Assembly: GCA_019359515.1 (NCBI GenBank)
Contig: JAHHHC010000011.1
Span: forward strand, 1 to 64,000
Source: Desmonostoc vinosum HA7617-LM4
Lineage (GTDB): Bacteria; Cyanobacteriota; Cyanobacteriia; Cyanobacteriales; Nostocaceae
Length of the DNA: 64,000 nucleotides
Direction: 5' to 3'
Both the position numbers and the translations under genes were made by a program. Every line of letters starts with the position of its first letter. The first letter of the stretch is position 1. Shown piece after piece: positions 1 through 64,000 of this stretch. The notes beneath the pieces were generated by a model. The model worked only from the letters and a program-made list of their open reading frames with translations, was not told the origin of the DNA and did no database searches.

Positions 1-244
1 ACTGCTGCTTAGTTTCGGCTGATTTTTTCATGATTCAACTTGACTCAGTTTCTCCAGGAAGTTGGGTAACTTTGTCTTGCTGTTCTCTTAATTGCTGGTT
101 GAATCCAAATTAGTCCAAACTCCAGCTCTCAGCTAGAGTGCTGTAAAAAATTCAGCCTATTGATACATGCACTTAATATATCTTTAGCAAGATTGTCAGC
201 TTTTTAACACAGCATATGATATTGGAATACAAACAACATCCCTG

Positions 245-289
245 AAAGCGATCGCTCCCTTGATAGGTTTTATGGAGGCGATCGCTTTT
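245..289 (+). terminator. HIP1-based hairpin, possible terminator
   Basis: The arms AAAGCGATCGC and GGCGATCGCTTTT flank a loop of about 20 nt and are followed by a T-rich run. It could end transcription of a gene lying left of the window. Because HIP1 is itself palindromic, the fold may be coincidental. Confidence 0.4.
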
Positions 290-296
290 ATTTTGC

Positions 297-360
297 ATTA
301 ACAAGTTCCGTGGGTTTAAGTCCCTCGGTTCTATAATCGGCAAGTTTTGTGTTGGGGTCT
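297..360 (+). repeat. Interspersed repeat family R63, copy 1
   Basis: This unit begins ATTAACAAGTTCCGTGGG and ends TTTTGTGTTGGGGTC. It recurs at 6700-6762 and 7659-7721 with a few substitutions, always on the plus strand. The segment GGGTTTAAGTCCC resembles a tRNA T-arm, but the whole unit does not fold as a tRNA. Copies 1 and 2 share a further 25 bp (GTCTTATACCAATTCG...) leading into the AATTCGT array. Confidence 0.7.
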
Positions 361-374
361 GTCTTATACCAATT

Positions 375-418
375 CGTAATTCGTAATGACGATTACGAAT
401 TACGAATTACGAATTATT
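375..418. repeat. AATTCGT heptamer array (STRR)
   Basis: Runs of AATTCGT and its complement ACGAATT. The same array type occurs near 3912-3948, 5316-5341, 6774-6797, 6922-6942, 7780-7803, 19952-20004, 24380-24411 and 29328-29346. Such short tandemly repeated repetitive sequences are typical of Nostocales spacers. Confidence 0.85.
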
Positions 419-1115
419 TAAGTAGCTTCTTTGAGATACCCTGCTGCGACACAATCGTCAATCAGTTGCAGGACAAACGGCCAAAGTTCTGGCGCACCTA
501 TCTCTACAGGTGCTACCCTTTTGATCACTTGATCGCGCCTAATGCCATGAATACGCCAAGTACCGCCTTGAGTTTGCTGATTGTGCAACAAGGGTTGAAT
601 GCGGTCTAAAGCTGCGGCAAACTTGGCTGAGGGTGTGATTCCGGCTTCAAACTCATCCCATAGTGAACGTAATTCACTAGCTTGATCTGCTGGTAAAAGT
701 CCAAATAGCCGTAGTGCGGCTTGTGCTTCTCTGGTTGCCTTGGTTTGATTACTTTGCATATCGTAGCAGAATGTGTCACCAGCATCAATTTCTACCAAGT
801 CGTGCAGCAATAGCATTTTGATCGTATGAAATATATCAACTTCTTTTGGAGCATAAGCTAAAAAACATCTAAATTACATAATCAAATTAAATAAAACTCT
901 TGTGGGGTGGGCATCTTGCCCGCCCTAATTATGCAAGTTATATGTGGAACAGCATATTCCGCTAATGCGATCGCCATGATCGCCAAATGCCAAGAATGTT
1001 CTGCACTATTTTCTTGGCGTGAACCGTCGATGAGCAAGGTTTGGCGCATCACCTGTTTCAGCCCATCAATTTCGACAATGAACTGGATTTGTTGATTTAA
1101 TCGATTGATATGCAC
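418..1115 (-). pseudogene. HD-domain hydrolase (YfbR/5'-deoxynucleotidase-like), split by an insertion
   Basis: The N-terminal part (GTG start at 1115) reads MHINRLNQQIQFIVEID, then the metal-binding stretch ENSAEHSWHLA, and breaks off after LAEYA. The rest resumes in another frame near position 855 with APKEVDIFHTIKMLLLHDLVE and continues through DAGDTFCYD and RIQPLLHNQQTQGG to the stop at 418. Joined, the two parts give a normal HD hydrolase of about 200 residues with the H...HD...D ligand set. A 95-bp insertion plus 6-bp duplication (101 bp, not divisible by 3) separates them, so the full protein cannot be made without frameshifting. Family members hydrolyse deoxynucleoside monophosphates or related phosphates. 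A fragment starting at 816 could still be translated but lacks the first histidine. Confidence 0.85.
856..950. mobile_element. MITE-like insertion inside the HD-domain gene
   Basis: The inserted segment is bounded by direct repeats AGCATA at 850-855 and 951-956. Imperfect inverted repeats lie near its ends (865-882 against 928-945, 15 of 18 matching). The centre carries the palindrome GGGCATCTTGCCC, also found in the 105-bp elements at 35542 and 48980. It has no coding capacity. Removing it together with one AGCATA restores the HD reading frame exactly. Confidence 0.7.
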
Positions 1116-1214
1116 CTGATTTCAGTTATGAGTTAACAGTTACAGCAGGGGAAAGGGAACAGGGAACAGAGTTAAAAGTTTTTTGTTATCTGATATCTTG
1201 CACCAGTCCCAAAA

Positions 1215-1362
1215 ACCGCCATAGGTTAGAAACCTATGGCTAATAGCAAAAGTCCTCTCAAGAGGACTAAATCTCACAAAAAGCATAGATTTTAGTCCAC
1301 TTAAGTGGACTTGACCTAATAAGAGCGAGAATTTATTCTCTGGCGGGAGATTGGGCAGGTGC
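1215..1362. repeat. Inverted-repeat-rich interspersed element
   Basis: A string of small hairpins: CCATAGGTTAGAAACCTATGG, AGTCCTCTCAAGAGGACT, AGTCCACTTAAGTGGACT, and an end segment GAATTTATTCTCTGGCGGG. The same architecture (AATAGCAAAAGTCC..., an internal hairpin, then ATTTATTTTCTGGCG) recurs at 44003-44275 with different but self-complementary arms. It is noncoding; an ORF across it on the minus strand has no coding character. Confidence 0.6.
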
Positions 1363-1481
1363 AAGATCTAAGTTATATGACTTTATTCTTAAAACTTGTA
1401 CCTCATTTACCCACAATCTGCTGTATCACCACACGATAGATCCTTGCTAACTGCTCATTATTCACAGATGAAAAATCTCTC

Positions 1482-1608
1482 CGCGTCCCCGCGTCCCCGC
1501 GTCAACCATCACAACTGTACATGATTTGTCCCAGTCCCCAATCCCCAGTCCCCAATCCCCAGTCCCCAATCCCCAGTCCCCAGTCCCCAGTCCCCAATCC
1601 CCAGTCCC
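1482..1608. repeat. GCGTCCCC and CCCCAGT/CCCCAAT arrays
   Basis: Three units of CCGCGTCC at 1482-1503, then about eleven units of seven bases alternating CCCCAGT and CCCCAAT at 1530-1608. The ORF read through this array on the minus strand (repeating GDWGLGT) is an artefact. Confidence 0.85.
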
Positions 1609-1615
1609 TTATAAA

Positions 1616-1705
1616 AATTAAAAAGCGCTTGGGAGTGTTGCCGTGTTTCCACCCCAGGCGCTTTTTATTATCTAACTTGCTCCTCACACACAAATAAACC
1701 ATATC
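1616..1705 (-). ncRNA. Candidate small RNA, copy 1
   Basis: Read on the minus strand, the segment gives a 5' single-stranded region containing GUGUGUGAGGAG (complement of 1680-1691). A strong stem-loop follows (1621-1666, arms AAAGCGC...GCGCUUU with GGG/CCC) and then a U-rich tail, the shape of a short terminated sRNA. The 12-mer is the exact complement of most of the conserved ACUCCUCACACAC loop of the cyanobacterial sRNA Yfr1. Nostocales are known to carry tandem sRNA arrays (NsiR1), but I cannot confirm identity with any named RNA. The start point is not determined. Confidence 0.45.
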
Positions 1706-1781
1706 ATTGCTTTAATTCAAGCGCAAGTATATAGAGTGACACTTCCAAAACTGCACTATGGAAGGTAATTTTTATTACCAA

Positions 1782-1870
1782 ATTAAAAAGCGTCCAGGAG
1801 TGTTGCCGTGTTTCCACCCTAGACGCTCTTTATTTTTAACTTGCTCCTCACACACAAATAAACCATATCA
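1782..1870 (-). ncRNA. Candidate small RNA, copy 2
   Basis: Second copy of the terminated hairpin RNA (stem 1787-1830; 12-mer complement at 1844-1855). Its arms are GCGUCUAGG and CCUGGACGC where copy 1 has GCGCCUGGG and CCCAAGCGC. Pairing is preserved by compensating changes, which argues for selection on RNA structure. It lies about 70 nt after the purH stop and may also end purH transcripts. Confidence 0.45.
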
Positions 1871-1941
1871 TTTACAATCTCAAGTGGGGATCTTACTAAG
1901 TGCCACTTTGATAACTGCACCATTTACATTACAGCCAAAAC

Positions 1942-3471
1942 TTAGTGCAAAAAGTGACGTATACCTGTAAATGCCATGATTAAACCTAGTTCATTGGCAG
2001 CTTGAACCGAGGCTTGATCCCGCATACTTCCCCCTGGTTGGACGATGGCGGTAATTCCGGCGGCGGCGGCTGTTTTCACCGAGTCATCAAAGGGGAAGAA
2101 TCCATCACTGGCGAGAAAACCACCTTTGGCTTTGTCTTTTGCTTGTTCTAGGGCAATTTTCACTGAGCCAACGCGGTTCATTTGACCGGCACCCACTCCT
2201 AAAGTAGTAAAATCGCCACTCACTACTATGGCATTCGATTTCACATGTTTGCAAACTTTCCAGGCAAATAATAATTCTGCTAATTCATCGGGTGTTGGTT
2301 GGCGTTCGGTGACTATTTGCCATTTGCTAGTATCTGCGATCGCATCATCGGCAGATTGTACTAAGAAACCACCTGCGATCGCTTTAATTGTATTTTTGGG
2401 GCCGCTACTCAAATCTGATAATATCAAAATTCGCACATTAGATTTGGCGGCGAGAATTTCTTGTGCTTCTGCTTCGCAACCCGGCGCTACTACACATTCT
2501 AAAAACGTTTTGGTTAATTCAGTGGCTGTTGTTGCATCAATCGGTCGGTTGAGTGCAACTATGCCGCCAAAGGCAGAAATAGCATCTGCATTGAAAGCTT
2601 TTTCGTAAGCTTCCTTGATACTGTCACCTACAGCCACACCGCAAGGATTGGTGTGTTTAAGGATGGCAACTGCGGGACTATCAGTAAACTCTGTAATTAT
2701 CTGCCGTGCTGCTTCTAAATCAACTAGGTTATTGTAACTAAGTTCCTTACCTTGAAGTTTGGTAGCCGCTGCCCATCCTGTCGGAGTAGTACCTGTTTGA
2801 TACCATCCGGCGTTTTGATGAGGGTTTTCACCATAGCGTAGAGGTTGCAGTTGTTGTCCTGAGATGGTGTACTCTGGCTGTAAAGATTGATTGCTGAGGT
2901 AAGAGGCGATCGCGCGGTCATAGCTAGCAGTATGTAAAAATCCTTTTAATGCAGCTTTTTGACGGAATTCTAACGAAGCTTCTCCATTATTTTGCCGTAA
3001 CTCTTGCAGATATTCACTATACTGTGCTGGATCACATAATACAGCTAGATGAGCAAAATTTTTCGATGATGCCCGTAACATCGCCGGGCCACCGATATCA
3101 ATTTGCTCAATTGCTGCCGATAATGTTACACCTGGTTGAGCGATCGTTTCCTCAAAAGGATAAAGATTTACTACTACTAAATCAATCGGGCGGATTTGAT
3201 TATTTTCTAAATCTGCAACATCAGCAGCAACATCCCGCCGTGCCAAAATCCCACCATGAATTCGGGGATGCAGTGTTTTAACTCGACCACCTAAAATTTC
3301 CGGCGAACCCGTGTAATCTGCAACTTTCGTAACTGGTAGCCCTGCATCTTTGAGTGCTTGGGCTGTGCCGCCACTGCTGATTAAATCAAAGTCGAATTCT
3401 TCAACCAAGTTACGGGCTAGGTCGATTAAACCAGTTTTATTAGATACACTCAGCAGTGCTAGACGCGCCAT
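1942..3471 (-). CDS. purH: Bifunctional AICAR formyltransferase / IMP cyclohydrolase
   Basis: Catalyses the last two steps of de novo IMP synthesis in the cytosol: formylation of AICAR with 10-formyl-THF, then ring closure to IMP. The N-terminal cyclohydrolase (MGS-like) domain shows LLSVSNKTGL, SSGGTA and GGRVKTLHPRIHGGIL. The C-terminal AICAR transformylase domain shows LRYGENPHQ, LSYNNLVD, ILKHTNPCGVA and VKSNAIV. At 509 residues it is full length for the family, with the ATG at 3471. The minus-strand spacer just downstream carries the two hairpin RNAs described separately. No sign of degradation. Confidence 0.97.
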   Translation of the reverse strand: MARLALLSVSNKTGLIDLARNLVEEFDFDLISSGGTAQALKDAGLPVTKVADYTGSPEILGGRVKTLHPRIHGGILARRDVAADVADLENNQIRPIDLVVVNLYPFEETIAQPGVTLSAAIEQIDIGGPAMLRASSKNFAHLAVLCDPAQYSEYLQELRQNNGEASLEFRQKAALKGFLHTASYDRAIASYLSNQSLQPEYTISGQQLQPLRYGENPHQNAGWYQTGTTPTGWAAATKLQGKELSYNNLVDLEAARQIITEFTDSPAVAILKHTNPCGVAVGDSIKEAYEKAFNADAISAFGGIVALNRPIDATTATELTKTFLECVVAPGCEAEAQEILAAKSNVRILILSDLSSGPKNTIKAIAGGFLVQSADDAIADTSKWQIVTERQPTPDELAELLFAWKVCKHVKSNAIVVSGDFTTLGVGAGQMNRVGSVKIALEQAKDKAKGGFLASDGFFPFDDSVKTAAAAGITAIVQPGGSMRDQASVQAANELGLIMAFTGIRHFLH

Positions 3472-3574
3472 GTCTCAATTCCTCAAATGAACCCTGGAAG
3501 CAAAGGATCTTAAGTGTTGCATAAGCTTCGGTTTACTTCAAGACTATGAAGAGCGATCGCGTTAATTAGGTTTG

Positions 3575-3815
3575 TTATTCTTGACGTGGATCTGACTGGG
3601 GTGGATGCCAGCCCGCTTCTACCCAAAAACGACGAGCTACTTGAATCGAAGACTCATCTCGACGTTTATCATTGAAATCAAAGCGATCGCAAGTCGCTCT
3701 CCCTGTAGCAGTTGTACCTAAAATTTGTGTCCCGTCTTTTGTCCAGATAAAATGCTCAGACCATTGTTGCTGCCGGGGATGAAATAGAAGAACTGGTTCT
3801 TGGGTTTTGGGATCG
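3575..3815 (-). pseudogene. 3' remnant of an HNH endonuclease-family gene
   Basis: About 80 residues starting DPKTQEPVLLFHPRQQQWSEHF and running to GWHPPQ match, from memory, the C-terminal end of cyanobacterial HNH endonuclease proteins (HPRQQ.WSEHF followed by TGRAT and a final GWHPP). The N-terminal HNH metal site is absent. Upstream, at 3816-3910, the reading frame enters a G/C-rich repeat (CCCCATTCCCC, GGGGCCCCGAG) and the AATTACG array, so the 5' half has been replaced by repeats. It is most likely a dead fragment. Confidence 0.7.
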
Positions 3816-3948
3816 GTAGCTACCCCTCCCCATTCCCCATTGCCCCTAATCCCCAGAGGGGGCCCCGAGTTCCCCATTCCCCGTGGGCTGAGCGAAGTCG
3901 AAGCCCACAAGGAATTACGAATTACGAATTACGAATTACGAATTACAA
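3816..3948. repeat. G/C-rich interspersed repeat plus heptamer array
   Basis: Contains CCCCTAATCCCC, GGGGGCCCCGAGTTCCCC and TGAGCGAAGTCGAAGCCC, then an ATTACGA array (3912-3948). The complementary block (CTCGGGGCC...GGAGTGGGGATTAGGGG) recurs at 18795-18835 and 61450-61493. It separates the HNH remnant from the DUF4336 gene. Confidence 0.75.
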
Positions 3949-4025
3949 ACAATTTGCTAAACTCCAACTTCAGGAAAGAGAATCAAAACAATTTGAGCAT
4001 CGGGAACTAGAAAGGGGGTTGCAGA

Positions 4026-5258
4026 GTGGCTTATGACGAACGCGTAGGAAATACAGAACAGATTCATCTCAAGGATTTGTCATGGCCTTTCTGGCCAATT
4101 GTGCCAATCTATCCCTATGGCAAACGACGTACAATCCGTAAAGAAGTAGTTAAAGATACAATCTGGACTTTTGACCAACTTCAAGGTATTTTTTACGTTG
4201 TCGTGCCCATCCGCATGACTATTGTCAAGCTGGAAACAGGCGGTCTTTTAGTCTACGCACCTGTTGCACCGACTCTAGAATGTATTCGGCTTGTTGAGGA
4301 ACTTGTAGCAGAACACGGTGATATTAAGTATATTATCTTGCCAACTATCTCTGGATTAGAGCATAAAGTCTTTGTTGGCCCCTTCGCTCGACGTTTTCCG
4401 AATGCACAGGTTTTCATTGCTCCTAGCCAGTGGAGTTTTCCACTTAACCTGCCTCTCAGTTGGCTGGGGTTTCCTCCAACACGCACTCAGGTGTTGCCAG
4501 CAGATAGTAATCAAGCTCCCTTTGGTGAACAGTTTGACTACGCAATTCTGGGCCCCATTGACTTGGGGCCGGGGCGGTTTGCAGAAGTTGCATTTTTTCA
4601 CAAGCGATCGCATACTCTTTTAGTGATAGACTCGGTGATTTCTGTACCAGCAGAACCACCTGCGATCGTGCAATTAGATCCATACCCTTTATTGTTTCAT
4701 GCCAAGGATAAAGCTTCTGATATAGTTGCAGACAATCCAGCAAATCGCCTTAAAGGATGGCAACGTATCTCGCTGTTTGCTTTGTACTTTCGGCCAAGCG
4801 CGTTAGAGGTCATGGGAGTAGGTGAGGTGATTCTTGATGCCCTCAAAGCCTCAGAACGCTCAAATAAAGCTTATTTTGGATTGTACCCTTTTAAATGGCA
4901 ACAAAATTGGCAGCGATCGTTTGAGGCCCTACGCGGAGATGGTCGTTTATTTGTTGCACCCATTCTACAAACACTGATTCTCAATCGTGCCCCAGCAGAA
5001 ACTATTAATTGGGCTAATCAAGTATCAAGTTGGAATTTTCAATGGATTATTCCTTGCCATTTTGATTCACCAATCAAAGCAGAACCTCATCAATTTCGCC
5101 AAGCATTTTCTTTTTTAGAAAAGCAGCCTGCTGTGAGTGCCGGTTTATTCGGCAGTAATAGTTCTCCTTTACCAGAAGAGGATTTTAGAATTATGAAATT
5201 AATTGACCAAGGTTTAAATAAAAGCAAAATTGTACCGCCAGCAAAAGATAAAGTGTAA
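4026..5258 (+). CDS. DUF4336 domain-containing protein
   Basis: A 410-residue cytosolic protein matching the DUF4336 family common in cyanobacteria, which has a metallo-beta-lactamase-like fold with few conserved metal ligands. Visible family-like segments are WPFWPIVPIYPYGKRRTIR near the N-terminus, PTLECIRLVEEL, and YIILPTISGLEHKVFVGPFARRFPNA. A histidine-containing PCHFDSPIKA lies near the C-terminus. The GTG start at 4026 follows the purine-rich AAAGGGGG, a plausible ribosome binding site. No substrate is known to me. It stands alone between repeat-rich spacers, so the neighbourhood gives no clue to function. Confidence 0.8.
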   Translation: MAYDERVGNTEQIHLKDLSWPFWPIVPIYPYGKRRTIRKEVVKDTIWTFDQLQGIFYVVVPIRMTIVKLETGGLLVYAPVAPTLECIRLVEELVAEHGDIKYIILPTISGLEHKVFVGPFARRFPNAQVFIAPSQWSFPLNLPLSWLGFPPTRTQVLPADSNQAPFGEQFDYAILGPIDLGPGRFAEVAFFHKRSHTLLVIDSVISVPAEPPAIVQLDPYPLLFHAKDKASDIVADNPANRLKGWQRISLFALYFRPSALEVMGVGEVILDALKASERSNKAYFGLYPFKWQQNWQRSFEALRGDGRLFVAPILQTLILNRAPAETINWANQVSSWNFQWIIPCHFDSPIKAEPHQFRQAFSFLEKQPAVSAGLFGSNSSPLPEEDFRIMKLIDQGLNKSKIVPPAKDKV

Positions 5259-5365
5259 TGGTGGAGATTGGGGACTGTGCGAGATGAGGGAGACGCACAG
5301 ACGTGCAGATTAAATAATTCGTAATTCGTAATTCGTAATTAAAGAAGTCGCAAGTCGCAAGTCCC

Positions 5366-6619
5366 CTATTTATTAGCAGCAAGTTTGGCAAGTACTCCGC
5401 TATATAAAGCTATAAATTTAGACTCTTCTACAGGTGCATTGCTGTTATTCCAAGTGGCGGCTACACAGTAACTTTTTCCGTTCTTGGCTTGCAACCAAGT
5501 TGTGAGATTGAGGACACCAGATTCAGATCCACCTTTAAATGCTACCCGCTGCCAATCTTGAGGATTAGCAACACCAGGATTAATACTCATTAAAGGTAAA
5601 TCAGCAACTTGTTCTATTAATCCACAAAGTTCTTCGGTAGTAAAAAACCATTCCACATCAAGGGCAACGGGATTATTACCCTCAAATTCACTCACATTAG
5701 GAAGCGGTTTTTTCGCTAATTCTTGAAGTATTGCACGGCGTTGAGTTTCATTACTAGTGCGATAACGTTTCAGCAAATCTCGATTTTCTGAACCTTTCAA
5801 AATAAATAATTCACGAGTAGTTAAGAAAGGACGATTACGGGGTGATACTAATTCAATAGGCTGTCTGCCAATCAGGTTAATTAATGTATCTGTTGCTGTA
5901 TTATCGCTGAAAGAAATCATCAAAGACGCGAGTGTTTGCACTGTTATATATGCCCCATCTGGCCATGTTTGTAATATTCCAGATGGTAAGCTTTTCCAAT
6001 TTGTTTGCAGTTGCATTACGTCTTTCCATGCTCTTTTACCAGAGGCAATTTCTAATTTTAATGCTTGCAATACTGCTAGCTTAAAAGCTGAACCAACTGC
6101 TAATGGTGTTTTAGTATTTAAGGCAGCTAATACTGTTTTGTTTTCTTGAACTAAAAAACTGACTTGACCTGGTAACGCTTGAAATTGAGTAGTTGCTTCT
6201 TTTAAGCTAGTTAGCTTAGTTTGTGGCGGTTCAAATAATAGTCCTGAAATTTGTCCTTTGGGATTGAGATTTATTTTGGTTGGAACTGAACCTTGACTAA
6301 AAATAATTAGATAATCTTGAGCATTGTTTTGTACATTTTGATAGTCTCCTAGTTGAGTTTTTATGGTGTTAATTATTTGCTGCATCTTTTCCAGAGGAAT
6401 CTGAGCTAAAAATTCAGTTGCAAACCATTCTTTTTGTATTTCTTTGGTAGTAAATAATCTTTCTAAAGCAGCTTTGGGAGAAATAGATTTGCTTGATGCT
6501 GGCATTTGAGCTAATGGTAGTAGCTGAATTTTGATATCTGCTAATGTCAACTGAGGAAAAATTAAGTTTATTGTTACCAGTGAGATAGTGAATAAGAAAC
6601 CTATATAGTATTTATACAT
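5366..6619 (-). CDS. Serine hydrolase (class A beta-lactamase fold), exported
   Basis: 417 residues. A hydrophobic N-terminus (residues 5-27, ending near TLADI) looks like a signal peptide, so it probably acts in the periplasm. The three active-site motifs of the penicillin-recognising serine enzymes are present: SAFK at 177-180 (nucleophile and general base), SDN at 238-240, and KGG at 362-364 in place of KTG. The family includes class A beta-lactamases and D,D-peptidase-like hydrolases. An extra N-terminal domain of about 130 residues makes it longer than a classical beta-lactamase, so a cell-wall role is as likely as antibiotic hydrolysis. The 3' end lies beside an AATTCGT array. Confidence 0.85.
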   Translation of the reverse strand: MYKYYIGFLFTISLVTINLIFPQLTLADIKIQLLPLAQMPASSKSISPKAALERLFTTKEIQKEWFATEFLAQIPLEKMQQIINTIKTQLGDYQNVQNNAQDYLIIFSQGSVPTKINLNPKGQISGLLFEPPQTKLTSLKEATTQFQALPGQVSFLVQENKTVLAALNTKTPLAVGSAFKLAVLQALKLEIASGKRAWKDVMQLQTNWKSLPSGILQTWPDGAYITVQTLASLMISFSDNTATDTLINLIGRQPIELVSPRNRPFLTTRELFILKGSENRDLLKRYRTSNETQRRAILQELAKKPLPNVSEFEGNNPVALDVEWFFTTEELCGLIEQVADLPLMSINPGVANPQDWQRVAFKGGSESGVLNLTTWLQAKNGKSYCVAATWNNSNAPVEESKFIALYSGVLAKLAANK

Positions 6620-6699
6620 TAGTAATTTTGAGTTTTTTTGAGTTATGCGATCGCTAAGTTTGTTAAGTTACTCTTGTAGCCAGTAATCTCAATTATCGC

Positions 6700-6762
6700 A
6701 TTAACTAGTTCCGTGGGTTTAAGTCCCCGGTTCTATAACCGACAAGTTTTGTGTTGGAGTCT
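6700..6762 (+). repeat. Interspersed repeat family R63, copy 2
   Basis: Same unit as 297-360, with ACTAGTTCC for ACAAGTTCC and ATAACCGACAAG for ATAATCGGCAAG. It is followed by the same GTCTTATACCAATTCG link into the AATTCGT array. Confidence 0.7.
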
Positions 6763-6813
6763 GTCTTATACCAATTCGTAATTCGTAATTCGTAATGACG
6801 CGACGCTCCTGTG

Positions 6814-6922
6814 TCGCTACCGCTGACGCTCGTACCTCGCTACCGCTTCGCTAACGCTAACGCTATCGAGGACTCGCTACCGCTGACGCTCGTACCTCGC
6901 TACCGCTTCGCTAACGCTAACG
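6814..6922. repeat. Tandem duplication of a 49-bp segment, period 60
   Basis: TCGCTACCGCTGACGCTCG...GCTAACGCTAACG occurs at 6814-6862 and again at 6874-6922, with an 11-bp linker. It is built from GCTAACG/CGCTACC-type short units also seen near 7750 and 13095 (TTAGCGCAGCGTTAGCG). Confidence 0.85.
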
Positions 6923-7319
6923 TAATTCGTAATTCGTAATTAAGAAACTGTTATTTAGTATGGGTTTCGGAGTTTGAATGTGTAGACGGATTTCAGAGAA
7001 TTGGTATTACAAAGTTGAGGCAGTGTGAACTTGGGGAGCCACTGCGTTGGACGAGTTTCCCGGCAGCCGCGCAAGTGGCGTGGTTTCCCCCATGAACAAC
7101 TTGGGTTGAGGAACGTAGACGCTTGGAGGGCGGCTTCCCGCAGGGTAAACCAACACCGATATCCATGTTGGGTTTCACTTCGTACCCTACGGGATCTTAC
7201 TACAACCCAACCTACGCCTATTAAATCTAATGCACTAGAATAGCTGAAACAGTCCACTAGAGTGCTAAGTTTTAAGTTAACTTAAAACTGAGAGCATAGT
7301 TAAAAATGGGGAGTAAATA

Positions 7320-7502
7320 ATGGATGTACAAACTATTAAACAACGAATTGCCGTAGTTCAAAGCAAGCGTGATTATTTGCTGAGTCTGCTAGAACGCCCT
7401 AATTTAGGTATTTTAAGAGTTGATGTCAATCAGGCTTTGGAAGAATTAGATGAGTTAATTGATGAGTTTAGACGCACGATTCCCGATGCGGGAAATAATT
7501 AA
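7320..7502 (+). CDS. Small conserved-type hypothetical protein
   Basis: 60 residues, highly charged, predicted mostly helical (KQRIAVVQSKRDYLLSLLE, then ALEELDELIDEFRRTI), possibly a short coiled coil. The ATG at 7320 is preceded by GGGGAG at a suitable distance, and a clear hairpin terminator follows at 7535-7576. It is therefore well framed as an independent small gene. I do not recognise a named family and infer no function. Confidence 0.75.
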   Translation: MDVQTIKQRIAVVQSKRDYLLSLLERPNLGILRVDVNQALEELDELIDEFRRTIPDAGNN

Positions 7503-7534
7503 GCTGAACTAGAGAATTAAAAATATTAAAAATT

Positions 7535-7576
7535 ACGTCGGTTTAACTATCAACTTACAGTTATACCGACGTTTTT
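7535..7576 (+). terminator. Rho-independent terminator of the small gene at 7320
   Basis: Stem ACGTCGGT...ACCGACGT, extended inward by AACT/AGTT, followed by TTTTTT. It lies 33 nt after the stop codon. Confidence 0.85.
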
Positions 7577-7658
7577 TCAATTATAATACCCTGCAAATTT
7601 TGGTAATTGATTGTGTTGTCTTCAATCAAGCAATACAGATACATTATTTATCCAGCAA

Positions 7659-7721
7659 ATTAACAAGTTCCGTAGGTTTAAGTCCCCCGGTTCCATAATC
7701 GGCAAGTTTTGTGTTGGGGTC
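7659..7721 (+). repeat. Interspersed repeat family R63, copy 3
   Basis: Third copy of the 297-360 unit, with CCGTAGGTTTAAGTCCCCC. The downstream flank differs (AAATCCCCATTAC...), so the repeat boundary lies close to GGGGTC. Confidence 0.7.
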
Positions 7722-7794
7722 AAATCCCCATTACAAAACTTAATTACGTTAGCGCAGCGTTAGCGAGTCCTCGAGCGTCATTACGAATTACGAA

Positions 7795-8199
7795 TTACGA
7801 ATTATTTTCTGTACGCTGACCTAAGCGTCTAACTAAAGCAATAAGTTCATTTGTGGGTACATCTTTTTTGCAAACATCATCAAAGCTATACATTACTTTT
7901 TTCTCGTGATTTACGTCTTCTACTGAGGAGTAGGCAAGAATCCGGGTATTTGGAGATATGGCCTTTATGTGACTAGATGCACTCCAACCATCCATAATCG
8001 GCATCTGTAAATCAAGAATAATCACATCAGGTCGGCAACGTTTAACCATTTCTATGGCTTCTTGACCGTTACTAGCTAACCCTACGACTTGAATATTTTC
8101 TTGACAAGAGAAGGCCAACTGTAAAGTTAAACGGGTCAATTCGTGATCATCAACCACTAGAACGCGTAAGGTAGAAGACTCACAGGACAACATTAACAT
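7795..8199 (-). CDS. Single-domain response regulator (CheY/NarL receiver)
   Basis: 134 residues, essentially one receiver domain. It has the acidic pair D17-D18 after VLVV, the phospho-acceptor D63 in VIILDLQMPIMDGW, a conserved Ser in AYSSV and the switch lysine in CKKDVP. There is no output domain, so it probably works through protein contact, like CheY-type regulators in phosphorelays. No histidine kinase is adjacent. The last codons and the stop are formed by the AATTCGT array (7780-7803), so the C-terminus has been set by repeat insertion and a DNA-binding domain may have been lost. The start may be M1 or M3. Confidence 0.85.
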   Translation of the reverse strand: MLMLSCESSTLRVLVVDDHELTRLTLQLAFSCQENIQVVGLASNGQEAIEMVKRCRPDVIILDLQMPIMDGWSASSHIKAISPNTRILAYSSVEDVNHEKKVMYSFDDVCKKDVPTNELIALVRRLGQRTENNS

Positions 8200-8466
8200 T
8201 TAAGTGACAAACAAAACGACACACAATAATTTCTCTAGTTTATGGGAAGATGTACCAGCCCTAACTCTATCCTATGGTTGATAACTTGTGTGTCTTGATG
8301 AAAACTAATCAAATAACTTTTCTACAAGTTAAAGTTTTATAAAAAAAACTCAGTTTGGTTAGTTATTAAGGTATCGGAAGTTTTCTTTTTTAATTTAGTT
8401 ATTTAGACAAACTGATAACTGATTGATTGAGGGTAATGCCATATTAGAAAAACTGATAACTGTTCA
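8200..8466. other. Spacer with a small duplication of the ppk 3' end
   Basis: The segment ATTGAGGGTAATGCCATATT occurs at 8425-8444 and again at 8473-8492, where it encodes the end of ppk. AACTGATAACTG is also repeated. This looks like a local slippage duplication. No gene seen. Confidence 0.55.
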
Positions 8467-10626
8467 CTAATTAATTGAGGGTAATGCCATATTCATGAGA
8501 GTTTTTTGTGAATTAGCTTCTGGACAATCTTCACAGGGGCGTCTTTGAATATAATTGCCATCAGGTTGTAACTCCCAGGCTTGACGATTATCTGCGAGCA
8601 TAATTCCAAGAATTTCTTGCAAATCTTTAGCAATATCTAGATCTTTTACTGGGATAATTACTTCTACTCGACGATCTAGGTTGCGACGCATCCAGTCGGC
8701 ACTGCCGATAAAGATTTCTTCTTGTCCATTGTTATAGAAATAATAAATTCGAGAGTGTTCTAAAAAGCGACCGACAATGCTGATGACGCGAATATTTTCA
8801 CTAATGTCTTTTAGTCCTGGGCGTAAACAGCAAATGCCCCTAACTATTAAATCGATTTGTACTCCAATACGGGAAGCTTCGTATAAGGTGGCGATAATTT
8901 GCGGATCGACTAAGGAGTTTACTTTGACAACGATACGCCCGGATAATCCATTTTGCACATTTTCTATTTCGCGATGAATGAGTGCGAGAAAGCGATCGCG
9001 CATATTCACAGGTGCAACCAGTACTTCTCGATAGGATTTTTGCCGGGAGTAGCCTGTCAAGAAATTAAATAAATCTGTAATATCAGCACCCAATTCTTCG
9101 CGGCAACTAAACAATCCTAAGTCTGTATAAAGTCGTGCGGTTTTGGGGTTATAGTTTCCAGTGCCGATATGCACATAGCGCCGCATTCGGTCTTTTTCGC
9201 GCCGCACTACCATGACAGTTTTACAGTGGGTTTTTAGCCCCACCAAACCATAAACAACGTGAACACCAACTCTTTCTAAACGCCTTGCCCAGTAAATATT
9301 GTTTTCTTCGTCAAACCGTGCTTTTAATTCCACCAATACAGATACTTGCTTACCATTTTCAGCGGCGGCGATTAAAGCATTGACTATTGGCGAGTCGCCA
9401 GAAGTTCTGTACAAAGTCATCTTAATCGCTAACACATTCGGATCGTGGGCAGCGTGGGTGATAAAGCGTACCACCGTTGCTGTAAAGGATTGATAGGGAT
9501 GATGTACTAGCAAATCCTTTTCTCGAATCACAGCAAAAAAGTCGTTGCCTTCGTCTACCTCTAAGACTTCTGGATCTAAGCTTGGTTCTCTTAATCTTTG
9601 TAAGCGTAATGGTACAACAGATTGGCGTGGTGGGTCTTTGAGTTCTGGTAGTGGCAATGCCATAAAATACATTAAATCCCGCAGTCCCAAAAGACCGTCT
9701 ACTTCATAGACATCGCTGTCTGTTAAATCCAAATCTTGCAAAAGACGCGATCGCACTGGTTCGGGGGTCTGGGGTTGAATTTCGAGTCGGACTGGACTTC
9801 CACCCATGCGGCGTTTGCGGAGTTCTTGTTCGATCGCTAACAATAAATCATCTGCTTCATCTTCTTCCAATACCAGGTCAGCATCACGGGTGATGCGAAA
9901 GGGATGATATTCTTGGATATTCATGCCTGGAAAAAGAGATTCCAGATTATGAGCGATCGCTTGTTCTAAAGGTACGCCTGTCCAATGGGTAGGTTTGCCA
10001 TTGTCTTGAATTCTCAACTCTGGCGGTAAAGGTAAAAATCGAGGCAGAACGCTGGGCACTTTGACTCTAGCAAAGAACTCTTCTTCAGTTTCGGGATTTT
10101 TGACTACAACAGCCAAATTCAAGCTGAGATTGGAAATGTAGGGAAAGGGGTGACTTGGATCAACAGCCAAAGGAGTGAGAACTGGAAAAACTTGCTCTTC
10201 AAAATAGCCGTCTAGATAACTGCGCTGTCTATCATTTAGATCTATGTAATCGAGAATGTGGATGCCCTGCTTGGCCAGTAGGGGGCGGAGTTCTTGTTCA
10301 AAATGTTGGTGCTGTTTTGCAACTACGGGACAGAGAGTTGACCTAATATCATCTAGCTGTTGTTGCGGTGTGCGTCCATCGGGGCTTAGCTGAGTGACTT
10401 TTGCTTCTACCTGTTGCTTTAAGCCAGCAACCCGCACCATAAAAAACTCATCCAAGTTAGAGCTGAAGATTGCGAGAAACTTGAGGCGTTCGAGAAGAGG
10501 TGTGCGTATATCGCAAGCTTCATGTAAGACCCTGTTATTGAATTCTAACCAGCTTAACTCTCGATTAAGGTAGTATTGCGGATCGTTCAGATTTAAGGGA
10601 GTCTCGCTCTTTTTAGGTTTCGGCAT
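8467..10626 (-). CDS. ppk1: Polyphosphate kinase 1
   Basis: 719 residues, full length. It reversibly transfers the gamma-phosphate of ATP to polyphosphate through a phosphohistidine. The N-terminal domain opens with YLNRELSWLEFNNRVLHEA and LKFLAIFSSNLDEFFMVRVAG. The catalytic phospholipase-D-like C domains contain KARFDEENNIYWARRLE, GLKTHCKTVMVVRRE (with the histidine that is phosphorylated in the family), YVHIGTGNYNP and GSADWMRRNLDRRVE. The ATG is at 10626. It stands alone, and the 3' end is partly duplicated downstream. It would serve phosphate storage and stress physiology. Confidence 0.97.
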   Translation of the reverse strand: MPKPKKSETPLNLNDPQYYLNRELSWLEFNNRVLHEACDIRTPLLERLKFLAIFSSNLDEFFMVRVAGLKQQVEAKVTQLSPDGRTPQQQLDDIRSTLCPVVAKQHQHFEQELRPLLAKQGIHILDYIDLNDRQRSYLDGYFEEQVFPVLTPLAVDPSHPFPYISNLSLNLAVVVKNPETEEEFFARVKVPSVLPRFLPLPPELRIQDNGKPTHWTGVPLEQAIAHNLESLFPGMNIQEYHPFRITRDADLVLEEDEADDLLLAIEQELRKRRMGGSPVRLEIQPQTPEPVRSRLLQDLDLTDSDVYEVDGLLGLRDLMYFMALPLPELKDPPRQSVVPLRLQRLREPSLDPEVLEVDEGNDFFAVIREKDLLVHHPYQSFTATVVRFITHAAHDPNVLAIKMTLYRTSGDSPIVNALIAAAENGKQVSVLVELKARFDEENNIYWARRLERVGVHVVYGLVGLKTHCKTVMVVRREKDRMRRYVHIGTGNYNPKTARLYTDLGLFSCREELGADITDLFNFLTGYSRQKSYREVLVAPVNMRDRFLALIHREIENVQNGLSGRIVVKVNSLVDPQIIATLYEASRIGVQIDLIVRGICCLRPGLKDISENIRVISIVGRFLEHSRIYYFYNNGQEEIFIGSADWMRRNLDRRVEVIIPVKDLDIAKDLQEILGIMLADNRQAWELQPDGNYIQRRPCEDCPEANSQKTLMNMALPSIN

Positions 10627-10944
10627 AATGACCCAAAGTTAGGTAAATGTAGCCCATTCAACAGCAGAATATTAATCATAGTATAAGAATCTGGTTTGAT
10701 TGATGAAATTATTTGCTTACTTAAGCGTAGCGTCTCGCAGAGAAGCCCACGGGGAGTGGGGTTATGGCTTGGTTGCTATGTGCGATCGCAATTTAGTTCC
10801 TGAACATTGTTAGAGGTTGTTTGAAAAATCTAAATTAATACTAACCCCTGCGATTAGAAATCGCCTTTTCAAGCATCCTGTTAGCTTAAGTGTATTTACG
10901 TAATACATCCCAACCCTGCCTAATTATACTTTTGGCCTTGAATT
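10627..10944. other. Divergent spacer between ppk1 and a Ser/Thr kinase gene
   Basis: Contains a short repeat fragment (AGCGTAGCGTCTCGCAGAGAAGCCC, first part near 10722) and one HIP1 site. It must hold promoters for both flanking genes, which diverge, but no clear -35/-10 pair or operator is evident. Confidence 0.5.
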
Positions 10945-12705
10945 ATGAATAGCTATCCAGATTTCCATGAACATGGCTATCAAATTTTACGAGAATTGGG
11001 ACGCAATCGAGAAGGAGGAAGAATTACTTGGTTAGGATCAGATGTTGAAACAGCACAACAGGTAGTATTAAAGCAGTTTTGCTTTGCTCAGATAGGTTCT
11101 AGTTGGTCTGGATTTGAGGCACATCAACGAGAAATTCAAGTATTACAAGGACTTAATCATCCTGGTATTCCTCAATACATATGCTCTTTTGCTACATCTG
11201 ATGGTTTTTGTTTAGTGCAAGAATATATTAATGCCCAATCTTTGGCACAAATCCGCAGCTTTAAGGCAGAAGAAATTAAACAAATAGCTGTTAAAATTTT
11301 AGACATACTTGTATATCTGCAAAATCTCAAGCCTCCGGTAATTCATCGAGATATTAAACCAGAAAATATTTTGGTCGATGAACAACTCAACGTTTATCTA
11401 ATTGACTTTGGTTTTGCACGTATTGGTAGTCAGGAAGTTGCAGGCAGTAGTGTATTTAAGGGAACTCCGGGTTTTATTCCGCCAGAACAGATGTTTGAGC
11501 CAACTAAGGCTACAGATTTGTATGCTTTAGGTACTACCTTGATTTGTATGTTGACAAAAATTAAGTCAATAGAAATACGGCAATTGTGCGATCGCAATAA
11601 TCCATATTTGATTAAGTTTCACCATCTTTTACCTCAATTGAGTTTACGGTTTCTGGGTTGGCTAGAGGGTATGGTACAACCAGAACAAGACAAGCGCTTT
11701 GCTAATGCACAAGCAGCTTTAATAGCCTTGCAACCACTTGATGTTGCGCGTGTACCCGCAGTTGATTTCAGTGAGACAGTACTGGAATTCCAAGCGAAAC
11801 AATTGGGAGAAAAGCTAAAGCAAAGCATCACGGTTGTAAATACGATTCCTGATACTTTATTACAAGGGAGATGGGAAGTTGCACCCCATCCTCATGATCC
11901 CCCACATACACCAGATTCCCATGCTTGGATTTCGGTAACACCTACTCAATTTAGCGGGAATAATACTTGGTGTCATGTTCAGGTAGACACAAGTAAATTA
12001 ATGGCAGATAAGCAATATAAGCGTCAATTAATATTGCATAGTAATGCTTATCCAGCGATTCATACTTTAACTGTAAAAGTGCAAACAGCTGCTTTACCAA
12101 TTGAAAAGACAGAAGTACCATATGCTTGGCTTGCTGGAGTGTTATTAATTGGTGCGATCGCACCTCTTTTGATGACTTTATTAATAGTTTATTTAACTTC
12201 AATCAAATTGATAATTATTGCTGGGTTATCTTTAACTATAACTTGGTTGATAGCGATCGCTGGTTTACGCAGAGTAATTATGGCTATGATTGGGGTAGTA
12301 ATTGGACTATTATTTGGAGCTTTGGGAGGGATGATAATTGGAACGTTTATTATGATTATTCCTATAGTATTAGGTATTAGTTATGATATTGTTGATAACA
12401 TCCCAAAGATTGTAGGAGCAATTGGGGCTATTGTGGGATTAGGATATGGGTTTATTAAGGGTTTAACAATAGATAATGACTGTAAAAAATGGAACTGGTT
12501 TAGAATTATTTTGTATTTACTCACAGCAGGATTAGGAACAAGCTTCGGAATTATTTGTATAGTTGGATTAGCTAATCCCTACATTTTATTTTTACTAGCA
12601 GGAACTGGATTACCCTTGTTCATCTACTTGCTTTATTCACCCCTAAAACGACGGAAACTAATCGCTAAATATCGCAAGTCTGAGGAATCTTTAATTAAAC
12701 CGTAA
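10945..12705 (+). CDS. Membrane-anchored Hanks-type Ser/Thr protein kinase
   Basis: 586 residues. The N-terminal kinase domain (about 10-270) has K43 in VVLKQF, the catalytic HRDIKPEN (HRD at 134-136), DFG at 154-156 and GTPGFIPPEQ at 173-182, so it looks active. The usual GxGxxG loop is replaced by LGRNREGGR, which is common in cyanobacterial kinases. A linker follows (about 270-390) with a possible beta-rich region (LLQGRWEVAPHPHDPP...). From residue 392 on there are about six Gly/Ile-rich membrane helices, with a basic tail (SPLKRRKLIAKYRK). It is a probable sensor or transducer kinase whose substrate is unknown. No phosphatase is adjacent. Confidence 0.9.
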   Translation: MNSYPDFHEHGYQILRELGRNREGGRITWLGSDVETAQQVVLKQFCFAQIGSSWSGFEAHQREIQVLQGLNHPGIPQYICSFATSDGFCLVQEYINAQSLAQIRSFKAEEIKQIAVKILDILVYLQNLKPPVIHRDIKPENILVDEQLNVYLIDFGFARIGSQEVAGSSVFKGTPGFIPPEQMFEPTKATDLYALGTTLICMLTKIKSIEIRQLCDRNNPYLIKFHHLLPQLSLRFLGWLEGMVQPEQDKRFANAQAALIALQPLDVARVPAVDFSETVLEFQAKQLGEKLKQSITVVNTIPDTLLQGRWEVAPHPHDPPHTPDSHAWISVTPTQFSGNNTWCHVQVDTSKLMADKQYKRQLILHSNAYPAIHTLTVKVQTAALPIEKTEVPYAWLAGVLLIGAIAPLLMTLLIVYLTSIKLIIIAGLSLTITWLIAIAGLRRVIMAMIGVVIGLLFGALGGMIIGTFIMIIPIVLGISYDIVDNIPKIVGAIGAIVGLGYGFIKGLTIDNDCKKWNWFRIILYLLTAGLGTSFGIICIVGLANPYILFLLAGTGLPLFIYLLYSPLKRRKLIAKYRKSEESLIKP

Positions 12706-13381
12706 AGTATCTTTTAATTATGGGTATTTGATACTGAATAGACTATTTTAAATAAGAATGCGATCGCTATGCCTACTAACTAAAAAAATCACAGATTGAT
12801 AAAAATAGCCTACTTTTACATTTAGCTACGCGTAGACATTTACAACACTGCTAAAATAAACTCAAGACTAATTAATGCCAGATTGATTCTGTCAGGAACC
12901 TCAGCTTAAAGGCATGAGGCTTGAAAGAGAAATCGGGATAGCCATTCTGACCAGCCTAAGTCTTAACTGACAACGTTTTTTGAGTCACGACACCCCGGGA
13001 TGCGTAGCTAGTCCCTTGCTCTGTCGCTTGTGATTAAACAGTTCTAAGGTCACTGGAACAGTGTTGCAAGCCTAACAAGCTCTTAAAACATTGGCGTTAG
13101 CGCAGCGTTAGCGAGGCACGAGCGTCAGCTAACATTACCCCGCAAGGGAGGCTCGCGCATAGCAAAATACTATGCGTACAGGATTGGGAGATTTGAAACG
13201 GTGAGTCACTCCGTTGCGGGGTTCCCCCCGTTGAAGGAAGTGACGAACCCGTAAGGGTAACTGTCCCGTTGAAAGTGCAACACAAAAGTACACCGAACTA
13301 ACCAATCCCAAGGCGATAGTAGATTCAAAAAACAATTGCATTGCCGTACTAGAAGGACGGGGTTTCCACCCACATTTTCTG
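12706..13381. other. Spacer with possible noncoding IS200/IS605-type remnant
   Basis: From about 12890 to 13381 the sequence is G/C-richer than its neighbours and rich in potential hairpins, such as CCTCAGCTTAAAGGCATGAGG at 12898-12918. It ends GAAGGACGGGGTTTCCACCC just before the next gene. This layout is compatible with a TnpB-type right end and guide RNA region that has lost its ORF. No transposase-like protein is readable. A TTAGCGCAGCGTTAGCG repeat lies near 13096. Confidence 0.3.
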
Positions 13382-14188
13382 ATGACCATAGCCCAAGAAT
13401 TAGAATCTCAGCAAGACATCTCGAAAGATGTCACATTTCCCCCTAGCGATTTATATAGTGACGAGCCTCCTTTGGAAACAGAACTGCATCTGCAACAAAT
13501 AGTTTTACTTTTACAATGCTTAGAATGCCTGTGGCAAGATAGAACTGATTATTACGCAGCGGGAAACCTAACCATCTACTACAGTCCACACCAAAAAAAA
13601 TCAGAATACTTTCGTGGCCCAGACTTTTTTGTAGTGCTAGGAACTCAACGTAAAATCAGGAAAAGTTGGGTAGTATGGGAAGAATATGGGAAATATCCAA
13701 ATGTAATAGTAGAAATTCTTTCGGAATCAACAGCGAAGACAGACAAAGGTCTAAAGAAAGAAATTTATCAAGATACATTTCGCACACCAAATTATTTTTG
13801 GTTTGACCCATACACATTAGAATTTGCTGGATTTAATTTAGTAGATGCGAAATATCAACCTCTGCAAGCAAATGCACAAGGACATTTGTGGAGTGAACAA
13901 TTAGGGTTCTATTTGGGAATTCATCAAGGGTTATTACGTTGGTTCACATCTGATGGACAATTAGTACCGACACCACAAGAAGCTAAAGCGCAGGCAGAAC
14001 AAAGAGCAGAACAGGCACAACGAGAAAAACAACAGGCACAACGAGAAGCAGAAAAAGCACAACAAAGAGCAGAGCAAGCACAACGAGAAACAGAACAGGC
14101 ACGACAAGAAGCCGAACAGGCACGACGAGAAACAGAACGTTTAGTAGCAAAATTACGAGAGTTAAATATTGACCCAGATATAATTTAG
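13382..14188 (+). CDS. Uma2 family endonuclease (DUF820) with coiled-coil tail
   Basis: 268 residues. The Uma2 fold (a PD-(D/E)XK-type nuclease expanded in cyanobacteria) spans about 25-195. Likely active-site acids lie in FRGPDFFVV and in NVIVEILSEST, with a lysine in KGLKKEIYQ. Residues 200-255 are a run of near-heptad AEQAQRE/AEKAQQR units forming a coiled coil, probably for oligomerisation. It ends LNIDPDII, typical of this subfamily. The ATG at 13382 follows directly on the repeat-like spacer. The biological role of Uma2 proteins is not established. This is one of three in the window. Confidence 0.85.
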   Translation: MTIAQELESQQDISKDVTFPPSDLYSDEPPLETELHLQQIVLLLQCLECLWQDRTDYYAAGNLTIYYSPHQKKSEYFRGPDFFVVLGTQRKIRKSWVVWEEYGKYPNVIVEILSESTAKTDKGLKKEIYQDTFRTPNYFWFDPYTLEFAGFNLVDAKYQPLQANAQGHLWSEQLGFYLGIHQGLLRWFTSDGQLVPTPQEAKAQAEQRAEQAQREKQQAQREAEKAQQRAEQAQRETEQARQEAEQARRETERLVAKLRELNIDPDII

Positions 14189-14251
14189 ATTCTGGGATTT
14201 GCTTGTTTTGTTTAACGGGACTTAGGCAAAAATTGACCCAAAGGCAAACTC

Positions 14252-14450
14252 ATGAGTCGAATTGTTTTAACCACCATTGGCTCTTTTGGTGATCTGCATC
14301 CCAAAATTGCGATCGCCCCGGAATTACAGCAGCGTAGTCATGAGGTGGTATTTGCAACTCACAAAGAATATCAAGACAAAATTGCAGCCTTGGAATTCGA
14401 GTTTCATCGGATGCGCCCTGATAACACCGCGTTGAATGATCCTCAAGAGA
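14252..14450 (+). pseudogene. Truncated glycosyltransferase (GT1/GT28-like) N-terminus
   Basis: The first 66 residues (MSRIVLTTIGSFGDLHPKIA, EVVFATHKEYQDKI, FEFHRMRPD) match the start of UDP-glycosyltransferases of the MGT/rhamnosyltransferase type. After NDPQE at about 14450 the sequence becomes A/T-rich and unrelated, and the reading frame closes at 14530. The nucleotide-sugar-binding C-terminal domain is missing altogether. The gene was cut by a deletion or by insertion of the next segment. Confidence 0.75.
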
Positions 14451-14526
14451 CTTGTAGAATTATATGTATTGATTTTAATAATTATGACTACTTTTCATAT
14501 AGATTAAAGCCAAAGAGGAATATATA

Positions 14527-14913
14527 TTGAAAGACACAAAGCAGCAAATTGAAACTCAGATTATTAACCTTGAAGAACGGCTCGCTCAGGCAATGCTTGC
14601 TTCTGATGTTAACGTTTTGAATGAACTGCTAGCCCCTGAAATTATTATTACCAGTCATCTTGGAGAATTATTAGGAAAACAAGACGATCTAGCGGCTCAC
14701 GAATCTGGTTTGATTAAGATACACGAACTGAAACCTTCACAGCAGCGTATTCAAATCCATGGAGAGGTGGCGATCGTTTCAGTCCGAGTGCAATTGTCTG
14801 GTAGTTATAATGGTACCCCTGCAAATGGGGACTTTCGTTTCACGCGTGTTTGGGCTGTCTGCGCGAGCGGAACTTGGCAGATTGTTGCTGCACATATAGG
14901 TATGATCGGTTAA
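14527..14913 (+). CDS. NTF2-like protein (SnoaL/DUF4440 type)
   Basis: 128 residues with the cone-shaped NTF2-like pattern: an N-terminal helix (IETQIINLEERLAQAMLASDV), NELLAPEIIITSHLGELLGKQDDL, alternating strands (AIVSVRVQLSGSYNG) and the terminal FTRVWAVCASGTWQIVAAHIGMIG. Such domains act as small-molecule binding or isomerase-like modules; the substrate cannot be inferred here. The start is TTG at 14527, overlapping the end of the truncated glycosyltransferase frame. No strong ribosome binding site is visible (AAGAGGAATATA upstream). Confidence 0.75.
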   Translation: MKDTKQQIETQIINLEERLAQAMLASDVNVLNELLAPEIIITSHLGELLGKQDDLAAHESGLIKIHELKPSQQRIQIHGEVAIVSVRVQLSGSYNGTPANGDFRFTRVWAVCASGTWQIVAAHIGMIG

Positions 14914-14945
14914 ACATGGAGAAATTCTCTGGCGATCGCCTTCAC

Positions 14946-15569
14946 TCACCCCTGCAAAAAGCTCCTTAACCACCTAATCGCCTCACTTGTTGTTTGCTCT
15001 TTGGCAATTTGCAGGCATTGCTGTACAATTTCTGAAACGTTAGGAAAATAGCTACTTTCTGTAATTGCGTAATTTTCATCCTGCAATCTATAAACTAATA
15101 GCTGCTTATTCTTTAATAGCCAAATCTCTGGCACTTTGTAAACAAAATAGTCGTTAATATTGGTATAACTAGTAACATCTACCTCAATTACTAAATCTGG
15201 TGGAGGCTCATTGAGCCAGTCGATACGGCTCTTCCCTATTGCAGATCGCCAATTTTCAATATAAAAGCAATAGTCAGGCTCAATACCGCTAATCAGAGGT
15301 AAGCTCATGGTGATGGGCGTAAATGAATCGTATCTTTGCTCTAAATGATCTAGTAAAACTTTAGCAATGTCTGCCAGCAAACTCGCATCTCTTCCATGAT
15401 CCGGTAGCGGTGCCATTAATAAAATTTCTCCAGGTCGATATTTAAGGCGAGGTGAAGCGCGATCTTCAAGTTGTTGACTCAGTAATTGATAGTCTTGCCA
15501 AGAACCCAACATCCTTACAACTGTGCCGGGTGGTAACTCGATTCTTTCAGGTGTAATTACAGTATGCAT
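14946..15569 (-). CDS. Uma2 family endonuclease (DUF820)
   Basis: 207 residues from the ATG at 15569 (MHTVITPERIELPPGT), preceded by AAAGG. The frame stays open upstream to 15716 but that extension has no family character. Conserved features are LEDRASPRLKYRPGEILLMAPLPDHG, the acids in IEPDYCFYIEN and LVIEVDVTS, and VYKVPEIWLLKNKQLLVYRL. This is the complete compact form of the family, a PD-(D/E)XK-like nuclease of unknown target. The orientation, opposite to the neighbouring NTF2-like gene, suggests independent transcription. Confidence 0.85.
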   Translation of the reverse strand: MHTVITPERIELPPGTVVRMLGSWQDYQLLSQQLEDRASPRLKYRPGEILLMAPLPDHGRDASLLADIAKVLLDHLEQRYDSFTPITMSLPLISGIEPDYCFYIENWRSAIGKSRIDWLNEPPPDLVIEVDVTSYTNINDYFVYKVPEIWLLKNKQLLVYRLQDENYAITESSYFPNVSEIVQQCLQIAKEQTTSEAIRWLRSFLQG

Positions 15570-15767
15570 ATTCGTTGCCTTTACAAATTCCGTCCACACA
15601 AAAATGATTGAGTGTTGTTGATGGCTCCTGTTACGCGATCTGCTGTGCGGGTTTGTGGGAACTATGGCGTTACTGAAATTATAAAGTAACGCCATGATTT
15701 TTTTAGATGAATTCATAGGGAACAGGCAGCTGGCTCAGCTGTTCCCTGTTCCCTTTTTTTAAGTTTT

Positions 15768-16823
15768 TTAGAAAAACCACCCGTAAGAGTGTAAACCTTT
15801 ACCTAAAAGATTCACTCCCAAATAACAAATCCACACGACAACAAAACCACTGGCCGCTAAAATTGCTGGGCGACGCCCTTGCCAACCGCGAGTGAGTCGG
15901 GCATGGAGATAAGCTGCGAAAACTAACCAAGTAATCAATGCCCAAGTTTCCTTGGGATCCCAACTCCAGTAAGAACCCCAAGCTTCATTGGCCCAAACAG
16001 CACCAGCAATAATACCAATCGTCAGCAGGGGAAATCCTAATCCGATGATGCGGTAGCTGATGTTGTCGAGGGTTTCGGCAAGGCTAAGGCGTTGAGGTGA
16101 AAGAGGTTCGCTAGATGCTATGGCGGGAGATTCGGGAGCGGCGACTAGATTCAAAACAGCGGTGTTACCGTTGCCGTTGTTGTTAGTTTCAAAACGAGCA
16201 AAGCCATTATTCTCGACAGGAGGTGTTGATAGTTGAGAAACTAGTTCACTGGCTTTTTGCAAGCGGTAGCCATTGCTACGATAACCACCCGCACCGACAG
16301 AACTACCCTGGAGTTGGATGTTTTGACCACGAGTGACAATCAAAAAAGCGATCGCCAGCAAAGAACCCACCATCAAAGCTGCATAACTCAACATCATTAC
16401 ACTGACATGCATCATCAGCCAGTTTGATTTTAATGCAGGTACTAGTGGTTCTGACACTTGCATTTCTGATGGTAATGTCAGGGCGGCAAAAGCCGCGATC
16501 GCCATTGCTACAGGAGCAGTAAAAACTCCTACTAAGCGGCTACGACTGGTATTTTCAGCAATTAAATGAACAGTGGTAATTCCCCAAGTCAAGAAAAACA
16601 GAGATTCATACAAATTGCTGAGCGGGAAATAACCAGCTTCTATCCATCTAGCCGCTAACAGGGCAGCTATACAAAAATTAGCGATCGCCATCCCAGCTGT
16701 CCCCAAAGCGGCTAGATAGGGGAGATTGGGAAAAGCGACCCCTCCCCAAAACACCAGCATTGTCAGGAATAAAATTGCAAAGGAGGCATTGTCTAGCCAG
16801 TTCTGGAGTACAACCAGATTCAT
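15768..16823 (-). CDS. ccsB: Cytochrome c biogenesis protein CcsB (CcsA/ResC type)
   Basis: 351 residues with about eight membrane helices. It is the haem-handling subunit of the system II cytochrome c maturation complex in the thylakoid or plasma membrane, and works with Ccs1/ResB to attach haem to apocytochromes such as c6 and f. The diagnostic tryptophan-rich motif is [18 protein letters not shown] near residue 285. Histidines in LHARLTRGW and the final [12 protein letters not shown] fit the family's haem ligands. A variable low-complexity loop (about residues 180-235, with NNNGNGN) is inserted between helices. The chloroplast homologue is CcsA (Ycf5), and names vary. The ATG is at 16823. 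Confidence 0.93.
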
Positions 16824-16889
16824 ACAGTCTTCTCCCTAATGAATTGATTAATATATAAATTCTGACTGTTCTGATCCTATCTGCTTAGT

Positions 16890-17035
16890 GGGATATGGGG
16901 GTACTGGGGAATTGGGAATGGGGGTACTGGGGTACTGGGGAATTGTCATTTGTTATTATTCTCCGCGTCCCCGCGTCCCCGCGTCTCCTTCATCCCCGCG
17001 TCCCCTCATCCCCGCGTCCCCGCGTCCCAAAGTCC
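16890..17035. repeat. GGGGTACT and CCGCGTCC arrays
   Basis: GGGGTACTGGGG units (16898-16945), then CGCGTCCC units (16964-17030). The same array types recur at 19800-19817, 21818-21852, 41886-41918 and 44093-44175. Confidence 0.8.
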
Positions 17036-17041
17036 ATAGGC

Positions 17042-18748
17042 TCAATTGCCAGCTTTCTTAAGCACTATAAAAATGTCGTAACGATTACTGCGGTTGTCGC
17101 TGACGGCAGAGGTTACTCCAATTGATCGTGTTGCTGCTAGCCAAGTTTGCTGATTGAAGTTGAGAGTTGATGGGGGAAGATTTCTCACAGTGCGTTCTAC
17201 ATCCAAGTAAAATTGACCATTTGTAGGATTGGGTTGTGTAGGTACTGTTTGTTGAAAAGGGAGAGTAATGGCTAGTTGAGTATTTGGCTTGGGAACAATT
17301 TTATCGGTGATGGGAGCGCCTATTACTAAAAAAGCAACGTCTCCATCTAACCAACCATGGGTGGCGGTTAATGTACCTAAAGGCCCAATCCACTTAACAA
17401 CGGGTTTACCTGCAATCGTTCCCGGTTGAATCTGGAACTGATATTGATTTCGCATTGCATCATCTAGTTGGTTTAGGGATGCTTCAGCTGCTTGGCGATC
17501 GCTTACCTGTATCATGAACACTAAGCCTGCACGAAAATTCTCTAGCGAACCTTCTTTTGTGATAGAGGGAATCACCGATAAGGAAAACTCTCCTTTCATC
17601 CAACTAAGCAAATCCTGCTCTAAATCCAAGGTAGTGAAAGATTTTACGCCACTTCGCAGTTGTTCTGGTGATATGGGCGAGAGAGGATTTCCTTGAGATG
17701 TTAAAACATAGTCCGTCCAAAATCGCTGTAAGTTACCACCAGAAAGCATCATTAGGGTTTCTGCTGGTAAGCGGTTTTGCATCTTTCCGGCTTTATTTTC
17801 TACCGCCAGTACACGCCGACTATTAGGGTTAAGCCATGAAACACCTTTTAAGCGTATTCCTTCTGACTCTAGGGTTATTGTCCCCGCTAAACCTTGGTTA
17901 TTCTGAAGTTGAGCCAAAACTTGAGCAGGTAAACGACGATTAGGAGAAGTAGCAGCTATTTTAGCTGCTGTTGGTACGTTTACATAAAACTGGGCAAAGG
18001 GTTGATAGTTAGCAATTTTGGGAAAATTCTCGGCAAAGCCTCCTATTGTGGCCAATGATGTCTTAGCTTTATAGGCGTCAATCGCTCGTTTTGTAGCTTT
18101 TAGGCTATCACTGATAACCAGGAAACGCTTATCTATTAATGCTGCTGAGAAGTCTTCCCCTGCTTGTCCTTTATTTTGTTTGATTGTGATTCCTTGATAG
18201 GTGTGATTAATCCATTTACCTTGTTTGGGAATTTTGGGTTGTGCCAAAATATTTTTCGCTTTTTCGAGGCTTTTGATAGGTATTACCATCACCATCGATT
18301 GCTGAACATCAGTAGCATCTCGATTCGTATTTGTAGCAACTGGTTTAGGCACAGGATTTTTTGCTACTTGTGGAACCAGAATTGCGATTGTAACTTGATC
18401 ACCCACCCAAGGAGCGATATCTTTTTGGAAATCATAACCATTATTTGTCAGAAGGCGATCGCGCAGTTGTACTAAATTTTTATCCAGTTCTACTTGGGTT
18501 TGTTTTGTGCCAAATTCTCGCAATTTTTGCCACTGTTTTGCATCTGTCGTCAGGGAAACCGTAAATAAAGCATCACCAGGAATAATGTTTGCTCCTACTG
18601 GCAAATCCTTATCAAATGGTTGTCCCTGAGTTAATAACCAGTATGCTGCTATGCTCCCACCAATGAGTAACCCAGCAGACGAAAACGTCAGCATCAAAGA
18701 CGGTTTCTTTTTTTTCTTCATCGGAACAGACACATTAGGCAGTGCCAT
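17042..18748 (-). CDS. DUF3352 domain-containing membrane-anchored protein
   Basis: 568 residues from the ATG at 18748 (MALPNVSVPMKKKKK); a GTG four codons earlier (18760) is the alternative start. A lysine-rich cytoplasmic end precedes one membrane helix (LMLTFSSAGLLIGGSIAAYWLL), and the rest is probably extracytoplasmic. The DUF3352 pattern is visible in LPVGANIIPGDALFTVSLTTD, several paired strand/helix modules (FLVISDSLKATKRAIDAYK; LVFMIQVSDRQAAEASLNQLDDAM) and TATHGWLDGDVAFLVIGAPI. The family is widespread in cyanobacteria with no assigned role. It is transcribed away from ccsB's promoter region in the same direction, but a repeat array lies between them. Confidence 0.82.
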   Translation of the reverse strand: MALPNVSVPMKKKKKPSLMLTFSSAGLLIGGSIAAYWLLTQGQPFDKDLPVGANIIPGDALFTVSLTTDAKQWQKLREFGTKQTQVELDKNLVQLRDRLLTNNGYDFQKDIAPWVGDQVTIAILVPQVAKNPVPKPVATNTNRDATDVQQSMVMVIPIKSLEKAKNILAQPKIPKQGKWINHTYQGITIKQNKGQAGEDFSAALIDKRFLVISDSLKATKRAIDAYKAKTSLATIGGFAENFPKIANYQPFAQFYVNVPTAAKIAATSPNRRLPAQVLAQLQNNQGLAGTITLESEGIRLKGVSWLNPNSRRVLAVENKAGKMQNRLPAETLMMLSGGNLQRFWTDYVLTSQGNPLSPISPEQLRSGVKSFTTLDLEQDLLSWMKGEFSLSVIPSITKEGSLENFRAGLVFMIQVSDRQAAEASLNQLDDAMRNQYQFQIQPGTIAGKPVVKWIGPLGTLTATHGWLDGDVAFLVIGAPITDKIVPKPNTQLAITLPFQQTVPTQPNPTNGQFYLDVERTVRNLPPSTLNFNQQTWLAATRSIGVTSAVSDNRSNRYDIFIVLKKAGN

Positions 18749-19060
18749 TGAAACCAACACCTTATACTTGCAAACTAATCAAGAGGATTGGGGAACTCGG
18801 GGCCACCGCTCGCGGAGGGAGTGGGGATTAGGGGTAATGCGGATTGGGGATGAGTGTTTGTTATTTCTCCTCTTTCCCCGGTTACTGAACATACCTCTAC
18901 GCTTAAGTAAGCTTAAGTATCGTCTTTAATCAAAGAAGTGCTGTCGTCCCCCTACTCCCTCATCTTCCTCATCCCCCCAATTCCCAGTTGCTAATTATGA
19001 TCAGTTACCTTTTGTAACATGCTTTGTTGAATTTCGCAGATTGAACGCTAATTAACTTAA
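18749..19060. other. Repeat-bearing spacer
   Basis: Carries a copy of the CTCGGGGCC...GGGATTAGGGG repeat (18795-18835) and short C-rich runs (18945-18985). No gene seen. The AAGTATAAGG before 18748 is a plausible ribosome binding area for the DUF3352 gene. Confidence 0.5.
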
Positions 19061-19690
19061 CTATGTCTGGGTACTCACAATACTCAACTGCATAGAACCT
19101 AAATATTTTGTTAAATAAGGAGAAAAAACTTCATAAATCAATGTTAATGGCTGTCCGTGATGCCAAAACAAATAATGGCGACCCCAAAAAGGCCCACTCA
19201 CATCAAAACCTGATTCTAATGCGGCTGAGTAACCGCAGTAAATTCCTTGGACATCTCGATATAACTCTGTGCGAAGACGAGCTAGACTCGCCCAAATTGG
19301 TAATGAACGGTTTTGCAAATACTCGTCTACATGACTAGCTTCCCACCATGAGGTGGCATATGCCAATCTCTGACCAGAGGCTGTACGCAGCCACACTTGT
19401 CGTCTTAGTCGCGGCCCTGGAACAGCTTGAATTAAATCGGGAGCAGCATCAGCATCCATACCAATCAACGACATGTCAATTACATCTACTTCTGTAGGTT
19501 CACCTGTAAGTAATTGTAAGTGCCGTGTTGGTGAACCATCGCCCAAAAGCAGCAATTGCCAAGCAGGTGCTAGCTGCGTATGAGGTAAACCTTGCTGAAT
19601 TATTTCCTCGGCTCCTTGCCAAATCGGGGTGAGTCGATGCCAAGCTGCTGGTAATGTTAAGTTGTTTGTTGGGGTAAAAGTAGCAGTCAA
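19061..19690 (-). CDS. Chorismate lyase (DUF98/Ycf21 type)
   Basis: 209 residues. The cyanobacterial DUF98 family converts chorismate to 4-hydroxybenzoate, the ring precursor of plastoquinone (known for the Synechocystis member). Typical stretches are PAWQLLLLGDGSPTRHLQLLTG, the arginine-rich PGPRLRRQVWLRT, LAYATSWW, LPIWASLARLRTELYR and SGPFWGRHYLFWHHGQPLTLIYEVFSP. The protein is complete and cytosolic. The ATG is at 19690 on the minus strand. Next to it on the same strand is tRNA-Leu. Confidence 0.88.
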   Translation of the reverse strand: MTATFTPTNNLTLPAAWHRLTPIWQGAEEIIQQGLPHTQLAPAWQLLLLGDGSPTRHLQLLTGEPTEVDVIDMSLIGMDADAAPDLIQAVPGPRLRRQVWLRTASGQRLAYATSWWEASHVDEYLQNRSLPIWASLARLRTELYRDVQGIYCGYSAALESGFDVSGPFWGRHYLFWHHGQPLTLIYEVFSPYLTKYLGSMQLSIVSTQT

Positions 19691-19838
19691 TGTTTTTTAC
19701 AAAACTTCACCTATCTCTATAAAAGCATAAAAAACTAGAGGTAGGGAGTGGGGAGTGGGGAGTGGGAAATTGAGAATTGTCATTTGTTATTGATTATTCT
19801 CCGCGTAAGCGCGTCCCCAGTCGCCAGTTACTAAAAAA

Positions 19839-19919
19839 TGCGGATGGCGAGACTCGAACTCGCAAGGCAAAGCCACACGCCCCTCAAACGTGCGCGTATA
19901 CCAATTCCGCCACATCCGC
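19839..19919 (-). tRNA. tRNA-Leu (anticodon GAG)
   Basis: 81 nt. Acceptor arms GCGGATG/CATCCGC with discriminator A. Anticodon stem CACGT/GCGTG with loop TTGAGGG gives anticodon GAG (reads CUC/CUU). It has a long variable arm (TGGCTTTGCCTTG) as expected for Leu and a T-arm CGAGTTCGAGTCTCG. The 3' CCA is not encoded. Confidence 0.97.
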
Positions 19920-20442
19920 ATGGGTTGTCTAAATATAGAATATAGCATAAGACTAATTCGTAATTCTTAATGACGACGAATTACGAATTACGAATTACGA
20001 ATTATTTCAGTGTTCGGTTTGATAAATTTCACACAGTGGATCTTAGATTTACTGAAATCTAGCAGCAGCAGTGATAGTAAAAAGGAGTAGAGCTACCGTG
20101 AAAGACACCATGCAATCGCTCCTTTGGTTGGGCATAAGCGCCAAGCTGCCGCTAAAATAGCGTTGCTGTTTCAGCTAAACTCAAACCTAGCGATCGCATT
20201 AGCTCAACAGGAAACTGGTAAAGACTCACAGCAGTAATCTTGTTAGTCTAGATCAGACCTGTAGCCAATTTAGGATTGTTGAGCCGATAGTTTGTACTGT
20301 TTCAACCATCTCAACCTAGTGTCAATTTGCTTGGGATCGGGGTTGCGAATCTCCTGCGATAATTTGAAATCAAGCGAAAGCATTGTTTTAAATTAGATGT
20401 AAAAAAATGTCAATCTACTGGTAGTGATATCAAAACTAAAAA
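19920..20442. other. Spacer upstream of accC
   Basis: Contains an AATTCGT/ATTACGA array (19952-20004). A short GTG-started frame of 20 codons with AAGGAG upstream (20098-20160) is too short to claim. A 37-codon minus-strand ORF is listed separately. The promoter and leader of accC must lie here. Confidence 0.5.
20270..20383 (-). CDS. Possible 37-residue small protein
   Basis: The frame MLSLDFKLSQEIRN ... RLRWLKQYKLSAQQS starts at the ATG at 20383 and is charged, with an amphipathic helix-like second half. It looks more protein-like than neighbouring frames, but there is no ribosome binding site and no recognised family. It could be a remnant of a larger gene. It lies divergent to accC. Confidence 0.25.
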   Translation of the reverse strand: MLSLDFKLSQEIRNPDPKQIDTRLRWLKQYKLSAQQS

Positions 20443-21786
20443 ATGAAGTTTGACAAAATATTAATTGCTAATCGAGGAGAAATCGCCCTTCGCATTCTCC
20501 GCGCCTGTGAAGAAATGGGTATTACAACGGTAGCGATTCATTCTGTGGTTGACCGGAATGCACTCCATGTCCAACTTGCAGATGAAGCAGTTTGTATTGG
20601 CGAAGCTGCCAGCATCAAAAGTTATCTAAATATTCCTAACATTATTGCTGCTGCTTTAACGCGGAACGCCACCGCTATTCACCCTGGCTATGGCTTTTTG
20701 GCAGAAAATGCCAAATTTGCGGAAATCTGTGCCGATCATCACATTGCCTTCATTGGCCCCACTCCAGACGCCATCAGGCAGATGGGGGATAAATCGACTG
20801 CGAAAGAAACCATGCAAAAAGCTGGCGTCCCAACGGTGCCGGGTAGTGAAGGTTTAGTAGAATCGGAAGAAGAAGGATTAGCGATCGCTAAAGAAATCGG
20901 CTACCCCGTGATGATTAAAGCCACAGCAGGTGGTGGAGGGCGGGGTATGCGTTTGGTGCATTCTGAAGATGAATTTGTCAAACTTTTCCTAGCTGCCCAA
21001 GGAGAAGCAGGCGCGGCTTTTGGCAACGCCGGCGTTTATATAGAAAAATTTATTGAACGTCCTCGCCATATTGAGTTTCAGATTTTGGCAGATAACTATG
21101 GTAACGTCATCCATTTGGGTGAGAGGGATTGCTCGATTCAACGCCGGAATCAAAAGCTACTCGAAGAAGCCCCTAGCCCGGCTCTTGATCCTGACCTACG
21201 CGAGAAAATGGGACAAGCTGCGATCAAAGCTGCCCAATTCATCAACTACACTGGGGCGGGCACTATCGAGTTTCTTTTGGATAAATCTGGTAAATTCTAC
21301 TTCATGGAAATGAATACCCGAATTCAAGTAGAGCATCCTGTGACAGAGATGATTACTGGGGTGGACTTAGTTGTTGAACAAATTCGGATTGCTCAAGGAG
21401 AAAGACTCAAGCTAACTCAAGACCAAGTAGTTTTGCGGGGTCATGCGATCGAATGCCGCATCAATGCCGAAGACCCAGACCACGACTTTCGCCCCGCCCC
21501 TGGAAGGATCAGCGGCTATCTCCCGCCTGGAGGCCCCGGTGTAAGAATTGACTCTCACGTTTACACAGATTACCAAATTCCACCCTACTACGACTCACTG
21601 ATTGGCAAATTAATTGTTTGGGGCCCAGACAGAACTACTGCTATCAACCGCATGAAACGCGCACTTAGGGAGTGTGCAATCACCGGACTACCCACCACTA
21701 TCGCGTTTCACCAAAAAATTATGGAAACCCCGCAATTTTTGCAAGGTAAAGTTTATACCAATTTTGTGCAAGAAATGAATAAATAG
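20443..21786 (+). CDS. accC: Acetyl-CoA carboxylase, biotin carboxylase subunit
   Basis: 447 residues, full length. It carboxylates biotin on the carrier protein AccB using ATP and bicarbonate, the first committed step of fatty acid synthesis. The N-terminal domain starts [18 protein letters not shown] and contains [13 protein letters not shown]. The ATP-grasp domain has the glycine-rich loop [25 protein letters not shown] and [19 protein letters not shown]. The C-terminal part has [30 protein letters not shown] and [14 protein letters not shown]. It is not in an operon with accB here. Confidence 0.97.
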
Positions 21787-21817
21787 TTGAGCGCAGTAAG
21801 AGCAGGAGATGAAGAAG

Positions 21818-21852
21818 ACGCGGGGACGCGGGGACGCGGGGACGCGGAGAAT
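21818..21852. repeat. GGGGACGCG array
   Basis: Four units of ACGCGGGG between accC and the converging YggT gene. Confidence 0.85.
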
Positions 21853-21910
21853 AATTAATAACAAATGACAATTCTCAATTCCCCATTCCCTACTCCCTAC
21901 TCCCCATTCT

Positions 21911-22204
21911 CTAACTTACACGAGACAACATAGTCAGCAACCCTTGCTGACCCAGCAAAATTTCTCGTAGCAGACTGAAAATACCAACCCAAATAATGGG
22001 GGTAATATCTACTCCACCGATAGGTGGTACTAACTTTCGCAGCGGCACTAAAAAAGGTTCAGTGGGCCAAGCGATTAAGTTAAAGGGCAGACGATTTAGC
22101 TCCACTTGCGGATACCAAGTGAGAATAATCCGCAAAATAAACAGCAACGTCATGACTCCCAACACAGGGCCGAGAGTCCAGGTAATCAAATTAACACCAC
22201 TCAT
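21911..22204 (-). CDS. YggT family membrane protein
   Basis: 97 residues with two membrane helices (VLGVMTLLFILRIILTWYP and the segment around ITPIIWVGIFSLLREILL), separated by a loop with the family signature PFNLIAWPTEPFLVPLRKLVPPIGG. Cyanobacterial and chloroplast YggT-like proteins (Ycf19/CCB3 relatives) have been linked to cytochrome b6f maturation or cell division. Which applies here is not determined. The ATG is at 22204. Confidence 0.88.
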   Translation of the reverse strand: MSGVNLITWTLGPVLGVMTLLFILRIILTWYPQVELNRLPFNLIAWPTEPFLVPLRKLVPPIGGVDITPIIWVGIFSLLREILLGQQGLLTMLSRVS

Positions 22205-22488
22205 CTGTTTAAGCTACTATCTGTGAACAAAGAAAACACGTCAACAACAGCGAAAAATCTTAAGCTTTGTAAAGTAATCTCTCTATTATTTTATTTCAAT
22301 CCTCACCAGGGATTAACACAAAATCACTGTTATCTAGTAGCGTCAATGAAAGACAAACAGGTTGAAACTGCTAGCTCCATAGTTTGTGAGGTTAGTTAAC
22401 AAGTTGATTAGCTCATGCTCAGAGGCTTCTCAAGAAACTGATACACCATTAGAATTATGATGAAGTGTGTAAAAAAAGGTTGAGAACT

Positions 22489-22608
22489 ATGACGCCCTCT
22501 TTAGCAAATTTTCTTTGGAGTCTGGTTTGGGGTGCTGCAATTGTCGTTATCCCAATTACAGCTGCTTTAATTTTCATTAGCCAGAAAGATAAAATCCAGC
22601 GCTCATAA
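22489..22608 (+). CDS. psbX: Photosystem II reaction centre protein PsbX
   Basis: 39 residues, a single membrane helix: [17 protein letters not shown], a hydrophobic core, then the charged stromal end [10 protein letters not shown]. The [12 protein letters not shown] start and final SQ(K/R)DK(I/V).RS are characteristic of cyanobacterial PsbX, a small PSII subunit near cytochrome b559. The upstream AAAAAAAGGTTGAGAACT offers AAGG as ribosome binding site. A Ycf66 gene follows 244 nt downstream on the same strand, a neighbour pair seen in other cyanobacteria. Confidence 0.93.
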
Positions 22609-22740
22609 TCTTTGAGGGAGTTGCTTGACTCCCACAATTGATTAGTCTGTCAACTGTATGCTTAACTGCATTCATGGCAGAACTTTCTCTTAGAGGGTGA
22701 CTATAGCTGACAGGCACAAAATTTTTTACCTTTGGGTAAA

Positions 22741-22779
22741 CAGCTTCAGAGCTTCTATGCTAGATGCTTTGAAGCTTTA
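22741..22779 (+). promoter_or_regulatory. Hairpin in the psbX-ycf66 spacer
   Basis: The arms AGCTTCA and TTGAAGCT enclose a loop of about 20 nt. There is no strong U-run, so attenuation or mRNA stabilisation is as likely as termination. A TATATT box follows at about 22781-22786 and could serve as a -10 for ycf66. Confidence 0.35.
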
Positions 22780-22852
22780 ATATATTGTGATGATTAGAGT
22801 AGTGATTTTAATTGTGACTCGCTAACATAGATTTGATATTGGGAAAAGAACA

Positions 22853-23761
22853 ATGCTAAATTTTGGGCTGAACTCAGCCAGTGTTCTGGCTCAGGTCAAT
22901 TTTGGAACGAACTCAGCCAGTATTCTGGGAATTTTCCTGGCTGTGGCTGGGGCAGCACTGTATTTTATGCGGACTGTGCGCCCCGAACTGTCAAGAGATC
23001 AAGATATATTTTTCGCGGCGGTAGGTTTGCTCTGCGGCTTCATTCTCATCTTTCAAGGATGGCGGTTAGACCCAATTCTCCAATTTGGTCAACTGCTTTT
23101 AGTGGGCACGACAGTATTTTTTGCTATTGAAAGTATTCGTTTGCGGAGTATAGCTACTCAGCAAGCTAAGCGTAACACTCCTATTGTGGATGAAGAGCGA
23201 GAGGTTAGTAGAAACTATTCTTACAATAGAAAAAATTATCAAGCTGAGATGGATGCAGATTTAGAACCACTACCTTATGAGGAAGAGGAACGTCCCGCGC
23301 GTCCCCGAATTCGAGGTAGCAGGGATGAGCGTTCATCTCGTGAAGACTATTACGAAGACCAACCTCCCCGTCGTTCAGAACGCCGCAGCGTTAGCGATAG
23401 GCAAGAAACAGGAGAGAGAAACCGTCGGCGTAGTTCTGGGCGTCCAGTGAATCGTAGTTCTGAAAAGTTTGAAGAAGATAATTGGGGATCTTCCTCAAGA
23501 GATAGAGATGTTGATGATTGGGAAAGCGGCACAGAGGTAAGAAGACCTCCACGTCGCAGCAACAATGGGCCTCAGCGACCAGAAAATCGCGAGGATGATG
23601 TTGCTCCTAGACCAAAAAGACGCCGTCCACCAACTGACTCAACACCTCGAAGAGAACGTGAAGAGGATGAAGCGATACCAACTGATTATGTACCGTATAA
23701 TCCGATTGAAAAACCAAATGAGGAGCCAGATAACTCAACTAATTTTGACGATGATATGTAG
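22853..23761 (+). CDS. Ycf66 family protein
   Basis: 302 residues. The N-terminal part (about 1-105) is the Ycf66 membrane domain with three helices: ASILGIFLAVAGAALYFMRTV, IFFAAVGLLCGFILIFQGWRLDP and FGQLLLVGTTVFFAIESIRLR. From about residue 115 to the end it is a hydrophilic, Arg/Glu/Asp-rich low-complexity tail (RRSERRSVSDRQ, RRPPRRSNN) that is probably disordered. Ycf66 occurs in cyanobacteria and some plastids; function unknown, with a link to photosynthetic membranes inferred from its psbX neighbour. The ATG is at 22853. Confidence 0.88.
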   Translation: MLNFGLNSASVLAQVNFGTNSASILGIFLAVAGAALYFMRTVRPELSRDQDIFFAAVGLLCGFILIFQGWRLDPILQFGQLLLVGTTVFFAIESIRLRSIATQQAKRNTPIVDEEREVSRNYSYNRKNYQAEMDADLEPLPYEEEERPARPRIRGSRDERSSREDYYEDQPPRRSERRSVSDRQETGERNRRRSSGRPVNRSSEKFEEDNWGSSSRDRDVDDWESGTEVRRPPRRSNNGPQRPENREDDVAPRPKRRRPPTDSTPRREREEDEAIPTDYVPYNPIEKPNEEPDNSTNFDDDM

Positions 23762-23805
23762 CACAATTGGGTTGGCGGTAAGCTTAAAGACGACGGAATT
23801 TTGAG

Positions 23806-24375
23806 GTGAAAAAATTTACGTCTATATTCAGGCTCCAAAAACCTATCTCTTGGAGCCTAATTTTTAGTTTGGTAACTCTGGTTGGATCTTGCGGTTCTAA
23901 TGATATTCCTATAGGGCCTAGTTCCCTCAACAGTCGCTACACTGAGGAGCAACCAGCTTTGAGTGGAAATGGGCGTTTTTTAGCGTTTATATCCAACCGG
24001 AATGGTAATCAGCAGCTGTTGATCTATGACTTGCAGGAACGGCGGTTTATTCGCACACCAGGATTAAATCGAGCCGAGACAATTGCCGAAAGTCCTAGCT
24101 TGAGTTATACCGGGCGTTACATTGCCTATATTACGAGCGACCAAGGTAAACCAGTGGTAGCGCTTTTTGATCGCGCTACCCAACAGCCGCAAATTCTCAC
24201 TCCCATCTATCGTGGCTGGGTGAGAAATCCACATATCAGTCCAGATGGACGTTATGTTGTCTTTGAAACTGCTAGCCGTGGTCAATGGGATATTGAAGTC
24301 CTCGACAGAGGGCCGAATATAGAGTTAGATATTCCCAATGGGGCAGCAGTGAATACACCGCCTACAGTGCCGTAG
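23806..24375 (+). CDS. TolB-like (PD40 beta-propeller) lipoprotein, first of two
   Basis: 189 residues from a GTG start 44 nt after ycf66. A membrane segment ending in the lipobox-like LVGSCGS predicts a lipidated Cys at about residue 29. Three PD40/WD40-like blades follow (EEQPALSGNGRFLAFISNRNGNQQLLIYDL; SPSLSYTGRYIAYI; NPHISPDGRYVVFETASRGQWDIEVLD). That is too few for a closed propeller alone, so it may oligomerise. It is paralogous to the next gene, which has the same three-blade plan. Probably co-transcribed with ycf66. Confidence 0.83.
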   Translation: MKKFTSIFRLQKPISWSLIFSLVTLVGSCGSNDIPIGPSSLNSRYTEEQPALSGNGRFLAFISNRNGNQQLLIYDLQERRFIRTPGLNRAETIAESPSLSYTGRYIAYITSDQGKPVVALFDRATQQPQILTPIYRGWVRNPHISPDGRYVVFETASRGQWDIEVLDRGPNIELDIPNGAAVNTPPTVP

Positions 24376-24489
24376 GGTGTAATTCGTAATTTGTAATTCG
24401 TAATTCGTAATTTAAAGATGCTTCAAAAGTGCGTTGATGGCAAAGGATTTGTTGCTCTTGACTACTGAAAACTAACCTTGACTAAAATC

Positions 24490-25002
24490 ATGAAACGGGT
24501 TGTTTTTGTACCTATATTTTTATCTTTGGGTTTATTGGGTGGGTGTGTTGGCTATCCTCGTCTTTTGAATTATCCGTTTGATCCGGGGGGGCGGAGTCTC
24601 AACAGTCTCGCTTCGGAACTGAGTCCGCAAGTTTCTGGGAGATATGTTATTTTTATCACTGACCGCAGAGGCAGCCAAGATGTTTATATGTTTGATACGG
24701 TGACTCAGAATTTGGTTGATTTACCGGGTTTAAACTCCTTTGATACGATCGCCTCTCATCCCAGTGTTGCCGATAATGGTCGCTACATTGTTTTTGCCGC
24801 TAGTCGTCAGGGACGATCGGCTATTTTTCTCTATGATCGAGAAACACGCCAATCACGAAATTTAACAACAAATCTGCAAGCCGAAGTCCGCAATCCCACA
24901 ATTAGCGCTAATGGTAACAGGATTGCTTTTGAATCCAGTAATAACGGGCAATGGGATATTTTGGTATACAACCGTTCTGGGCAGCCGTTGAATATACCGT
25001 AA
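24490..25002 (+). CDS. TolB-like (PD40 beta-propeller) lipoprotein, second of two
   Basis: 170 residues from the ATG at 24490; a TTG four codons earlier (24478) is the alternative start. The signal sequence has the lipobox LGLLGGC. Three PD40 blades follow (SPQVSGRYVIFITDRRGSQDVYMFD; HPSVADNGRYIVFAASRQGRSAIFLYD; NPTISANGNRIAFESSNNGQWDILVYN). It is a tandem paralogue of the preceding lipoprotein, separated by an AATTCGT array (24380-24411). An envelope role is inferred from the lipobox. Confidence 0.83.
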   Translation: MKRVVFVPIFLSLGLLGGCVGYPRLLNYPFDPGGRSLNSLASELSPQVSGRYVIFITDRRGSQDVYMFDTVTQNLVDLPGLNSFDTIASHPSVADNGRYIVFAASRQGRSAIFLYDRETRQSRNLTTNLQAEVRNPTISANGNRIAFESSNNGQWDILVYNRSGQPLNIP

Positions 25003-25043
25003 GGGGAGTGGGGATGAGGGAGATGAGGGAGATGAGGGAGAAA

Positions 25044-25088
25044 GATAATTACCCAGTCCCCAGTCCCCAGTCCCCAGTCCCCAGTCCC
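25044..25088. repeat. GGGATGAG and CCCCAGT arrays
   Basis: GATGAGGGA units (25013-25042) run into five CCCCAGT units (25053-25088). The array touches the stop codon of the converging sdhB-like gene at 25088. Confidence 0.75.
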
Positions 25089-26083
25089 TATTCTCTTTCC
25101 ACAGCTTCAATCAATGCTCGCGCTTGTTGTGTTCCTTGGGAAGATTCAAAGGAGAAGGGAAACTTACCTCGGCACAACATCCGCAAACCCAAAGGTGCAA
25201 TGCTGAGTAAGCCTCTGAGGTCTTTGAAGTAGTTTCCTACAACTTGTAAACCAAATTGGCGCTCATCAATCCAACCGCCTGCTTTGACTAAATCTATCAA
25301 TACTTTGCGGTGGCGAATTGAGCGACTATCGCTCTTTTGTTTGTGTGTGAGAATTTCTTGTTTAATTTTGGTGATTTGTTCTAAGGGTGCGACTTCCATG
25401 GGGCAAACTGAGTCGCAGTATAAACAACGAGTACAGCCCCATACTCCTTTTGTGCCTTCATTGTAGCTTTCTAGACGCTGTTCGGTGTTGCGATCGCGAG
25501 AATCTGCGACCATGCGATACGCTTTGGCCAAGGCATGGGGGCCAACAAAATCAAGATTAACTTCACGGGCGTTGCACTCAGAATAGCAAGCACCGCACAT
25601 AATACAATTGCCAGTTTGATCAAGACTTGATCGCTCTTGTGGTGTTTGCAAAAACTCTCTTTCTGGAATTTGTCTTGCTGCTGTACTTACGTAAGGAGCA
25701 ACCGCTTCTAAATTATTCCAGAAACTGCTCATATCTACGACTAAATCCTTAATTACAGGCATATTACCTAAAGGGGCCACCGTAATTTCTGGAATTGGAT
25801 TTGCCTGAGTTTCCGATGCAGATAAGATTTTTTGTAATCGAGAAAGTTCGCTGCCCACATTTTCTTTACAAGCTAAAGCAGAACGTCCATTGATTCGCAT
25901 AGCACAGCTACCACAAATTGTATTACGACAATTTTTGCGAAATGCTAAAGTTCCGTCTTGCTCCCACTTAATCTGATTGAGGCAATCCAGGATTGTATTA
26001 CTAGATTCTGCCTCCAACAGATAATTTTGCACTACAGGGGAGGAATTTTGTTTTTGCCGAATGACTTTAAATAAAACTTCCAT
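25088..26083 (-). CDS. sdhB: Succinate dehydrogenase/fumarate reductase iron-sulfur subunit
   Basis: 331 residues from the ATG at 26083 (MEVLFKVIRQKQ); a TTG three codons earlier is the alternative. The N-terminal [2Fe-2S] domain has CRNTICGSCAMRINGRSALAC. The C-terminal ferredoxin domain has CIMCGACYSEC and CTRCLYCDSVCPMEVAP for the 4Fe-4S and 3Fe-4S clusters. It transfers electrons from the flavoprotein SdhA to quinone in the thylakoid respiratory chain. No sdhA or sdhC lies next to it, as usual in cyanobacteria. It is longer than the E. coli subunit (about 240) through a C-terminal extension (QFGLQVVGNYFKDLRGLL...). Confidence 0.9.
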   Translation of the reverse strand: MEVLFKVIRQKQNSSPVVQNYLLEAESSNTILDCLNQIKWEQDGTLAFRKNCRNTICGSCAMRINGRSALACKENVGSELSRLQKILSASETQANPIPEITVAPLGNMPVIKDLVVDMSSFWNNLEAVAPYVSTAARQIPEREFLQTPQERSSLDQTGNCIMCGACYSECNAREVNLDFVGPHALAKAYRMVADSRDRNTEQRLESYNEGTKGVWGCTRCLYCDSVCPMEVAPLEQITKIKQEILTHKQKSDSRSIRHRKVLIDLVKAGGWIDERQFGLQVVGNYFKDLRGLLSIAPLGLRMLCRGKFPFSFESSQGTQQARALIEAVERE

Positions 26084-27020
26084 TTTTACCAACCAAAGTC
26101 TTGAAATTTATTGACCTGCCTTAGAAAATAAACACTAGACAGGCGATCGTCAAAAGCGATCAATACTCTTATTGTCCTTCACTCAATGCTGGGTGTTAAT
26201 AAACTGATTCTAATTTCAGGATAACCATTAAAATTTTAGTTGCATAAGGGTTGTGGGTGACATTTATCTCCAACTCCAGCTCAACAGCAAAAAAGGTACT
26301 TGCTGCTTTATATTTCACTTACCTGATTTACGAGTCCAAAAAAGAGGGGTTTCACCACACACAGGCCAGCATCCATTGTCTTTTTGGCAAAAACATCCCA
26401 AATAATTGTATATCAGCTGATCAATACATCTGAATTTCAACTTGAGTGATAGCCATTTGCTGGAAAAATCATTCAGGCGGTTGTGAATTGGGAATTTTTT
26501 GGTTATATAGAATTGTTAAAGGAGATTTTCAACATCTGATGGTAGTGATAAAGCAGCTGGCAGATGTAGAGAAATTTATTCATCCCATAGACAGACGTAC
26601 AAAATGCTCTGACCAAAAAAATGAGGAAATCTAAAGGCTGAAAGCCGAAAATACTTCATCTTTCATCTGGGCGCTTTTTGTTTGGTCTCAATCAAAAAAA
26701 TCTTAGACTTAACTCATTGGTCAAAACTGCTCCTCTAAGTTAGATAAATTTTTATAAAAAATCTACTGCAATACTCACTAGGCAAAAAACCATCAGGAAA
26801 TCCTCACCGCTTTTCCCTAATCAAGGTTAGGGATTTAGATAAAAGTTCATCAGCAAGTTTAATTCAAAATTAAACAACTATTTTGCTATTATTAGTCCAT
26901 GCTAGTATTTAATATAAAATTACGAAGTAACAAAACCAGAATCAACAGCCGCATAAGCGCGGCTACTACTGCTTTGTTTCTTTGTAATGTAGGGACAATA
27001 AAATTTATGTCTCTGCTGAA

Positions 27021-27087
27021 AGGACAAAAGGGTGTATGCCCGTAAGACCCTATTCAAATACTATGCTGTCCTAAGCTTGAGAGGACG
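27021..27087 (+). promoter_or_regulatory. Leader with mutually exclusive hairpins
   Basis: AGGACA (27021-27026) can pair with TGTCCT (27067-27072), enclosing an inner hairpin AGGGT...ACCCT (27029-27051). TGTCCT can instead pair with AGGAC (27082-27086). Both folds cannot form together, which is the logic of an attenuator or riboswitch. There is no match to a riboswitch class I can name. It lies about 400 nt before the cyAbrB start. Confidence 0.35.
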
Positions 27088-27313
27088 AGTAGGGAAAATC
27101 TTACAACTCAAGGGCAACAAAGGCAAACGCTGAAAGTAGAAAACCTGTAATTTTTTGGGTCTACGACTTATTTGGAGTAGAACTTACCCAATTTATAAAG
27201 GTGGCTTGAAGTTACACCGCCACAGTAGCGCCAAAAAAGAAAATAATTTCATTTCCAATGGCGAATGATGGTTAAAAGTGCCGTAAAATCACCGAAGTTA
27301 ATGTCTGTGATCA

Positions 27314-27336
27314 CCACGACATACAATATGTTGTGG
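27314..27336 (+). promoter_or_regulatory. 23-bp dyad in the cyAbrB leader
   Basis: CCACGACATA and TATGTTGTGG are inverted repeats around CAA, with ten paired positions including one G-T. It is either a hairpin in the leader RNA or a dimer-binding operator, possibly autoregulatory. It lies 147-169 nt upstream of the start codon. Confidence 0.4.
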
Positions 27337-27482
27337 ACAACCATAATATAAGCGGTTGTAGCTCCTATTAACAGGAATTAAGCCCTCGCCCTATTGTCCT
27401 AAGTAGCTCTATGCAGATGCTAAAAAGCTAAATTCTGGCATGAGAAGACATTGTTTATCAGTTTGGAGAGAGTAAGGAAAAT

Positions 27483-27932
27483 TTGAGCATAATGACTGAA
27501 ACTGCAATCGCACCATTAACTGGAAAAGCACTACTTGCTAAAGTTAAAGAACTTTCCAATTTACCACGCCGAGAAAGAGCCAAGCAGTGCGGCTACTACA
27601 CTGTTACTAAGAATAACCAAGTTCGCGTTAATCTCACCGATTTTTATGACGCCTTGCTATCGGCTAGAGGAATTCCTCTCAGTCCGGAAGCACCTAAAGA
27701 TGGACGTGGACGCGAACCAACTTATCGAGTTAGTGTTCATCAAAACGGTCAAATTGTTATTGGTGCTACATACACCAAAGCAATGGGTTTAAAGCCTGGA
27801 GATGAGTTTGAAATTAGGCTAGGATACAAGCATATTCACCTGATTCAACTTGGTGAAACTGACAAAAAAACTTCGCAAGATATAGACTCCGATGACGAAG
27901 TGGACGAAGAAGATTTGGAAGAGGAGGAGTAA
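27483..27932 (+). CDS. cyAbrB family transcription factor
   Basis: 149 residues. It has the cyanobacterial AbrB layout: a conserved N-terminal part (PLTGKALLAKVKELSNLPRRERAKQCGYYT), then the SpoVT/AbrB-like DNA-binding beta-hairpin domain at the C-terminal side (GREPTYRVSVHQNGQIVIGATYTKAMGLKPGDEFEIRLGYKHIHL), and an acidic tail (SDDEVDEEDLEEEE). Cyanobacteria usually have two such regulators (cyAbrB1/CalA and cyAbrB2), which affect nitrogen, carbon and heterocyst genes. I cannot decide which one this is. TTG at 27483 or the ATG at 27492 (MTETAIAP) may start it. GGAGAGAGTAAGGA lies upstream. Confidence 0.9.
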   Translation: MSIMTETAIAPLTGKALLAKVKELSNLPRRERAKQCGYYTVTKNNQVRVNLTDFYDALLSARGIPLSPEAPKDGRGREPTYRVSVHQNGQIVIGATYTKAMGLKPGDEFEIRLGYKHIHLIQLGETDKKTSQDIDSDDEVDEEDLEEEE

Positions 27933-27942
27933 ATTTTTATCA

Positions 27943-27990
27943 TGGTAGGGATTTAGTTGCAGGCAAATGCTTGATAATTTATCCCTACCT
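27943..27990 (+). terminator. Hairpin after the cyAbrB gene
   Basis: GGTAGGGAT and ATCCCTACC (9 bp, perfect) flank a 29-nt loop, 12 nt after the stop. It lacks a U-run, so it may be a factor-dependent terminator or a 3' stabiliser. Confidence 0.45.
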
Positions 27991-28107
27991 TGGCAGTAAA
28001 CTAGTGGTTCTATGGTGAAAATTTAGCTTAACCAAAAAGAAGCCCCGCGCTCTAACGCTTCGTTGAGCGTCAGAATAGATTTTTGGGCAATTGGGCAATG
28101 ACGAATT

Positions 28108-28175
28108 GACGGTTCAGCTCCGCTCACCGTCAACCCGCAACTAACTCAATCCTACGGATTGAATTAGTTGCGGGT
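28108..28175. repeat. Two adjacent long hairpins
   Basis: GACGGT...ACCGTC (28108-28131) is followed at once by a 20-bp stem with one mismatch (28133-28152 and 28156-28175; ACCCGCAACTAA... / ...TTAGTTGCGGGT) around the 3-nt loop TAC. A REP-like repeat with GAGCGTC and AGCGGTAGCG pieces surrounds it. Confidence 0.75.
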
Positions 28176-28468
28176 CGATGATAACGAAGCGGTAGCGAGT
28201 CATCGAGCGTCGGAATTGCCATTTTTGTGATACTGTATTTACGGCTGCTACTTTTAAACAAAGTCGAAAATACTGGTTTGAAAGCAATAGTTGTGAACTC
28301 TAATAACGCTAACCAAACTATCAACATAAAGGCGCGTGGGACGCACGCCCTTAAAGCTCAGATCATGTCTTCGCGCGAAGAGTCTTTGAGAAGCCCGCGC
28401 TGTATGCGTAAGCATCAAAGTCGGGTACGTCACTTGATTTACTTAGCAAGCAGTTAATTGTAATTTTT

Positions 28469-29329
28469 TTGTTGATTTCAATAACGTTGTTTGAGCCTTC
28501 AGTCAACACCTTGCTGGCGTTTATGAAAGATGCGCCAGTGACAGTTGTAGTGATGGCATTTTTCATATTTTGGGTAGTGTCCTGGTTGCCGATCGCAACA
28601 TTATCAGCAATGTTACTTAATTGGCAACCAAATAAACCTTTGCAGCCAGAGCAAAAATTGCCCTTGCTAGCATCACTGTACCTGTTAGCTCCGCTAATTC
28701 TTTGGGGAATTAATTGGTTAACTAACACATCCTTTGCAGATTATGGTTTTGTTGTCAATGTTGCAATTTTAGGTTCTTTATTACTAGGTTTTGTCTTAGG
28801 AGTACTGAGCCTAGCTATTGTTTTTATTGGGGAATTTGCGTTGGGTTGGTGTTCTTGGCAAAAATCGAACGTAAAATTAGTAGCACCCAACTTGCTGCCT
28901 ATTTTATCAATAGCTTTGTTAGTCGGTTTGATAGAAGAGTTAGTTTTCCGAGGTTTTGTATTCACTCAATTAGAGCAAGATTATCCAATTTGGGTAGCAG
29001 CGGCAATTTCTAGCTTAATTTTTGCTTTGTTACACTTAGTTTGGGAACAACGCGAAACCATACCGCAACTACCTGGACTGTGGTTGATGGGAATCGTACT
29101 GGTATTAGCAAGGTTTGCCGATCGCGGTAATTTGGGTATAGCTTGGGGATTGCACGCTGGATGGATATGGGCGATCGCTACTATAGATACAACAGAACTG
29201 ATTACTTACACAGGTAAAGTCTCCGAGTGGTTCACAGGTAAGAACAAAAAACCCCTAGCTGGCGTAGCAGGAATTATTTGTGTACTTTTAGCAGGTGGAG
29301 TTTTCTGGCTATATTTAATTAGTTACTAA
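28469..29329 (+). CDS. CPBP family intramembrane glutamic protease
   Basis: 286 residues (TTG start at 28469; an ATG at 28523 is the alternative) with about eight membrane helices. The CPBP/Abi signature is complete: LIEELVFRGFVFTQL (EExxxR motif), SLIFALLHLVWE (FxxxH) and a third motif near LGIAWGLHAGWIWA (HxxxW-like). These are Rce1-like membrane proteases. In bacteria they are often linked to bacteriocin immunity or protein maturation, but the substrate here is unknown. Not in an operon; a REP-like repeat lies upstream. Confidence 0.87.
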   Translation: MLISITLFEPSVNTLLAFMKDAPVTVVVMAFFIFWVVSWLPIATLSAMLLNWQPNKPLQPEQKLPLLASLYLLAPLILWGINWLTNTSFADYGFVVNVAILGSLLLGFVLGVLSLAIVFIGEFALGWCSWQKSNVKLVAPNLLPILSIALLVGLIEELVFRGFVFTQLEQDYPIWVAAAISSLIFALLHLVWEQRETIPQLPGLWLMGIVLVLARFADRGNLGIAWGLHAGWIWAIATIDTTELITYTGKVSEWFTGKNKKPLAGVAGIICVLLAGGVFWLYLISY

Positions 29330-29421
29330 TTCGTAATTCGTAATTATAGGGTACAAGTCCCGCACCAAATTTTTAAAAGGGCGTCTCTACATTCCAAAAA
29401 TCTTCGCTAGACTGTTTTACC

Positions 29422-30042
29422 ATGGCATATAGTGATTTTAATCTTACTAAAGCCAGAGATGCATTTGGCTTAACCCTGGAAGAAAAACGCAATTTATTTA
29501 TGGATGTAGCGGGAGTTGAACCTTCTGACTTACTAAAGCGGTTGCTGGATGAGAACTTAACTTTAGCCACTGCTATTAATAGTGAAAAAGCTCGTTCCGA
29601 ATTCCTGATTGCTCCTGTATTGTCTGAGGTAAGGCGACAGTTGGATTATCGAATCAGCTTGTTTTCGGGAACAGAATTCAACGTTGAGCCGGCTCAAGGA
29701 CTCTCAGGTTTTTGTGACTTTATGCTCAGCGCGTCTGGTGAGCAGTATTTTATTAGTGTTCCAGTAGTAACAATCATTGAAGCCAAAAACGAGAATATTA
29801 TAGCAGGGCTAGGACAATGTACTGCCACGATGGTTGCTGCTCAAATATTTAACCAGAGAGCAGGCAATGATCTTGAGGTGATTTATGGAGCAGTAAGCAG
29901 TGGTACCAACTGGAGATTTCTCAAACTAGAACAAAATATCGTCTATATCGACTCGATTGAATACTACATTAAAGAAATTAATAAAATTTTAAGTATTCTT
30001 TTGCAACCGCTGCAACAATTTGTCTTTGCTTCTTCCTCTTAA
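29422..30042 (+). CDS. PD-(D/E)XK nuclease-like hypothetical protein
   Basis: 206 residues. A likely nuclease core is visible: conserved N-terminal helices (SEKARSEFLIAPVLSEVRRQLDYRISLFSGTEFNVEP), then D in GFCDFMLS and EAK in VVTIIEAKNENI, followed by GQCTATMVAAQIFNQ, where the Gln resembles the Q motif of type I restriction R-subunit N-domains. Hence a restriction-type fold without helicase. No partner methylase is adjacent. The ATG at 29422 follows ACTGTTTTACC with no strong ribosome binding site. Confidence 0.7.
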   Translation: MAYSDFNLTKARDAFGLTLEEKRNLFMDVAGVEPSDLLKRLLDENLTLATAINSEKARSEFLIAPVLSEVRRQLDYRISLFSGTEFNVEPAQGLSGFCDFMLSASGEQYFISVPVVTIIEAKNENIIAGLGQCTATMVAAQIFNQRAGNDLEVIYGAVSSGTNWRFLKLEQNIVYIDSIEYYIKEINKILSILLQPLQQFVFASSS

Positions 30043-30099
30043 AATTCCTACTAGTGCAACCGAACTAAATGTTAAGATGAAAAGTGCTAGATTTTGTGC

Positions 30100-30663
30100 C
30101 TATAATTTCAACCAGCCAAATAGTTCACCTACAGTTAATTGTAAATCTTTAACTAAATCAGGAACTAGTAACACTTGCTGTTCTTCTTCGAGAAACTCTG
30201 GTTGCTGATTTTGGGGATAGACTAAAACTGAGCGCTCGTCTGGATTAATTAGCCAACCCAAGCTACTACCATGCTTGAGGCAGTGTAAGATATTTCCGAT
30301 TACTTTCGTTGGACTTTGATCTGGAGATAAAATCTCAATTGTCCAGTCTGGGTAAGTTGGAAAAACATTTGCCACATCTCCATGCTCATCTAGAGGAATG
30401 CGTTCCCAAGCAAACACAGCTACATCTGGTACAGTCGAACGTCCACCAAAAGTATACCGCAGTTCTGGAAAGGCTAGAGCAATCTTGTTATCTTCAAATA
30501 CTTGATTGATACCAGTAACTAACTTACCTTGTAATTTGCTGTGCTTTCCCTGTGGCATAGGTTTTTGGATAACTTGACCGTTAATATATTCACTTGCTGG
30601 CTTGGTTTCTGGTAGTTTTAAAAATTCTTCTAAGGTTAAAGGTTTAGTCGGGGATTTTACCAT
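30100..30663 (-). CDS. Uma2 family endonuclease (DUF820)
   Basis: 187 residues, ATG at 30663. The compact Uma2 form: LTLEEFLKLPETKPASEYINGQVIQKPMPQGKHS, the acids in STVPDVAVFAW and DWTIEILSPDQSPTKVIGNI, and CLKHGSSLGWLINPDERSVLVYPQ. A PD-(D/E)XK fold, target unknown. Its 3' end faces the PD-(D/E)XK-like gene just to the left (convergent, 58-nt gap). This is the third Uma2 gene of the window. Confidence 0.87.
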   Translation of the reverse strand: MVKSPTKPLTLEEFLKLPETKPASEYINGQVIQKPMPQGKHSKLQGKLVTGINQVFEDNKIALAFPELRYTFGGRSTVPDVAVFAWERIPLDEHGDVANVFPTYPDWTIEILSPDQSPTKVIGNILHCLKHGSSLGWLINPDERSVLVYPQNQQPEFLEEEQQVLLVPDLVKDLQLTVGELFGWLKL

Positions 30664-31135
30664 TTACTTTTGCCTCCTATATCTTGATATACAACTATAA
30701 ATCATGTATGACAATGCGATTTAATTCCTGATTCCTCTTGCTGTGCATCTGGAAGCAATTATCCTGATTTTTGAGGCGCTTATACTTCCACTACACCCCC
30801 ATAAAGCATTCCTATCTGATTTGTGAAAATTCGCGGTGTCCAGATCCCCGTCTTCTCAAAGGAAGTGGGGGATCTTAGTTCTCACGAATAATTTAGGATT
30901 GCTATATGTCTATTTTCTGACAGATGACTATTAACCATTGAATCAAAATACCCATCATTGGGAAGATGCAGTTCATTGGGTTGCTAGTGTGATACTCTAA
31001 TAAGTAAGGGAAAACACAAAACCGAATTTAAACGGTGTGTCGTGACCCAATTAGAAGCTAGAGGTGCAAAAATACGCCCGTTTCAGCGTAGCTGTTAATC
31101 AAAATTGAGGTAGTATCTCAGGAGCGATCAGTTAA
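30664..31135. other. Spacer with an inverted repeat
   Basis: AGATCCCC (30842-30849) and GGGGATCT (30868-30875) form a hairpin without a U-run. No ORF of note until the small gene at 31136. Confidence 0.5.
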
Positions 31136-31273
31136 ATGGACTATATAGAGAAGTTACTGGAAAAGCTTAAGGAATTAGCACGCAAGCTAATTGGAAGCCT
31201 TTTAGGGCCAGAAGCTGAGGCTGAACCGGAACTGATTCCAATTCCTGTAAATGAGCGATCGCGCCGTCGCTAG
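31136..31273 (+). CDS. 45-residue small protein overlapping aroQ
   Basis: [20 protein letters not shown], then an acidic Glu/Ala/Pro stretch and the basic end NERSRRR. The first half is a strong amphipathic helix. The ATG at 31136 has AGGAG 12 nt upstream, and the last 23 nt overlap the aroQ start in another frame, suggesting translational coupling. Such a small ORF before aroQ seems familiar from other cyanobacteria, but I cannot confirm this. No function assigned. Confidence 0.65.
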
Positions 31274-31748
31274 CAGCCCAAACGTGATCAGCTCACCCTT
31301 GCAATCTTTAAGCATTCTAGTACTCCATGGGCCAAACCTCAACTTACTAGGGCAGCGAGAACCAGGTATCTATGGTTCGTTAACATTACCTGAGATTAAC
31401 CGTCTCTTAGAGGCAGAAGGGCTAAAAATGCAGGTAAAGGTATTTTCTATGCAGTCAAATCATGAAGGGTCTTTAGTAGATGCCATACATGAAGCAATAG
31501 GGAAATATCAAGGAGTTTTGATTAATCCTGGGGCGTATACCCATACAAGTGTAGCGTTGCGAGATGCGATCGCTGCCGTTAGTTTACCGACAGTAGAAGT
31601 GCATTTAAGTAATATTTACTGTCGGGAAGAATTTCGTCACCATTCATATATCGCTCCGGTAGCTATTGGACAAATCAGCGGTTTCGGAGTACAAAGCTAC
31701 TTATTAGGCTTACAAGCATTAGTGCATCATTTAAATTCTGCAATCTGA
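31251..31748 (+). CDS. aroQ: Type II 3-dehydroquinate dehydratase
   Basis: 165 residues; third step of the shikimate pathway in the cytosol. Motifs: [21 protein letters not shown] (the catalytic Tyr is in GIYG), [34 protein letters not shown] (catalytic Asn and substrate loop), [18 protein letters not shown] (catalytic His) and [16 protein letters not shown]. The N-terminal 17 residues are extra compared with the usual start and overlap the preceding small gene. A later start near LSILVLHG would remove this, but no Met codon is available there. The next gene starts 13 nt downstream. Confidence 0.95.
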
Positions 31749-31761
31749 AACCCGAAGTTAT

Positions 31762-32775
31762 ATGCACTATTCTCTTGTAAGCAGGTTTAGAGGTATTTTG
31801 CTGGGAGCATTCCTCACAGAAGCTTTAGCCTATCGTCATAATATACATTCCCCCAATATAGAGACTCTGCCTGCAATACCTCTACATTGGGGGAAAATAA
31901 TGGTTTTAGGTACTGAAAGTTTAATCACCCTTGGTAGATTTGATTTAGATGATTGGCTAGTGCATTTGCAACAAGCATCTCCTCATTTCAACGCAACTGG
32001 TTCCATCCCAATCAAACTACAGACTTTTCCTTTAACATCTCTACTCGCCACACTGCCAGTCGTACTTTTTTTTCACGAAAATCCTGTCAAGATGCGACAA
32101 AACTTGTTGCATGTACTAAAAATCTGGGAAGATGATCCAGTAATTAGAGATGGGACACTAGCCGTAGGGTATGCGATCGCTCAGTCACTTACCGAAAAAC
32201 TCGATCCCTTAACCCTGATCCCACAAATAATTTCTTTTCTCGGAGAAACAACTACATCCCTACCACAACAATTACTAAAAGTCCATACTTTACTAGAACA
32301 AAAGGCTGGATTGGCAAAGGTACAGACCGAGTTAAGCAAGTATGAAAAGACTAGAGACACTGCACATAGCGTCTGGACTATTGCTATGGCATTTTACTGC
32401 TTTCTCAGTACATTAGAAGACTTTCGCCTTGCAGTTTTGCGGGCTACTGACAATCGTGATTGTGGACAACAAGAAGCTCGTCTGAACTCACAAATCACGG
32501 GTGCCATCACTGGCGCTTTATCAGGAGCATACAATAGCACCGTGGGTATTCCCGTAAATTGGCAAATCTTGCTGATGCAAGCCAATTCAAGTGCATGGGG
32601 ACTGACCAATTTTTCGCAAATGCTAAAATTAGCTGATGCGTTAGTAGCTGTGTGGTCAGGAATGTATAATCATGCCCTACATGGAAGTGAATCACAAGAA
32701 GAGGGAGGTGCTATGTCTTTTGGGTTGGCTCCACTTTCCGTCTATGCAGCGCCTTACGTTATTCGCTCACGTTAA
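31762..32775 (+). CDS. ADP-ribosylglycohydrolase-like protein, degenerate
   Basis: 337 residues, all-helical. It begins RFRGILLGAFLTEALAY, where active members have GxxxGDA(L/M)G. Near the C-terminus ATDNRDCG ... GAITGALSGAYNSTVGIP aligns with the metal-binding GGDTDT...AGALAGAYYG of the DraG/ARH fold. Several metal-binding Asp residues are therefore replaced, and catalytic activity is doubtful; a binding or scaffolding role is an inference. It starts 13 nt after aroQ, so the two are probably co-transcribed. Confidence 0.7.
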   Translation: MHYSLVSRFRGILLGAFLTEALAYRHNIHSPNIETLPAIPLHWGKIMVLGTESLITLGRFDLDDWLVHLQQASPHFNATGSIPIKLQTFPLTSLLATLPVVLFFHENPVKMRQNLLHVLKIWEDDPVIRDGTLAVGYAIAQSLTEKLDPLTLIPQIISFLGETTTSLPQQLLKVHTLLEQKAGLAKVQTELSKYEKTRDTAHSVWTIAMAFYCFLSTLEDFRLAVLRATDNRDCGQQEARLNSQITGAITGALSGAYNSTVGIPVNWQILLMQANSSAWGLTNFSQMLKLADALVAVWSGMYNHALHGSESQEEGGAMSFGLAPLSVYAAPYVIRSR

Positions 32776-32968
32776 TATTATTTTCGCCAACAAAAAGCAT
32801 GTGAGGAAATAGGGAAGAATTAAATGGAGGTAAAAAATATAGGTATCAACACGCTAGCAGCGGCACAGAGCCAGAACAAACAAGCAGCGGAGGAGAAATT
32901 ATATACCTAACTTATCAAAAACCAATGACAAAGGCGAAAACCGCAAACGAGAAAGAGCGCTCAGGTCA

Positions 32969-35527
32969 ATGGCAAAATCAGTCAAAACTAATACTGGCAT
33001 TCATGTAATCGGTTTAGGCTGGGTGCATAAACAGCGTTCCTCTGTGATTTTAGCGATCGCAGTAGTTTCTCTCACAGGTGTTATTGGTCACAAATTATAC
33101 AATCAACCTCAACTCAAAGTAGGAACCATAGCACCGCAAACAATTAAAGCTCCCTCTAAACGAAGCATCGAAGATCGGAAAAAAACAGAAGCTCGGCGTA
33201 AAGCCGCGACTAAAAGTTCCGCACCAGTTTTAATGGTTGATGCGCGAACGAATGGACAAATCGACCAAAATTTACAACGACTTCTGGATGATGGTAACGA
33301 AATCCGTGCCGTAGCTGGGTCTTTTCCTTTTTTCGACACTTTAGTTTTGACTATCTCTACCCAGCGCTATCTTCGCTCTTGTCCAGAATTGGAATGGCAA
33401 GCACTGGTGACATCGGTAGAAAATACTAAAAATCAGCAAAAGAAAGGGTCTGGACAAAAAGTTTCTTCTGCAAGTCCTCCCCCCTTATTTCCATCATCTA
33501 CAGCTGTACACAGAAAAGAATACTACTCCGATGCCACAGCGACGCCAATCAACTCTCTACAAGTGACCTCTACATCTAGAGGCTGGTTATCAAACTCCGA
33601 GTTTCAAAGTTTGCAAGTAGTTCCAGAGCAAGTAAAACCCATCGATTTTTCCCAAAAAACTGACTTTGTACAAGCAGTAGCAGAACTAGACACTTATCGC
33701 GTCACGACTTCTAATAGACACCAATCTTTGCTGATCGCTCAAATCTTCCAAGCACGACAAAGATATGTGCAAGCCACAGCCAAACTTTTAGAGTTAGAGA
33801 GTACTAATCCAGAAGCAGTATACGAAGAAACTGCCCTGTTAGATTTGTCAGATGAGGAGTGGGAAAAAACAGAAGCAGGAATCCATGAAAGTGCAGAGCG
33901 AATTCTGACTCAAGGCATTCCACCAGGACTACCTAATAGTATTTTACAGGACGCGGTGAGGTTGCAAGTGCAATCATTTGTACCAAAAGATGCCGAATCC
34001 TTAGCAATCAAACTGTTGTTGGCTGTGATTGTGCCGAATCTGAAAAATGATGAAGAACAAACAAGGCAACAGGCTCTCAAAGCTGTGGCTGGGGTTACAC
34101 CTGTAATGGTGGAGGTGCAAGATGGTGAGGTGATTGTGAGCAGAGGAGAGCCGATTAATGCCTGGAAATTTCAGGTATTGGAAGAGTATTACCTCATCCG
34201 CCGACAAGTGAATTGGCTGGGGTTGGTGAAGTTGGGTGGCACGATCATTGGTGCAATTAGTATTTTCGTTTGGGTAGAACGGCATACTAAAAACCGATTG
34301 CGGCAACGCGATCGCCTATTAGTATTGTTGCTAACCTTGAGTACGCCAGGGTTGCTAGCAATGGGAGTGACTTATACCACCTGGAGTGCGATCGGTTTAT
34401 TGTTGGGTAGCTTCTACGGTCATACTTTGGGTATGACAGTTGTCGGATTGCTGTTAGTCATCCTGGGAGCCACCTTAGATGTCAGCAAGATTGCGCTTTT
34501 AGCTGGTGCTGCTGGAGGAATACTAGGCGCTTATATGACTCAAAAGTTGCGATCGCGCGAGGAACTCGCATTATTGGGGGTTGCGATCGCTCTAACCCAA
34601 GGTGGTATTTACCTAGTTATTAAACTCTTGATTGGTGCTGCTTTTGGTTCAACCTGGTACATCGTACTGCGAGAGGCGGCATTATTTGCTTTATCTGGCT
34701 TAGCCTGGAGTATTGTCGCCTTGGGTTTGAGTCCTTATTTAGAAAAACTGTTTGATTTAGTCACCTCAATTCGTCTAGCAGAACTGGCAAATCCTAACCG
34801 TCCCTTATTAAAACGACTCGCGACTGAAACTCCCGGAACTTTTCAGCACACACTGTTTGTCGCTACACTTGCGGAAGCCGCTGCCAAACAATTAGGATGT
34901 AATGTTGAATTAGTTAGGGCTGGAACACTATATCACGATATTGGCAAAATGCACGACCCATTAGCTTTTATTGAAAATCAGATGGGGGGGCCAAATAAAC
35001 ATGACACAGAAATTAACGACCCTTGGAAGAGTGCAGAAATTATCAAAAAGCACGTCAGCGAAGGGTTAGTCATGGCACGAAAACACCTTTTACCTACGGC
35101 AATTCAAGCCTTTATTCCAGAGCATCAGGGAACAATGCAGATTGCTTACTTTTATCACCAAGCGCAGCAGAGGGCGCAAGAAGATCCTACCATAACCGTA
35201 AATGAAGCAGATTTTCGCTACATTGGCCCAACTCCTCAGTCACGGGAAACAGGAATTGTCATGTTAGCAGATTCTTGTGAGGCGGCATTGCGTAGCTTGG
35301 AAGCTTCAGAAAAGCCAGGATCTAAAGAAGCCACCCCAGAACAAGCCCTAGCAATGCTCAACAATATCCTCCGTGCGAGATGGCAGGATAATCAACTAGT
35401 AAATTCTGGACTAACACGAGAGGAGATGACACAAATTGCTCAAATTTTTGTAGAAGTTTGGCAACAATTCCATCACAAACGTATTGCTTATCCTAAGTTG
35501 AAGGCTATTGACCTTTCCCCTGGCTAA
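32969..35527 (+). CDS. 7TM-HD family phosphodiesterase (PgpH-like)
   Basis: 852 residues. One N-terminal membrane helix (SSVILAIAVVSLTGVIG), a long extracytoplasmic domain (about 50-425), seven membrane helices (about 430-610), then a cytoplasmic HD domain with the ligands in GTFQHTLFVATLAE, GTLYHDIGKMHDP and GGPNKHD. Further His/Asp residues follow in IPEHQGTMQIAYFYHQA and MLADSCEAALRS. Relatives such as Listeria PgpH hydrolyse the second messenger c-di-AMP, the most likely role here. A low-complexity insertion (KGSGQKVSSASPPPLFPS) lies in the outer domain. The ATG is at 32969. A monocistronic layout is likely. Confidence 0.92.
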   Translation: MAKSVKTNTGIHVIGLGWVHKQRSSVILAIAVVSLTGVIGHKLYNQPQLKVGTIAPQTIKAPSKRSIEDRKKTEARRKAATKSSAPVLMVDARTNGQIDQNLQRLLDDGNEIRAVAGSFPFFDTLVLTISTQRYLRSCPELEWQALVTSVENTKNQQKKGSGQKVSSASPPPLFPSSTAVHRKEYYSDATATPINSLQVTSTSRGWLSNSEFQSLQVVPEQVKPIDFSQKTDFVQAVAELDTYRVTTSNRHQSLLIAQIFQARQRYVQATAKLLELESTNPEAVYEETALLDLSDEEWEKTEAGIHESAERILTQGIPPGLPNSILQDAVRLQVQSFVPKDAESLAIKLLLAVIVPNLKNDEEQTRQQALKAVAGVTPVMVEVQDGEVIVSRGEPINAWKFQVLEEYYLIRRQVNWLGLVKLGGTIIGAISIFVWVERHTKNRLRQRDRLLVLLLTLSTPGLLAMGVTYTTWSAIGLLLGSFYGHTLGMTVVGLLLVILGATLDVSKIALLAGAAGGILGAYMTQKLRSREELALLGVAIALTQGGIYLVIKLLIGAAFGSTWYIVLREAALFALSGLAWSIVALGLSPYLEKLFDLVTSIRLAELANPNRPLLKRLATETPGTFQHTLFVATLAEAAAKQLGCNVELVRAGTLYHDIGKMHDPLAFIENQMGGPNKHDTEINDPWKSAEIIKKHVSEGLVMARKHLLPTAIQAFIPEHQGTMQIAYFYHQAQQRAQEDPTITVNEADFRYIGPTPQSRETGIVMLADSCEAALRSLEASEKPGSKEATPEQALAMLNNILRARWQDNQLVNSGLTREEMTQIAQIFVEVWQQFHHKRIAYPKLKAIDLSPG

Positions 35528-35541
35528 AACCGAGGTGATTC

Positions 35542-35646
35542 TAAGGCATCAAGTAAAAATAAGTAGTGCGAGCATCTTGCTCGCGCGGGCAAGATGCCCG
35601 CACTACAAATATTAAATTGTTCAACTTATTTTTACACGAATCCTAA
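35542..35646 (+). mobile_element. 105-bp MITE, copy A
   Basis: Terminal inverted repeats of about 22 bp (TAAGGCATCAAGTAAAAATAAG against TTAGGATTCGTGTAAAAATAAG, first 20 shown in part by position 35542-35561) enclose the palindrome AGTGCGAGCATCTTGC...CCCGCACT. An almost identical 105-bp copy lies inverted at 48980-49084. It is noncoding. Confidence 0.85.
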
Positions 35647-35768
35647 GTAGATGCCGCAGTTAGTCAACTTATGAGACTCCGAACAAATGAACTCAAGTAT
35701 TGCTTTGAGTTCAATATTTGGATTAATTAGATTTTGTTGGCATCCATTGAAGGTACAGTGTGGGTAAT

Positions 35769-37268
35769 TTACTTATTCTGCAACGATTCCCGTTGTTTTC
35801 CATACTCCCGTAGCTGCTTGAGAAGATTTTCTTGGGATGAGTTGGAGGTAGATGAACTAGGGGTTGGTAGTGGGTTAGTAGTTGGAAAATTAACAGGTGG
35901 GGGATTAATAATGTTAGTGCGTAGCGGTGACGAACCCTCAAATCTGTTTGCTAGAGGGGTTCTTGCAGGTGAAGGGACGTTATTGGGTGTCGCCCCCTTA
36001 GCTGATACTGGGGGAGTAATCAGAGCATTTGGTTTGTTAACAGCAGCTTTTACCGAGTCTAGGGTGACAGCAACTTGTGTCTGCTGCTGCATTTGTTGAG
36101 TGGAAGATACCAAGCTACTTAGACCATTAACCAGTTGTCGGAGATTTTGCCGGAAAGTTGGATCGCCCGTCAATTCATCTAAATCAGATGTAATTTTTTG
36201 GGTATTTTCAAATGTGACTCGTGCTGAGTCTAAGGTTTGTTGTATTAAGACTGCATTTTTGGGATCGTTGAGGTTTTTAGTAGCATCTCGCAAATTAGCT
36301 GAAGCTTGTGCTGCATTATTGGAGAGAGTTTCTAAATTTTTGAGTAATTCTCCTTGAGTTAAGCGATTGACAGCGGGTGAGAGACTGCTGACTGTCACGC
36401 GTAGTTGATTGCTAGTTTCGGTGATATTGTTCAAAGCACCAACTAGGGAAGAACGATTTGTTGTGACTAGGTTATCCAAATTGGTTAGCAGTCGATTCGC
36501 TTGATTTGCCGTTGTGCTGAATTGACCAGCGGTTATACCTAATTGATTAACTGTTTTAGTAGTGGATGCTGTGAGTTTATTTGTGGCCTGTTGCACCGAA
36601 TTGGCAGTGGATGCAAATGTTCCTAACTGTCCTTGAAAACTTTTACTTAAACTGCGGATATCTTGGCTGAGTCCTGCCACACTAATAGCTGCCACCGAGG
36701 AAGTCTCTAGGAGTCTATTAACTTTTTGATAAAATCTAGGGTCATTATATACAGTGGCTAACTCAGTTGTACTCCGAATCAGTTCATCAAGACTGATGCC
36801 AATCTGACCTTTTAACCGAGAACCATTACAAACAATAAGGTTAGGATTGCAGTTTTTTTCTAGCGGTTTAGCGACAACAGTTCCAGGGGGTAATGTCGTT
36901 TTTGGTGTAATGTCTACTATACTCTCGCTGATTAATCCGCTTTGATTAGCCTCTACTTTTACCTGGCTGGGAATGATTAAGTCAGGTTGAGCAATTTCGA
37001 TCTCTACTTCAATAGCATTGGGTTTTGGTTGAATATTGGAAATATTACCAACCTTAACACCACGATAGCGGACTGGTGCGCCTTTTTGCATTCCGCCAGC
37101 ATTGGCAAATTCCACAATCGCTTTGTATGAACTGCGAGCAGCAGTAAACCTATTCAACCACAAGAGAATTATTCCAAATACCCCCAGTCCTAGCAGGAGT
37201 AGTAACCCTACAGATCCTTCTCGAAATGTTCGCGTAGACGCGAAGCGGTTTGTCGTTAGACCTCGCAT
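35769..37268 (-). CDS. MCE/MlaD domain protein of a lipid ABC transporter
   Basis: 499 residues from the ATG at 37268 (MRGLTTNRFAS), with GGAGGA just before it; a GTG four codons earlier is less likely. An N-terminal membrane helix (VGLLLLLGLGVFGIILLWL) is followed by the MCE domain (YKAIVEFANAGGMQKGAPVRYRGVKVGNISNI) and a long helical region with repeated Asn/Thr/Ser-rich heptads (about 190-400). A Pro/Ser-rich tail ends it. MCE proteins line the lipid tunnel of Mla-type transporters between the membranes. It is followed upstream on the same strand by its ATPase. No permease (MlaE) is next to them. Confidence 0.88.
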   Translation of the reverse strand: MRGLTTNRFASTRTFREGSVGLLLLLGLGVFGIILLWLNRFTAARSSYKAIVEFANAGGMQKGAPVRYRGVKVGNISNIQPKPNAIEVEIEIAQPDLIIPSQVKVEANQSGLISESIVDITPKTTLPPGTVVAKPLEKNCNPNLIVCNGSRLKGQIGISLDELIRSTTELATVYNDPRFYQKVNRLLETSSVAAISVAGLSQDIRSLSKSFQGQLGTFASTANSVQQATNKLTASTTKTVNQLGITAGQFSTTANQANRLLTNLDNLVTTNRSSLVGALNNITETSNQLRVTVSSLSPAVNRLTQGELLKNLETLSNNAAQASANLRDATKNLNDPKNAVLIQQTLDSARVTFENTQKITSDLDELTGDPTFRQNLRQLVNGLSSLVSSTQQMQQQTQVAVTLDSVKAAVNKPNALITPPVSAKGATPNNVPSPARTPLANRFEGSSPLRTNIINPPPVNFPTTNPLPTPSSSTSNSSQENLLKQLREYGKQRESLQNK

Positions 37269-37367
37269 TTTTTCCTCCACCCAATAATTAGTTCTGAGTT
37301 ATGAGTGGTGAGTCTTGAGTATTGTTCTTCTCACTCAGTACTTAGGACTCAGCACTCACAACTAAAA

Positions 37368-38150
37368 TTAACCGACGACTTGAATCGGCCCTTGCACACT
37401 TCCACTCATAAATTGTCTAATTAGCGGATGGTCTGTGCTGTTTATTTCGTTAACTGTACCCTGCCACTGCACTTTACCTTGATAGAGAAACACTAGTTTA
37501 TCAGTTGTACGGCGGATGGTACTTTCTTGGTGAGTCACAATGGCATAAGTACTACAGACTCCTCTTGTGCTTTGCAAATAGCGGATTAAGTCTTCTATGA
37601 CTGTTGAAGCAATGGGATCAAGTCCCGCTGTGGGTTCATCGTATAGTAAAACTTCTGGGCTGTCTTGGGGACTATCGGGGTTAGACATGATTGCACGAGC
37701 AAAACTGACTCGTTTTCGCATTCCTCCGGAAAGTTCGGCGGGGTAGAGATTGCTGATTCCTGGCAAACCAACCATTTCTAATTTTTCTTTGACTAAATCT
37801 CGAATGCGCGATCGCGGTAGTCTGGAATTTTGATAGAGTAAAAACCCCACATTTTCATCCACAGTTAACGAATCGAATAATGCTGCTTGCTGAAACACCA
37901 TGCCAATACCAACCGGATCGCTACCATCTTCAATCAACCCGTCTCGCCGTACCCCCTGCACAAAAACTTCTCCTGCATCGGGAGTCAGTAATCCCGCGAT
38001 CACTCGTAAAATTGTTGATTTACCAGTCCCTGAAGGGCCAATAATTCCCAGTGCTTCTCCTCGGTTAATTGTCAAGTCCACATTATCTAAAACTTGATTA
38101 CTACCAAAGGATTTAGAAACACCTTTTAATTCAATTAGTGGTTCGGTCAT
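37368..38150 (-). CDS. ABC transporter ATP-binding protein (MlaF type)
   Basis: 260 residues. Walker A GPSGTGKST, Q-loop GMVFQQAALFDSL, signature LSGGMRKRVSFARAI, Walker B VLLYDEPTAGLDP and the switch His in IVTHQESTIRR are all present. The GGMRKR signature is typical of the MlaF/Ttg2A subfamily, which energises lipid transport with MCE proteins. The MCE gene lies 100 nt downstream on the same strand, so the pair most likely forms one transporter. A short extension around SNPDSPQDSPE sits between signature and Walker B. Confidence 0.93.
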   Translation of the reverse strand: MTEPLIELKGVSKSFGSNQVLDNVDLTINRGEALGIIGPSGTGKSTILRVIAGLLTPDAGEVFVQGVRRDGLIEDGSDPVGIGMVFQQAALFDSLTVDENVGFLLYQNSRLPRSRIRDLVKEKLEMVGLPGISNLYPAELSGGMRKRVSFARAIMSNPDSPQDSPEVLLYDEPTAGLDPIASTVIEDLIRYLQSTRGVCSTYAIVTHQESTIRRTTDKLVFLYQGKVQWQGTVNEINSTDHPLIRQFMSGSVQGPIQVVG

Positions 38151-38236
38151 TGGTCAAGTGTTGGGAGTCAAGGGTCTATTAGTCATTGGTCATTAGCATA
38201 GAACAAATGACAAATGACAACTAACAAAGGGCAAAC

Positions 38237-39751
38237 ATGCAAGATAGTGATGTCATAGTTATTGGAAGTGGTATCGGCGGGCTATGTACTGCTAGTTTGC
38301 TAGCTCGTTATGGTAAGCGGGTGATTGTGTGTGAAAGTCATACAATTGCTGGTGGTGCTGCCCATAGTTTTAGACGACGGGGGTTTGAATTTGATTCTGG
38401 CCCTTCTTTTTATTGTGGTTTGGGTGATGTTCAGAGTTTAAATCCGATTAAACAGGTTCTGGATATTTTAAGCGAATCCATTCAAGTTATATCTTATGAT
38501 CCCCTGGGACATTACCACTTTCCTGAAGGAAGTTTGACAGTTTATCGCGATGTTGAACTTTATTATCAACAAATCGCTAAGATTACACCTCAAGGTGCTA
38601 GCGAATTCCAGCAATTTACGGAACGTTTGTTAGGGCTGTACGAAGCTATGAAAGGTATTCCTACTTTGGCTTTGAGGGCAGATTGGCAAGTGGTTTTAGT
38701 ATTGCTCAGACGCTATCCACTATCCCTAGTAAAGATGTTACCCTACTTGTCACTTGTTCAAGTTGCTGCTGGTGATGTAATGGATGCAACGGTACAAGAC
38801 CCTTGGGTGCGGCGGCTAATTGACTTGGAATGTTTTTTGCTATCTGGTTTAAAGGCACATGGAACGATCGCTCCTGAAATCGCCTTTATGCTGGGGGAAC
38901 GCTCCCGCGCTAAAATTGACTATCCTGTGGGTGGGAGTGGTGCAATTGTCCAGGCTTTGGTGAGGGGGTTAAAACGCTGGGGTGGTCAGTTGCGTTTGGG
39001 ATGCCACATTGAGCAAATTTTGGTGGAATCTGGCAAAGTTGTGGGTGTAAAATCTCGCCAAGGTGAAGTTTTCAAAGCACCTCTGGTGATTTCTAATGCT
39101 TCAATTTGGGATACTTACAATCAGCTATTACACCCTGATGATTTACCTGCATCTTACCGCAAAGTTGCTTTAGAAACACCAGCAGTTGACAGTTTTATGC
39201 ATCTACACTTAGGTATTCGTGCCACTGGGTTAGAAAATTTAACCGGACATCATGTGGTAATTCACGATTCTAGTCAGGATATTACTGTAGCAGGTAATAC
39301 TTGTATGATATCTATTCCGAGTGTGTGGGATGCGACTCTTGCCCCAGAGGGACATCATGTGCTTCATGCTTATACTCTCGAACCATACGCTGGATGGGAA
39401 CGTGGTGATGGTTATGAAGGGAAGAAACGACAAAAAGCAGAATCTTTATATCGTGCCCTAGAGCGGATTATCCCAAATATTCGCGAGCGTGTGGTGTTAG
39501 AACTTATTGGTACACCGCTGACTCATGCTCATTATCTAAGACGTTATCAAGGAACCTATGGCCCAGCGATCGCAGCTGGTAAGGGGATGTTTCCGAGTAC
39601 ACATACACCTATACAGGGTTTATATCGCGTCGGTGATAGTACCATGCCAGGAATCGGTGTCCCTGCGGTGGCGGCGTCTGGTATTTTGTGTGCCAATACT
39701 TTAGTGGAGCGATCAAAAACAGCAGAGTTACTGGAAAGTTTAGGGATTTAA
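38237..39751 (+). CDS. FAD-dependent oxidoreductase, CrtISO/phytoene desaturase-like
   Basis: 504 residues. The N-terminal dinucleotide fold VIVIGSGIGGLCTASLLARYGKRVIVCE is followed by GGAAHSFRRRGFEFDSGPSFYCGL. The C-terminal FAD-contact motif is GLYRVGDSTMPGIGVPAVAASG. This matches the carotenoid isomerase / phytoene desaturase superfamily. Sequence style suggests a CrtISO paralogue rather than CrtH itself, so the substrate (carotenoid or other polyene) is open. It diverges from the ABC ATPase gene. The ATG is at 38237 with AAAGGGC upstream. Confidence 0.85.
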   Translation: MQDSDVIVIGSGIGGLCTASLLARYGKRVIVCESHTIAGGAAHSFRRRGFEFDSGPSFYCGLGDVQSLNPIKQVLDILSESIQVISYDPLGHYHFPEGSLTVYRDVELYYQQIAKITPQGASEFQQFTERLLGLYEAMKGIPTLALRADWQVVLVLLRRYPLSLVKMLPYLSLVQVAAGDVMDATVQDPWVRRLIDLECFLLSGLKAHGTIAPEIAFMLGERSRAKIDYPVGGSGAIVQALVRGLKRWGGQLRLGCHIEQILVESGKVVGVKSRQGEVFKAPLVISNASIWDTYNQLLHPDDLPASYRKVALETPAVDSFMHLHLGIRATGLENLTGHHVVIHDSSQDITVAGNTCMISIPSVWDATLAPEGHHVLHAYTLEPYAGWERGDGYEGKKRQKAESLYRALERIIPNIRERVVLELIGTPLTHAHYLRRYQGTYGPAIAAGKGMFPSTHTPIQGLYRVGDSTMPGIGVPAVAASGILCANTLVERSKTAELLESLGI

Positions 39752-39855
39752 TCCCATTCCTTTCCTAGTTTTATAGGACTCCTATTTGATTTTTGAAAAA
39801 ACCGTCCTCAACTCGAAAAGTCTGATTCCCTACCCTACTCTCTACCAGCGGATTG

Positions 39856-40431
39856 CTATAGTTGACAAAGTGCTTTAAGAACTTGTAACAACTGAATTGA
39901 CCGTTCTTTTTCCATAAAATTTAATTCTGGCATCAAGTGATAAATAGGAGGATGCCCTTGTTGGATATAAACAAACTGATAACTTCTACCGTTAGTTGTT
40001 AAACCCCAAACTGATTTTTGATTATCTAAACTTTTATAAGCATATGTGAGTAGTTGAGATAATCCAGTTGAGATATCAATCTGACTATTTTTAGATTCAA
40101 TGATCAGTATCCAAAAATATGTTTGAGTTTTTGTATGCTTAACCTTACTGACAGCTAAAATATCAAATCTTCCTTTGATTTTGATATCTTCATCTTCAAC
40201 TTCAATATCACTAATATCTTCTTCTAAACGAATCTCAACAGGATAGCGATAAAAGCCAGCTAACCTCAGTATTGGAGCAACTACAAGAAACTTTACCTGA
40301 CCTTCAGAAACTTTGCCTGATCTCAGGTAACGTCGAAAGTCATCTCTAATTTGTAAAAGTTCTTGTTGTTCGGTCTCTAAGAGAGGTTCTAGAGATAACA
40401 AAGCAGAAAATGAGTCACTGTACTGTTCCAT
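39856..40431 (-). CDS. PD-(D/E)XK nuclease-like protein (type I R-subunit N-domain type)
   Basis: 191 residues. N-terminal helices (IRDDFRRYLRSGKVSEGQVKFLVVAPILRLAGFY) precede the nuclease core: D in GRFDILAV, then ESK in WILIIESKNS (the E-x-K pair), then GLSQLLTYAYKSL with the trailing Gln. This is the fold of HsdR N-terminal domains and stand-alone homologues common in cyanobacteria. No helicase or methylase is attached. It ends 12 nt before the dihydroorotase homologue on the same strand, so it may be the distal or proximal member of a two-gene unit. Confidence 0.75.
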   Translation of the reverse strand: MEQYSDSFSALLSLEPLLETEQQELLQIRDDFRRYLRSGKVSEGQVKFLVVAPILRLAGFYRYPVEIRLEEDISDIEVEDEDIKIKGRFDILAVSKVKHTKTQTYFWILIIESKNSQIDISTGLSQLLTYAYKSLDNQKSVWGLTTNGRSYQFVYIQQGHPPIYHLMPELNFMEKERSIQLLQVLKALCQL

Positions 40432-40443
40432 AACTGGTTGTAT

Positions 40444-41811
40444 TTAACACCAAGTTTGTACAACACGACCCTTTATTTGTTGTCCTAGCCAAGGTGTATT
40501 ACTAGAGAGTGTATATAGATTTTTGCGCTCGACTTTCCAGGTTTGCTGGGGGTCAAATAGAGTTAGTTCAGCTGGTTGATGAGGAACAATATTATTTACT
40601 TTTTGTCCCAAACATTCTGCTGGTCGAGTACTCAAAGCACTCCATAATTCTAAGGCTGTAAATTCTCCAGTTTCTACCAAATATTCCCATAGTAAAGGTA
40701 ATGCTAATTCTAAACCAATTGCCCCTGGTGGCGCTTCGGCAAAGGCTTGGACTTTTTCTTCGTAGGTGTAAGGTGCATGGTCAATGGCGATCGCATCTAT
40801 AATACCTGCACGTACCCCTGCACGCAACGCCGCCAGATCGCTAGGATTACCTAAAGGTGGTTCTATATGTAAGCTGGTATCGTAACTTTTGATGGCTTTG
40901 GTATCTAGTAACAGGTGCATCCAAGTTGTACTGGCGGTGATAGGCAACCCAGCAGCCTTAGCTGAGGCAATTAACTCCACACTCCGAGCTGTGGAAACGC
41001 GCATAATGTGTACTGGTGTAGCGATGTCTGCAACTAATTCTAACAAAGCAGCGATAGCAGCTGTTTCAGCACTGGCGGGTACGGGAGGTAAACCAAACCG
41101 AAAAGCGTCCGAGCCTTCCCGCATGATACCGTTTGATTTGAGTTGGCGATCGCATGGCCAAAACGCCACTGGTTTGCCCAAGGGTTGAAGATATTCCAAC
41201 ACCCGCCGCACTATCCCCAAATTTTCCCACGGTTGACCATCAGTAAAACCAACTACTCCTGCTGCTGCTAAATCTGCCAATTCCGTCATTTGTTTCCCAG
41301 CAACATCAACAGTAATAGCACCCCAGGTATGAAGATGAGAGAGAGAATAAGACGCAAAGATGGGGGGACGCGGTGAGTCTAGTGAGTAAGGAGGGTTTCC
41401 TGGAGCAGGCAACTGGCTAACCTGTAAGGGGGACGCGGAGACATTTTTCATCATACCTCCACGTCCTTGCATCTTTTTCAAGAACTGTGCCACCATCGCA
41501 GGGTTATCAATGGCTGGAGAGGTATCGGGTAAAATACTAATTCTGGTAAAGCCACCAGCAGCAGCAGCTTGCAATAGAGATAATAAAGTCTCTCGTTCTT
41601 CAAACCCCGGTTCGCTGGAGTGGCTATACAAATCTACTAATCCAGTCCCCAGAACTAATCCCCGACAATCTCTAATTTGAGTATCAGAGGTGATATCAGC
41701 AATAGATGGGGCGACTGCTTGAATACAATTATCAGCAATCAGTACATCAATTATCTGGTCAGTTTCTGAAACTGGGTCAATCACCCTTACTTGTTGCAGC
41801 AGTTCAGTCAT
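40444..41811 (-). CDS. Dihydroorotase homologue with lost metal ligands
   Basis: 455 residues, amidohydrolase fold. The canonical DHOase metal motif DxHxHxREPG reads DLYSHSSEPG here (Y62 for the first His, S65-S66 where family members have x-Arg), and the late motif TDHAPH reads IDHAPY. At least two zinc-binding His are gone, as in non-catalytic PyrX-type subunits that assemble with aspartate carbamoyltransferase. Residues 117-157 (MMKNVSASPLQ...) are an in-frame insertion encoded by a repeat-type segment (41340-41460 with GGGGACGCGG). Genome pipelines will call it dihydroorotase (pyrC). Catalysis is doubtful. Confidence 0.82.
   Translation of the reverse strand: MTELLQQVRVIDPVSETDQIIDVLIADNCIQAVAPSIADITSDTQIRDCRGLVLGTGLVDLYSHSSEPGFEERETLLSLLQAAAAGGFTRISILPDTSPAIDNPAMVAQFLKKMQGRGGMMKNVSASPLQVSQLPAPGNPPYSLDSPRPPIFASYSLSHLHTWGAITVDVAGKQMTELADLAAAGVVGFTDGQPWENLGIVRRVLEYLQPLGKPVAFWPCDRQLKSNGIMREGSDAFRFGLPPVPASAETAAIAALLELVADIATPVHIMRVSTARSVELIASAKAAGLPITASTTWMHLLLDTKAIKSYDTSLHIEPPLGNPSDLAALRAGVRAGIIDAIAIDHAPYTYEEKVQAFAEAPPGAIGLELALPLLWEYLVETGEFTALELWSALSTRPAECLGQKVNNIVPHQPAELTLFDPQQTWKVERKNLYTLSSNTPWLGQQIKGRVVQTWC
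41340..41460. repeat. Repeat segment inside the dihydroorotase homologue
   Basis: GGGGACGCGGTGAG and GGGGACGCGGAGAC units, the same word as in intergenic GGGGACGCG arrays, flank a segment with GAGGGTTTCCTGGAGCAGGC. The length is compatible with the reading frame and adds about 40 residues at a surface-loop position. Confidence 0.6.
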
Positions 41812-41885
41812 AAACAGTTATCAGTTATCAGTGAGGAATTAAGAGTTATATCAAGTTCGGGTAATTACTAATTATTAAAATTTCT

Positions 41886-41918
41886 CCCTGTCCCCGCGTC
41901 CCCGCGTCCCCGCGTCCC
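41886..41918. repeat. CCCCGCGT array
   Basis: Four units of CCCCGCGT between the dihydroorotase homologue and the phosphatase gene. Confidence 0.85.
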
Positions 41919-42001
41919 CAGTGCAAAATCCTCCTGATTCCTGAGCGTTAGTTTGCCCAACTCTGGTGTTCAGAGTATGCAACGCCGCTTTTTTGACTTC
42001 T

Positions 42002-43351
42002 TTACAAAGCTCCTGCTGCGGTTTTATCTAGTACGCCGCCACCCAAGTGGGCGGTAATATTCATTGCTTGCAATACTGGTAAACCGTTGAGTTCCGAGGA
42101 GTAATCTATGACGCTGACTGCACCATTACCTTGGCGAAAATTCCAGAAATTTTCCGCAGATAAACCCAGAATATGACACAGCAAGGTTTTATTAGTCGCG
42201 TCGTGAGCCACTACTAATCCAGTTTGGAGTTTGTTAGTTAATGCTGTTTGGACGATTGATTGCCAAGTTGCGACACTGCGTTCCCACACTTGTTGTAAAT
42301 TTTCTCCTTCGGGCATTTGTACTTCCCCTGGCGTTTGCCGCCAGCGCTGCAACTCTCCAGGAAATTCTTGCTCTATTTCTGTTTCTAATTTTCCTTCCCA
42401 GAGTCCATGGCTGATTTCTCTCAACCCATCTTGTAATTCCAACTTTACACTAGGATGGTGACGCAAGATGATTTGTGCTGTTTCTTTGGGACGCAGCATA
42501 GAACTACTAACAGCAAAATCAAGAGCTACTTCTTGGAGATATTCGCCTGCTTTTTGGGCTTGTTGCCTCCCATTGTCGTTGAGTGGAACGTCAATTTGAC
42601 CTTGAAATCTCGTTTGGCGATTCCACTCGGTTTCTCCATGACGCACTAACAACAATCGGACTCCGTGATGGTTTGGTCGCAATGAGGGTAAAATTTCCCC
42701 CATGTGTTGCGTTTGATTCATCGACTCTAGTTGAACGGGTGCTTCTAATCCACCGGCAAAATTTAGTACCGAAATACCACAGTTAGATTGCTGTATGCAA
42801 TGGTAGCGACTGGGAGAAATACCCAATGCCGTGCTAATCAGGGCGCGATTAATGCCGTTATGCCCGACTATGAGAATAGTTTCGTTTCGATGCTGGGGTA
42901 AAATTTTTTGCCAGAACTGCCGCGCTTGCTCGTACAAAGCAAGGACAGGGAAATGTTCTTTTGTTCCCTGTGCATCGTTGACTAACATCCGCAGCTCGTG
43001 GGGGCGTTCGTGCCAAGTACGATAGTCTTCGGGAAACTTCTCTTTTACATCAGCAGTGAGCATTTCTTCCCATAGGGGAAGGTCAATTTCTAACAATTGA
43101 TCAGAAGTTTGCAAACCAGCATTTCCTGGATGAGTTGCTAACTCGTTATGGATAATGTCTGCTGTTTGTTTTGCTCTTTGTAAAGGACTGCTGTAAACAG
43201 CGTCAAATACAATATTGCTGAGGGCTTTACCTACTTTAATCGCATCATCACGACCTTTTTCTGTTAATTTTGACACATCAGTGCGCCCTTGGATACGACG
43301 CTCGGTGTTATAGCTGCTTTGACCGTGGCGCACAATGATGACACGAGCCAT
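42002..43351 (-). CDS. Histidine phosphatase family protein with two PGM domains
   Basis: 449 residues. Two tandem phosphoglycerate-mutase-like domains each carry the RHG catalytic motif: IIVRHGQSSYNTERRIQGR at the N-terminus and LLLVRHGETEWNRQTRFQGQ near residue 232. Second histidines lie in TILIVGHNGINRA and GLVVAHDATNK. Both domains therefore look competent. The two-domain form is common in cyanobacteria; relatives act on phosphosugars or phosphoserine, and the substrate here is not known. The ATG is at 43351. Monocistronic. Confidence 0.9.
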   Translation of the reverse strand: MARVIIVRHGQSSYNTERRIQGRTDVSKLTEKGRDDAIKVGKALSNIVFDAVYSSPLQRAKQTADIIHNELATHPGNAGLQTSDQLLEIDLPLWEEMLTADVKEKFPEDYRTWHERPHELRMLVNDAQGTKEHFPVLALYEQARQFWQKILPQHRNETILIVGHNGINRALISTALGISPSRYHCIQQSNCGISVLNFAGGLEAPVQLESMNQTQHMGEILPSLRPNHHGVRLLLVRHGETEWNRQTRFQGQIDVPLNDNGRQQAQKAGEYLQEVALDFAVSSSMLRPKETAQIILRHHPSVKLELQDGLREISHGLWEGKLETEIEQEFPGELQRWRQTPGEVQMPEGENLQQVWERSVATWQSIVQTALTNKLQTGLVVAHDATNKTLLCHILGLSAENFWNFRQGNGAVSVIDYSSELNGLPVLQAMNITAHLGGGVLDKTAAGAL

Positions 43352-43688
43352 CCGTCTTGCCCTCCTCTATCTAAAGGACTAATTTTACTGCAAAATGTTT
43401 ATACAATTATCTATTAGAGATGTTTTGCTTGCGAGTCAAGCTGTATACACAACTAGAACTTATAATGATGCGATCGCGCTTTCAAAGCATATTGTTCATT
43501 GTAAAGGTATATTAAGCCCAAGCCTTATAACTCAAATGTGGACAAATGCGATCGCACTACCTATGGGCAGAAGTTGAAAGAAGCTGCTGAAAAACTAGGT
43601 GTATCGGTGCAGACAAACAAATCGCTCTCAAAGTCCAGGCTAAAGCCTGTGAGTTGAAAAACTCTAAGCCGCCCAATTACAGAACCGT

Positions 43689-43887
43689 CGCATTTGCTAT
43701 TTTGGCGATCGCATTTGCTATTTTGGCGACTGCATTTGTTATTTCGGCGACTGCATTTGTTATTTTGGTGATCGCATTTGTTATTTCGGCGACTGCATTT
43801 GTTATTTCGGCGATCGCATTTGCTATTTCGGCGATCGCATTTGCTATTTCGGCGACTGCATTTGTTATTTTGGCGATCGCATTTGCT
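43689..43887. repeat. 21-bp HIP1 minisatellite, 9.5 units
   Basis: The unit CGCATTTGCTATTTCGGCGAT repeats nine times plus a 10-bp remainder. Unit junctions are either the HIP1 octamer GCGATCGC or the variant GCGACTGC (or GTGATCGC once). 21 is divisible by 3, so frames stay open across it (AFAILAI-type heptapeptides on the plus strand, NSKCDRR on the minus). Confidence 0.9.
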
Positions 43888-44002
43888 GATTGCCCTTATT
43901 CTCAGCTTGAAAATGGGAGTAGGAGCAAATACGGTTCGGTTAAGCAAATTTATAATTTTTTAGGCGAAGTAGACAGTAGACTTCTTGCAAAAATACTTGA
44001 AT

Positions 44003-44275
44003 CGTCAGAGACTCAAGTCTCTGCCTAATAGCAAAAGTCCGTTGAAACGGACTAAAAATACTGTTATTAAGCTAATAATCATTTAAATTGCATCCCCGCG
44101 TCTCCCCTTAAGCGCGTCCTCCGAAGTTTGCTCAACGGGGGGAACCCCCGCACGCAACTTCTCTCCGCGTCTTTCTGAGGCAAAGGATTATGCAAGTTAA
44201 AGGCAGATTAGCTTAGTCGGTTTCAACCGACTTGAGTTATCAGCCAGAAAATTTATTTTCTGGCGAGTATCCGAC
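44003..44275. repeat. Second copy of the inverted-repeat-rich element, interrupted
   Basis: AGAGACTCAAGTCTCT, AGTCCGTTGAAACGGACT and GTCGGTTTCAACCGAC hairpins with AATAGCAAAAG and ATTTATTTTCTGGCG, as at 1215-1362. A roughly 140-bp segment with CCCCGCGTC-type units sits inside it. Confidence 0.6.
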
Positions 44276-44346
44276 TTTTGCAAGAGGTCTAGTGATAATT
44301 TCGCCTAAGTGATGTCTACGACGGGCTACGCCTACGGTAACAAACC

Positions 44347-46503
44347 ATGCTCAATATCAGTCAACTTGAATCTTCCCTGTGGGAAGCCGCAGACCAACTC
44401 CGTGCTAACTCAAAACTCAATGCTAATGAATACAGTATGCCCGTACTGGGGCTAATCTTTCTACGCCATGCGACAAATCGCTTCAATGCTGTAAAGACGG
44501 AGATTGAAAAGAGTTTACCTTCGCGGGGTGGAAAAAAACGCCCGATTACCAAAGATGACTTTAAAGGAAAGTCAGCAATTTTTTTACCAACTGAAGCTCA
44601 GTATGATTACATTCTGAATTTGGCAGAAAACGCTGATGTTGGCAAGGCGATTAATACAGCGATGAAAGCGATTGAGGATGAAACTCAGATGTTGCAGGGG
44701 GTGTTACCGAAGGAGTACACCAGCTTTGAGCCGGATTTGCTGTATAGTTTGGTGCGAATTTTTGACCGGGAGGAGTTGCGGAAAGCCACGGGTGATGTGT
44801 TTGGGCGAATTTATGAGTATTTTTTGAATAAGTTTGCCATGAGTGGCGCACAGGAAGGAGGCGAATTTTTTACACCGCCTTCTTTGGTACGGACGATTGT
44901 AAATATGATTGAACCTGACCGGGGAAATGTCTTAGATCCTGCTTGTGGTAGTGCGGGTATGTTTGTGCAGACGGGACATTTTGTGGAAAATCGCGGTGAG
45001 GATGCGTCTGCAAAAATTACTTTTTACGGACAGGAGAAATCGGATACTAACACCCGTTTAGCGCGGATGAACTTAGCGGTTCACGCTTTAGAAGGGATAA
45101 TTCGCCAAGGTAACACTTTTTACGATCGCTGGGAAGAGTTGCTTGGTCAATGTGATTTTGTCATGTCTAACCCGCCGTTTAACGTCGATGGGGTGAGTCC
45201 AGAGAAGGTGAAGACTGACTCCCGGCTGTTTACTGAGAAAAAGATACCGGGAATTGCTGCGAAAACTAAAGCAGTGAGCAATGCAAATTACCTTTGGATA
45301 CAGTATTTTTACAGTTATTTAAATCAGCGAGGTAGAGCCGGGTTTGTAATGGCGAGTTCGGCATCGGATGCGGGACATGGGGAAAAGGAGATTCGAGAGG
45401 AGTTAATTGCCACTCAAGCGGTGGATGTGATTGTTTCTATTGGCACAAACTTTTTTTACACAAAATCTCTACCTTGTACATTGTGGTTTTTTGACAAGGG
45501 AAAACCAGCAGAACGCCAAGATAAAGTGTTGATGATTGATGCGCGGAATATTTACCGGGTAGTGACGCGCAAAATCCGCGATTTTAGTGAAGAACAACTC
45601 CAGAATATCACTGCGATCGCTTGGTTGTATCGCGGACAGCAAAAACGTTATTTAGGGTTGGTGCAAGATTATTTAAACAAGACGCATCAAGAAGCGGCGA
45701 CTATTGCAGGTGCGTTGACACAGTTAGAGTCACCGTTAATTAAGTTGACACAATTATTGCAGAGTTTTAGCGATCGTCTTGGGGCTTCCCTTCCTTTATT
45801 AAAAGATTTACCGGAAGTTGAGGGATTAGTTGCTGAAGATATCGCTAATCAGAATATAGAGACTTTCCGTGCTACTTTGGTTGAGTTAGAAGTGGGGATT
45901 CAAGAATTTACTGCGGCGAGAGAAGATTTAATTAGTGAGTTACAAGTGCATCTTGCATGGTTTGCTACTCAAGCTGAGTCACTTTCTACTAATGAAGCGC
46001 AAAAAGACTGTGCAGTAAAGTTTGTACAATTTATTCCCCAATTGAAAACTCTGCAAAAGCACATTAACGAAGTGCATAAACTCGCCACTCGCGCTGTGGA
46101 ACTGGCAGAGAAAAAGTTAGACGCACGTAAACAAGAAACTTGGGACGCAAAGGAAATTAAAAAACAACGTGATGCACTGGATACAGCGCGAGATACGGCT
46201 ATTTCTGCTATTAAATCTACGTTGTATGTGAAAGCACAAGTTAGCTGGTTACAATCACGCTTTCCCGAAGCCGTGTTTGTGGATGTACCAGGGTTGTGTA
46301 AGGTGGTAACGCGGGATGAAATAACCCAGCAGGATAGTAGTTTAACACCTGGGCGTTATGTTGGTGTGGCTGCCGTGGATGGGGAAGACGAGGATGATTT
46401 TGAGGAGAGAATGCGGGAAATTAATTTAGAGTTGGCGAGTTTGAATGAGGAAGCGGTGGAGTTAGCGGCGAGTATTGCTGCTAATTTTGAGGATTTACTG
46501 TGA
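44347..46503 (+). CDS. hsdM: Type I restriction-modification system, methyltransferase subunit
   Basis: 718 residues. The N-terminal HsdM helical domain (LESSLWEAADQLRAN ... YSMPVLGLIFLRH) is followed by the N6-adenine methylase domain. EFFTPPSLVRTIV precedes the SAM motif DPACGSAGMF (197-206), and the catalytic motif NPPF is at 275-278. It is longer than the usual 500-550 residues because of a C-terminal helical, coiled-coil-like region (about 430-718, LEEKKLDARKQETWDAKEIKKQ-like). The ATG is at 44347, and it overlaps hsdS by the TGATG arrangement. With HsdS it methylates host DNA, and with HsdR it forms the restriction complex. Confidence 0.95.
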   Translation: MLNISQLESSLWEAADQLRANSKLNANEYSMPVLGLIFLRHATNRFNAVKTEIEKSLPSRGGKKRPITKDDFKGKSAIFLPTEAQYDYILNLAENADVGKAINTAMKAIEDETQMLQGVLPKEYTSFEPDLLYSLVRIFDREELRKATGDVFGRIYEYFLNKFAMSGAQEGGEFFTPPSLVRTIVNMIEPDRGNVLDPACGSAGMFVQTGHFVENRGEDASAKITFYGQEKSDTNTRLARMNLAVHALEGIIRQGNTFYDRWEELLGQCDFVMSNPPFNVDGVSPEKVKTDSRLFTEKKIPGIAAKTKAVSNANYLWIQYFYSYLNQRGRAGFVMASSASDAGHGEKEIREELIATQAVDVIVSIGTNFFYTKSLPCTLWFFDKGKPAERQDKVLMIDARNIYRVVTRKIRDFSEEQLQNITAIAWLYRGQQKRYLGLVQDYLNKTHQEAATIAGALTQLESPLIKLTQLLQSFSDRLGASLPLLKDLPEVEGLVAEDIANQNIETFRATLVELEVGIQEFTAAREDLISELQVHLAWFATQAESLSTNEAQKDCAVKFVQFIPQLKTLQKHINEVHKLATRAVELAEKKLDARKQETWDAKEIKKQRDALDTARDTAISAIKSTLYVKAQVSWLQSRFPEAVFVDVPGLCKVVTRDEITQQDSSLTPGRYVGVAAVDGEDEDDFEERMREINLELASLNEEAVELAASIAANFEDLL

Positions 46504-47759
46504 TGACAAAAGTTTTTCATAGACAATTAGTTTCCTTATTAAACCACTGTGACTTTTTAGCCGGTTATTCTTTCAAAAGTTCTCGTTTTAGCCTTTCACC
46601 AGAAGATGTTCCGCTAGTTAAAGGTGAAAATCTCGGCCATCGTGAAATAGACTGGATGAAAGCAGTTAGGTGGCCTGCCAGTGAAGCAAAAGACTTTGAG
46701 AAGTTCGAGCTAAATCCAGGTGATGTTGTCCTTGCAATGGATCGTCCTATTGTTCAAGGTCGTTTGAAGTTTTCATGGATACGTAATCACGAACCTCGTG
46801 CATTGTTAGTACAACGGGTTGCTCGTCTTCGTGGATATAACGGTTTAGAAACTGACTTTTTACGTTACTTAGTAGCGAGTCCAGCTTTTCAAGCTCACAT
46901 TGAAACAATTACCACTGGCGTTAACGTTCCTCACATTAGTGGAAAAGATATTCTATCCTACTCGTTTGCTTTACCGCCACTTGCAACTCAACAACGCATA
47001 GCTAACATCCTCTCAACCTACGATCGCCTCATCGACAACAACAACCGCCGAATAGCACTGCTGGAAGAGTCCATCCATCTGCTTTACAAGGAATGGTTTG
47101 TGCATCTGCGCTTCCCTGGCTACGAGTCAGTAAAGGTAGTTAATGGTATTCCAGAGGGGTGGAGAGTTTTGACATTAGATGATATTGTTTTAGAAATTAT
47201 TGACTACCGAGGCAAAACACCAAAAAAACTAGGTAGTGATTGGTCAAATTCAGGAATCATAGCACTTTCTGCATTGAATGTAAAAAAAGGTAAGCTTATT
47301 AATTTAGAGAAGTGTAAGCTTGTTGATGAAGATTTATATCAAAAATGGATGAAGTCAGAACTAAAACAGGGTGATATTTTGATGACTTCAGAAGCTCCTT
47401 TAGGAGAACTGTATTATCTTGCTGAGGATAATAAGTTTTGTTTGAGCCAAAGATTATATAGTATCAGAGCAAATCCAGAAGTTATTAAACCAGTTATTCT
47501 ATTTTGCGCTTTAAATTCGTCTCAGATGCAGGGAGAAATTCATGCTCGAAAAAGTGGGACTACAGTTTTCGGGATTCGTCAGTCTCAATTACGCAAAGTT
47601 CCTATAATAGTACCTTCAATAGAGATGCAAAATCAGGCATCTGAAATTTTAAATAATTTATTTATTCAAAAAGAAAAATTACAAAAAACTATATATAAGC
47701 TACAAGAAGCCCGTGATTTACTCCTTCCTCGCCTGATGAACGGAAGTATCGCCGTGTAG
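46503..47759 (+). CDS. hsdS: Type I restriction-modification system, specificity subunit
   Basis: 418 residues from the ATG at 46503, which overlaps the hsdM stop. It has two target-recognition domains, each followed by a conserved helix: PHISGKDILSYSFALPPLATQQRIANILSTYDRLIDNNNRRIALLEESI closes the first, and PSIEMQNQASEILNNLFIQKEKLQKTIYKLQEARDLLLPRLMNG closes the second. The bipartite DNA site cannot be read from the sequence. The second half is more A/T-rich than the first, compatible with recombination of recognition domains. hsdR follows only after about 2.5 kb of other genes. Confidence 0.94.
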   Translation: MTKVFHRQLVSLLNHCDFLAGYSFKSSRFSLSPEDVPLVKGENLGHREIDWMKAVRWPASEAKDFEKFELNPGDVVLAMDRPIVQGRLKFSWIRNHEPRALLVQRVARLRGYNGLETDFLRYLVASPAFQAHIETITTGVNVPHISGKDILSYSFALPPLATQQRIANILSTYDRLIDNNNRRIALLEESIHLLYKEWFVHLRFPGYESVKVVNGIPEGWRVLTLDDIVLEIIDYRGKTPKKLGSDWSNSGIIALSALNVKKGKLINLEKCKLVDEDLYQKWMKSELKQGDILMTSEAPLGELYYLAEDNKFCLSQRLYSIRANPEVIKPVILFCALNSSQMQGEIHARKSGTTVFGIRQSQLRKVPIIVPSIEMQNQASEILNNLFIQKEKLQKTIYKLQEARDLLLPRLMNGSIAV

Positions 47760-47803
47760 AAAACAAATAGCTATCATATCATACTTGAAAAAGTACTCTC
47801 ATA

Positions 47804-48205
47804 ATGAGCCTTACTTTTAATCCAGAAACTTACGCCCTATTACTAGCTAAGTATCAACCAAAAGTAATTACAAATGACGCAGAAAACGAACAAGCAACAC
47901 TCATAGCTGAAGAACTCGCACACCGAACAAACCGAACATCTGAAGAATCGGCTTTATATGATTTGTTGATTGCTTTAATAGAAAAATATGAAAATGAAAC
48001 ATACCCAATGGGTGAAACAAACTCATTATCAATACTTCTCCATTTAATCGAAGCTCGAAATTTACAACAAGCTGATTTAATTGGTGTAATTGGTTCGAGT
48101 AGTATTGTGTCTGAAATTATCAACGGTAAGCAAGAGATTAGTAAAACACAAGCGAAAGCATTGAGTGAATTTTTCCAAGTTGATCCTGAGTTGTTTATAG
48201 ATTGA
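47804..48205 (+). CDS. HigA-like antitoxin / XRE-type regulator
   Basis: 133 residues. The N-terminal half (FNPETYALLLAKYQPKVITNDAENEQATLIAEELAHR) and the C-terminal helix-turn-helix (LLHLIEARNLQQADLIGVIGSSSIVSEIINGKQEISKTQAKALSEFFQVDPELFI) match COG5499-type HigA antitoxins. No HigB toxin gene is adjacent, so it is an orphan or a regulator of the restriction locus. It lies 44 nt after hsdS on the same strand. Confidence 0.82.
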   Translation: MSLTFNPETYALLLAKYQPKVITNDAENEQATLIAEELAHRTNRTSEESALYDLLIALIEKYENETYPMGETNSLSILLHLIEARNLQQADLIGVIGSSSIVSEIINGKQEISKTQAKALSEFFQVDPELFID

Positions 48206-48235
48206 TTATCAACCTGTAACCGAGGAAATTGTCGA

Positions 48236-48571
48236 ATGGATAAACTAACAAAATATCAACACATAATTCAGCAACTTCTCCAAGAATACGCTGCAATTTC
48301 TCATCAAGATACAGAAATTGAAACCCAATTAATTTTTGACACAGAACATCACCACTATCAACTTGTGAATGTCGTCTGGAAAAATGACCGTCGTGTTTAT
48401 GGTTGTTTTTTACATCTAGACATCAAAGATGGTAAAGTTTGGCTGCAACACAATGGAACAGAAAATGAAGTTGGAGAAGATTTAGCAAATTTAGGTATCC
48501 CCAAACAGGATATTGTCATCGGCTTTCATTCGCCATTTAAACGCCAATTCACAGATTATGCTGTAGGTTAA
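48236..48571 (+). CDS. XisI family protein
   Basis: 111 residues: YQHIIQQLLQEYA, TQLIFDTEHHHYQLVNVVWKNDRRVYGCFLHLDIKDGKVWLQHNGTE, then VGEDLANLGIPKQDIVIGFHSP and YAVG at the end. This is the full pattern of XisI, first described as an excision-controlling factor of the Anabaena fdxN element and normally paired with XisH, a PD-(D/E)XK-like protein. No xisH precedes it here; the orphan may act with another nuclease. It lies 30 nt after the HigA-like gene. Confidence 0.88.
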   Translation: MDKLTKYQHIIQQLLQEYAAISHQDTEIETQLIFDTEHHHYQLVNVVWKNDRRVYGCFLHLDIKDGKVWLQHNGTENEVGEDLANLGIPKQDIVIGFHSPFKRQFTDYAVG

Positions 48572-48593
48572 ATATTAAGAGGTTGCTGAAAAA

Positions 48594-48950
48594 GTGGCTA
48601 AAATTTTAGATAGAGAGACAAAACAGAATATCGCTGGGTATACAGAAATTCTAGCGGGTTTGCGGTTTGACAAAACTTTGATTCGTCAGATGTTAAGTGA
48701 GGATATTATGCAAGAGTCCGTTATTTATCAAGATATTTTACAGAAGGGACAAGAACAGGGAAAACAACAAGAGGCTTTTTCTTTGTGTATGTCTCTGTTG
48801 GAAGAACGTTTTGGTGAGATTGATGATTCAATTTATCCAAAAGTTCAAGCTTTTAAAATTGAACAATTAGAGTCTTTATGTCGCGCACTTCTTAGAATGT
48901 CTGAGGTAGATGATTTAGTTGCTTGGTTGGATGAGCAACAAAGTATTTGA
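48594..48950 (+). pseudogene. C-terminal fragment of an Rpn/PD-(D/E)XK family transposase-like nuclease
   Basis: 118 residues with a GTG start. IAGYTEILAGLRFDKTLIRQML and EDIMQESVIYQDILQKGQEQG correspond to the C-terminal third of the Rpn/DUF4351 nuclease family abundant in cyanobacteria, followed by the DUF4351-like LLEERFGEIDD ... IEQLESLCRALLRM. The nuclease domain that should precede it is missing, so it is probably a remnant. It could still be translated as a small protein since the frame is intact. Confidence 0.7.
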
Positions 48951-48979
48951 AGTATTGTTTTAAAGGTGATACTTGCTAC

Positions 48980-49084
48980 TTAGGATTCGTGTAAAAATAA
49001 GTTGAACAATTTAATATTTGTAGTGCGAGCATCTTGCCCGCGCGAGCAAGATGCTCGCACTACTTATTTTTACTTGATGCCTTA
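48980..49084 (-). mobile_element. 105-bp MITE, copy B
   Basis: Inverted copy of the element at 35542-35646. It differs inside the central palindrome (one arm carries CTCGC where the other copy has CCCGC), and the ends are TTAGG...CCTTA. It sits between the nuclease fragment and the broken PIN gene. Confidence 0.85.
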
Positions 49085-49113
49085 CCCCATCCCAAGGCTA
49101 TCTCTCAAAATTT

Positions 49114-49413
49114 TTACCTTACCAAAAGCTTACCTTGACTTTTGGCTGCGGAAATCACACCATTGTTAGCTGTAAAAACTTTAATTCCTCGAACAGTTAA
49201 ATAATCTTTATCATCAGTAATTATTTGTTTTATACCTGCTTTATCCATCGCTTATAATATCAGCAAGTCGTAACCATCAAGCAACTGAGTTTGAAACCCA
49301 GTAAGTGTGGTATTAGTTTTAGTTTCATCTATCAATATTTCCGTACAAGTAGCAATTGATATAACCTGTTTCCAAGCAATTTCTACTTCTGCAACTACCT
49401 TTGCTCTCATCAT
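49114..49413 (-). pseudogene. PIN-domain gene remnant with an internal stop
   Basis: Reading from the ATG at 49413, the frame gives ...TGFQTQLLDGYDLLIL, then a TAA stop (near 49252), and continues in the same frame as AMDKAGIKQIITDDKDYLTV, RGIKVFTANNGVIS and AAKSQGKLLVR. The second half matches the C-terminal part of PIN ribonucleases (A...AG...ITDD.D). The N-terminal acidic motif (LDTN) is absent. It is truncated at the 5' end and interrupted, so non-functional. Confidence 0.75.
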
Positions 49414-49488
49414 GACTTAAAATTACACATCCATCATCGCTTAAAATTTAAATATCCCAGCTGTTGATATTCACAAGCCTTAAAAATC

Positions 49489-49701
49489 ATGTTAGATGAA
49501 ACTACTATTGAGCAACGCTTGGTAAATCTTGAACGTACAGTTACCGAACTCAAACGTCTGCTGATAGCATCTCCCACCCCTAGCAATTGGTTAGAAAAAG
49601 TGACTGGTTCCATTTCTGATGAGCAAACTTTCCTGGAAGTTTTGGAATATGGAAAATCGTTACGTTACGCAGACAAACCCGCAGACGAAATGAGTGAATA
49701 A
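49489..49701 (+). CDS. VapB-like antitoxin partner
   Basis: 70 residues: MLDETTIEQRLVNLERTVTELKRLL (short coiled coil), then NWLEKVTGSISDEQTFLEVLEYGKSLR. It lies 2 nt before a VapC-type toxin gene, the usual place of the antitoxin. This type lacks a recognisable DNA-binding domain. The EVLEYGKSLR segment is common to cyanobacterial antitoxin-like proteins of PIN pairs. The ATG is at 49489. Confidence 0.72.
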   Translation: MLDETTIEQRLVNLERTVTELKRLLIASPTPSNWLEKVTGSISDEQTFLEVLEYGKSLRYADKPADEMSE

Positions 49702-49703
49702 GT

Positions 49704-50132
49704 GTGAAGTACCTTTTTGATACCGACCACATTAGTTTTATACAACGCCGTTCCAGTCAAGAATACGCAAATATAGCTGCTAAAATTGCTAAACACTCAC
49801 CCGGAGATTTTGCATTTTCTATTGTTAGCCTTCACGAGCAGGTACTTGGTGCAAATGCTTTTATAAATCGCACCCAAACATCGGCTGATACAATTCGAGG
49901 GTACGCCATATTACTAGAGATTTTGCAAGGCTTTTCCGTTGCTCCAGTTCTAGCATTTGACGCAGCATCCGCCACAATTTTTGACACACTAAGAGCAAAA
50001 CGGGTTCGTATCGCTACAATGGATTTACGAATCGCATCAATAGCCCTTTCCCAGAATTTAGTATTATTGACTCGAAACAGTCGTGATTTTAGCCAAGTAC
50101 CAGACTTGGTGACAGAAGATTGGACAGTATAA
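49704..50132 (+). CDS. vapC: PIN-domain ribonuclease, VapC-type toxin
   Basis: 142 residues from a GTG start. The PIN acids are visible: D7 and D9 region in YLFDTDHISFI, E in SIVSLHEQVLGA, D in IATMDLRIASIALSQNLVLLTRNSRDF (the RNSRDF end takes the place of TxxxxDF). VapC toxins cleave tRNA or rRNA in the cytosol, with the antitoxin from the upstream gene. The pair stands between hsdS and hsdR, consistent with an addiction or defence role for the locus. Confidence 0.87.
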   Translation: MKYLFDTDHISFIQRRSSQEYANIAAKIAKHSPGDFAFSIVSLHEQVLGANAFINRTQTSADTIRGYAILLEILQGFSVAPVLAFDAASATIFDTLRAKRVRIATMDLRIASIALSQNLVLLTRNSRDFSQVPDLVTEDWTV

Positions 50133-50243
50133 ATAAATTACCAATTGGAAATCACAATTGTCAGTTTTGGCTAGGTGATACTTGCTACTTACCCAATTCC
50201 AAAGCTATCAATATAATAGCTACCTGTATCACCTATCACGCCC

Positions 50244-53200
50244 ATGAGTGCCGAATATTCCGAAGACCGCCTAGTACAACAAACTACCGCTAACTTCTTT
50301 GAACAAACCCTGAAATGGCACTCAGTTTACGCATACAAAAAAGAAACCTTCGGCACTAACGGTACACTAGGACGCAAAGATAAACGAGAAGTTGTCCTCA
50401 CACGCTATCTTCGCCAAGCATTAGAGAAATTTAATCCTGGTCATCCACAGCAAGTATACGACGATGCGATCGCACAATTCACCACATCCAATATTTCAGA
50501 CCAATTAGTTACCATCAACCAGAAAAAATACCAACTCATCCGCGAAGGTATCCCAGAGAAACCCTACAAAAATCCAGAGGGTGAAACTATCAATCCTCGC
50601 CTCAAAGTGATTGACTTTCAAAACCCCGAAAATAATCATTTCCTGGTTGTGCGGGAGTTGTCTATTAAAGGTTCTCTCTATTCCAAACGGCCTGATATCA
50701 TCGGTTTTGTTAATGGAATTCCTTTACTATTTATTGAACTTAAAGCCACCCATCGTAACGTCAGAGTGGCTTACGAAGACAACTACACTGATTACAAAGA
50801 CACTATACCCGAAATTTTCCATCACAACGCCATAGTCATGTTAAGTAATGGAATAGAGGGTAAAGTAGGTAGCATCACCAGTTGTTACAGCCATTTTCAA
50901 GAGTGGAAACGTCTAGAGGAACAGGAACTCGGCAAAGTTGACTACCAAACAATGTTGATGGGGATGTGTCGTAAAGACAATTTCCTCGACATCATCGAAA
51001 ACTTCATTCTCTTTGATGACAGTAGCGGTAAAACTATCAAAATTCTAGCTCGTAATCACCAGTTTCTTGGTGTTAACCGCGCATTTACCGCCATTCAACA
51101 GCGAGAAGTTCGAGAAGGTAAGCTTGGCGTTTTTTGGCATACTCAAGGTAGCGGTAAATCTTACTCGATGGCATTTCTCACTCGCAAAGCCCACCGCCAA
51201 TTACCAGGTAATTTTACCTTTGTCATCGTCACAGACCGCCAAGAATTAGATAATCAAATCGTAAAAACCTTTGCTGGCGTTGGTGCTATCAAAGAGACTA
51301 ATACTCAAGCGGCCAGTGGTGAACAATTAGCTGAATTACTCAAAGACAACCATCGCTACGTTTTCACGCTTATTCACAAATTCAACAAACCAGGTGAGAT
51401 TTACTCCCTCCGTCCCGATATTATCGTCATCTCCGACGAAGCGCACCGCAGCCAATACGGTAAACTTGCGGAAAATATGCGCTCCTGCTTACCCCATGCA
51501 TCTTTCATCGGCTTTACTGGTACACCCTTGATGGAGTCGCAAGAAGACCAACTTACTCGTAGGGTTTTCGGTGGCTACGTTTCCACCTACGACTTCCAAC
51601 GTGCTGTCGAAGATGGTGCAACAGTACCCCTTTACTACGACAATCGAGGCGAAGAATTATATTATGACGACAAAGGTAATCAACGCCAGGTTGCAGCTGA
51701 CGAGGAACTAAATCAACGCCTCGCTACTGCTATTGAACAATTTGACCTTGACGCTGAACAAGAACAAGCCGTCCGTCACCGCTTGGGGGGAGAATATCTC
51801 ATCCTCACCGCCGAAAAACGTTTAGATCGAATCGCCCAAGACTTAGTAGCTCACTATACCCAACGTTGGCAAACAGGAAAAGCCATGCTTGTTTGTCTAG
51901 ATAAGATTACTGCGGTGCGAATGCACGGACTAATCGATAAATACTGGAAACAAACAATACAAGCACAGAAACAATTAGTCAAACAAGCTGCTGATGAACA
52001 AGAGGAAGTGGAACACCAGCAACATCTGCAATGGTTGCAGTCAACCGAATATTTAGTTGTGATTAGCGAAGCCCAAAACGAAGTTAAAACTTTCAAAGAT
52101 TGGGGTTTAGATATAATTCCCCATCGCCAAATTATCAAAAGTCGCAATCTAGAGGAAGAATTTAAGAACGAAAAACACCCTTTCCGCCTTGCTATTGTCT
52201 GCGCCATGTGGTTAACAGGCTTTGATGTTCCCAGCCTTGCCACATTATATATAGATAAACCCTTGCAAGGACATACTCTCATGCAAGCGATCGCTCGTGC
52301 AAACCGCGTCTACGAAGGGAAAAATAACGGGTTGTTAATTGATTACAACGGTATTTTAACAAGTCTCCGTGCTGCCCTTGCTAGATACTCTCGCGCAGAA
52401 GTAGGAAGCGAAGATGAAAGTATAACACCTTACAACGACTTGAACCAATTACAAGCAGATTATGCGATCGCACTTCAAAGTTGTATTGACCACATCGCCA
52501 ATCTGGGGTTTAACTTGCAAGAATTGGTAGAAACAGCAGGCTTTGATAAAATTGCTGCTTTAGCAAATGCAGTTAATGCAGTTTGTACTAATGATGAATC
52601 TCGCGCCCGCTTTGAAGTATTAGCAAGGGAAGTCTTTAAAAAGAAACAGGCGCTAATTACTGAACCGAAATTAACAGCACCTTACCAAGGAAGATATAAC
52701 GCCATTGAGCAAATTTACAAATACTTACACGAACAACACAAAATATCTGTAGATATCAAAGCTGTTCTCCGTTCTTTACAAGGTATTGTTAGCGAGTTTA
52801 TCAACGTTGATACTTCTCGTCTTCCAGGTTCAGAGTCAGGCAAAACTTACGATATTAGCAATATAGACTTTGAGTTATTAAAAGCAGAATTTGCCAATTC
52901 CTCAACTAAAAATACCTCAGTTCAAACTTTGAAAGAAGCCGTCGAACGCCAACTTCAGCGAATGATACAAAAAAACCCATCTCGCATTGACTACTACACG
53001 CGCTATCAACAAGTTATCCAAAACTATAACCGCGAAACTGACCGAGTAGCCATTGAGCAAACTTTTGAGGAACTGCTGAAACTTGTCAAAGACCTGTCCG
53101 AAGAAGATACTCGTGCTGTCCGCGAAGGTTTAAGTGAAGAACACCTTGCCGTTTTTGACTTGCTTTGCTCATCTAAAGATAATTTAGATACAACGACTAG

Positions 53201-53456
53201 AAACCGCGTTAAACAAGTTGCTCAATCTTTAATTGAAGCCGTGAAATTACAATTACAGCAACTAGAAAACTGGCGAGATAAGGAATCTACAACAGCCACA
53301 ATTAAAAGTTTTATTTACGATTATTTATACAGCGAAGACACAGGTTTACCTGTAGATGCTTACGATGATAGCGATGTAGATAACTTGAGTAATATAGTAT
53401 TTCTCCATATTTATCAGCAGTATAAAAATGCTAACAAGCATACTTATGCTGCGTAA
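50244..53456 (+). CDS. hsdR: Type I restriction-modification system, restriction (motor) subunit
   Basis: 1070 residues. The N-terminal PD-(D/E)XK nuclease is visible as RPDIIGFVNGIPLLFIELKA (D151, E165, K167). The SF2 motor has Walker A HTQGSGKS (299-306), DEAH at 398-401, FIGFTGTPL, and the late motifs VCAMWLTGFDVPSLATLYIDKPLQGHTLMQAIARANRV. The C-terminal helical domain binds the HsdM/HsdS core. It cleaves unmethylated DNA after ATP-driven translocation. It is separated from hsdS by about 2.5 kb of small genes but has the same orientation. The frame is intact, so the system may be active. Confidence 0.95.
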   Translation: MSAEYSEDRLVQQTTANFFEQTLKWHSVYAYKKETFGTNGTLGRKDKREVVLTRYLRQALEKFNPGHPQQVYDDAIAQFTTSNISDQLVTINQKKYQLIREGIPEKPYKNPEGETINPRLKVIDFQNPENNHFLVVRELSIKGSLYSKRPDIIGFVNGIPLLFIELKATHRNVRVAYEDNYTDYKDTIPEIFHHNAIVMLSNGIEGKVGSITSCYSHFQEWKRLEEQELGKVDYQTMLMGMCRKDNFLDIIENFILFDDSSGKTIKILARNHQFLGVNRAFTAIQQREVREGKLGVFWHTQGSGKSYSMAFLTRKAHRQLPGNFTFVIVTDRQELDNQIVKTFAGVGAIKETNTQAASGEQLAELLKDNHRYVFTLIHKFNKPGEIYSLRPDIIVISDEAHRSQYGKLAENMRSCLPHASFIGFTGTPLMESQEDQLTRRVFGGYVSTYDFQRAVEDGATVPLYYDNRGEELYYDDKGNQRQVAADEELNQRLATAIEQFDLDAEQEQAVRHRLGGEYLILTAEKRLDRIAQDLVAHYTQRWQTGKAMLVCLDKITAVRMHGLIDKYWKQTIQAQKQLVKQAADEQEEVEHQQHLQWLQSTEYLVVISEAQNEVKTFKDWGLDIIPHRQIIKSRNLEEEFKNEKHPFRLAIVCAMWLTGFDVPSLATLYIDKPLQGHTLMQAIARANRVYEGKNNGLLIDYNGILTSLRAALARYSRAEVGSEDESITPYNDLNQLQADYAIALQSCIDHIANLGFNLQELVETAGFDKIAALANAVNAVCTNDESRARFEVLAREVFKKKQALITEPKLTAPYQGRYNAIEQIYKYLHEQHKISVDIKAVLRSLQGIVSEFINVDTSRLPGSESGKTYDISNIDFELLKAEFANSSTKNTSVQTLKEAVERQLQRMIQKNPSRIDYYTRYQQVIQNYNRETDRVAIEQTFEELLKLVKDLSEEDTRAVREGLSEEHLAVFDLLCSSKDNLDTTTRNRVKQVAQSLIEAVKLQLQQLENWRDKESTTATIKSFIYDYLYSEDTGLPVDAYDDSDVDNLSNIVFLHIYQQYKNANKHTYAA

Positions 53457-53552
53457 TAATACTTGATATTACTCGCTGATTTGTCTTCAACGACAATTAA
53501 TCAGTCACTGTACACGCGGACAAGTAATGAGGCAATCGACATTTAAGCTGAA
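53457..53552. other. Spacer between hsdR and tRNA-Thr
   Basis: No recognisable feature beyond plain A/T-rich sequence. The tRNA is convergent with hsdR. Confidence 0.4.
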
Positions 53553-53624
53553 AGCCAGCAGTCGGATTTGAACCGACGACCTTCCGATTACAAGTCGGAT
53601 GCACTACCACTGTGCTATGCTGGC
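53553..53624 (-). tRNA. tRNA-Thr (anticodon TGT)
   Basis: 72 nt. Acceptor arms GCCAGCA/TGCTGGC with discriminator T. D-arm around AGCACAGTGGTAGTGC, anticodon stem TCCGA/TCGGA with loop CTTGTAA (anticodon TGT), T-arm GTCGGTTCAAATCCGAC. CCA is not encoded. It marks the boundary between the restriction locus and the GTPase/VWA cluster. Confidence 0.97.
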
Positions 53625-53816
53625 AACAATGACTATGGTTTTTTAGTCACTAACCGATTTCTCATCATACCATATTTGACAAGATTGTCCACCATTAATG
53701 CCCCTTTTTTTCCACCTGCTGCGCTTTTGTGGGTAATGTTGCGTATTTTTACCATAACCACCCATTATCGTGATTTTCTGGAAACATAGAGATGGGTAGG
53801 TGAGGAGAACGCGAAA

Positions 53817-54584
53817 GTGGGAGTAATTTACATAGGCGATCGCAAAGCTGGCAAAACTCACCTGGCAATGGAGTCTTCTAACCCCCAAGGTAACTATGTC
53901 AAAGGCTCACAGCCAATTTACCAAAGATTTCAAACGTTGCTATACGATAAAGTCAACAATAAAACTTTAGCAACCGATGCTAGGCAAAGCGCCTATCGCC
54001 GCACCTTAGAACTACAAGTTCAAACTCGCATTCGCTCTAAACAAATTATTGTTGATTGGTTCGATACAGCTGGTGAAATTTGGCGTAAGAGTTGGCAATC
54101 AGATAATCCACAAGAGTGGCAGAGATTTTTAGAAGCATCTAGTAGTAGCGAAGCAATTATTTTAATACTGCCACCCCATAGAGATTTAGTTTTAAATTTA
54201 GATCCGGAAATTGATGAAGATCCAGGGCCATTTTCTACATTAGAACAGTGGTGTTATCGGTTTAATGAATGGGTAAGATTTTTTTGCGATGATTGCCCCA
54301 AATCAAAGCATTTATTAATTTGTCTTAATAAGGCCGATCTATTTTGCGACCTCAATCAAGAAGCTGAGAGGCTGGCATATAGACACGACGCTTACACGAT
54401 GGATTGGTTTGATCGTCATCAATACGTTTATCAGCGTTATTTTCGACCTATTCGTTCCCAAATTCAACAAATTAATGATACTTTTACAGGCTTATCGATT
54501 CGCTGTTTTATTACTAGTATCAAAAGCCGTTCTTTATTAGAATTGCCCTGGTTATATTTGGCAAATTATTTAGAAGAAGTATAG
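53817..54584 (+). CDS. Small P-loop GTPase-like protein 1
   Basis: 255 residues from a GTG start (CGCGAAA upstream). P-loop GDRKAGKTH (7-15), a DTAGE switch-like motif at 83-87 after IIVDWF, and NKAD at 171-174 in HLLICLNKAD, the guanine-specificity motif. This is the most complete GTPase of the three in the cluster. No membrane segment. It is the first gene of a co-directional run; gene 2 follows after 6 nt. The closest concept is the DO-GTPase-like (GTPase-associated) systems described in bacterial conflict loci. A dedicated family name cannot be given. Confidence 0.82.
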   Translation: MGVIYIGDRKAGKTHLAMESSNPQGNYVKGSQPIYQRFQTLLYDKVNNKTLATDARQSAYRRTLELQVQTRIRSKQIIVDWFDTAGEIWRKSWQSDNPQEWQRFLEASSSSEAIILILPPHRDLVLNLDPEIDEDPGPFSTLEQWCYRFNEWVRFFCDDCPKSKHLLICLNKADLFCDLNQEAERLAYRHDAYTMDWFDRHQYVYQRYFRPIRSQIQQINDTFTGLSIRCFITSIKSRSLLELPWLYLANYLEEV

Positions 54585-54590
54585 ATAAAT

Positions 54591-55457
54591 ATGGTCAAAA
54601 AATTTACAGGAGAAATTATTACAATTATTGGCCCTAAAAATTCTGGCAAAACCACTTATTTAGCTGGGTTAGCAGATTGGCCTCAAAAAAGAACCCAAAT
54701 CGGCAAAAATAGCCCATATCTTGTTGAGCCTTTTGGGGAACATGGGCAAAAACTCCGCCAGGAAGTTTACGAAAAAATTTTGGAAGGGGCTTATCTGAAA
54801 CCAACAGAAGTTAAATCCAACTTAAATGACTTACCTCGTTACATGTTCAATATAAAAATTCAACGTTTATTTGGAGAGGAAAACATTAGATTAGTTGTCA
54901 GAGATTATCCCGGTGAAATATATAATCAACTTGCAAAAGCGTCTCCCTTGCCACAGCTAGAACAAGAATACATGAAAGAATGCTTGAAAGCAGATGTGAT
55001 TGGCTGTTTAATTGTTTTGGATAAATGGGAAAGGGATAACGATATAACTTATAGCGAAGCTATGAGAAAATTCATTACAGAAATGGACAGAGAAAAAAGG
55101 TTAACAGGCTCTAATCCATTAAGAATAGCAGTAGCGATGAGTAAATGCGAAAGAGGTGAAATTTGGCCTGGTAGACTTGATCCAGAAACAGATATATTTA
55201 GTACTCATCTGCCTGGAACTACTCAAATATTAAAAAGCAAACTCAAACATAATGTGAAGTTTTTCGCGATTTCTACCTATGGAGTTTTAAAACATAATGA
55301 CCCTCGACCTAACCGCAAAAGCGAAAAAAGAAAAGACAGTGAAGGTCAAGAAATTGAGCTTTCAGTATTAAGAGAAAAACACGATTGGCATCCATACGGC
55401 ATGATTGCACCTCTATATTGGCTAAGTAAGGGAAAGGCAATGCAACATGGTGTTTAA
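54591..55457 (+). CDS. Small P-loop GTPase-like protein 2
   Basis: 288 residues. P-loop GPKNSGKTT (14-22), switch region RDYPGE (104-109). The specificity site reads SKCE (184-187) instead of NKxD, so guanine binding may be altered. It shares with protein 3 the layout VRDYPGE / KDYPGE, an ECLKAD or DCVEAT segment, and the C-terminal end HPYGMIAPLYWL / RPFGLVEPIYWL, making the two clear paralogues. The stop overlaps gene 3 by 11 nt, which points to translational coupling. Confidence 0.82.
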   Translation: MVKKFTGEIITIIGPKNSGKTTYLAGLADWPQKRTQIGKNSPYLVEPFGEHGQKLRQEVYEKILEGAYLKPTEVKSNLNDLPRYMFNIKIQRLFGEENIRLVVRDYPGEIYNQLAKASPLPQLEQEYMKECLKADVIGCLIVLDKWERDNDITYSEAMRKFITEMDREKRLTGSNPLRIAVAMSKCERGEIWPGRLDPETDIFSTHLPGTTQILKSKLKHNVKFFAISTYGVLKHNDPRPNRKSEKRKDSEGQEIELSVLREKHDWHPYGMIAPLYWLSKGKAMQHGV

Positions 55458-56307
55458 TAGAAATCTCAAAAATCAAACCACACAAGCGACTCAAGTCAAA
55501 ACGATTCGAGTAGTCGGCGATCGCGCCGCTGGCAAAACCACCTACTTAACAGCCTTGGCTTGCTTATCTGGAGATGATCCTGATAGTCCAGTCAAAAGAG
55601 TTGTGGCTATGGGTGAAGAAACCGAAAACCTTGTTCGTAAAGCCAAAGATTGCTTAGATAGCAAACAAGAAATATCTCCCAATGTTTACGGAGATGGGAT
55701 TGAGAAAAGTTATGTTTTTAAAATTGAATTTAAAGAAAAATCTTTGCCATTTTCTTATCCTACAGTCTTAGGGATTCAATGCAAAGATTATCCAGGAGAG
55801 TTTTTCTGTGACTTGAAAGATAAAAATAACCCAGAATTATTAGAAAAATATATCAAAGATTGTGTAGAAGCAACCGGAATCTTGCTTTTATTGGATGGAA
55901 CTGCCCGTAGAGACGGATATTATACTGATTGCATTCGGGAATTCTTAATTCAGCTTGATAGATCTAGTTCTCAAAACGCCATACCAAATCGCAGAGTCGC
56001 TATTGCTTTAACTAAATGCGATCGCGAGGAACTATGGATACATCGTGACAGCCCAAGAGATAAAATTATGGCACGTTTTCAAGGAGTAAATGGACAACTA
56101 CAAAATTTAAAATATATCCATGTAGATTACTTCGCCACCTCCGCCTTTGGCATGTTGGGAAATGAATACGAAATATCTAATTCTACAGTTGAAAGAACAG
56201 ATGATAGCGGCACACGAGCCATTATCAAAGAATCAAACTCAAGATTGTGGCGACCTTTTGGTCTAGTAGAACCCATTTATTGGCTATATACAGGAAAGCG
56301 ATATTAA
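55447..56307 (+). CDS. Small P-loop GTPase-like protein 3
   Basis: 286 residues. P-loop GDRAAGKTT (24-32), switch region KDYPGE (113-118), specificity motif TKCD (189-192), a form accepted in Ras-like GTPases. It is paralogous to protein 2 over its whole length and ends with RPFGLVEPIYWLYTGKRY. A variable segment (SKQEISPNVYGDGIEK) lies between P-loop and switch. No effector domain is fused. It probably works as a heteromer or relay with proteins 1 and 2, which is inference. Confidence 0.82.
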   Translation: MVFNRNLKNQTTQATQVKTIRVVGDRAAGKTTYLTALACLSGDDPDSPVKRVVAMGEETENLVRKAKDCLDSKQEISPNVYGDGIEKSYVFKIEFKEKSLPFSYPTVLGIQCKDYPGEFFCDLKDKNNPELLEKYIKDCVEATGILLLLDGTARRDGYYTDCIREFLIQLDRSSSQNAIPNRRVAIALTKCDREELWIHRDSPRDKIMARFQGVNGQLQNLKYIHVDYFATSAFGMLGNEYEISNSTVERTDDSGTRAIIKESNSRLWRPFGLVEPIYWLYTGKRY

Positions 56308-56345
56308 TCATCAAGACTTTTCAGATCAAAAAAAGGTAGAGATAA

Positions 56346-58718
56346 ATGCTTTATTACAACATTGATGAATTTAGTCTTGGAATAGAAGCAGAAGCAACTT
56401 CAGAGGGAAAGTGGATTTCCAAAAGATTTACAGGGAAGTGGATGAACTCTACCCAAACTGTAATTCCCAATATTATTGAACAGGCTATAAATAGCGATGA
56501 CTTTGCAACTAGAAGCACATCTAGTTTAAATCCCGCAATCATTGGTAGAGTTCTTCGCAGCAAGGAAAATATTTATTGGTCAGTAATAGCTATTGCTACT
56601 CCAGCAACAGATGAATCGCGTATTTTCACAGCCTATCGTTACTTTTATTGTGAAGGAAAAGATAACCTCTGTTTAATAGTAGGTTGGCTCAATAAACAAA
56701 TAGCAGCCAATAAAACACCTGTTTTTAATCCATTTAATGACCAAATTAGAACCATTATTATAGATGAGCATGATGCCGAACAATATAGAAAACAGGCCTA
56801 TCAATTAGATAAGCAAATCAATAACAGTCCTGACCTCTTAGACTGGTTAAAAAGAAACTCCCCACCTCCCATCAAGATCAAGCCAACAACACAATATTCA
56901 ATAGCAGAAATCGACAGACTAGCGACCAAAATAGCCCAAGAACACGATTATCTCATCTCTTGGTCACATAACGTTGAGGCACTCGACAAACCAGAAAGAT
57001 TTTTGATCATTCAACCTGCCAGCCAGGAAGCATACGAAAAAAACTTTCACTCGGTTAAACGCTATCCTGTTGTTGTTCCAGTCACCACCAATGAAACAGA
57101 ATTTAAATCAGCAATTAAAGATTTAATAAGATTAAAAAAACCTAATGAAAATTTAAAAATCATTGAATACACCTTAGAATCTCTAAAGAACGAAAACACC
57201 GAAGTATCAAAAAAATATTTAAACCAAGTTTTTGATGATTTGGGGGCGAGAACTGAACTTCGAGAACCAGCTTACACTTTAGATATGATGGAACTCTTGA
57301 CTGTGAGAGCCATTGTGCTACCTGAAACATTAGCTCCAGAATACGCAAAATATGCACATTTAGAGCAAAACTTGCAGGCTAATTTACCATTTAGCAATAA
57401 AAATATTAGGCAGCAGTCTTTAGATTTTCAAGCTGAGTTACGAAAACAAATCAAATTATTGTATAACTCATTACCCAATTTAAACCGCAAACTTAGAGAC
57501 GGACTTTTAATTGCAATTCAACAACTTCTGCAAAACGGGATATCAAAAAATACTGTCATTAGCTTGATGACTGAACGAAATAGTATTTGGCGTCTGGCTA
57601 ATGACGAATTGCTTACAACCATTCGCTATGATTTATGGCAAATCTACGAAATACACAGACCGAGAAAAGTAGGAGAAACCCAAACTCAAAAAACATTAGA
57701 AGATCACAGTGGACTGTGGAGAGATTTGATTAAAGGTTACTGGAGAAATAGACAACATCATGGCACTTATCAACCTCTGACTATTTATAAACCTCTAGCA
57801 GAATTGTTTTCCACATTACAGCTAGATGATTTAGCCGCTTACTTTTATAAAGTTAGTACAGGTAAATTTCCTCATAAAGTATTAAAAAATTTGCAAACCA
57901 AAAATATCACTGATGTGTTTGGAATAGCAACAGTTACACCTAAACCTTACAATCAACCGGAAGATGAAAACTCAAGTAAATCAGTAGAATTATCTAATTT
58001 ATTTATATCTGCTTTCTTAATAGTTATCCTCCTTGGGAAATTACTTGAGCTAGGCATTATTGGTTTTCTCGCATCTATTCTGAGAGAAAATAGTCGGGTA
58101 CTGCAATTTATTTGTGTTGGAATAGCAATCTTATTAATTTTTATCTATACACAATTTAATCGAGTAAGAGCCTGGACTAAAAATTATGCTCTCACACTGA
58201 TAATTCTTGCTTTTACGATTGGCAATTTTATAGGAGGTACTTTCAATAAAACTACACCTCCTCAACCCCCTATTGTTGAATCAACTCCAACTACCTTAAA
58301 TAATGCTCAAGTTACAGCAAAATTAGATAAAGCAGTTGAATCATTTGCTCAACAAAATAAAACTCGTGATGCTATCCGAAAAATCCAGCAAAATATTATA
58401 GATGACAGTGAACTTTTAGTTTATTCTCTTCAAGAAGAGGAAGTGACAAAGGCATTAAAAACTGTAATCGAGCTAGATAAAAATGTTGATTTGACAGAAA
58501 TTATACAAAATATAAATGAAAATAACAAAAACAAATTCCAACAAAAGCTCAGACCAGTAGTTACAGCTATATACAAGTTTCAAAATGAAAATAAAATTGC
58601 TGATGATGGCATTATTAACTTAGTAAATGTACAAAATACACCTAATAGTACGATGAGAATTTTACAAGATAAAGTGAAACAGCAAATACGCAATCAAAAG
58701 GCAGGTAATACTGATTAG
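56346..58718 (+). CDS. 790-residue GTPase-associated membrane protein, unknown family
   Basis: An N-terminal globular part begins MLYYNIDEFSLGIEAEATSEG and includes SSLNPAIIGRVLRSKENIYWSVIAIATP. A long helical middle follows (about 290-540). Three membrane helices lie at about 555-645 (LFISAFLIVILLGKLLEL, VLQFICVGIAILLIFIY, ALTLIILAFTIGNFIGGTF). The C-terminal charged domain of about 140 residues is after them. The position right after three GTPases suggests it is their membrane platform or effector (compare GTPase-associated GAP1-type proteins), but no catalytic motif is visible. I do not recognise a family. The ATG is at 56346, with AAAGGTAGAGA upstream. Confidence 0.8.
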   Translation: MLYYNIDEFSLGIEAEATSEGKWISKRFTGKWMNSTQTVIPNIIEQAINSDDFATRSTSSLNPAIIGRVLRSKENIYWSVIAIATPATDESRIFTAYRYFYCEGKDNLCLIVGWLNKQIAANKTPVFNPFNDQIRTIIIDEHDAEQYRKQAYQLDKQINNSPDLLDWLKRNSPPPIKIKPTTQYSIAEIDRLATKIAQEHDYLISWSHNVEALDKPERFLIIQPASQEAYEKNFHSVKRYPVVVPVTTNETEFKSAIKDLIRLKKPNENLKIIEYTLESLKNENTEVSKKYLNQVFDDLGARTELREPAYTLDMMELLTVRAIVLPETLAPEYAKYAHLEQNLQANLPFSNKNIRQQSLDFQAELRKQIKLLYNSLPNLNRKLRDGLLIAIQQLLQNGISKNTVISLMTERNSIWRLANDELLTTIRYDLWQIYEIHRPRKVGETQTQKTLEDHSGLWRDLIKGYWRNRQHHGTYQPLTIYKPLAELFSTLQLDDLAAYFYKVSTGKFPHKVLKNLQTKNITDVFGIATVTPKPYNQPEDENSSKSVELSNLFISAFLIVILLGKLLELGIIGFLASILRENSRVLQFICVGIAILLIFIYTQFNRVRAWTKNYALTLIILAFTIGNFIGGTFNKTTPPQPPIVESTPTTLNNAQVTAKLDKAVESFAQQNKTRDAIRKIQQNIIDDSELLVYSLQEEEVTKALKTVIELDKNVDLTEIIQNINENNKNKFQQKLRPVVTAIYKFQNENKIADDGIINLVNVQNTPNSTMRILQDKVKQQIRNQKAGNTD

Positions 58719-58750
58719 TTAAGTCTAGATAAATACTACACAGACAAAAC

Positions 58751-58802
58751 CCACCTCCGTGGGTTTCAAAACTTTAATTTTCCGTGTTTTCCACGGAGGT
58801 GG
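58751..58802. repeat. 12-bp inverted repeat in the cluster
   Basis: CCACCTCCGTGG (58751-58762) and CCACGGAGGTGG (58791-58802) around a 28-nt A/T-rich loop. The downstream GACTTCGCTTGTGTAGCAGCG is a common cyanobacterial repeat word. It could fold in the mRNA between the 790-residue protein and the next gene. Confidence 0.7.
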
Positions 58803-58901
58803 ACTTCGCTTGTGTAGCAGCGAATTTTATTCGCCCAAAACTTTTCAAACTTCGACTCCCAGACTACGTAAATCAGTTCAAAAATCAAAGCCAACTGCTA
58901 T

Positions 58902-60056
58902 ATGAAATTATGGATTTACATTTTATCTGGAATTACCTTTGCCTCAATTGGTTGGAATCTTAGTCAGTTTGTCATTGAATACATAGCTTGGTTTAAGCAA
59001 TTTCCAGAGTTAGCTCAATCTCCTTGTGTTGCTGCTTCTTTATCTGCGGGAATGGTACTAACTGAAATTTTTTTGAGTAATCCTACTAGATTTAAGTTAA
59101 ATTTACTCAGACTGGGGATACCCGTCGCCACTGCCGCTGGGTTAGGACTTTTTATTGGGTTGATAGCTGGGGGAATATCTCAATTTTTACTTTTAGATCA
59201 GATTCAAAAGCTTTTATTCTTTTTCGGTAGCCCTCCCGCCGTGAGAATTATCCGTTGGATGATTATTGGGATTGCTGTTGGGCTAACAGAGGGATTAAGT
59301 TGGTATTGGCGGAGTGTGGAATCAGGTAAAAAGAGGCGTTATCAGCAGCGCCTGCAAACAAATGTCATCGCAGGTGCGAGTGCTGGTTTCATCGCAGCGA
59401 TAATATTTGAACTACTACGATTAATTTTTAAATTATCTGTAGAAAGTTTTCAAGATCAATTTAAACAAGATTGGGGATTCTCAATTTTAGGATTTGAGAA
59501 TTTTGCTGGATTGCTTTTGTTAGGTTTAGTGCTTGGTATAGCTTTCAACTTTGCCACATCTCCGAGTTATGTAGCGGCTTTAAGGGCTGGTGCTGGTTTT
59601 GAATATAGTAAATATAATGAAGAACCTGCAAAAATCAATAAAGATAAACCAATTCAAGTCAAAGATCAAAATAATAATAGTAAAGAAAGTGATTACAGAT
59701 TAGAATTTGTCACTAATGAACACTTAGATGCGATTGAAGAAGGTTTATCTACTCAGCTACCACCAAGAGGTACTATTACAATCGGCTCAGAACCAAGGGC
59801 GCATATCTGCATTCCTGGTTTACCTCCTCATCTGGCCGACTTAGATATAGAAGAACGTGGTGCATTATTAAAACCGAATAGTAAGCATTACCGATGTATA
59901 TCAATTAATGGAAATATTCTCACTTCCAGCGAACCACGTCGTCTAAAACACAACTCTATTATCACTTTTTATTGTCATCCAAATCGTAGTAGAAAAGACG
60001 GTAAAACAATGTTCCGCTTTGTCTTCTACAATCGCTTTTTAGATCCTGAAGGTTAA
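58902..60056 (+). CDS. Multi-pass membrane protein with C-terminal FHA-like domain
   Basis: 384 residues. About five membrane helices lie in residues 1-235 (LWIYILSGITFASIGWNL; a glycine-rich segment around VATAAGLGLFIGLIAGG; IIRWMIIGIAVGLTEGL; VIAGASAGFIAAIIFELL; FAGLLLLGLVLGIAFNF). A charged linker follows. The C-terminal ~100 residues read like an FHA domain (RGTITIGSEPRAHICIPGLPPHLADLDIEERGALLKP ... CISINGNIL ... LKHNSIITFY): start GxITIGS, ligand loops, ING, and the final strand. FHA domains bind phosphothreonine, so a Ser/Thr kinase should exist in the system. It is followed after 4 nt by the membrane VWA gene. Confidence 0.8.
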   Translation: MKLWIYILSGITFASIGWNLSQFVIEYIAWFKQFPELAQSPCVAASLSAGMVLTEIFLSNPTRFKLNLLRLGIPVATAAGLGLFIGLIAGGISQFLLLDQIQKLLFFFGSPPAVRIIRWMIIGIAVGLTEGLSWYWRSVESGKKRRYQQRLQTNVIAGASAGFIAAIIFELLRLIFKLSVESFQDQFKQDWGFSILGFENFAGLLLLGLVLGIAFNFATSPSYVAALRAGAGFEYSKYNEEPAKINKDKPIQVKDQNNNSKESDYRLEFVTNEHLDAIEEGLSTQLPPRGTITIGSEPRAHICIPGLPPHLADLDIEERGALLKPNSKHYRCISINGNILTSSEPRRLKHNSIITFYCHPNRSRKDGKTMFRFVFYNRFLDPEG

Positions 60057-60060
60057 GAAG

Positions 60061-61428
60061 ATGAGTAAAAATCGGCAGAAAAACAGTAAATCTAAATTTT
60101 ACTTATTATCTCAAAATTATGTCTGGTTTAGCCTATCGATCATTTTTGCGAGCTGTCTGAGTATTACTGGATGGAGTCAAACAAAAGATAATCAAGCGCG
60201 GATTAATGTGAATTCTCAAGTGATTGAGGATCAAGTCACGCTGCGAGTTAAAGTTACTAAAGACAATAAAAGTCAATCAGATTTAAAAAAAAATAACTTT
60301 TCTATATATATAGATTGCAAGCAACAGAATGTAAATCAAGAATGCCAACTGAGTCCAGGAGAATTTGATTTTAGAAATCCTCAGCAATCTACTCCATTGC
60401 CAACAAGAATTGTATTACTTCTAGACCTCAGCGGCAGTATGAAGAAGTTAGATAAAGGAGGTGAACCGAAACTACAGGGAGCAGTGAATGCTATTCAAGA
60501 ATTCATTAACATTTTAGCTGAACGTCAAGGCGATAATCAAATGGCGATCGTGCCTTTTAGCGATCAAGGTACCTATACAAGTTGTGAAAGCTATGAAGTA
60601 ACAAATAATGAATTAAATAATTTTAGTTCTCCCGCTAATCAAGAAGAAAAGCAACAACTTAAAAATTATTTAAGCCAATTGCAAAAAAATCGAGCGCGTA
60701 TTTGTGGGGAAACAAATCTTTATCAATCTTTAGCTAAAACTGTCAGTTTTTTAGGTGATTTCAACTTGCAAAATCAATCTCAAAATGGCAATTCTAACCA
60801 GCCTCAGCTACATGTAGTACTGCTCTCTGATGGATTTGACACTGCGGGTTTTGATAAAAGTTCTAAGAATAGATGCGATACAAACCATTTTGCAAAACTC
60901 AAAGCAGAGATTCTAGAGCAATATCGGGGAGTAGTTACAATCCATACATTAGGATATGGTCGCACACCACAAGAACTAGGAAAAATATACCAGCTTCCTA
61001 GAGGAAAGTCGGCTGAATGTACAGATATTGAAAAAATAGCTAATCGAGAAGAACGTCAAAATTTTGAGTCAGAATTAGTTGACCAAAAACACTTGCAACA
61101 AATAGCAGATTTCACTGGGGGAATTCACGAATTTTCTGGGAATGCTAAAGAGATTTCTCAAAGATTTAAGGATATTTTGAATACTATTCTTGATGAGTAT
61201 CAGATTACTTACACACAAAAAAATGCTGATACAGCCTCTAAACATAACGTCCGTGTAGTTGTTAATTCTGTGGCTAGTGAGGAAGTCAGTTATAGTATGC
61301 CTTTTGTATTTTTAGTGCCATTTAATATTAGGCTATGGATAATATTTATTTTTGTGATTTTGCCTTTAAGTTTTGCCATATTCCTGTTGTATCTGTTAGC
61401 AGGAGAGATTAAGAAACAGGCTCAATGA
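60061..61428 (+). CDS. Membrane-anchored VWA-domain protein
   Basis: 455 residues. An N-terminal helix (YVWFSLSIIFASCLSITG) acts as signal or anchor. A beta-rich region of about 80 residues resembles the BatA/Ig-like part. The VWA domain follows with the MIDAS motif DLSGS (122-126), KLQGAVNAIQEFINIL, MAIVPFSDQG and HVVLLSDGFDTAGF. A C-terminal membrane helix (about 418-445) ends it. The domain would face the periplasm and bind a protein partner through a divalent metal. The ATG overlaps the tight 4-nt gap after the FHA gene, so the two are surely co-transcribed. Confidence 0.88.
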   Translation: MSKNRQKNSKSKFYLLSQNYVWFSLSIIFASCLSITGWSQTKDNQARINVNSQVIEDQVTLRVKVTKDNKSQSDLKKNNFSIYIDCKQQNVNQECQLSPGEFDFRNPQQSTPLPTRIVLLLDLSGSMKKLDKGGEPKLQGAVNAIQEFINILAERQGDNQMAIVPFSDQGTYTSCESYEVTNNELNNFSSPANQEEKQQLKNYLSQLQKNRARICGETNLYQSLAKTVSFLGDFNLQNQSQNGNSNQPQLHVVLLSDGFDTAGFDKSSKNRCDTNHFAKLKAEILEQYRGVVTIHTLGYGRTPQELGKIYQLPRGKSAECTDIEKIANREERQNFESELVDQKHLQQIADFTGGIHEFSGNAKEISQRFKDILNTILDEYQITYTQKNADTASKHNVRVVVNSVASEEVSYSMPFVFLVPFNIRLWIIFIFVILPLSFAIFLLYLLAGEIKKQAQ

Positions 61429-61449
61429 GTAAGGAATGGGGAATGGGAA

Positions 61450-61493
61450 ACTCGGGGCCCCCGCTCCCGGAGGGAGTGGGGATTAGGGGTAAT
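61450..61493. repeat. CTCGGGGCC...GGGATTAGGGG repeat
   Basis: Same repeat family as at 3816-3890 and 18795-18835, here inside the cluster between the membrane VWA gene and the small gene. It does not interrupt a frame. Confidence 0.8.
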
Positions 61494-61603
61494 GGGAAGG
61501 TTTAAAATTGATAAGACAAGTAAATAAAAGTATAAACACGTAAATTATTAGTGTCATTTGTGTTATAAGTTGATGTATCAGCGATAATCGGCTTACTCTT
61601 AAT

Positions 61604-61984
61604 ATGGTTAAGTACAAGTTATTGCTAACACTCAAAGACTCTGGTGAGCGGCTGGAGCATGATTTTAACCTCAATCAAAATCACGAAAATAATCCTGATT
61701 TGTTTTTTACCTATGAGGTTTGTCAGGAACTTCGCACTCAGTTACAAAATAGAAGTCAGCGGCGAATTAATGACACGAATCTTAACTATTTAGTGAAGGT
61801 TTGGATTCAAGATATTAAACAAGGTTATAGAGATACTGTGATTTCGCTGAATCTTCCTCTACTTTCAGGGGCAAACATTGAGGATTTGAGCGAAGCTGGC
61901 AATCAAAATCTACCAACTCTGATTACTCCGAATTTACTAAATATAGAACCTCAAGGTGGTGCTTTACCATCTTTAATATTTTAA
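61604..61984 (+). CDS. 126-residue hypothetical protein of the VWA cluster
   Basis: MVKYKLLLTLKDSGERLEHDF, a helical middle (FTYEVCQELRTQLQNRSQRRINDTN) and a short C-terminal part rich in Leu/Pro (LPLLSGANIEDLSEAGNQNLPTLI). No domain is recognised, no membrane segment. It lies 33 nt before the cytoplasmic VWA gene. Function unknown; probably an accessory of the system. Confidence 0.7.
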   Translation: MVKYKLLLTLKDSGERLEHDFNLNQNHENNPDLFFTYEVCQELRTQLQNRSQRRINDTNLNYLVKVWIQDIKQGYRDTVISLNLPLLSGANIEDLSEAGNQNLPTLITPNLLNIEPQGGALPSLIF

Positions 61985-62017
61985 TTAATGCCATAAATAG
62001 TAAGATTTGCATAGACA

Positions 62018-63403
62018 ATGTTAAACGTCACAATTACACCTCATCGTGAATTTTTGCCTGCTGAAAATGCTGAGCAAAAACTGTTTATAATGCTGAAAAT
62101 GCGTCCAACTAAACAGGTGGCAAATTCTCGTCCTTCTACTACATTTGTGTTGTTGATAGATACTAGTGGCTCGATGGATGAGGTGGTGATTGGTGAACCG
62201 CAAGCAACTGGCAGAACTTATTATGATGATGGCAAAGAATGGATGGAAGTAACAGGGGCTAAGTCGAAGGGGGATATAGTTATAGAATCCCTGTTAGCAC
62301 TGATTCATTCAGGTAAATTGAGCCAAAGCGATCGCATTGCAATTGTGCGCTTTAATGAGCAGGCTGCTAGTATAATTGGATTGACATCAGCCACACAAGT
62401 CAAGCATTTAGAAGATGCGATCGCTCAACTTCATCACTGTTCTGGTGGTACGCGAATTGGCAGTGGTTTACGCCAAGCGTTTCACATCCTTGGTGAGCAA
62501 CAGATGACTTGTCTACGCACCTTATTATTTACCGATGGTCAAACCATCGATGAAGACTTATGTCAAGAGCTAGCCAGAGAATTCGCTCTGAAAAATATTC
62601 CCATCACAGCATTAGGAGTAGGCGACTTTAATGAAGACTTGCTCAATTATTTAAGTGACGTTACTGGAGGTCGCTCTTTCCATGTAGTCACAGATAAAAC
62701 TAGCGATATTGCTGTCTCGATTACCGATTTACCAAACAAAATTATCGAAGAATTTAGTCTAGCTCAACAAGATGTAATTACCAATTTAGCCCTAGATGTC
62801 AAAACCGTCAAAGGAGTAAAACTAACTCGCATCGTCCGCGCTTATCCTTCACAAGCAGAATTTCCCTTACATCAAGACACCCATCCACTTGGGAATGCCT
62901 CAGCAAATGATGAAACTATTTTCATTTTGGAATTTACAATCGACAGTCGTCCAGCATCTCGAATTCGGATTGCCCAACTCGGTTTAACTTATGATATTCC
63001 TAGTCAAAATAAACGTGGTGAGCTACCAATTCAAAATGTCATTGTACAATTTGTTGCCGGACAAAACTTTGCTGCTCAAGTTGACCAAGAAGTGATGGGA
63101 TATATACAACAATGTAACATTTCTCAATTAATTAATGAAGCTGCTAAAGCCTCAGAAATTGGTAACTTTGTGCGAGCTGAAGAACTTTTAGAAACAGCTC
63201 AACGCATGACTATGCGCGTAGGTAATGAGGCTATGACTAAATCTCTTTTAAGCGCTCAAGATGAATTAAGAAAAACCCGTAAAATATCTCCCGATACACG
63301 TAAAACTATCAAAATGGGAGCTAAAGGTAAAACTATTAAAATGAGTACCAGTTTAGATGACGAAATTTCCGAAGAACAAATGCGTCAAGTTTCAGGTACT
63401 TAA
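62018..63403 (+). CDS. Cytoplasmic VWA-domain protein with Thr-rich basic tail
   Basis: 461 residues without signal peptide. N-terminal VWA domain: MIDAS DTSGS (48-52), DRIAIVRFNEQ, the metal-loop SGGTRIGSGLRQA and LRTLLFTDGQTI, so the metal site is complete. A beta-sandwich and helical region follow (about 245-420). The tail contains a twin motif: RKTIKMG then GKTIKMS, plus an acidic end (LDDEISEEQ). The repeated basic Thr sites could be kinase targets read by the FHA domain of the upstream gene, as TerY-like VWA proteins are phosphorylated in ternary kinase-phosphatase-VWA systems. The phosphorylation is inference. Confidence 0.88.
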   Translation: MLNVTITPHREFLPAENAEQKLFIMLKMRPTKQVANSRPSTTFVLLIDTSGSMDEVVIGEPQATGRTYYDDGKEWMEVTGAKSKGDIVIESLLALIHSGKLSQSDRIAIVRFNEQAASIIGLTSATQVKHLEDAIAQLHHCSGGTRIGSGLRQAFHILGEQQMTCLRTLLFTDGQTIDEDLCQELAREFALKNIPITALGVGDFNEDLLNYLSDVTGGRSFHVVTDKTSDIAVSITDLPNKIIEEFSLAQQDVITNLALDVKTVKGVKLTRIVRAYPSQAEFPLHQDTHPLGNASANDETIFILEFTIDSRPASRIRIAQLGLTYDIPSQNKRGELPIQNVIVQFVAGQNFAAQVDQEVMGYIQQCNISQLINEAAKASEIGNFVRAEELLETAQRMTMRVGNEAMTKSLLSAQDELRKTRKISPDTRKTIKMGAKGKTIKMSTSLDDEISEEQMRQVSGT

Positions 63404-63432
63404 AATATTACAAATTTTCAGAGGTTTGATTT

Positions 63433-64000
63433 ATGAGCATAATTTGTCACGCTTGTGGCTATGAGCGTAATCCCCCCAGCGCTCAAAAATGTGAAGTCTG
63501 TTCTTCTGAACTTTCCGTAGTCACACCGCAACCTCAACAACCCTCATTAGAAAAAGATTTAACCATCGAAACTAGCCTACCCAAACCGCCACTATCTTAT
63601 ACTGACTATCCTACTAGCATTGAGATTCAGCCAGCAACACCACAAATAGTCTATGACGACCCACCGCCACCAATTAATATTCAACCACCAACACCACAAA
63701 TAGTCTATGACGACCCACCGCCACCAATTAATATTCAACCACCAACACCACAAATAGTCTATGATGACCAACCCCCGCTAATTAATATTCAACCAGCAAC
63801 GCCACAGCCACCATATTTTGAGCAAACTCCCAGCAACTCAATTTCCTCAGCTATGAATATTAAATGTCCTCAATGTGGATACGATAGCAACTTACCTAGC
63901 ACAGAGTTTTGTGAGGTTTGCGGGTATGAATTGAGTTCTATAGCTTTAAATTCACATCAACACTCTGAACCAGTAAAAATTGAGGAAGAACCAAATTATC
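63433..64000 (+). CDS. Zinc-ribbon protein with Pro-rich repeats, cut by the window end
   Basis: Partial, at least 189 residues; the frame is open to position 64000. Two CxxC...CxxC ribbons are visible: CHACGYERNPPSAQKCEVCSSEL at residues 5-27 and CPQCGYDSNLPSTEFCEVCGYEL near 145. Between them lie three 18-residue repeats (TPQIVYDDPPPPINIQP). In related loci such double zinc-ribbon/Pro-rich N-termini are linked to FHA or kinase domains, so a kinase, phosphatase or FHA part may follow beyond the window; this is inference. The start ATG at 63433 is 29 nt after the VWA gene with AGAGG upstream. Confidence 0.82.
   Translation, partial: MSIICHACGYERNPPSAQKCEVCSSELSVVTPQPQQPSLEKDLTIETSLPKPPLSYTDYPTSIEIQPATPQIVYDDPPPPINIQPPTPQIVYDDPPPPINIQPPTPQIVYDDQPPLINIQPATPQPPYFEQTPSNSISSAMNIKCPQCGYDSNLPSTEFCEVCGYELSSIALNSHQHSEPVKIEEEPNY
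63637..63798 (+). repeat. Three 54-bp tandem coding repeats
   Basis: Unit ACACCACAAATAGTC...CAACCACCA, 54 bp. Units 1 and 2 are identical at almost every base, and unit 3 has a handful of changes. In-frame, encoding TPQIVYDD plus a Pro-rich half. The near identity at DNA level indicates recent expansion. Confidence 0.9.

Follow-up and report, generated by a model that had tools for sequence, protein, structure and literature searches.

The window analysed here, a stretch of 64,000 nucleotides of Desmonostoc vinosum HA7617-LM4, encodes a protein that is probably a catalytically dead type-I dihydroorotase (DHO) turned structural subunit, and by analogy with the PyrX (PyrC' or pDHO) proteins of class A2 aspartate carbamoyltransferases (ATCases) it is likely to be an inactive partner of ATCase in a putative complex with PyrB. 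The protein is a member of NF005614 (PRK07369), a family named 'dihydroorotase' by NCBI and NCBIfam, with a score of 681 bits where the cut-off is 456; it also scores 344 bits against TIGR00857. Judged by the residues of the window protein, the activity claimed in that name is unsupported. The best 80 named relatives of the window protein come from Nostoc and its kin at 68-79% identity. The family occurs in almost all genomes sampled from the class, and its filing under an activity that is very probably absent misleads metabolic models and readings of essentiality. Among the titles and abstract openings of the open-licence papers listed (for the broadest topics the best 15 of 198 and 25 of 2,170) we found no description of a cyanobacterial pDHO.

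Active site, fold and conservation

The metal-site description in PMC3880350 gives the residues of type-I dihydroorotases (DHOases), in the numbering of the Aquifex aeolicus enzyme, as His61, His63, Asp153, His180, His232 and Asp305. The alignment places Tyr, His, a gap, Trp, Arg and Asp at these positions of the window protein (Table 1), which is not the complement of an active type-I DHOase: three metal-site histidines (61, 180 and 232) are lost, and Asp153 has no counterpart, Asp191 aligning with the preceding aspartate. The residues that we take to contact the substrate, namely the arginine of HxHxR, the asparagine of MPNT and, after His254 of E. coli, the final histidine of TDHAPH, are replaced by Ser66, Asp96 and Tyr348, such that the window protein retains two of the nine residues compared and Aquifex DHO all nine. 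The earlier note, which read the motifs correctly as DLYSH (residues 60-64) and IDHAPY (343-348), had counted two lost metal-binding histidines; the first does lie at a ligand position (Tyr62), but the histidine of TDHAPH is presumably a substrate residue and not a ligand. Its list was also incomplete, as the metal-site histidines at 180 and 232 (now Trp218 and Arg271) and the substrate arginine and asparagine are gone as well, and the dead site that it proposed is borne out by the alignment for metal and substrate residues alike. The position of Tyr348 is absent from the metal-ligand list given in PMC3880350.

Table 1. Features of the window, with residues of the window protein set against Aquifex DHO numbering, and the separate dihydroorotase of the source genome; positions are those of the window unless a contig is named.
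Feature	Position	Strand	Remarks
Probable inactive dihydroorotase-like protein (pDHO/PyrX-like)	40444..41811	-	455 aa, ATG start, NF005614/PRK07369
Tyr62 at first metal His (His61 of Aquifex DHO)	41626..41628	-	Tyr in 71/73 orthologues, 81/81 of named set
His64 at second metal His (His63), sole metal-site His retained	41620..41622	-	His in 55/73
Trp218 at metal-site His180	41158..41160	-	His in 0/73
Arg271 at metal-site His232	40999..41001	-	Arg in 71/73, 81/81 of named set
Asp344 at Asp305, retained	40780..40782	-	Asp in 69/73
Tyr348 at presumed substrate-binding His of TDHAPH	40768..40770	-	Tyr in 60/73, His in 3/73
In-frame insertion, about residues 118-161 (about 44), helix-to-strand loop	41329..41460	-	Largely a dispersed repeat of the source genome
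Upstream neighbour, two histidine-phosphatase (phosphoglycerate-mutase-like) domains	42002..43351	-	PF00300 in two stretches; same direction
HsdM	44347-46503
HsdS	46500-47759
HTH protein	47804-48205
HsdR	50244-53456
PRK07575 DHOase of the source genome (G000)	contig C81, L002:1450-2847		832 bits, cut-off 529

Despite these losses, the window protein is predicted to take the whole type-I DHO fold, as PyrX proteins do. The AlphaFold2 monomer model (pLDDT 88.7, pTM 0.89) found in Foldseek, as its first match, the Aquifex DHO of the ATCase complex 3d6n (E 1.1e-41), with the B. anthracis DHO 4yiw next and close (4.3e-41). VIA-align placed 2z00 first (Z 53.3), 3d6n and 4bjh tying at 52.9, and the scores of 2z00, 4bjh, 3d6n, 4yiw and 3mpg differed by no more than 1.2 Z units, with 407-414 residues superposed at rmsd 1.7-2.2. 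A phmmer search against the PDB likewise put Aquifex DHO first in sequence, tied with other Aquifex entries.

The loss of the site is a property of the family. We compared 73 orthologues, comprising the window protein and 72 others from the 103 listed photosynthetic genomes outside the family f25, one of the 73 rows (L087, genome G066) representing the longer fragment of a disrupted gene. None keeps the full site and none retains the substrate arginine. At position 61 tyrosine is replaced once by Phe and once by His, and the sole row with this histidine (L084) is without 180, 232 and the arginine; position 63 varies in letter (H, Y, Q, R, T, A), and the two exceptions to arginine at 232 are glycines. 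Tyrosine at 61 and arginine at 232 are invariant in the 81 proteins made up of the window protein and its 80 named relatives. With 72 other sampled and 80 named orthologues showing the loss, chance and an error in sequencing a single gene are both ruled out as its cause. Six alpha-type proteins (f25), taken as orthologues because the gene order phosphatase - target - lepB recurs at all six loci, are also dead, with quite different letters. All nine residues are retained in 11 of 11 proteins of relatives (f31, f38) that we infer to be non-photosynthetic from their placement outside the class and their small genomes.

The gene is under purifying selection: dN/dS between the window gene and its 80 named relatives is 0.100-0.178 with a median of 0.136 (Nei-Gojobori; median dS 0.98). 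The family scores above the NF005614 cut-off in 102 of 291 genomes of the phylum; counting matches of any strength raises this to 182 genomes, with active relatives among the weaker matches. In an unselected draw, 103 listed genomes of the window's class outside f25 have a match, 102 of them above the cut-off and one (G066) broken; among the genomes listed, none of this class outside f25 lacks an orthologue, 89 match-less genomes lying outside the listing. That the gene is a decaying pseudogene is scarcely credible, for although the G066 copy is broken and a Prochlorococcus-like lineage has lost the gene, the frame is open in the window, the median dN/dS is low and the family exceeds its cut-off in that many genomes. 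The genome of the broken orthologue (L087, 3924-5374) retains both PRK07575 and PyrB, and the break represents either a real loss or an assembly error.

The conservation of the replacing residues, with Arg271, Tyr62 and Asp344 the rule, could also point to an enzymatic activity kept or gained through a rebuilt pocket (Tyr62, Arg271, Asp344-His345, Tyr348), metal-free or with one metal, and according to PMC2770081 a paralogue of PyrC in Pseudomonas that lacks the zinc residues was reported to be active. We consider this improbable, as positions 63 and 180 vary and the six alpha-type proteins have quite different letters, so that no single pocket extends across the family, and a salt bridge within a dead site would explain the conservation equally well.

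As to origin, the non-photosynthetic relatives have pyrB and pyrC as a pair, which suggests descent from a DHOase that was probably active and worked alongside PyrB. A tree with all 50 rows clusters the dead proteins, on long branches. A second tree, leaving out eight rows (Methylobacterium, Nonomuraea, Acinetobacter and five alpha-type rows), recovers the photosynthetic family as one clade (100/100) beside three alphaproteobacterial pDHOs (96/82); the alternative with all proteins of the phylum in one clade scores 1.17 log units lower, and the test does not reject it (p-AU 0.473). The site may have been lost once, early and in common with proteobacteria, or in separate events.

The working dihydroorotase

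A dead homologue implied, in the earlier note, a second DHOase elsewhere in the genome, and one is found: the source genome (7.2 Mb, 94 contigs, 99.96% complete) encodes a PRK07575 protein of predicted activity on a separate contig (Table 1). It has QxH for HxH, as does the P. gingivalis protein 2gwn, and serine at the Asp153 column, and it retains the other residues compared. The proposed search for a canonical pyrC thus yielded a separate DHOase, but not a strictly canonical one, the class-II family (TIGR00856) being without a match above its cut-off, which removes class-II PyrC as a candidate for the DHOase of this genome. A hydantoinase/allantoinase-like protein on another contig (C72) fails to reach the cut-off of any of the 25 families displayed.

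We searched for both DHOases in 43 genomes chosen as carrying an orthologue of the window gene (broken in G066). An intact PRK07575 without class II above its cut-off occurs in 33, and class II with PRK07575 absent or broken in eight; 41 hence have exactly one of the two, none has both and two (G129, a draft of about 170 contigs, and G183) have neither, an exclusion with a Fisher p of 3e-7 when genomes are counted as independent. In this tally PRK07575 was classed as broken in G195, where it is partial with one stop, and in G183, where it has three stops, though it is above the cut-off in both, and as intact in G011, where one stop is reported and the frame is a full 449 aa. Remains of PRK07575 lie near the window gene's orthologue in G195, G183 and G062, and in G070 a search by TIGR00857 turned up that orthologue alone. 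Since PRK07575 and class II replace each other, PRK07575 is likely to be the working enzyme; gene content strongly suggests that it is the working DHOase here and class-II PyrC that in other lineages, and the alternation also implies that PRK07575 should be active with glutamine at the metal position. In the 43-genome table, then, the dead homologue stays constant and the DHOase that does the work is exchanged, a swap that separates the catalytic from the structural job.

The same table bears on whether the window protein might itself still be the cell's DHOase, acting in complex with PyrB despite its losses. The NCBIfam name would have it so, the Aquifex DHO is described as active only with ATCase in PMC3880350, and an Aquifex H180A/H232A double mutant was, by the title of 4bjh, solved as a reactor complex. 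The window protein is, however, also without His61, Asp153 and the presumed substrate arginine, asparagine and histidine, and 41 of the 43 genomes have exactly one other candidate in intact PRK07575 or class-II PyrC, which together make this reading very improbable.

Relationship to PyrB

Taking the window protein as a probable structural subunit, we propose that it would dimerise and bridge PyrB trimers into a dodecamer, as the PyrX/pDHO proteins of Pseudomonas and Sinorhizobium do, that this bridging would stabilise or activate PyrB, and that the separate enzyme would close carbamoyl aspartate to dihydroorotate. The resemblance to PyrX/pDHO of class A2 ATCases (Pseudomonas and Sinorhizobium smc01361) covers several features: 1) a full-length type-I DHO fold with zinc ligands and substrate residues lost; 2) a separate DHOase elsewhere in the same genome, here PRK07575 of predicted activity with glutamine for the first metal histidine; and 3) a PyrB without PyrI. 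PyrB is above its cut-off in 54 of 57 genomes (31/31 beta-type, 23/26 others) as well as in the source genome, the three genomes without it belonging to f31 and having only fragmentary TIGR00857 matches; PyrI was found in none of 16 genomes searched, which rules out regulation of PyrB by PyrI there. The window protein differs from the class A2 proteins in that its gene lies apart from pyrB, in its own signature (Y-H-G/S ... R-D-Y), in its absence from some Prochlorococcus-like genomes that keep PyrB, and in that its complex with PyrB is so far a putative one.

In Pseudomonas aeruginosa the pDHO is described as inactive yet required for ATCase activity in PMC7053772. In Sinorhizobium meliloti disruption of smc01361, which adjoins pyrB, leads to pyrimidine auxotrophy, and the authors of PMC5929573 propose it to be PyrX; we find that the protein adjoining pyrB in this organism retains none of the nine residues compared. 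Of these nine, Azospirillum retains four and Ruegeria and Acinetobacter one each, in differing combinations, so that decay differs between lineages. Aquifex DHO, the partner in the 3d6n dodecamer, is active in its complex with all nine residues kept, of which the window protein keeps two. A further likeness is to the inactive DHO domain of fungal Ura2/CAD-like proteins, which PMC7053772 also ties to ATCase; that pseudo-DHO is a fused domain and the cyanobacterial one a separate protein, and the two are likened by description, not by sequence.

Linkage to pyrB, usual for PyrX genes without defining them, is missing: in the source genome pyrB lies on another contig (C60), and none of the 49 photosynthetic loci read (stretches of up to 9.5 kb, 43 of them beta-type and six alpha-type) shows it next to the gene. 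By contrast to these loci, pyrB directly precedes the gene for the related active DHOase in 7 of 7 f31 loci, and it is absent from the stretch in 4 of 4 f38 loci. A mirror-tree comparison over 22 genomes, a weak test, does not favour PyrB, with partial correlations of 0.44 for PyrB and 0.59 for PRK07575. Against solved ATCases, the source-genome PyrB is closest to that of B. subtilis, a free trimer (4e-47), with Aquifex next (2e-42). Of the PyrX role put forward in the earlier note, the dead site and the second DHOase stand, the unlinked pyrB and the Prochlorococcus-like genomes without the protein speak against it, and the role itself remains a probable one. The source-genome PyrB (L014:1012-2169) also has about 50 extra residues inserted in frame (SASPVGDATRRLPHRGTLSDQG...), which are repeat-like by eye.

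The higher mirror-tree value for PRK07575 is one of two observations suggesting that a dead DHOase might have another partner or role, for instance binding and regulating PRK07575 or serving as a free-standing scaffold. The other is the gene order phosphatase - target - lepB - PRK07575 in L055 (with PRK07575 broken), L056, L059 and L080, and in L084 without the phosphatase. This order may be only ancestral and the mirror-tree is weak; moreover the protein persists in the eight genomes that have class II and an absent or broken PRK07575 (among 43 chosen as carriers), and in alpha-type cyanobacteria with class II, on account of which we regard such a role as unlikely.

Returning to the probable ATCase partner, its clean loss in one lineage sets a bound on the role. 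The gene was not found in 10 of 11 listed genomes of genus g50, which we take to be Prochlorococcus-like partly from its family, and pyrB is kept in 10 of 10. In the five gene-less g50 genomes inspected (L340-L354) the phosphatase and lepB adjoin, with 56-61 bases between stop-to-stop frames; in G215 these two genes flank the gene. As the gene is absent there and pyrB present, PyrB presumably works without it, and this gene content argues against a universal need of the protein for ATCase activity. Among 101 PyrB columns conserved in 39 genomes bearing the gene, six are changed in the 10 genomes lacking it, four of them conservatively; a conserved Val-Pro becoming Ile-Thr in 10 of 10 is the sole pair standing out. 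For the 150 columns that 31 beta-type PyrB proteins conserve, the number changed is 19 in alpha-type genomes that have the gene, 40 in alpha-type genomes that lack it, 54 in f31 and 26 in f38, counts in which relatedness is ignored, and we treat the column changes as a lead. In a more elaborate and unlikely version, most photosynthetic Cyanobacteria would have a class A2-like ATCase whose dead DHO subunit uses a remodelled, metal-free pocket (Tyr62, Arg271, Asp344-His345, Tyr348) to bind an effector and so regulate PyrB; the Prochlorococcus-like lineage would have lost the subunit cleanly, leaving its PyrB free, with the Val-Pro to Ile-Thr change as the matching alteration in PyrB. If the protein is an ATCase partner, the photosynthetic Cyanobacteria would join the class A2 kind with genes unlinked, and the clean loss would be a natural experiment on an ATCase becoming independent of its partner.

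Insertion loop and gene neighbourhood

The in-frame insertion of the window protein (Table 1) is modelled as disordered, with pLDDT below 50 at residues 125-143 and 150-152. A 161-base stretch (window 41310-41470) covering it has 42 matches in the source genome, itself included. Of the 26 other places examined out of 41 (L007-L012 and L355-L374), six lie wholly within open frames of at least 200 aa, stop to stop, and the repeat is used in the same reading frame at least twice (ASPLRVRQLPVEGNPP-like, L008 and L010). Across 81 orthologues the flanks of this loop are fixed and its length ranges from 12 to 59 residues, with 33 lengths and differing fillings, many of them repeat-like by eye; in Nostoc and its kin the loop appears to be a hot spot for insertions.

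The histidine phosphatase upstream is the commonest neighbour of the gene, at 25 of 43 beta-type and all six alpha-type loci examined. Directly downstream, window 39856-40431 encodes a 191-aa protein with no Pfam match that is, by eye only, similar to restriction-enzyme R-subunit N-terminal proteins. Beyond the phosphatase gene a type I restriction-modification set occupies window 44347-53456, and between that gene and hsdM lies a 21-base tandem repeat of 9.5 copies (43688-43887).
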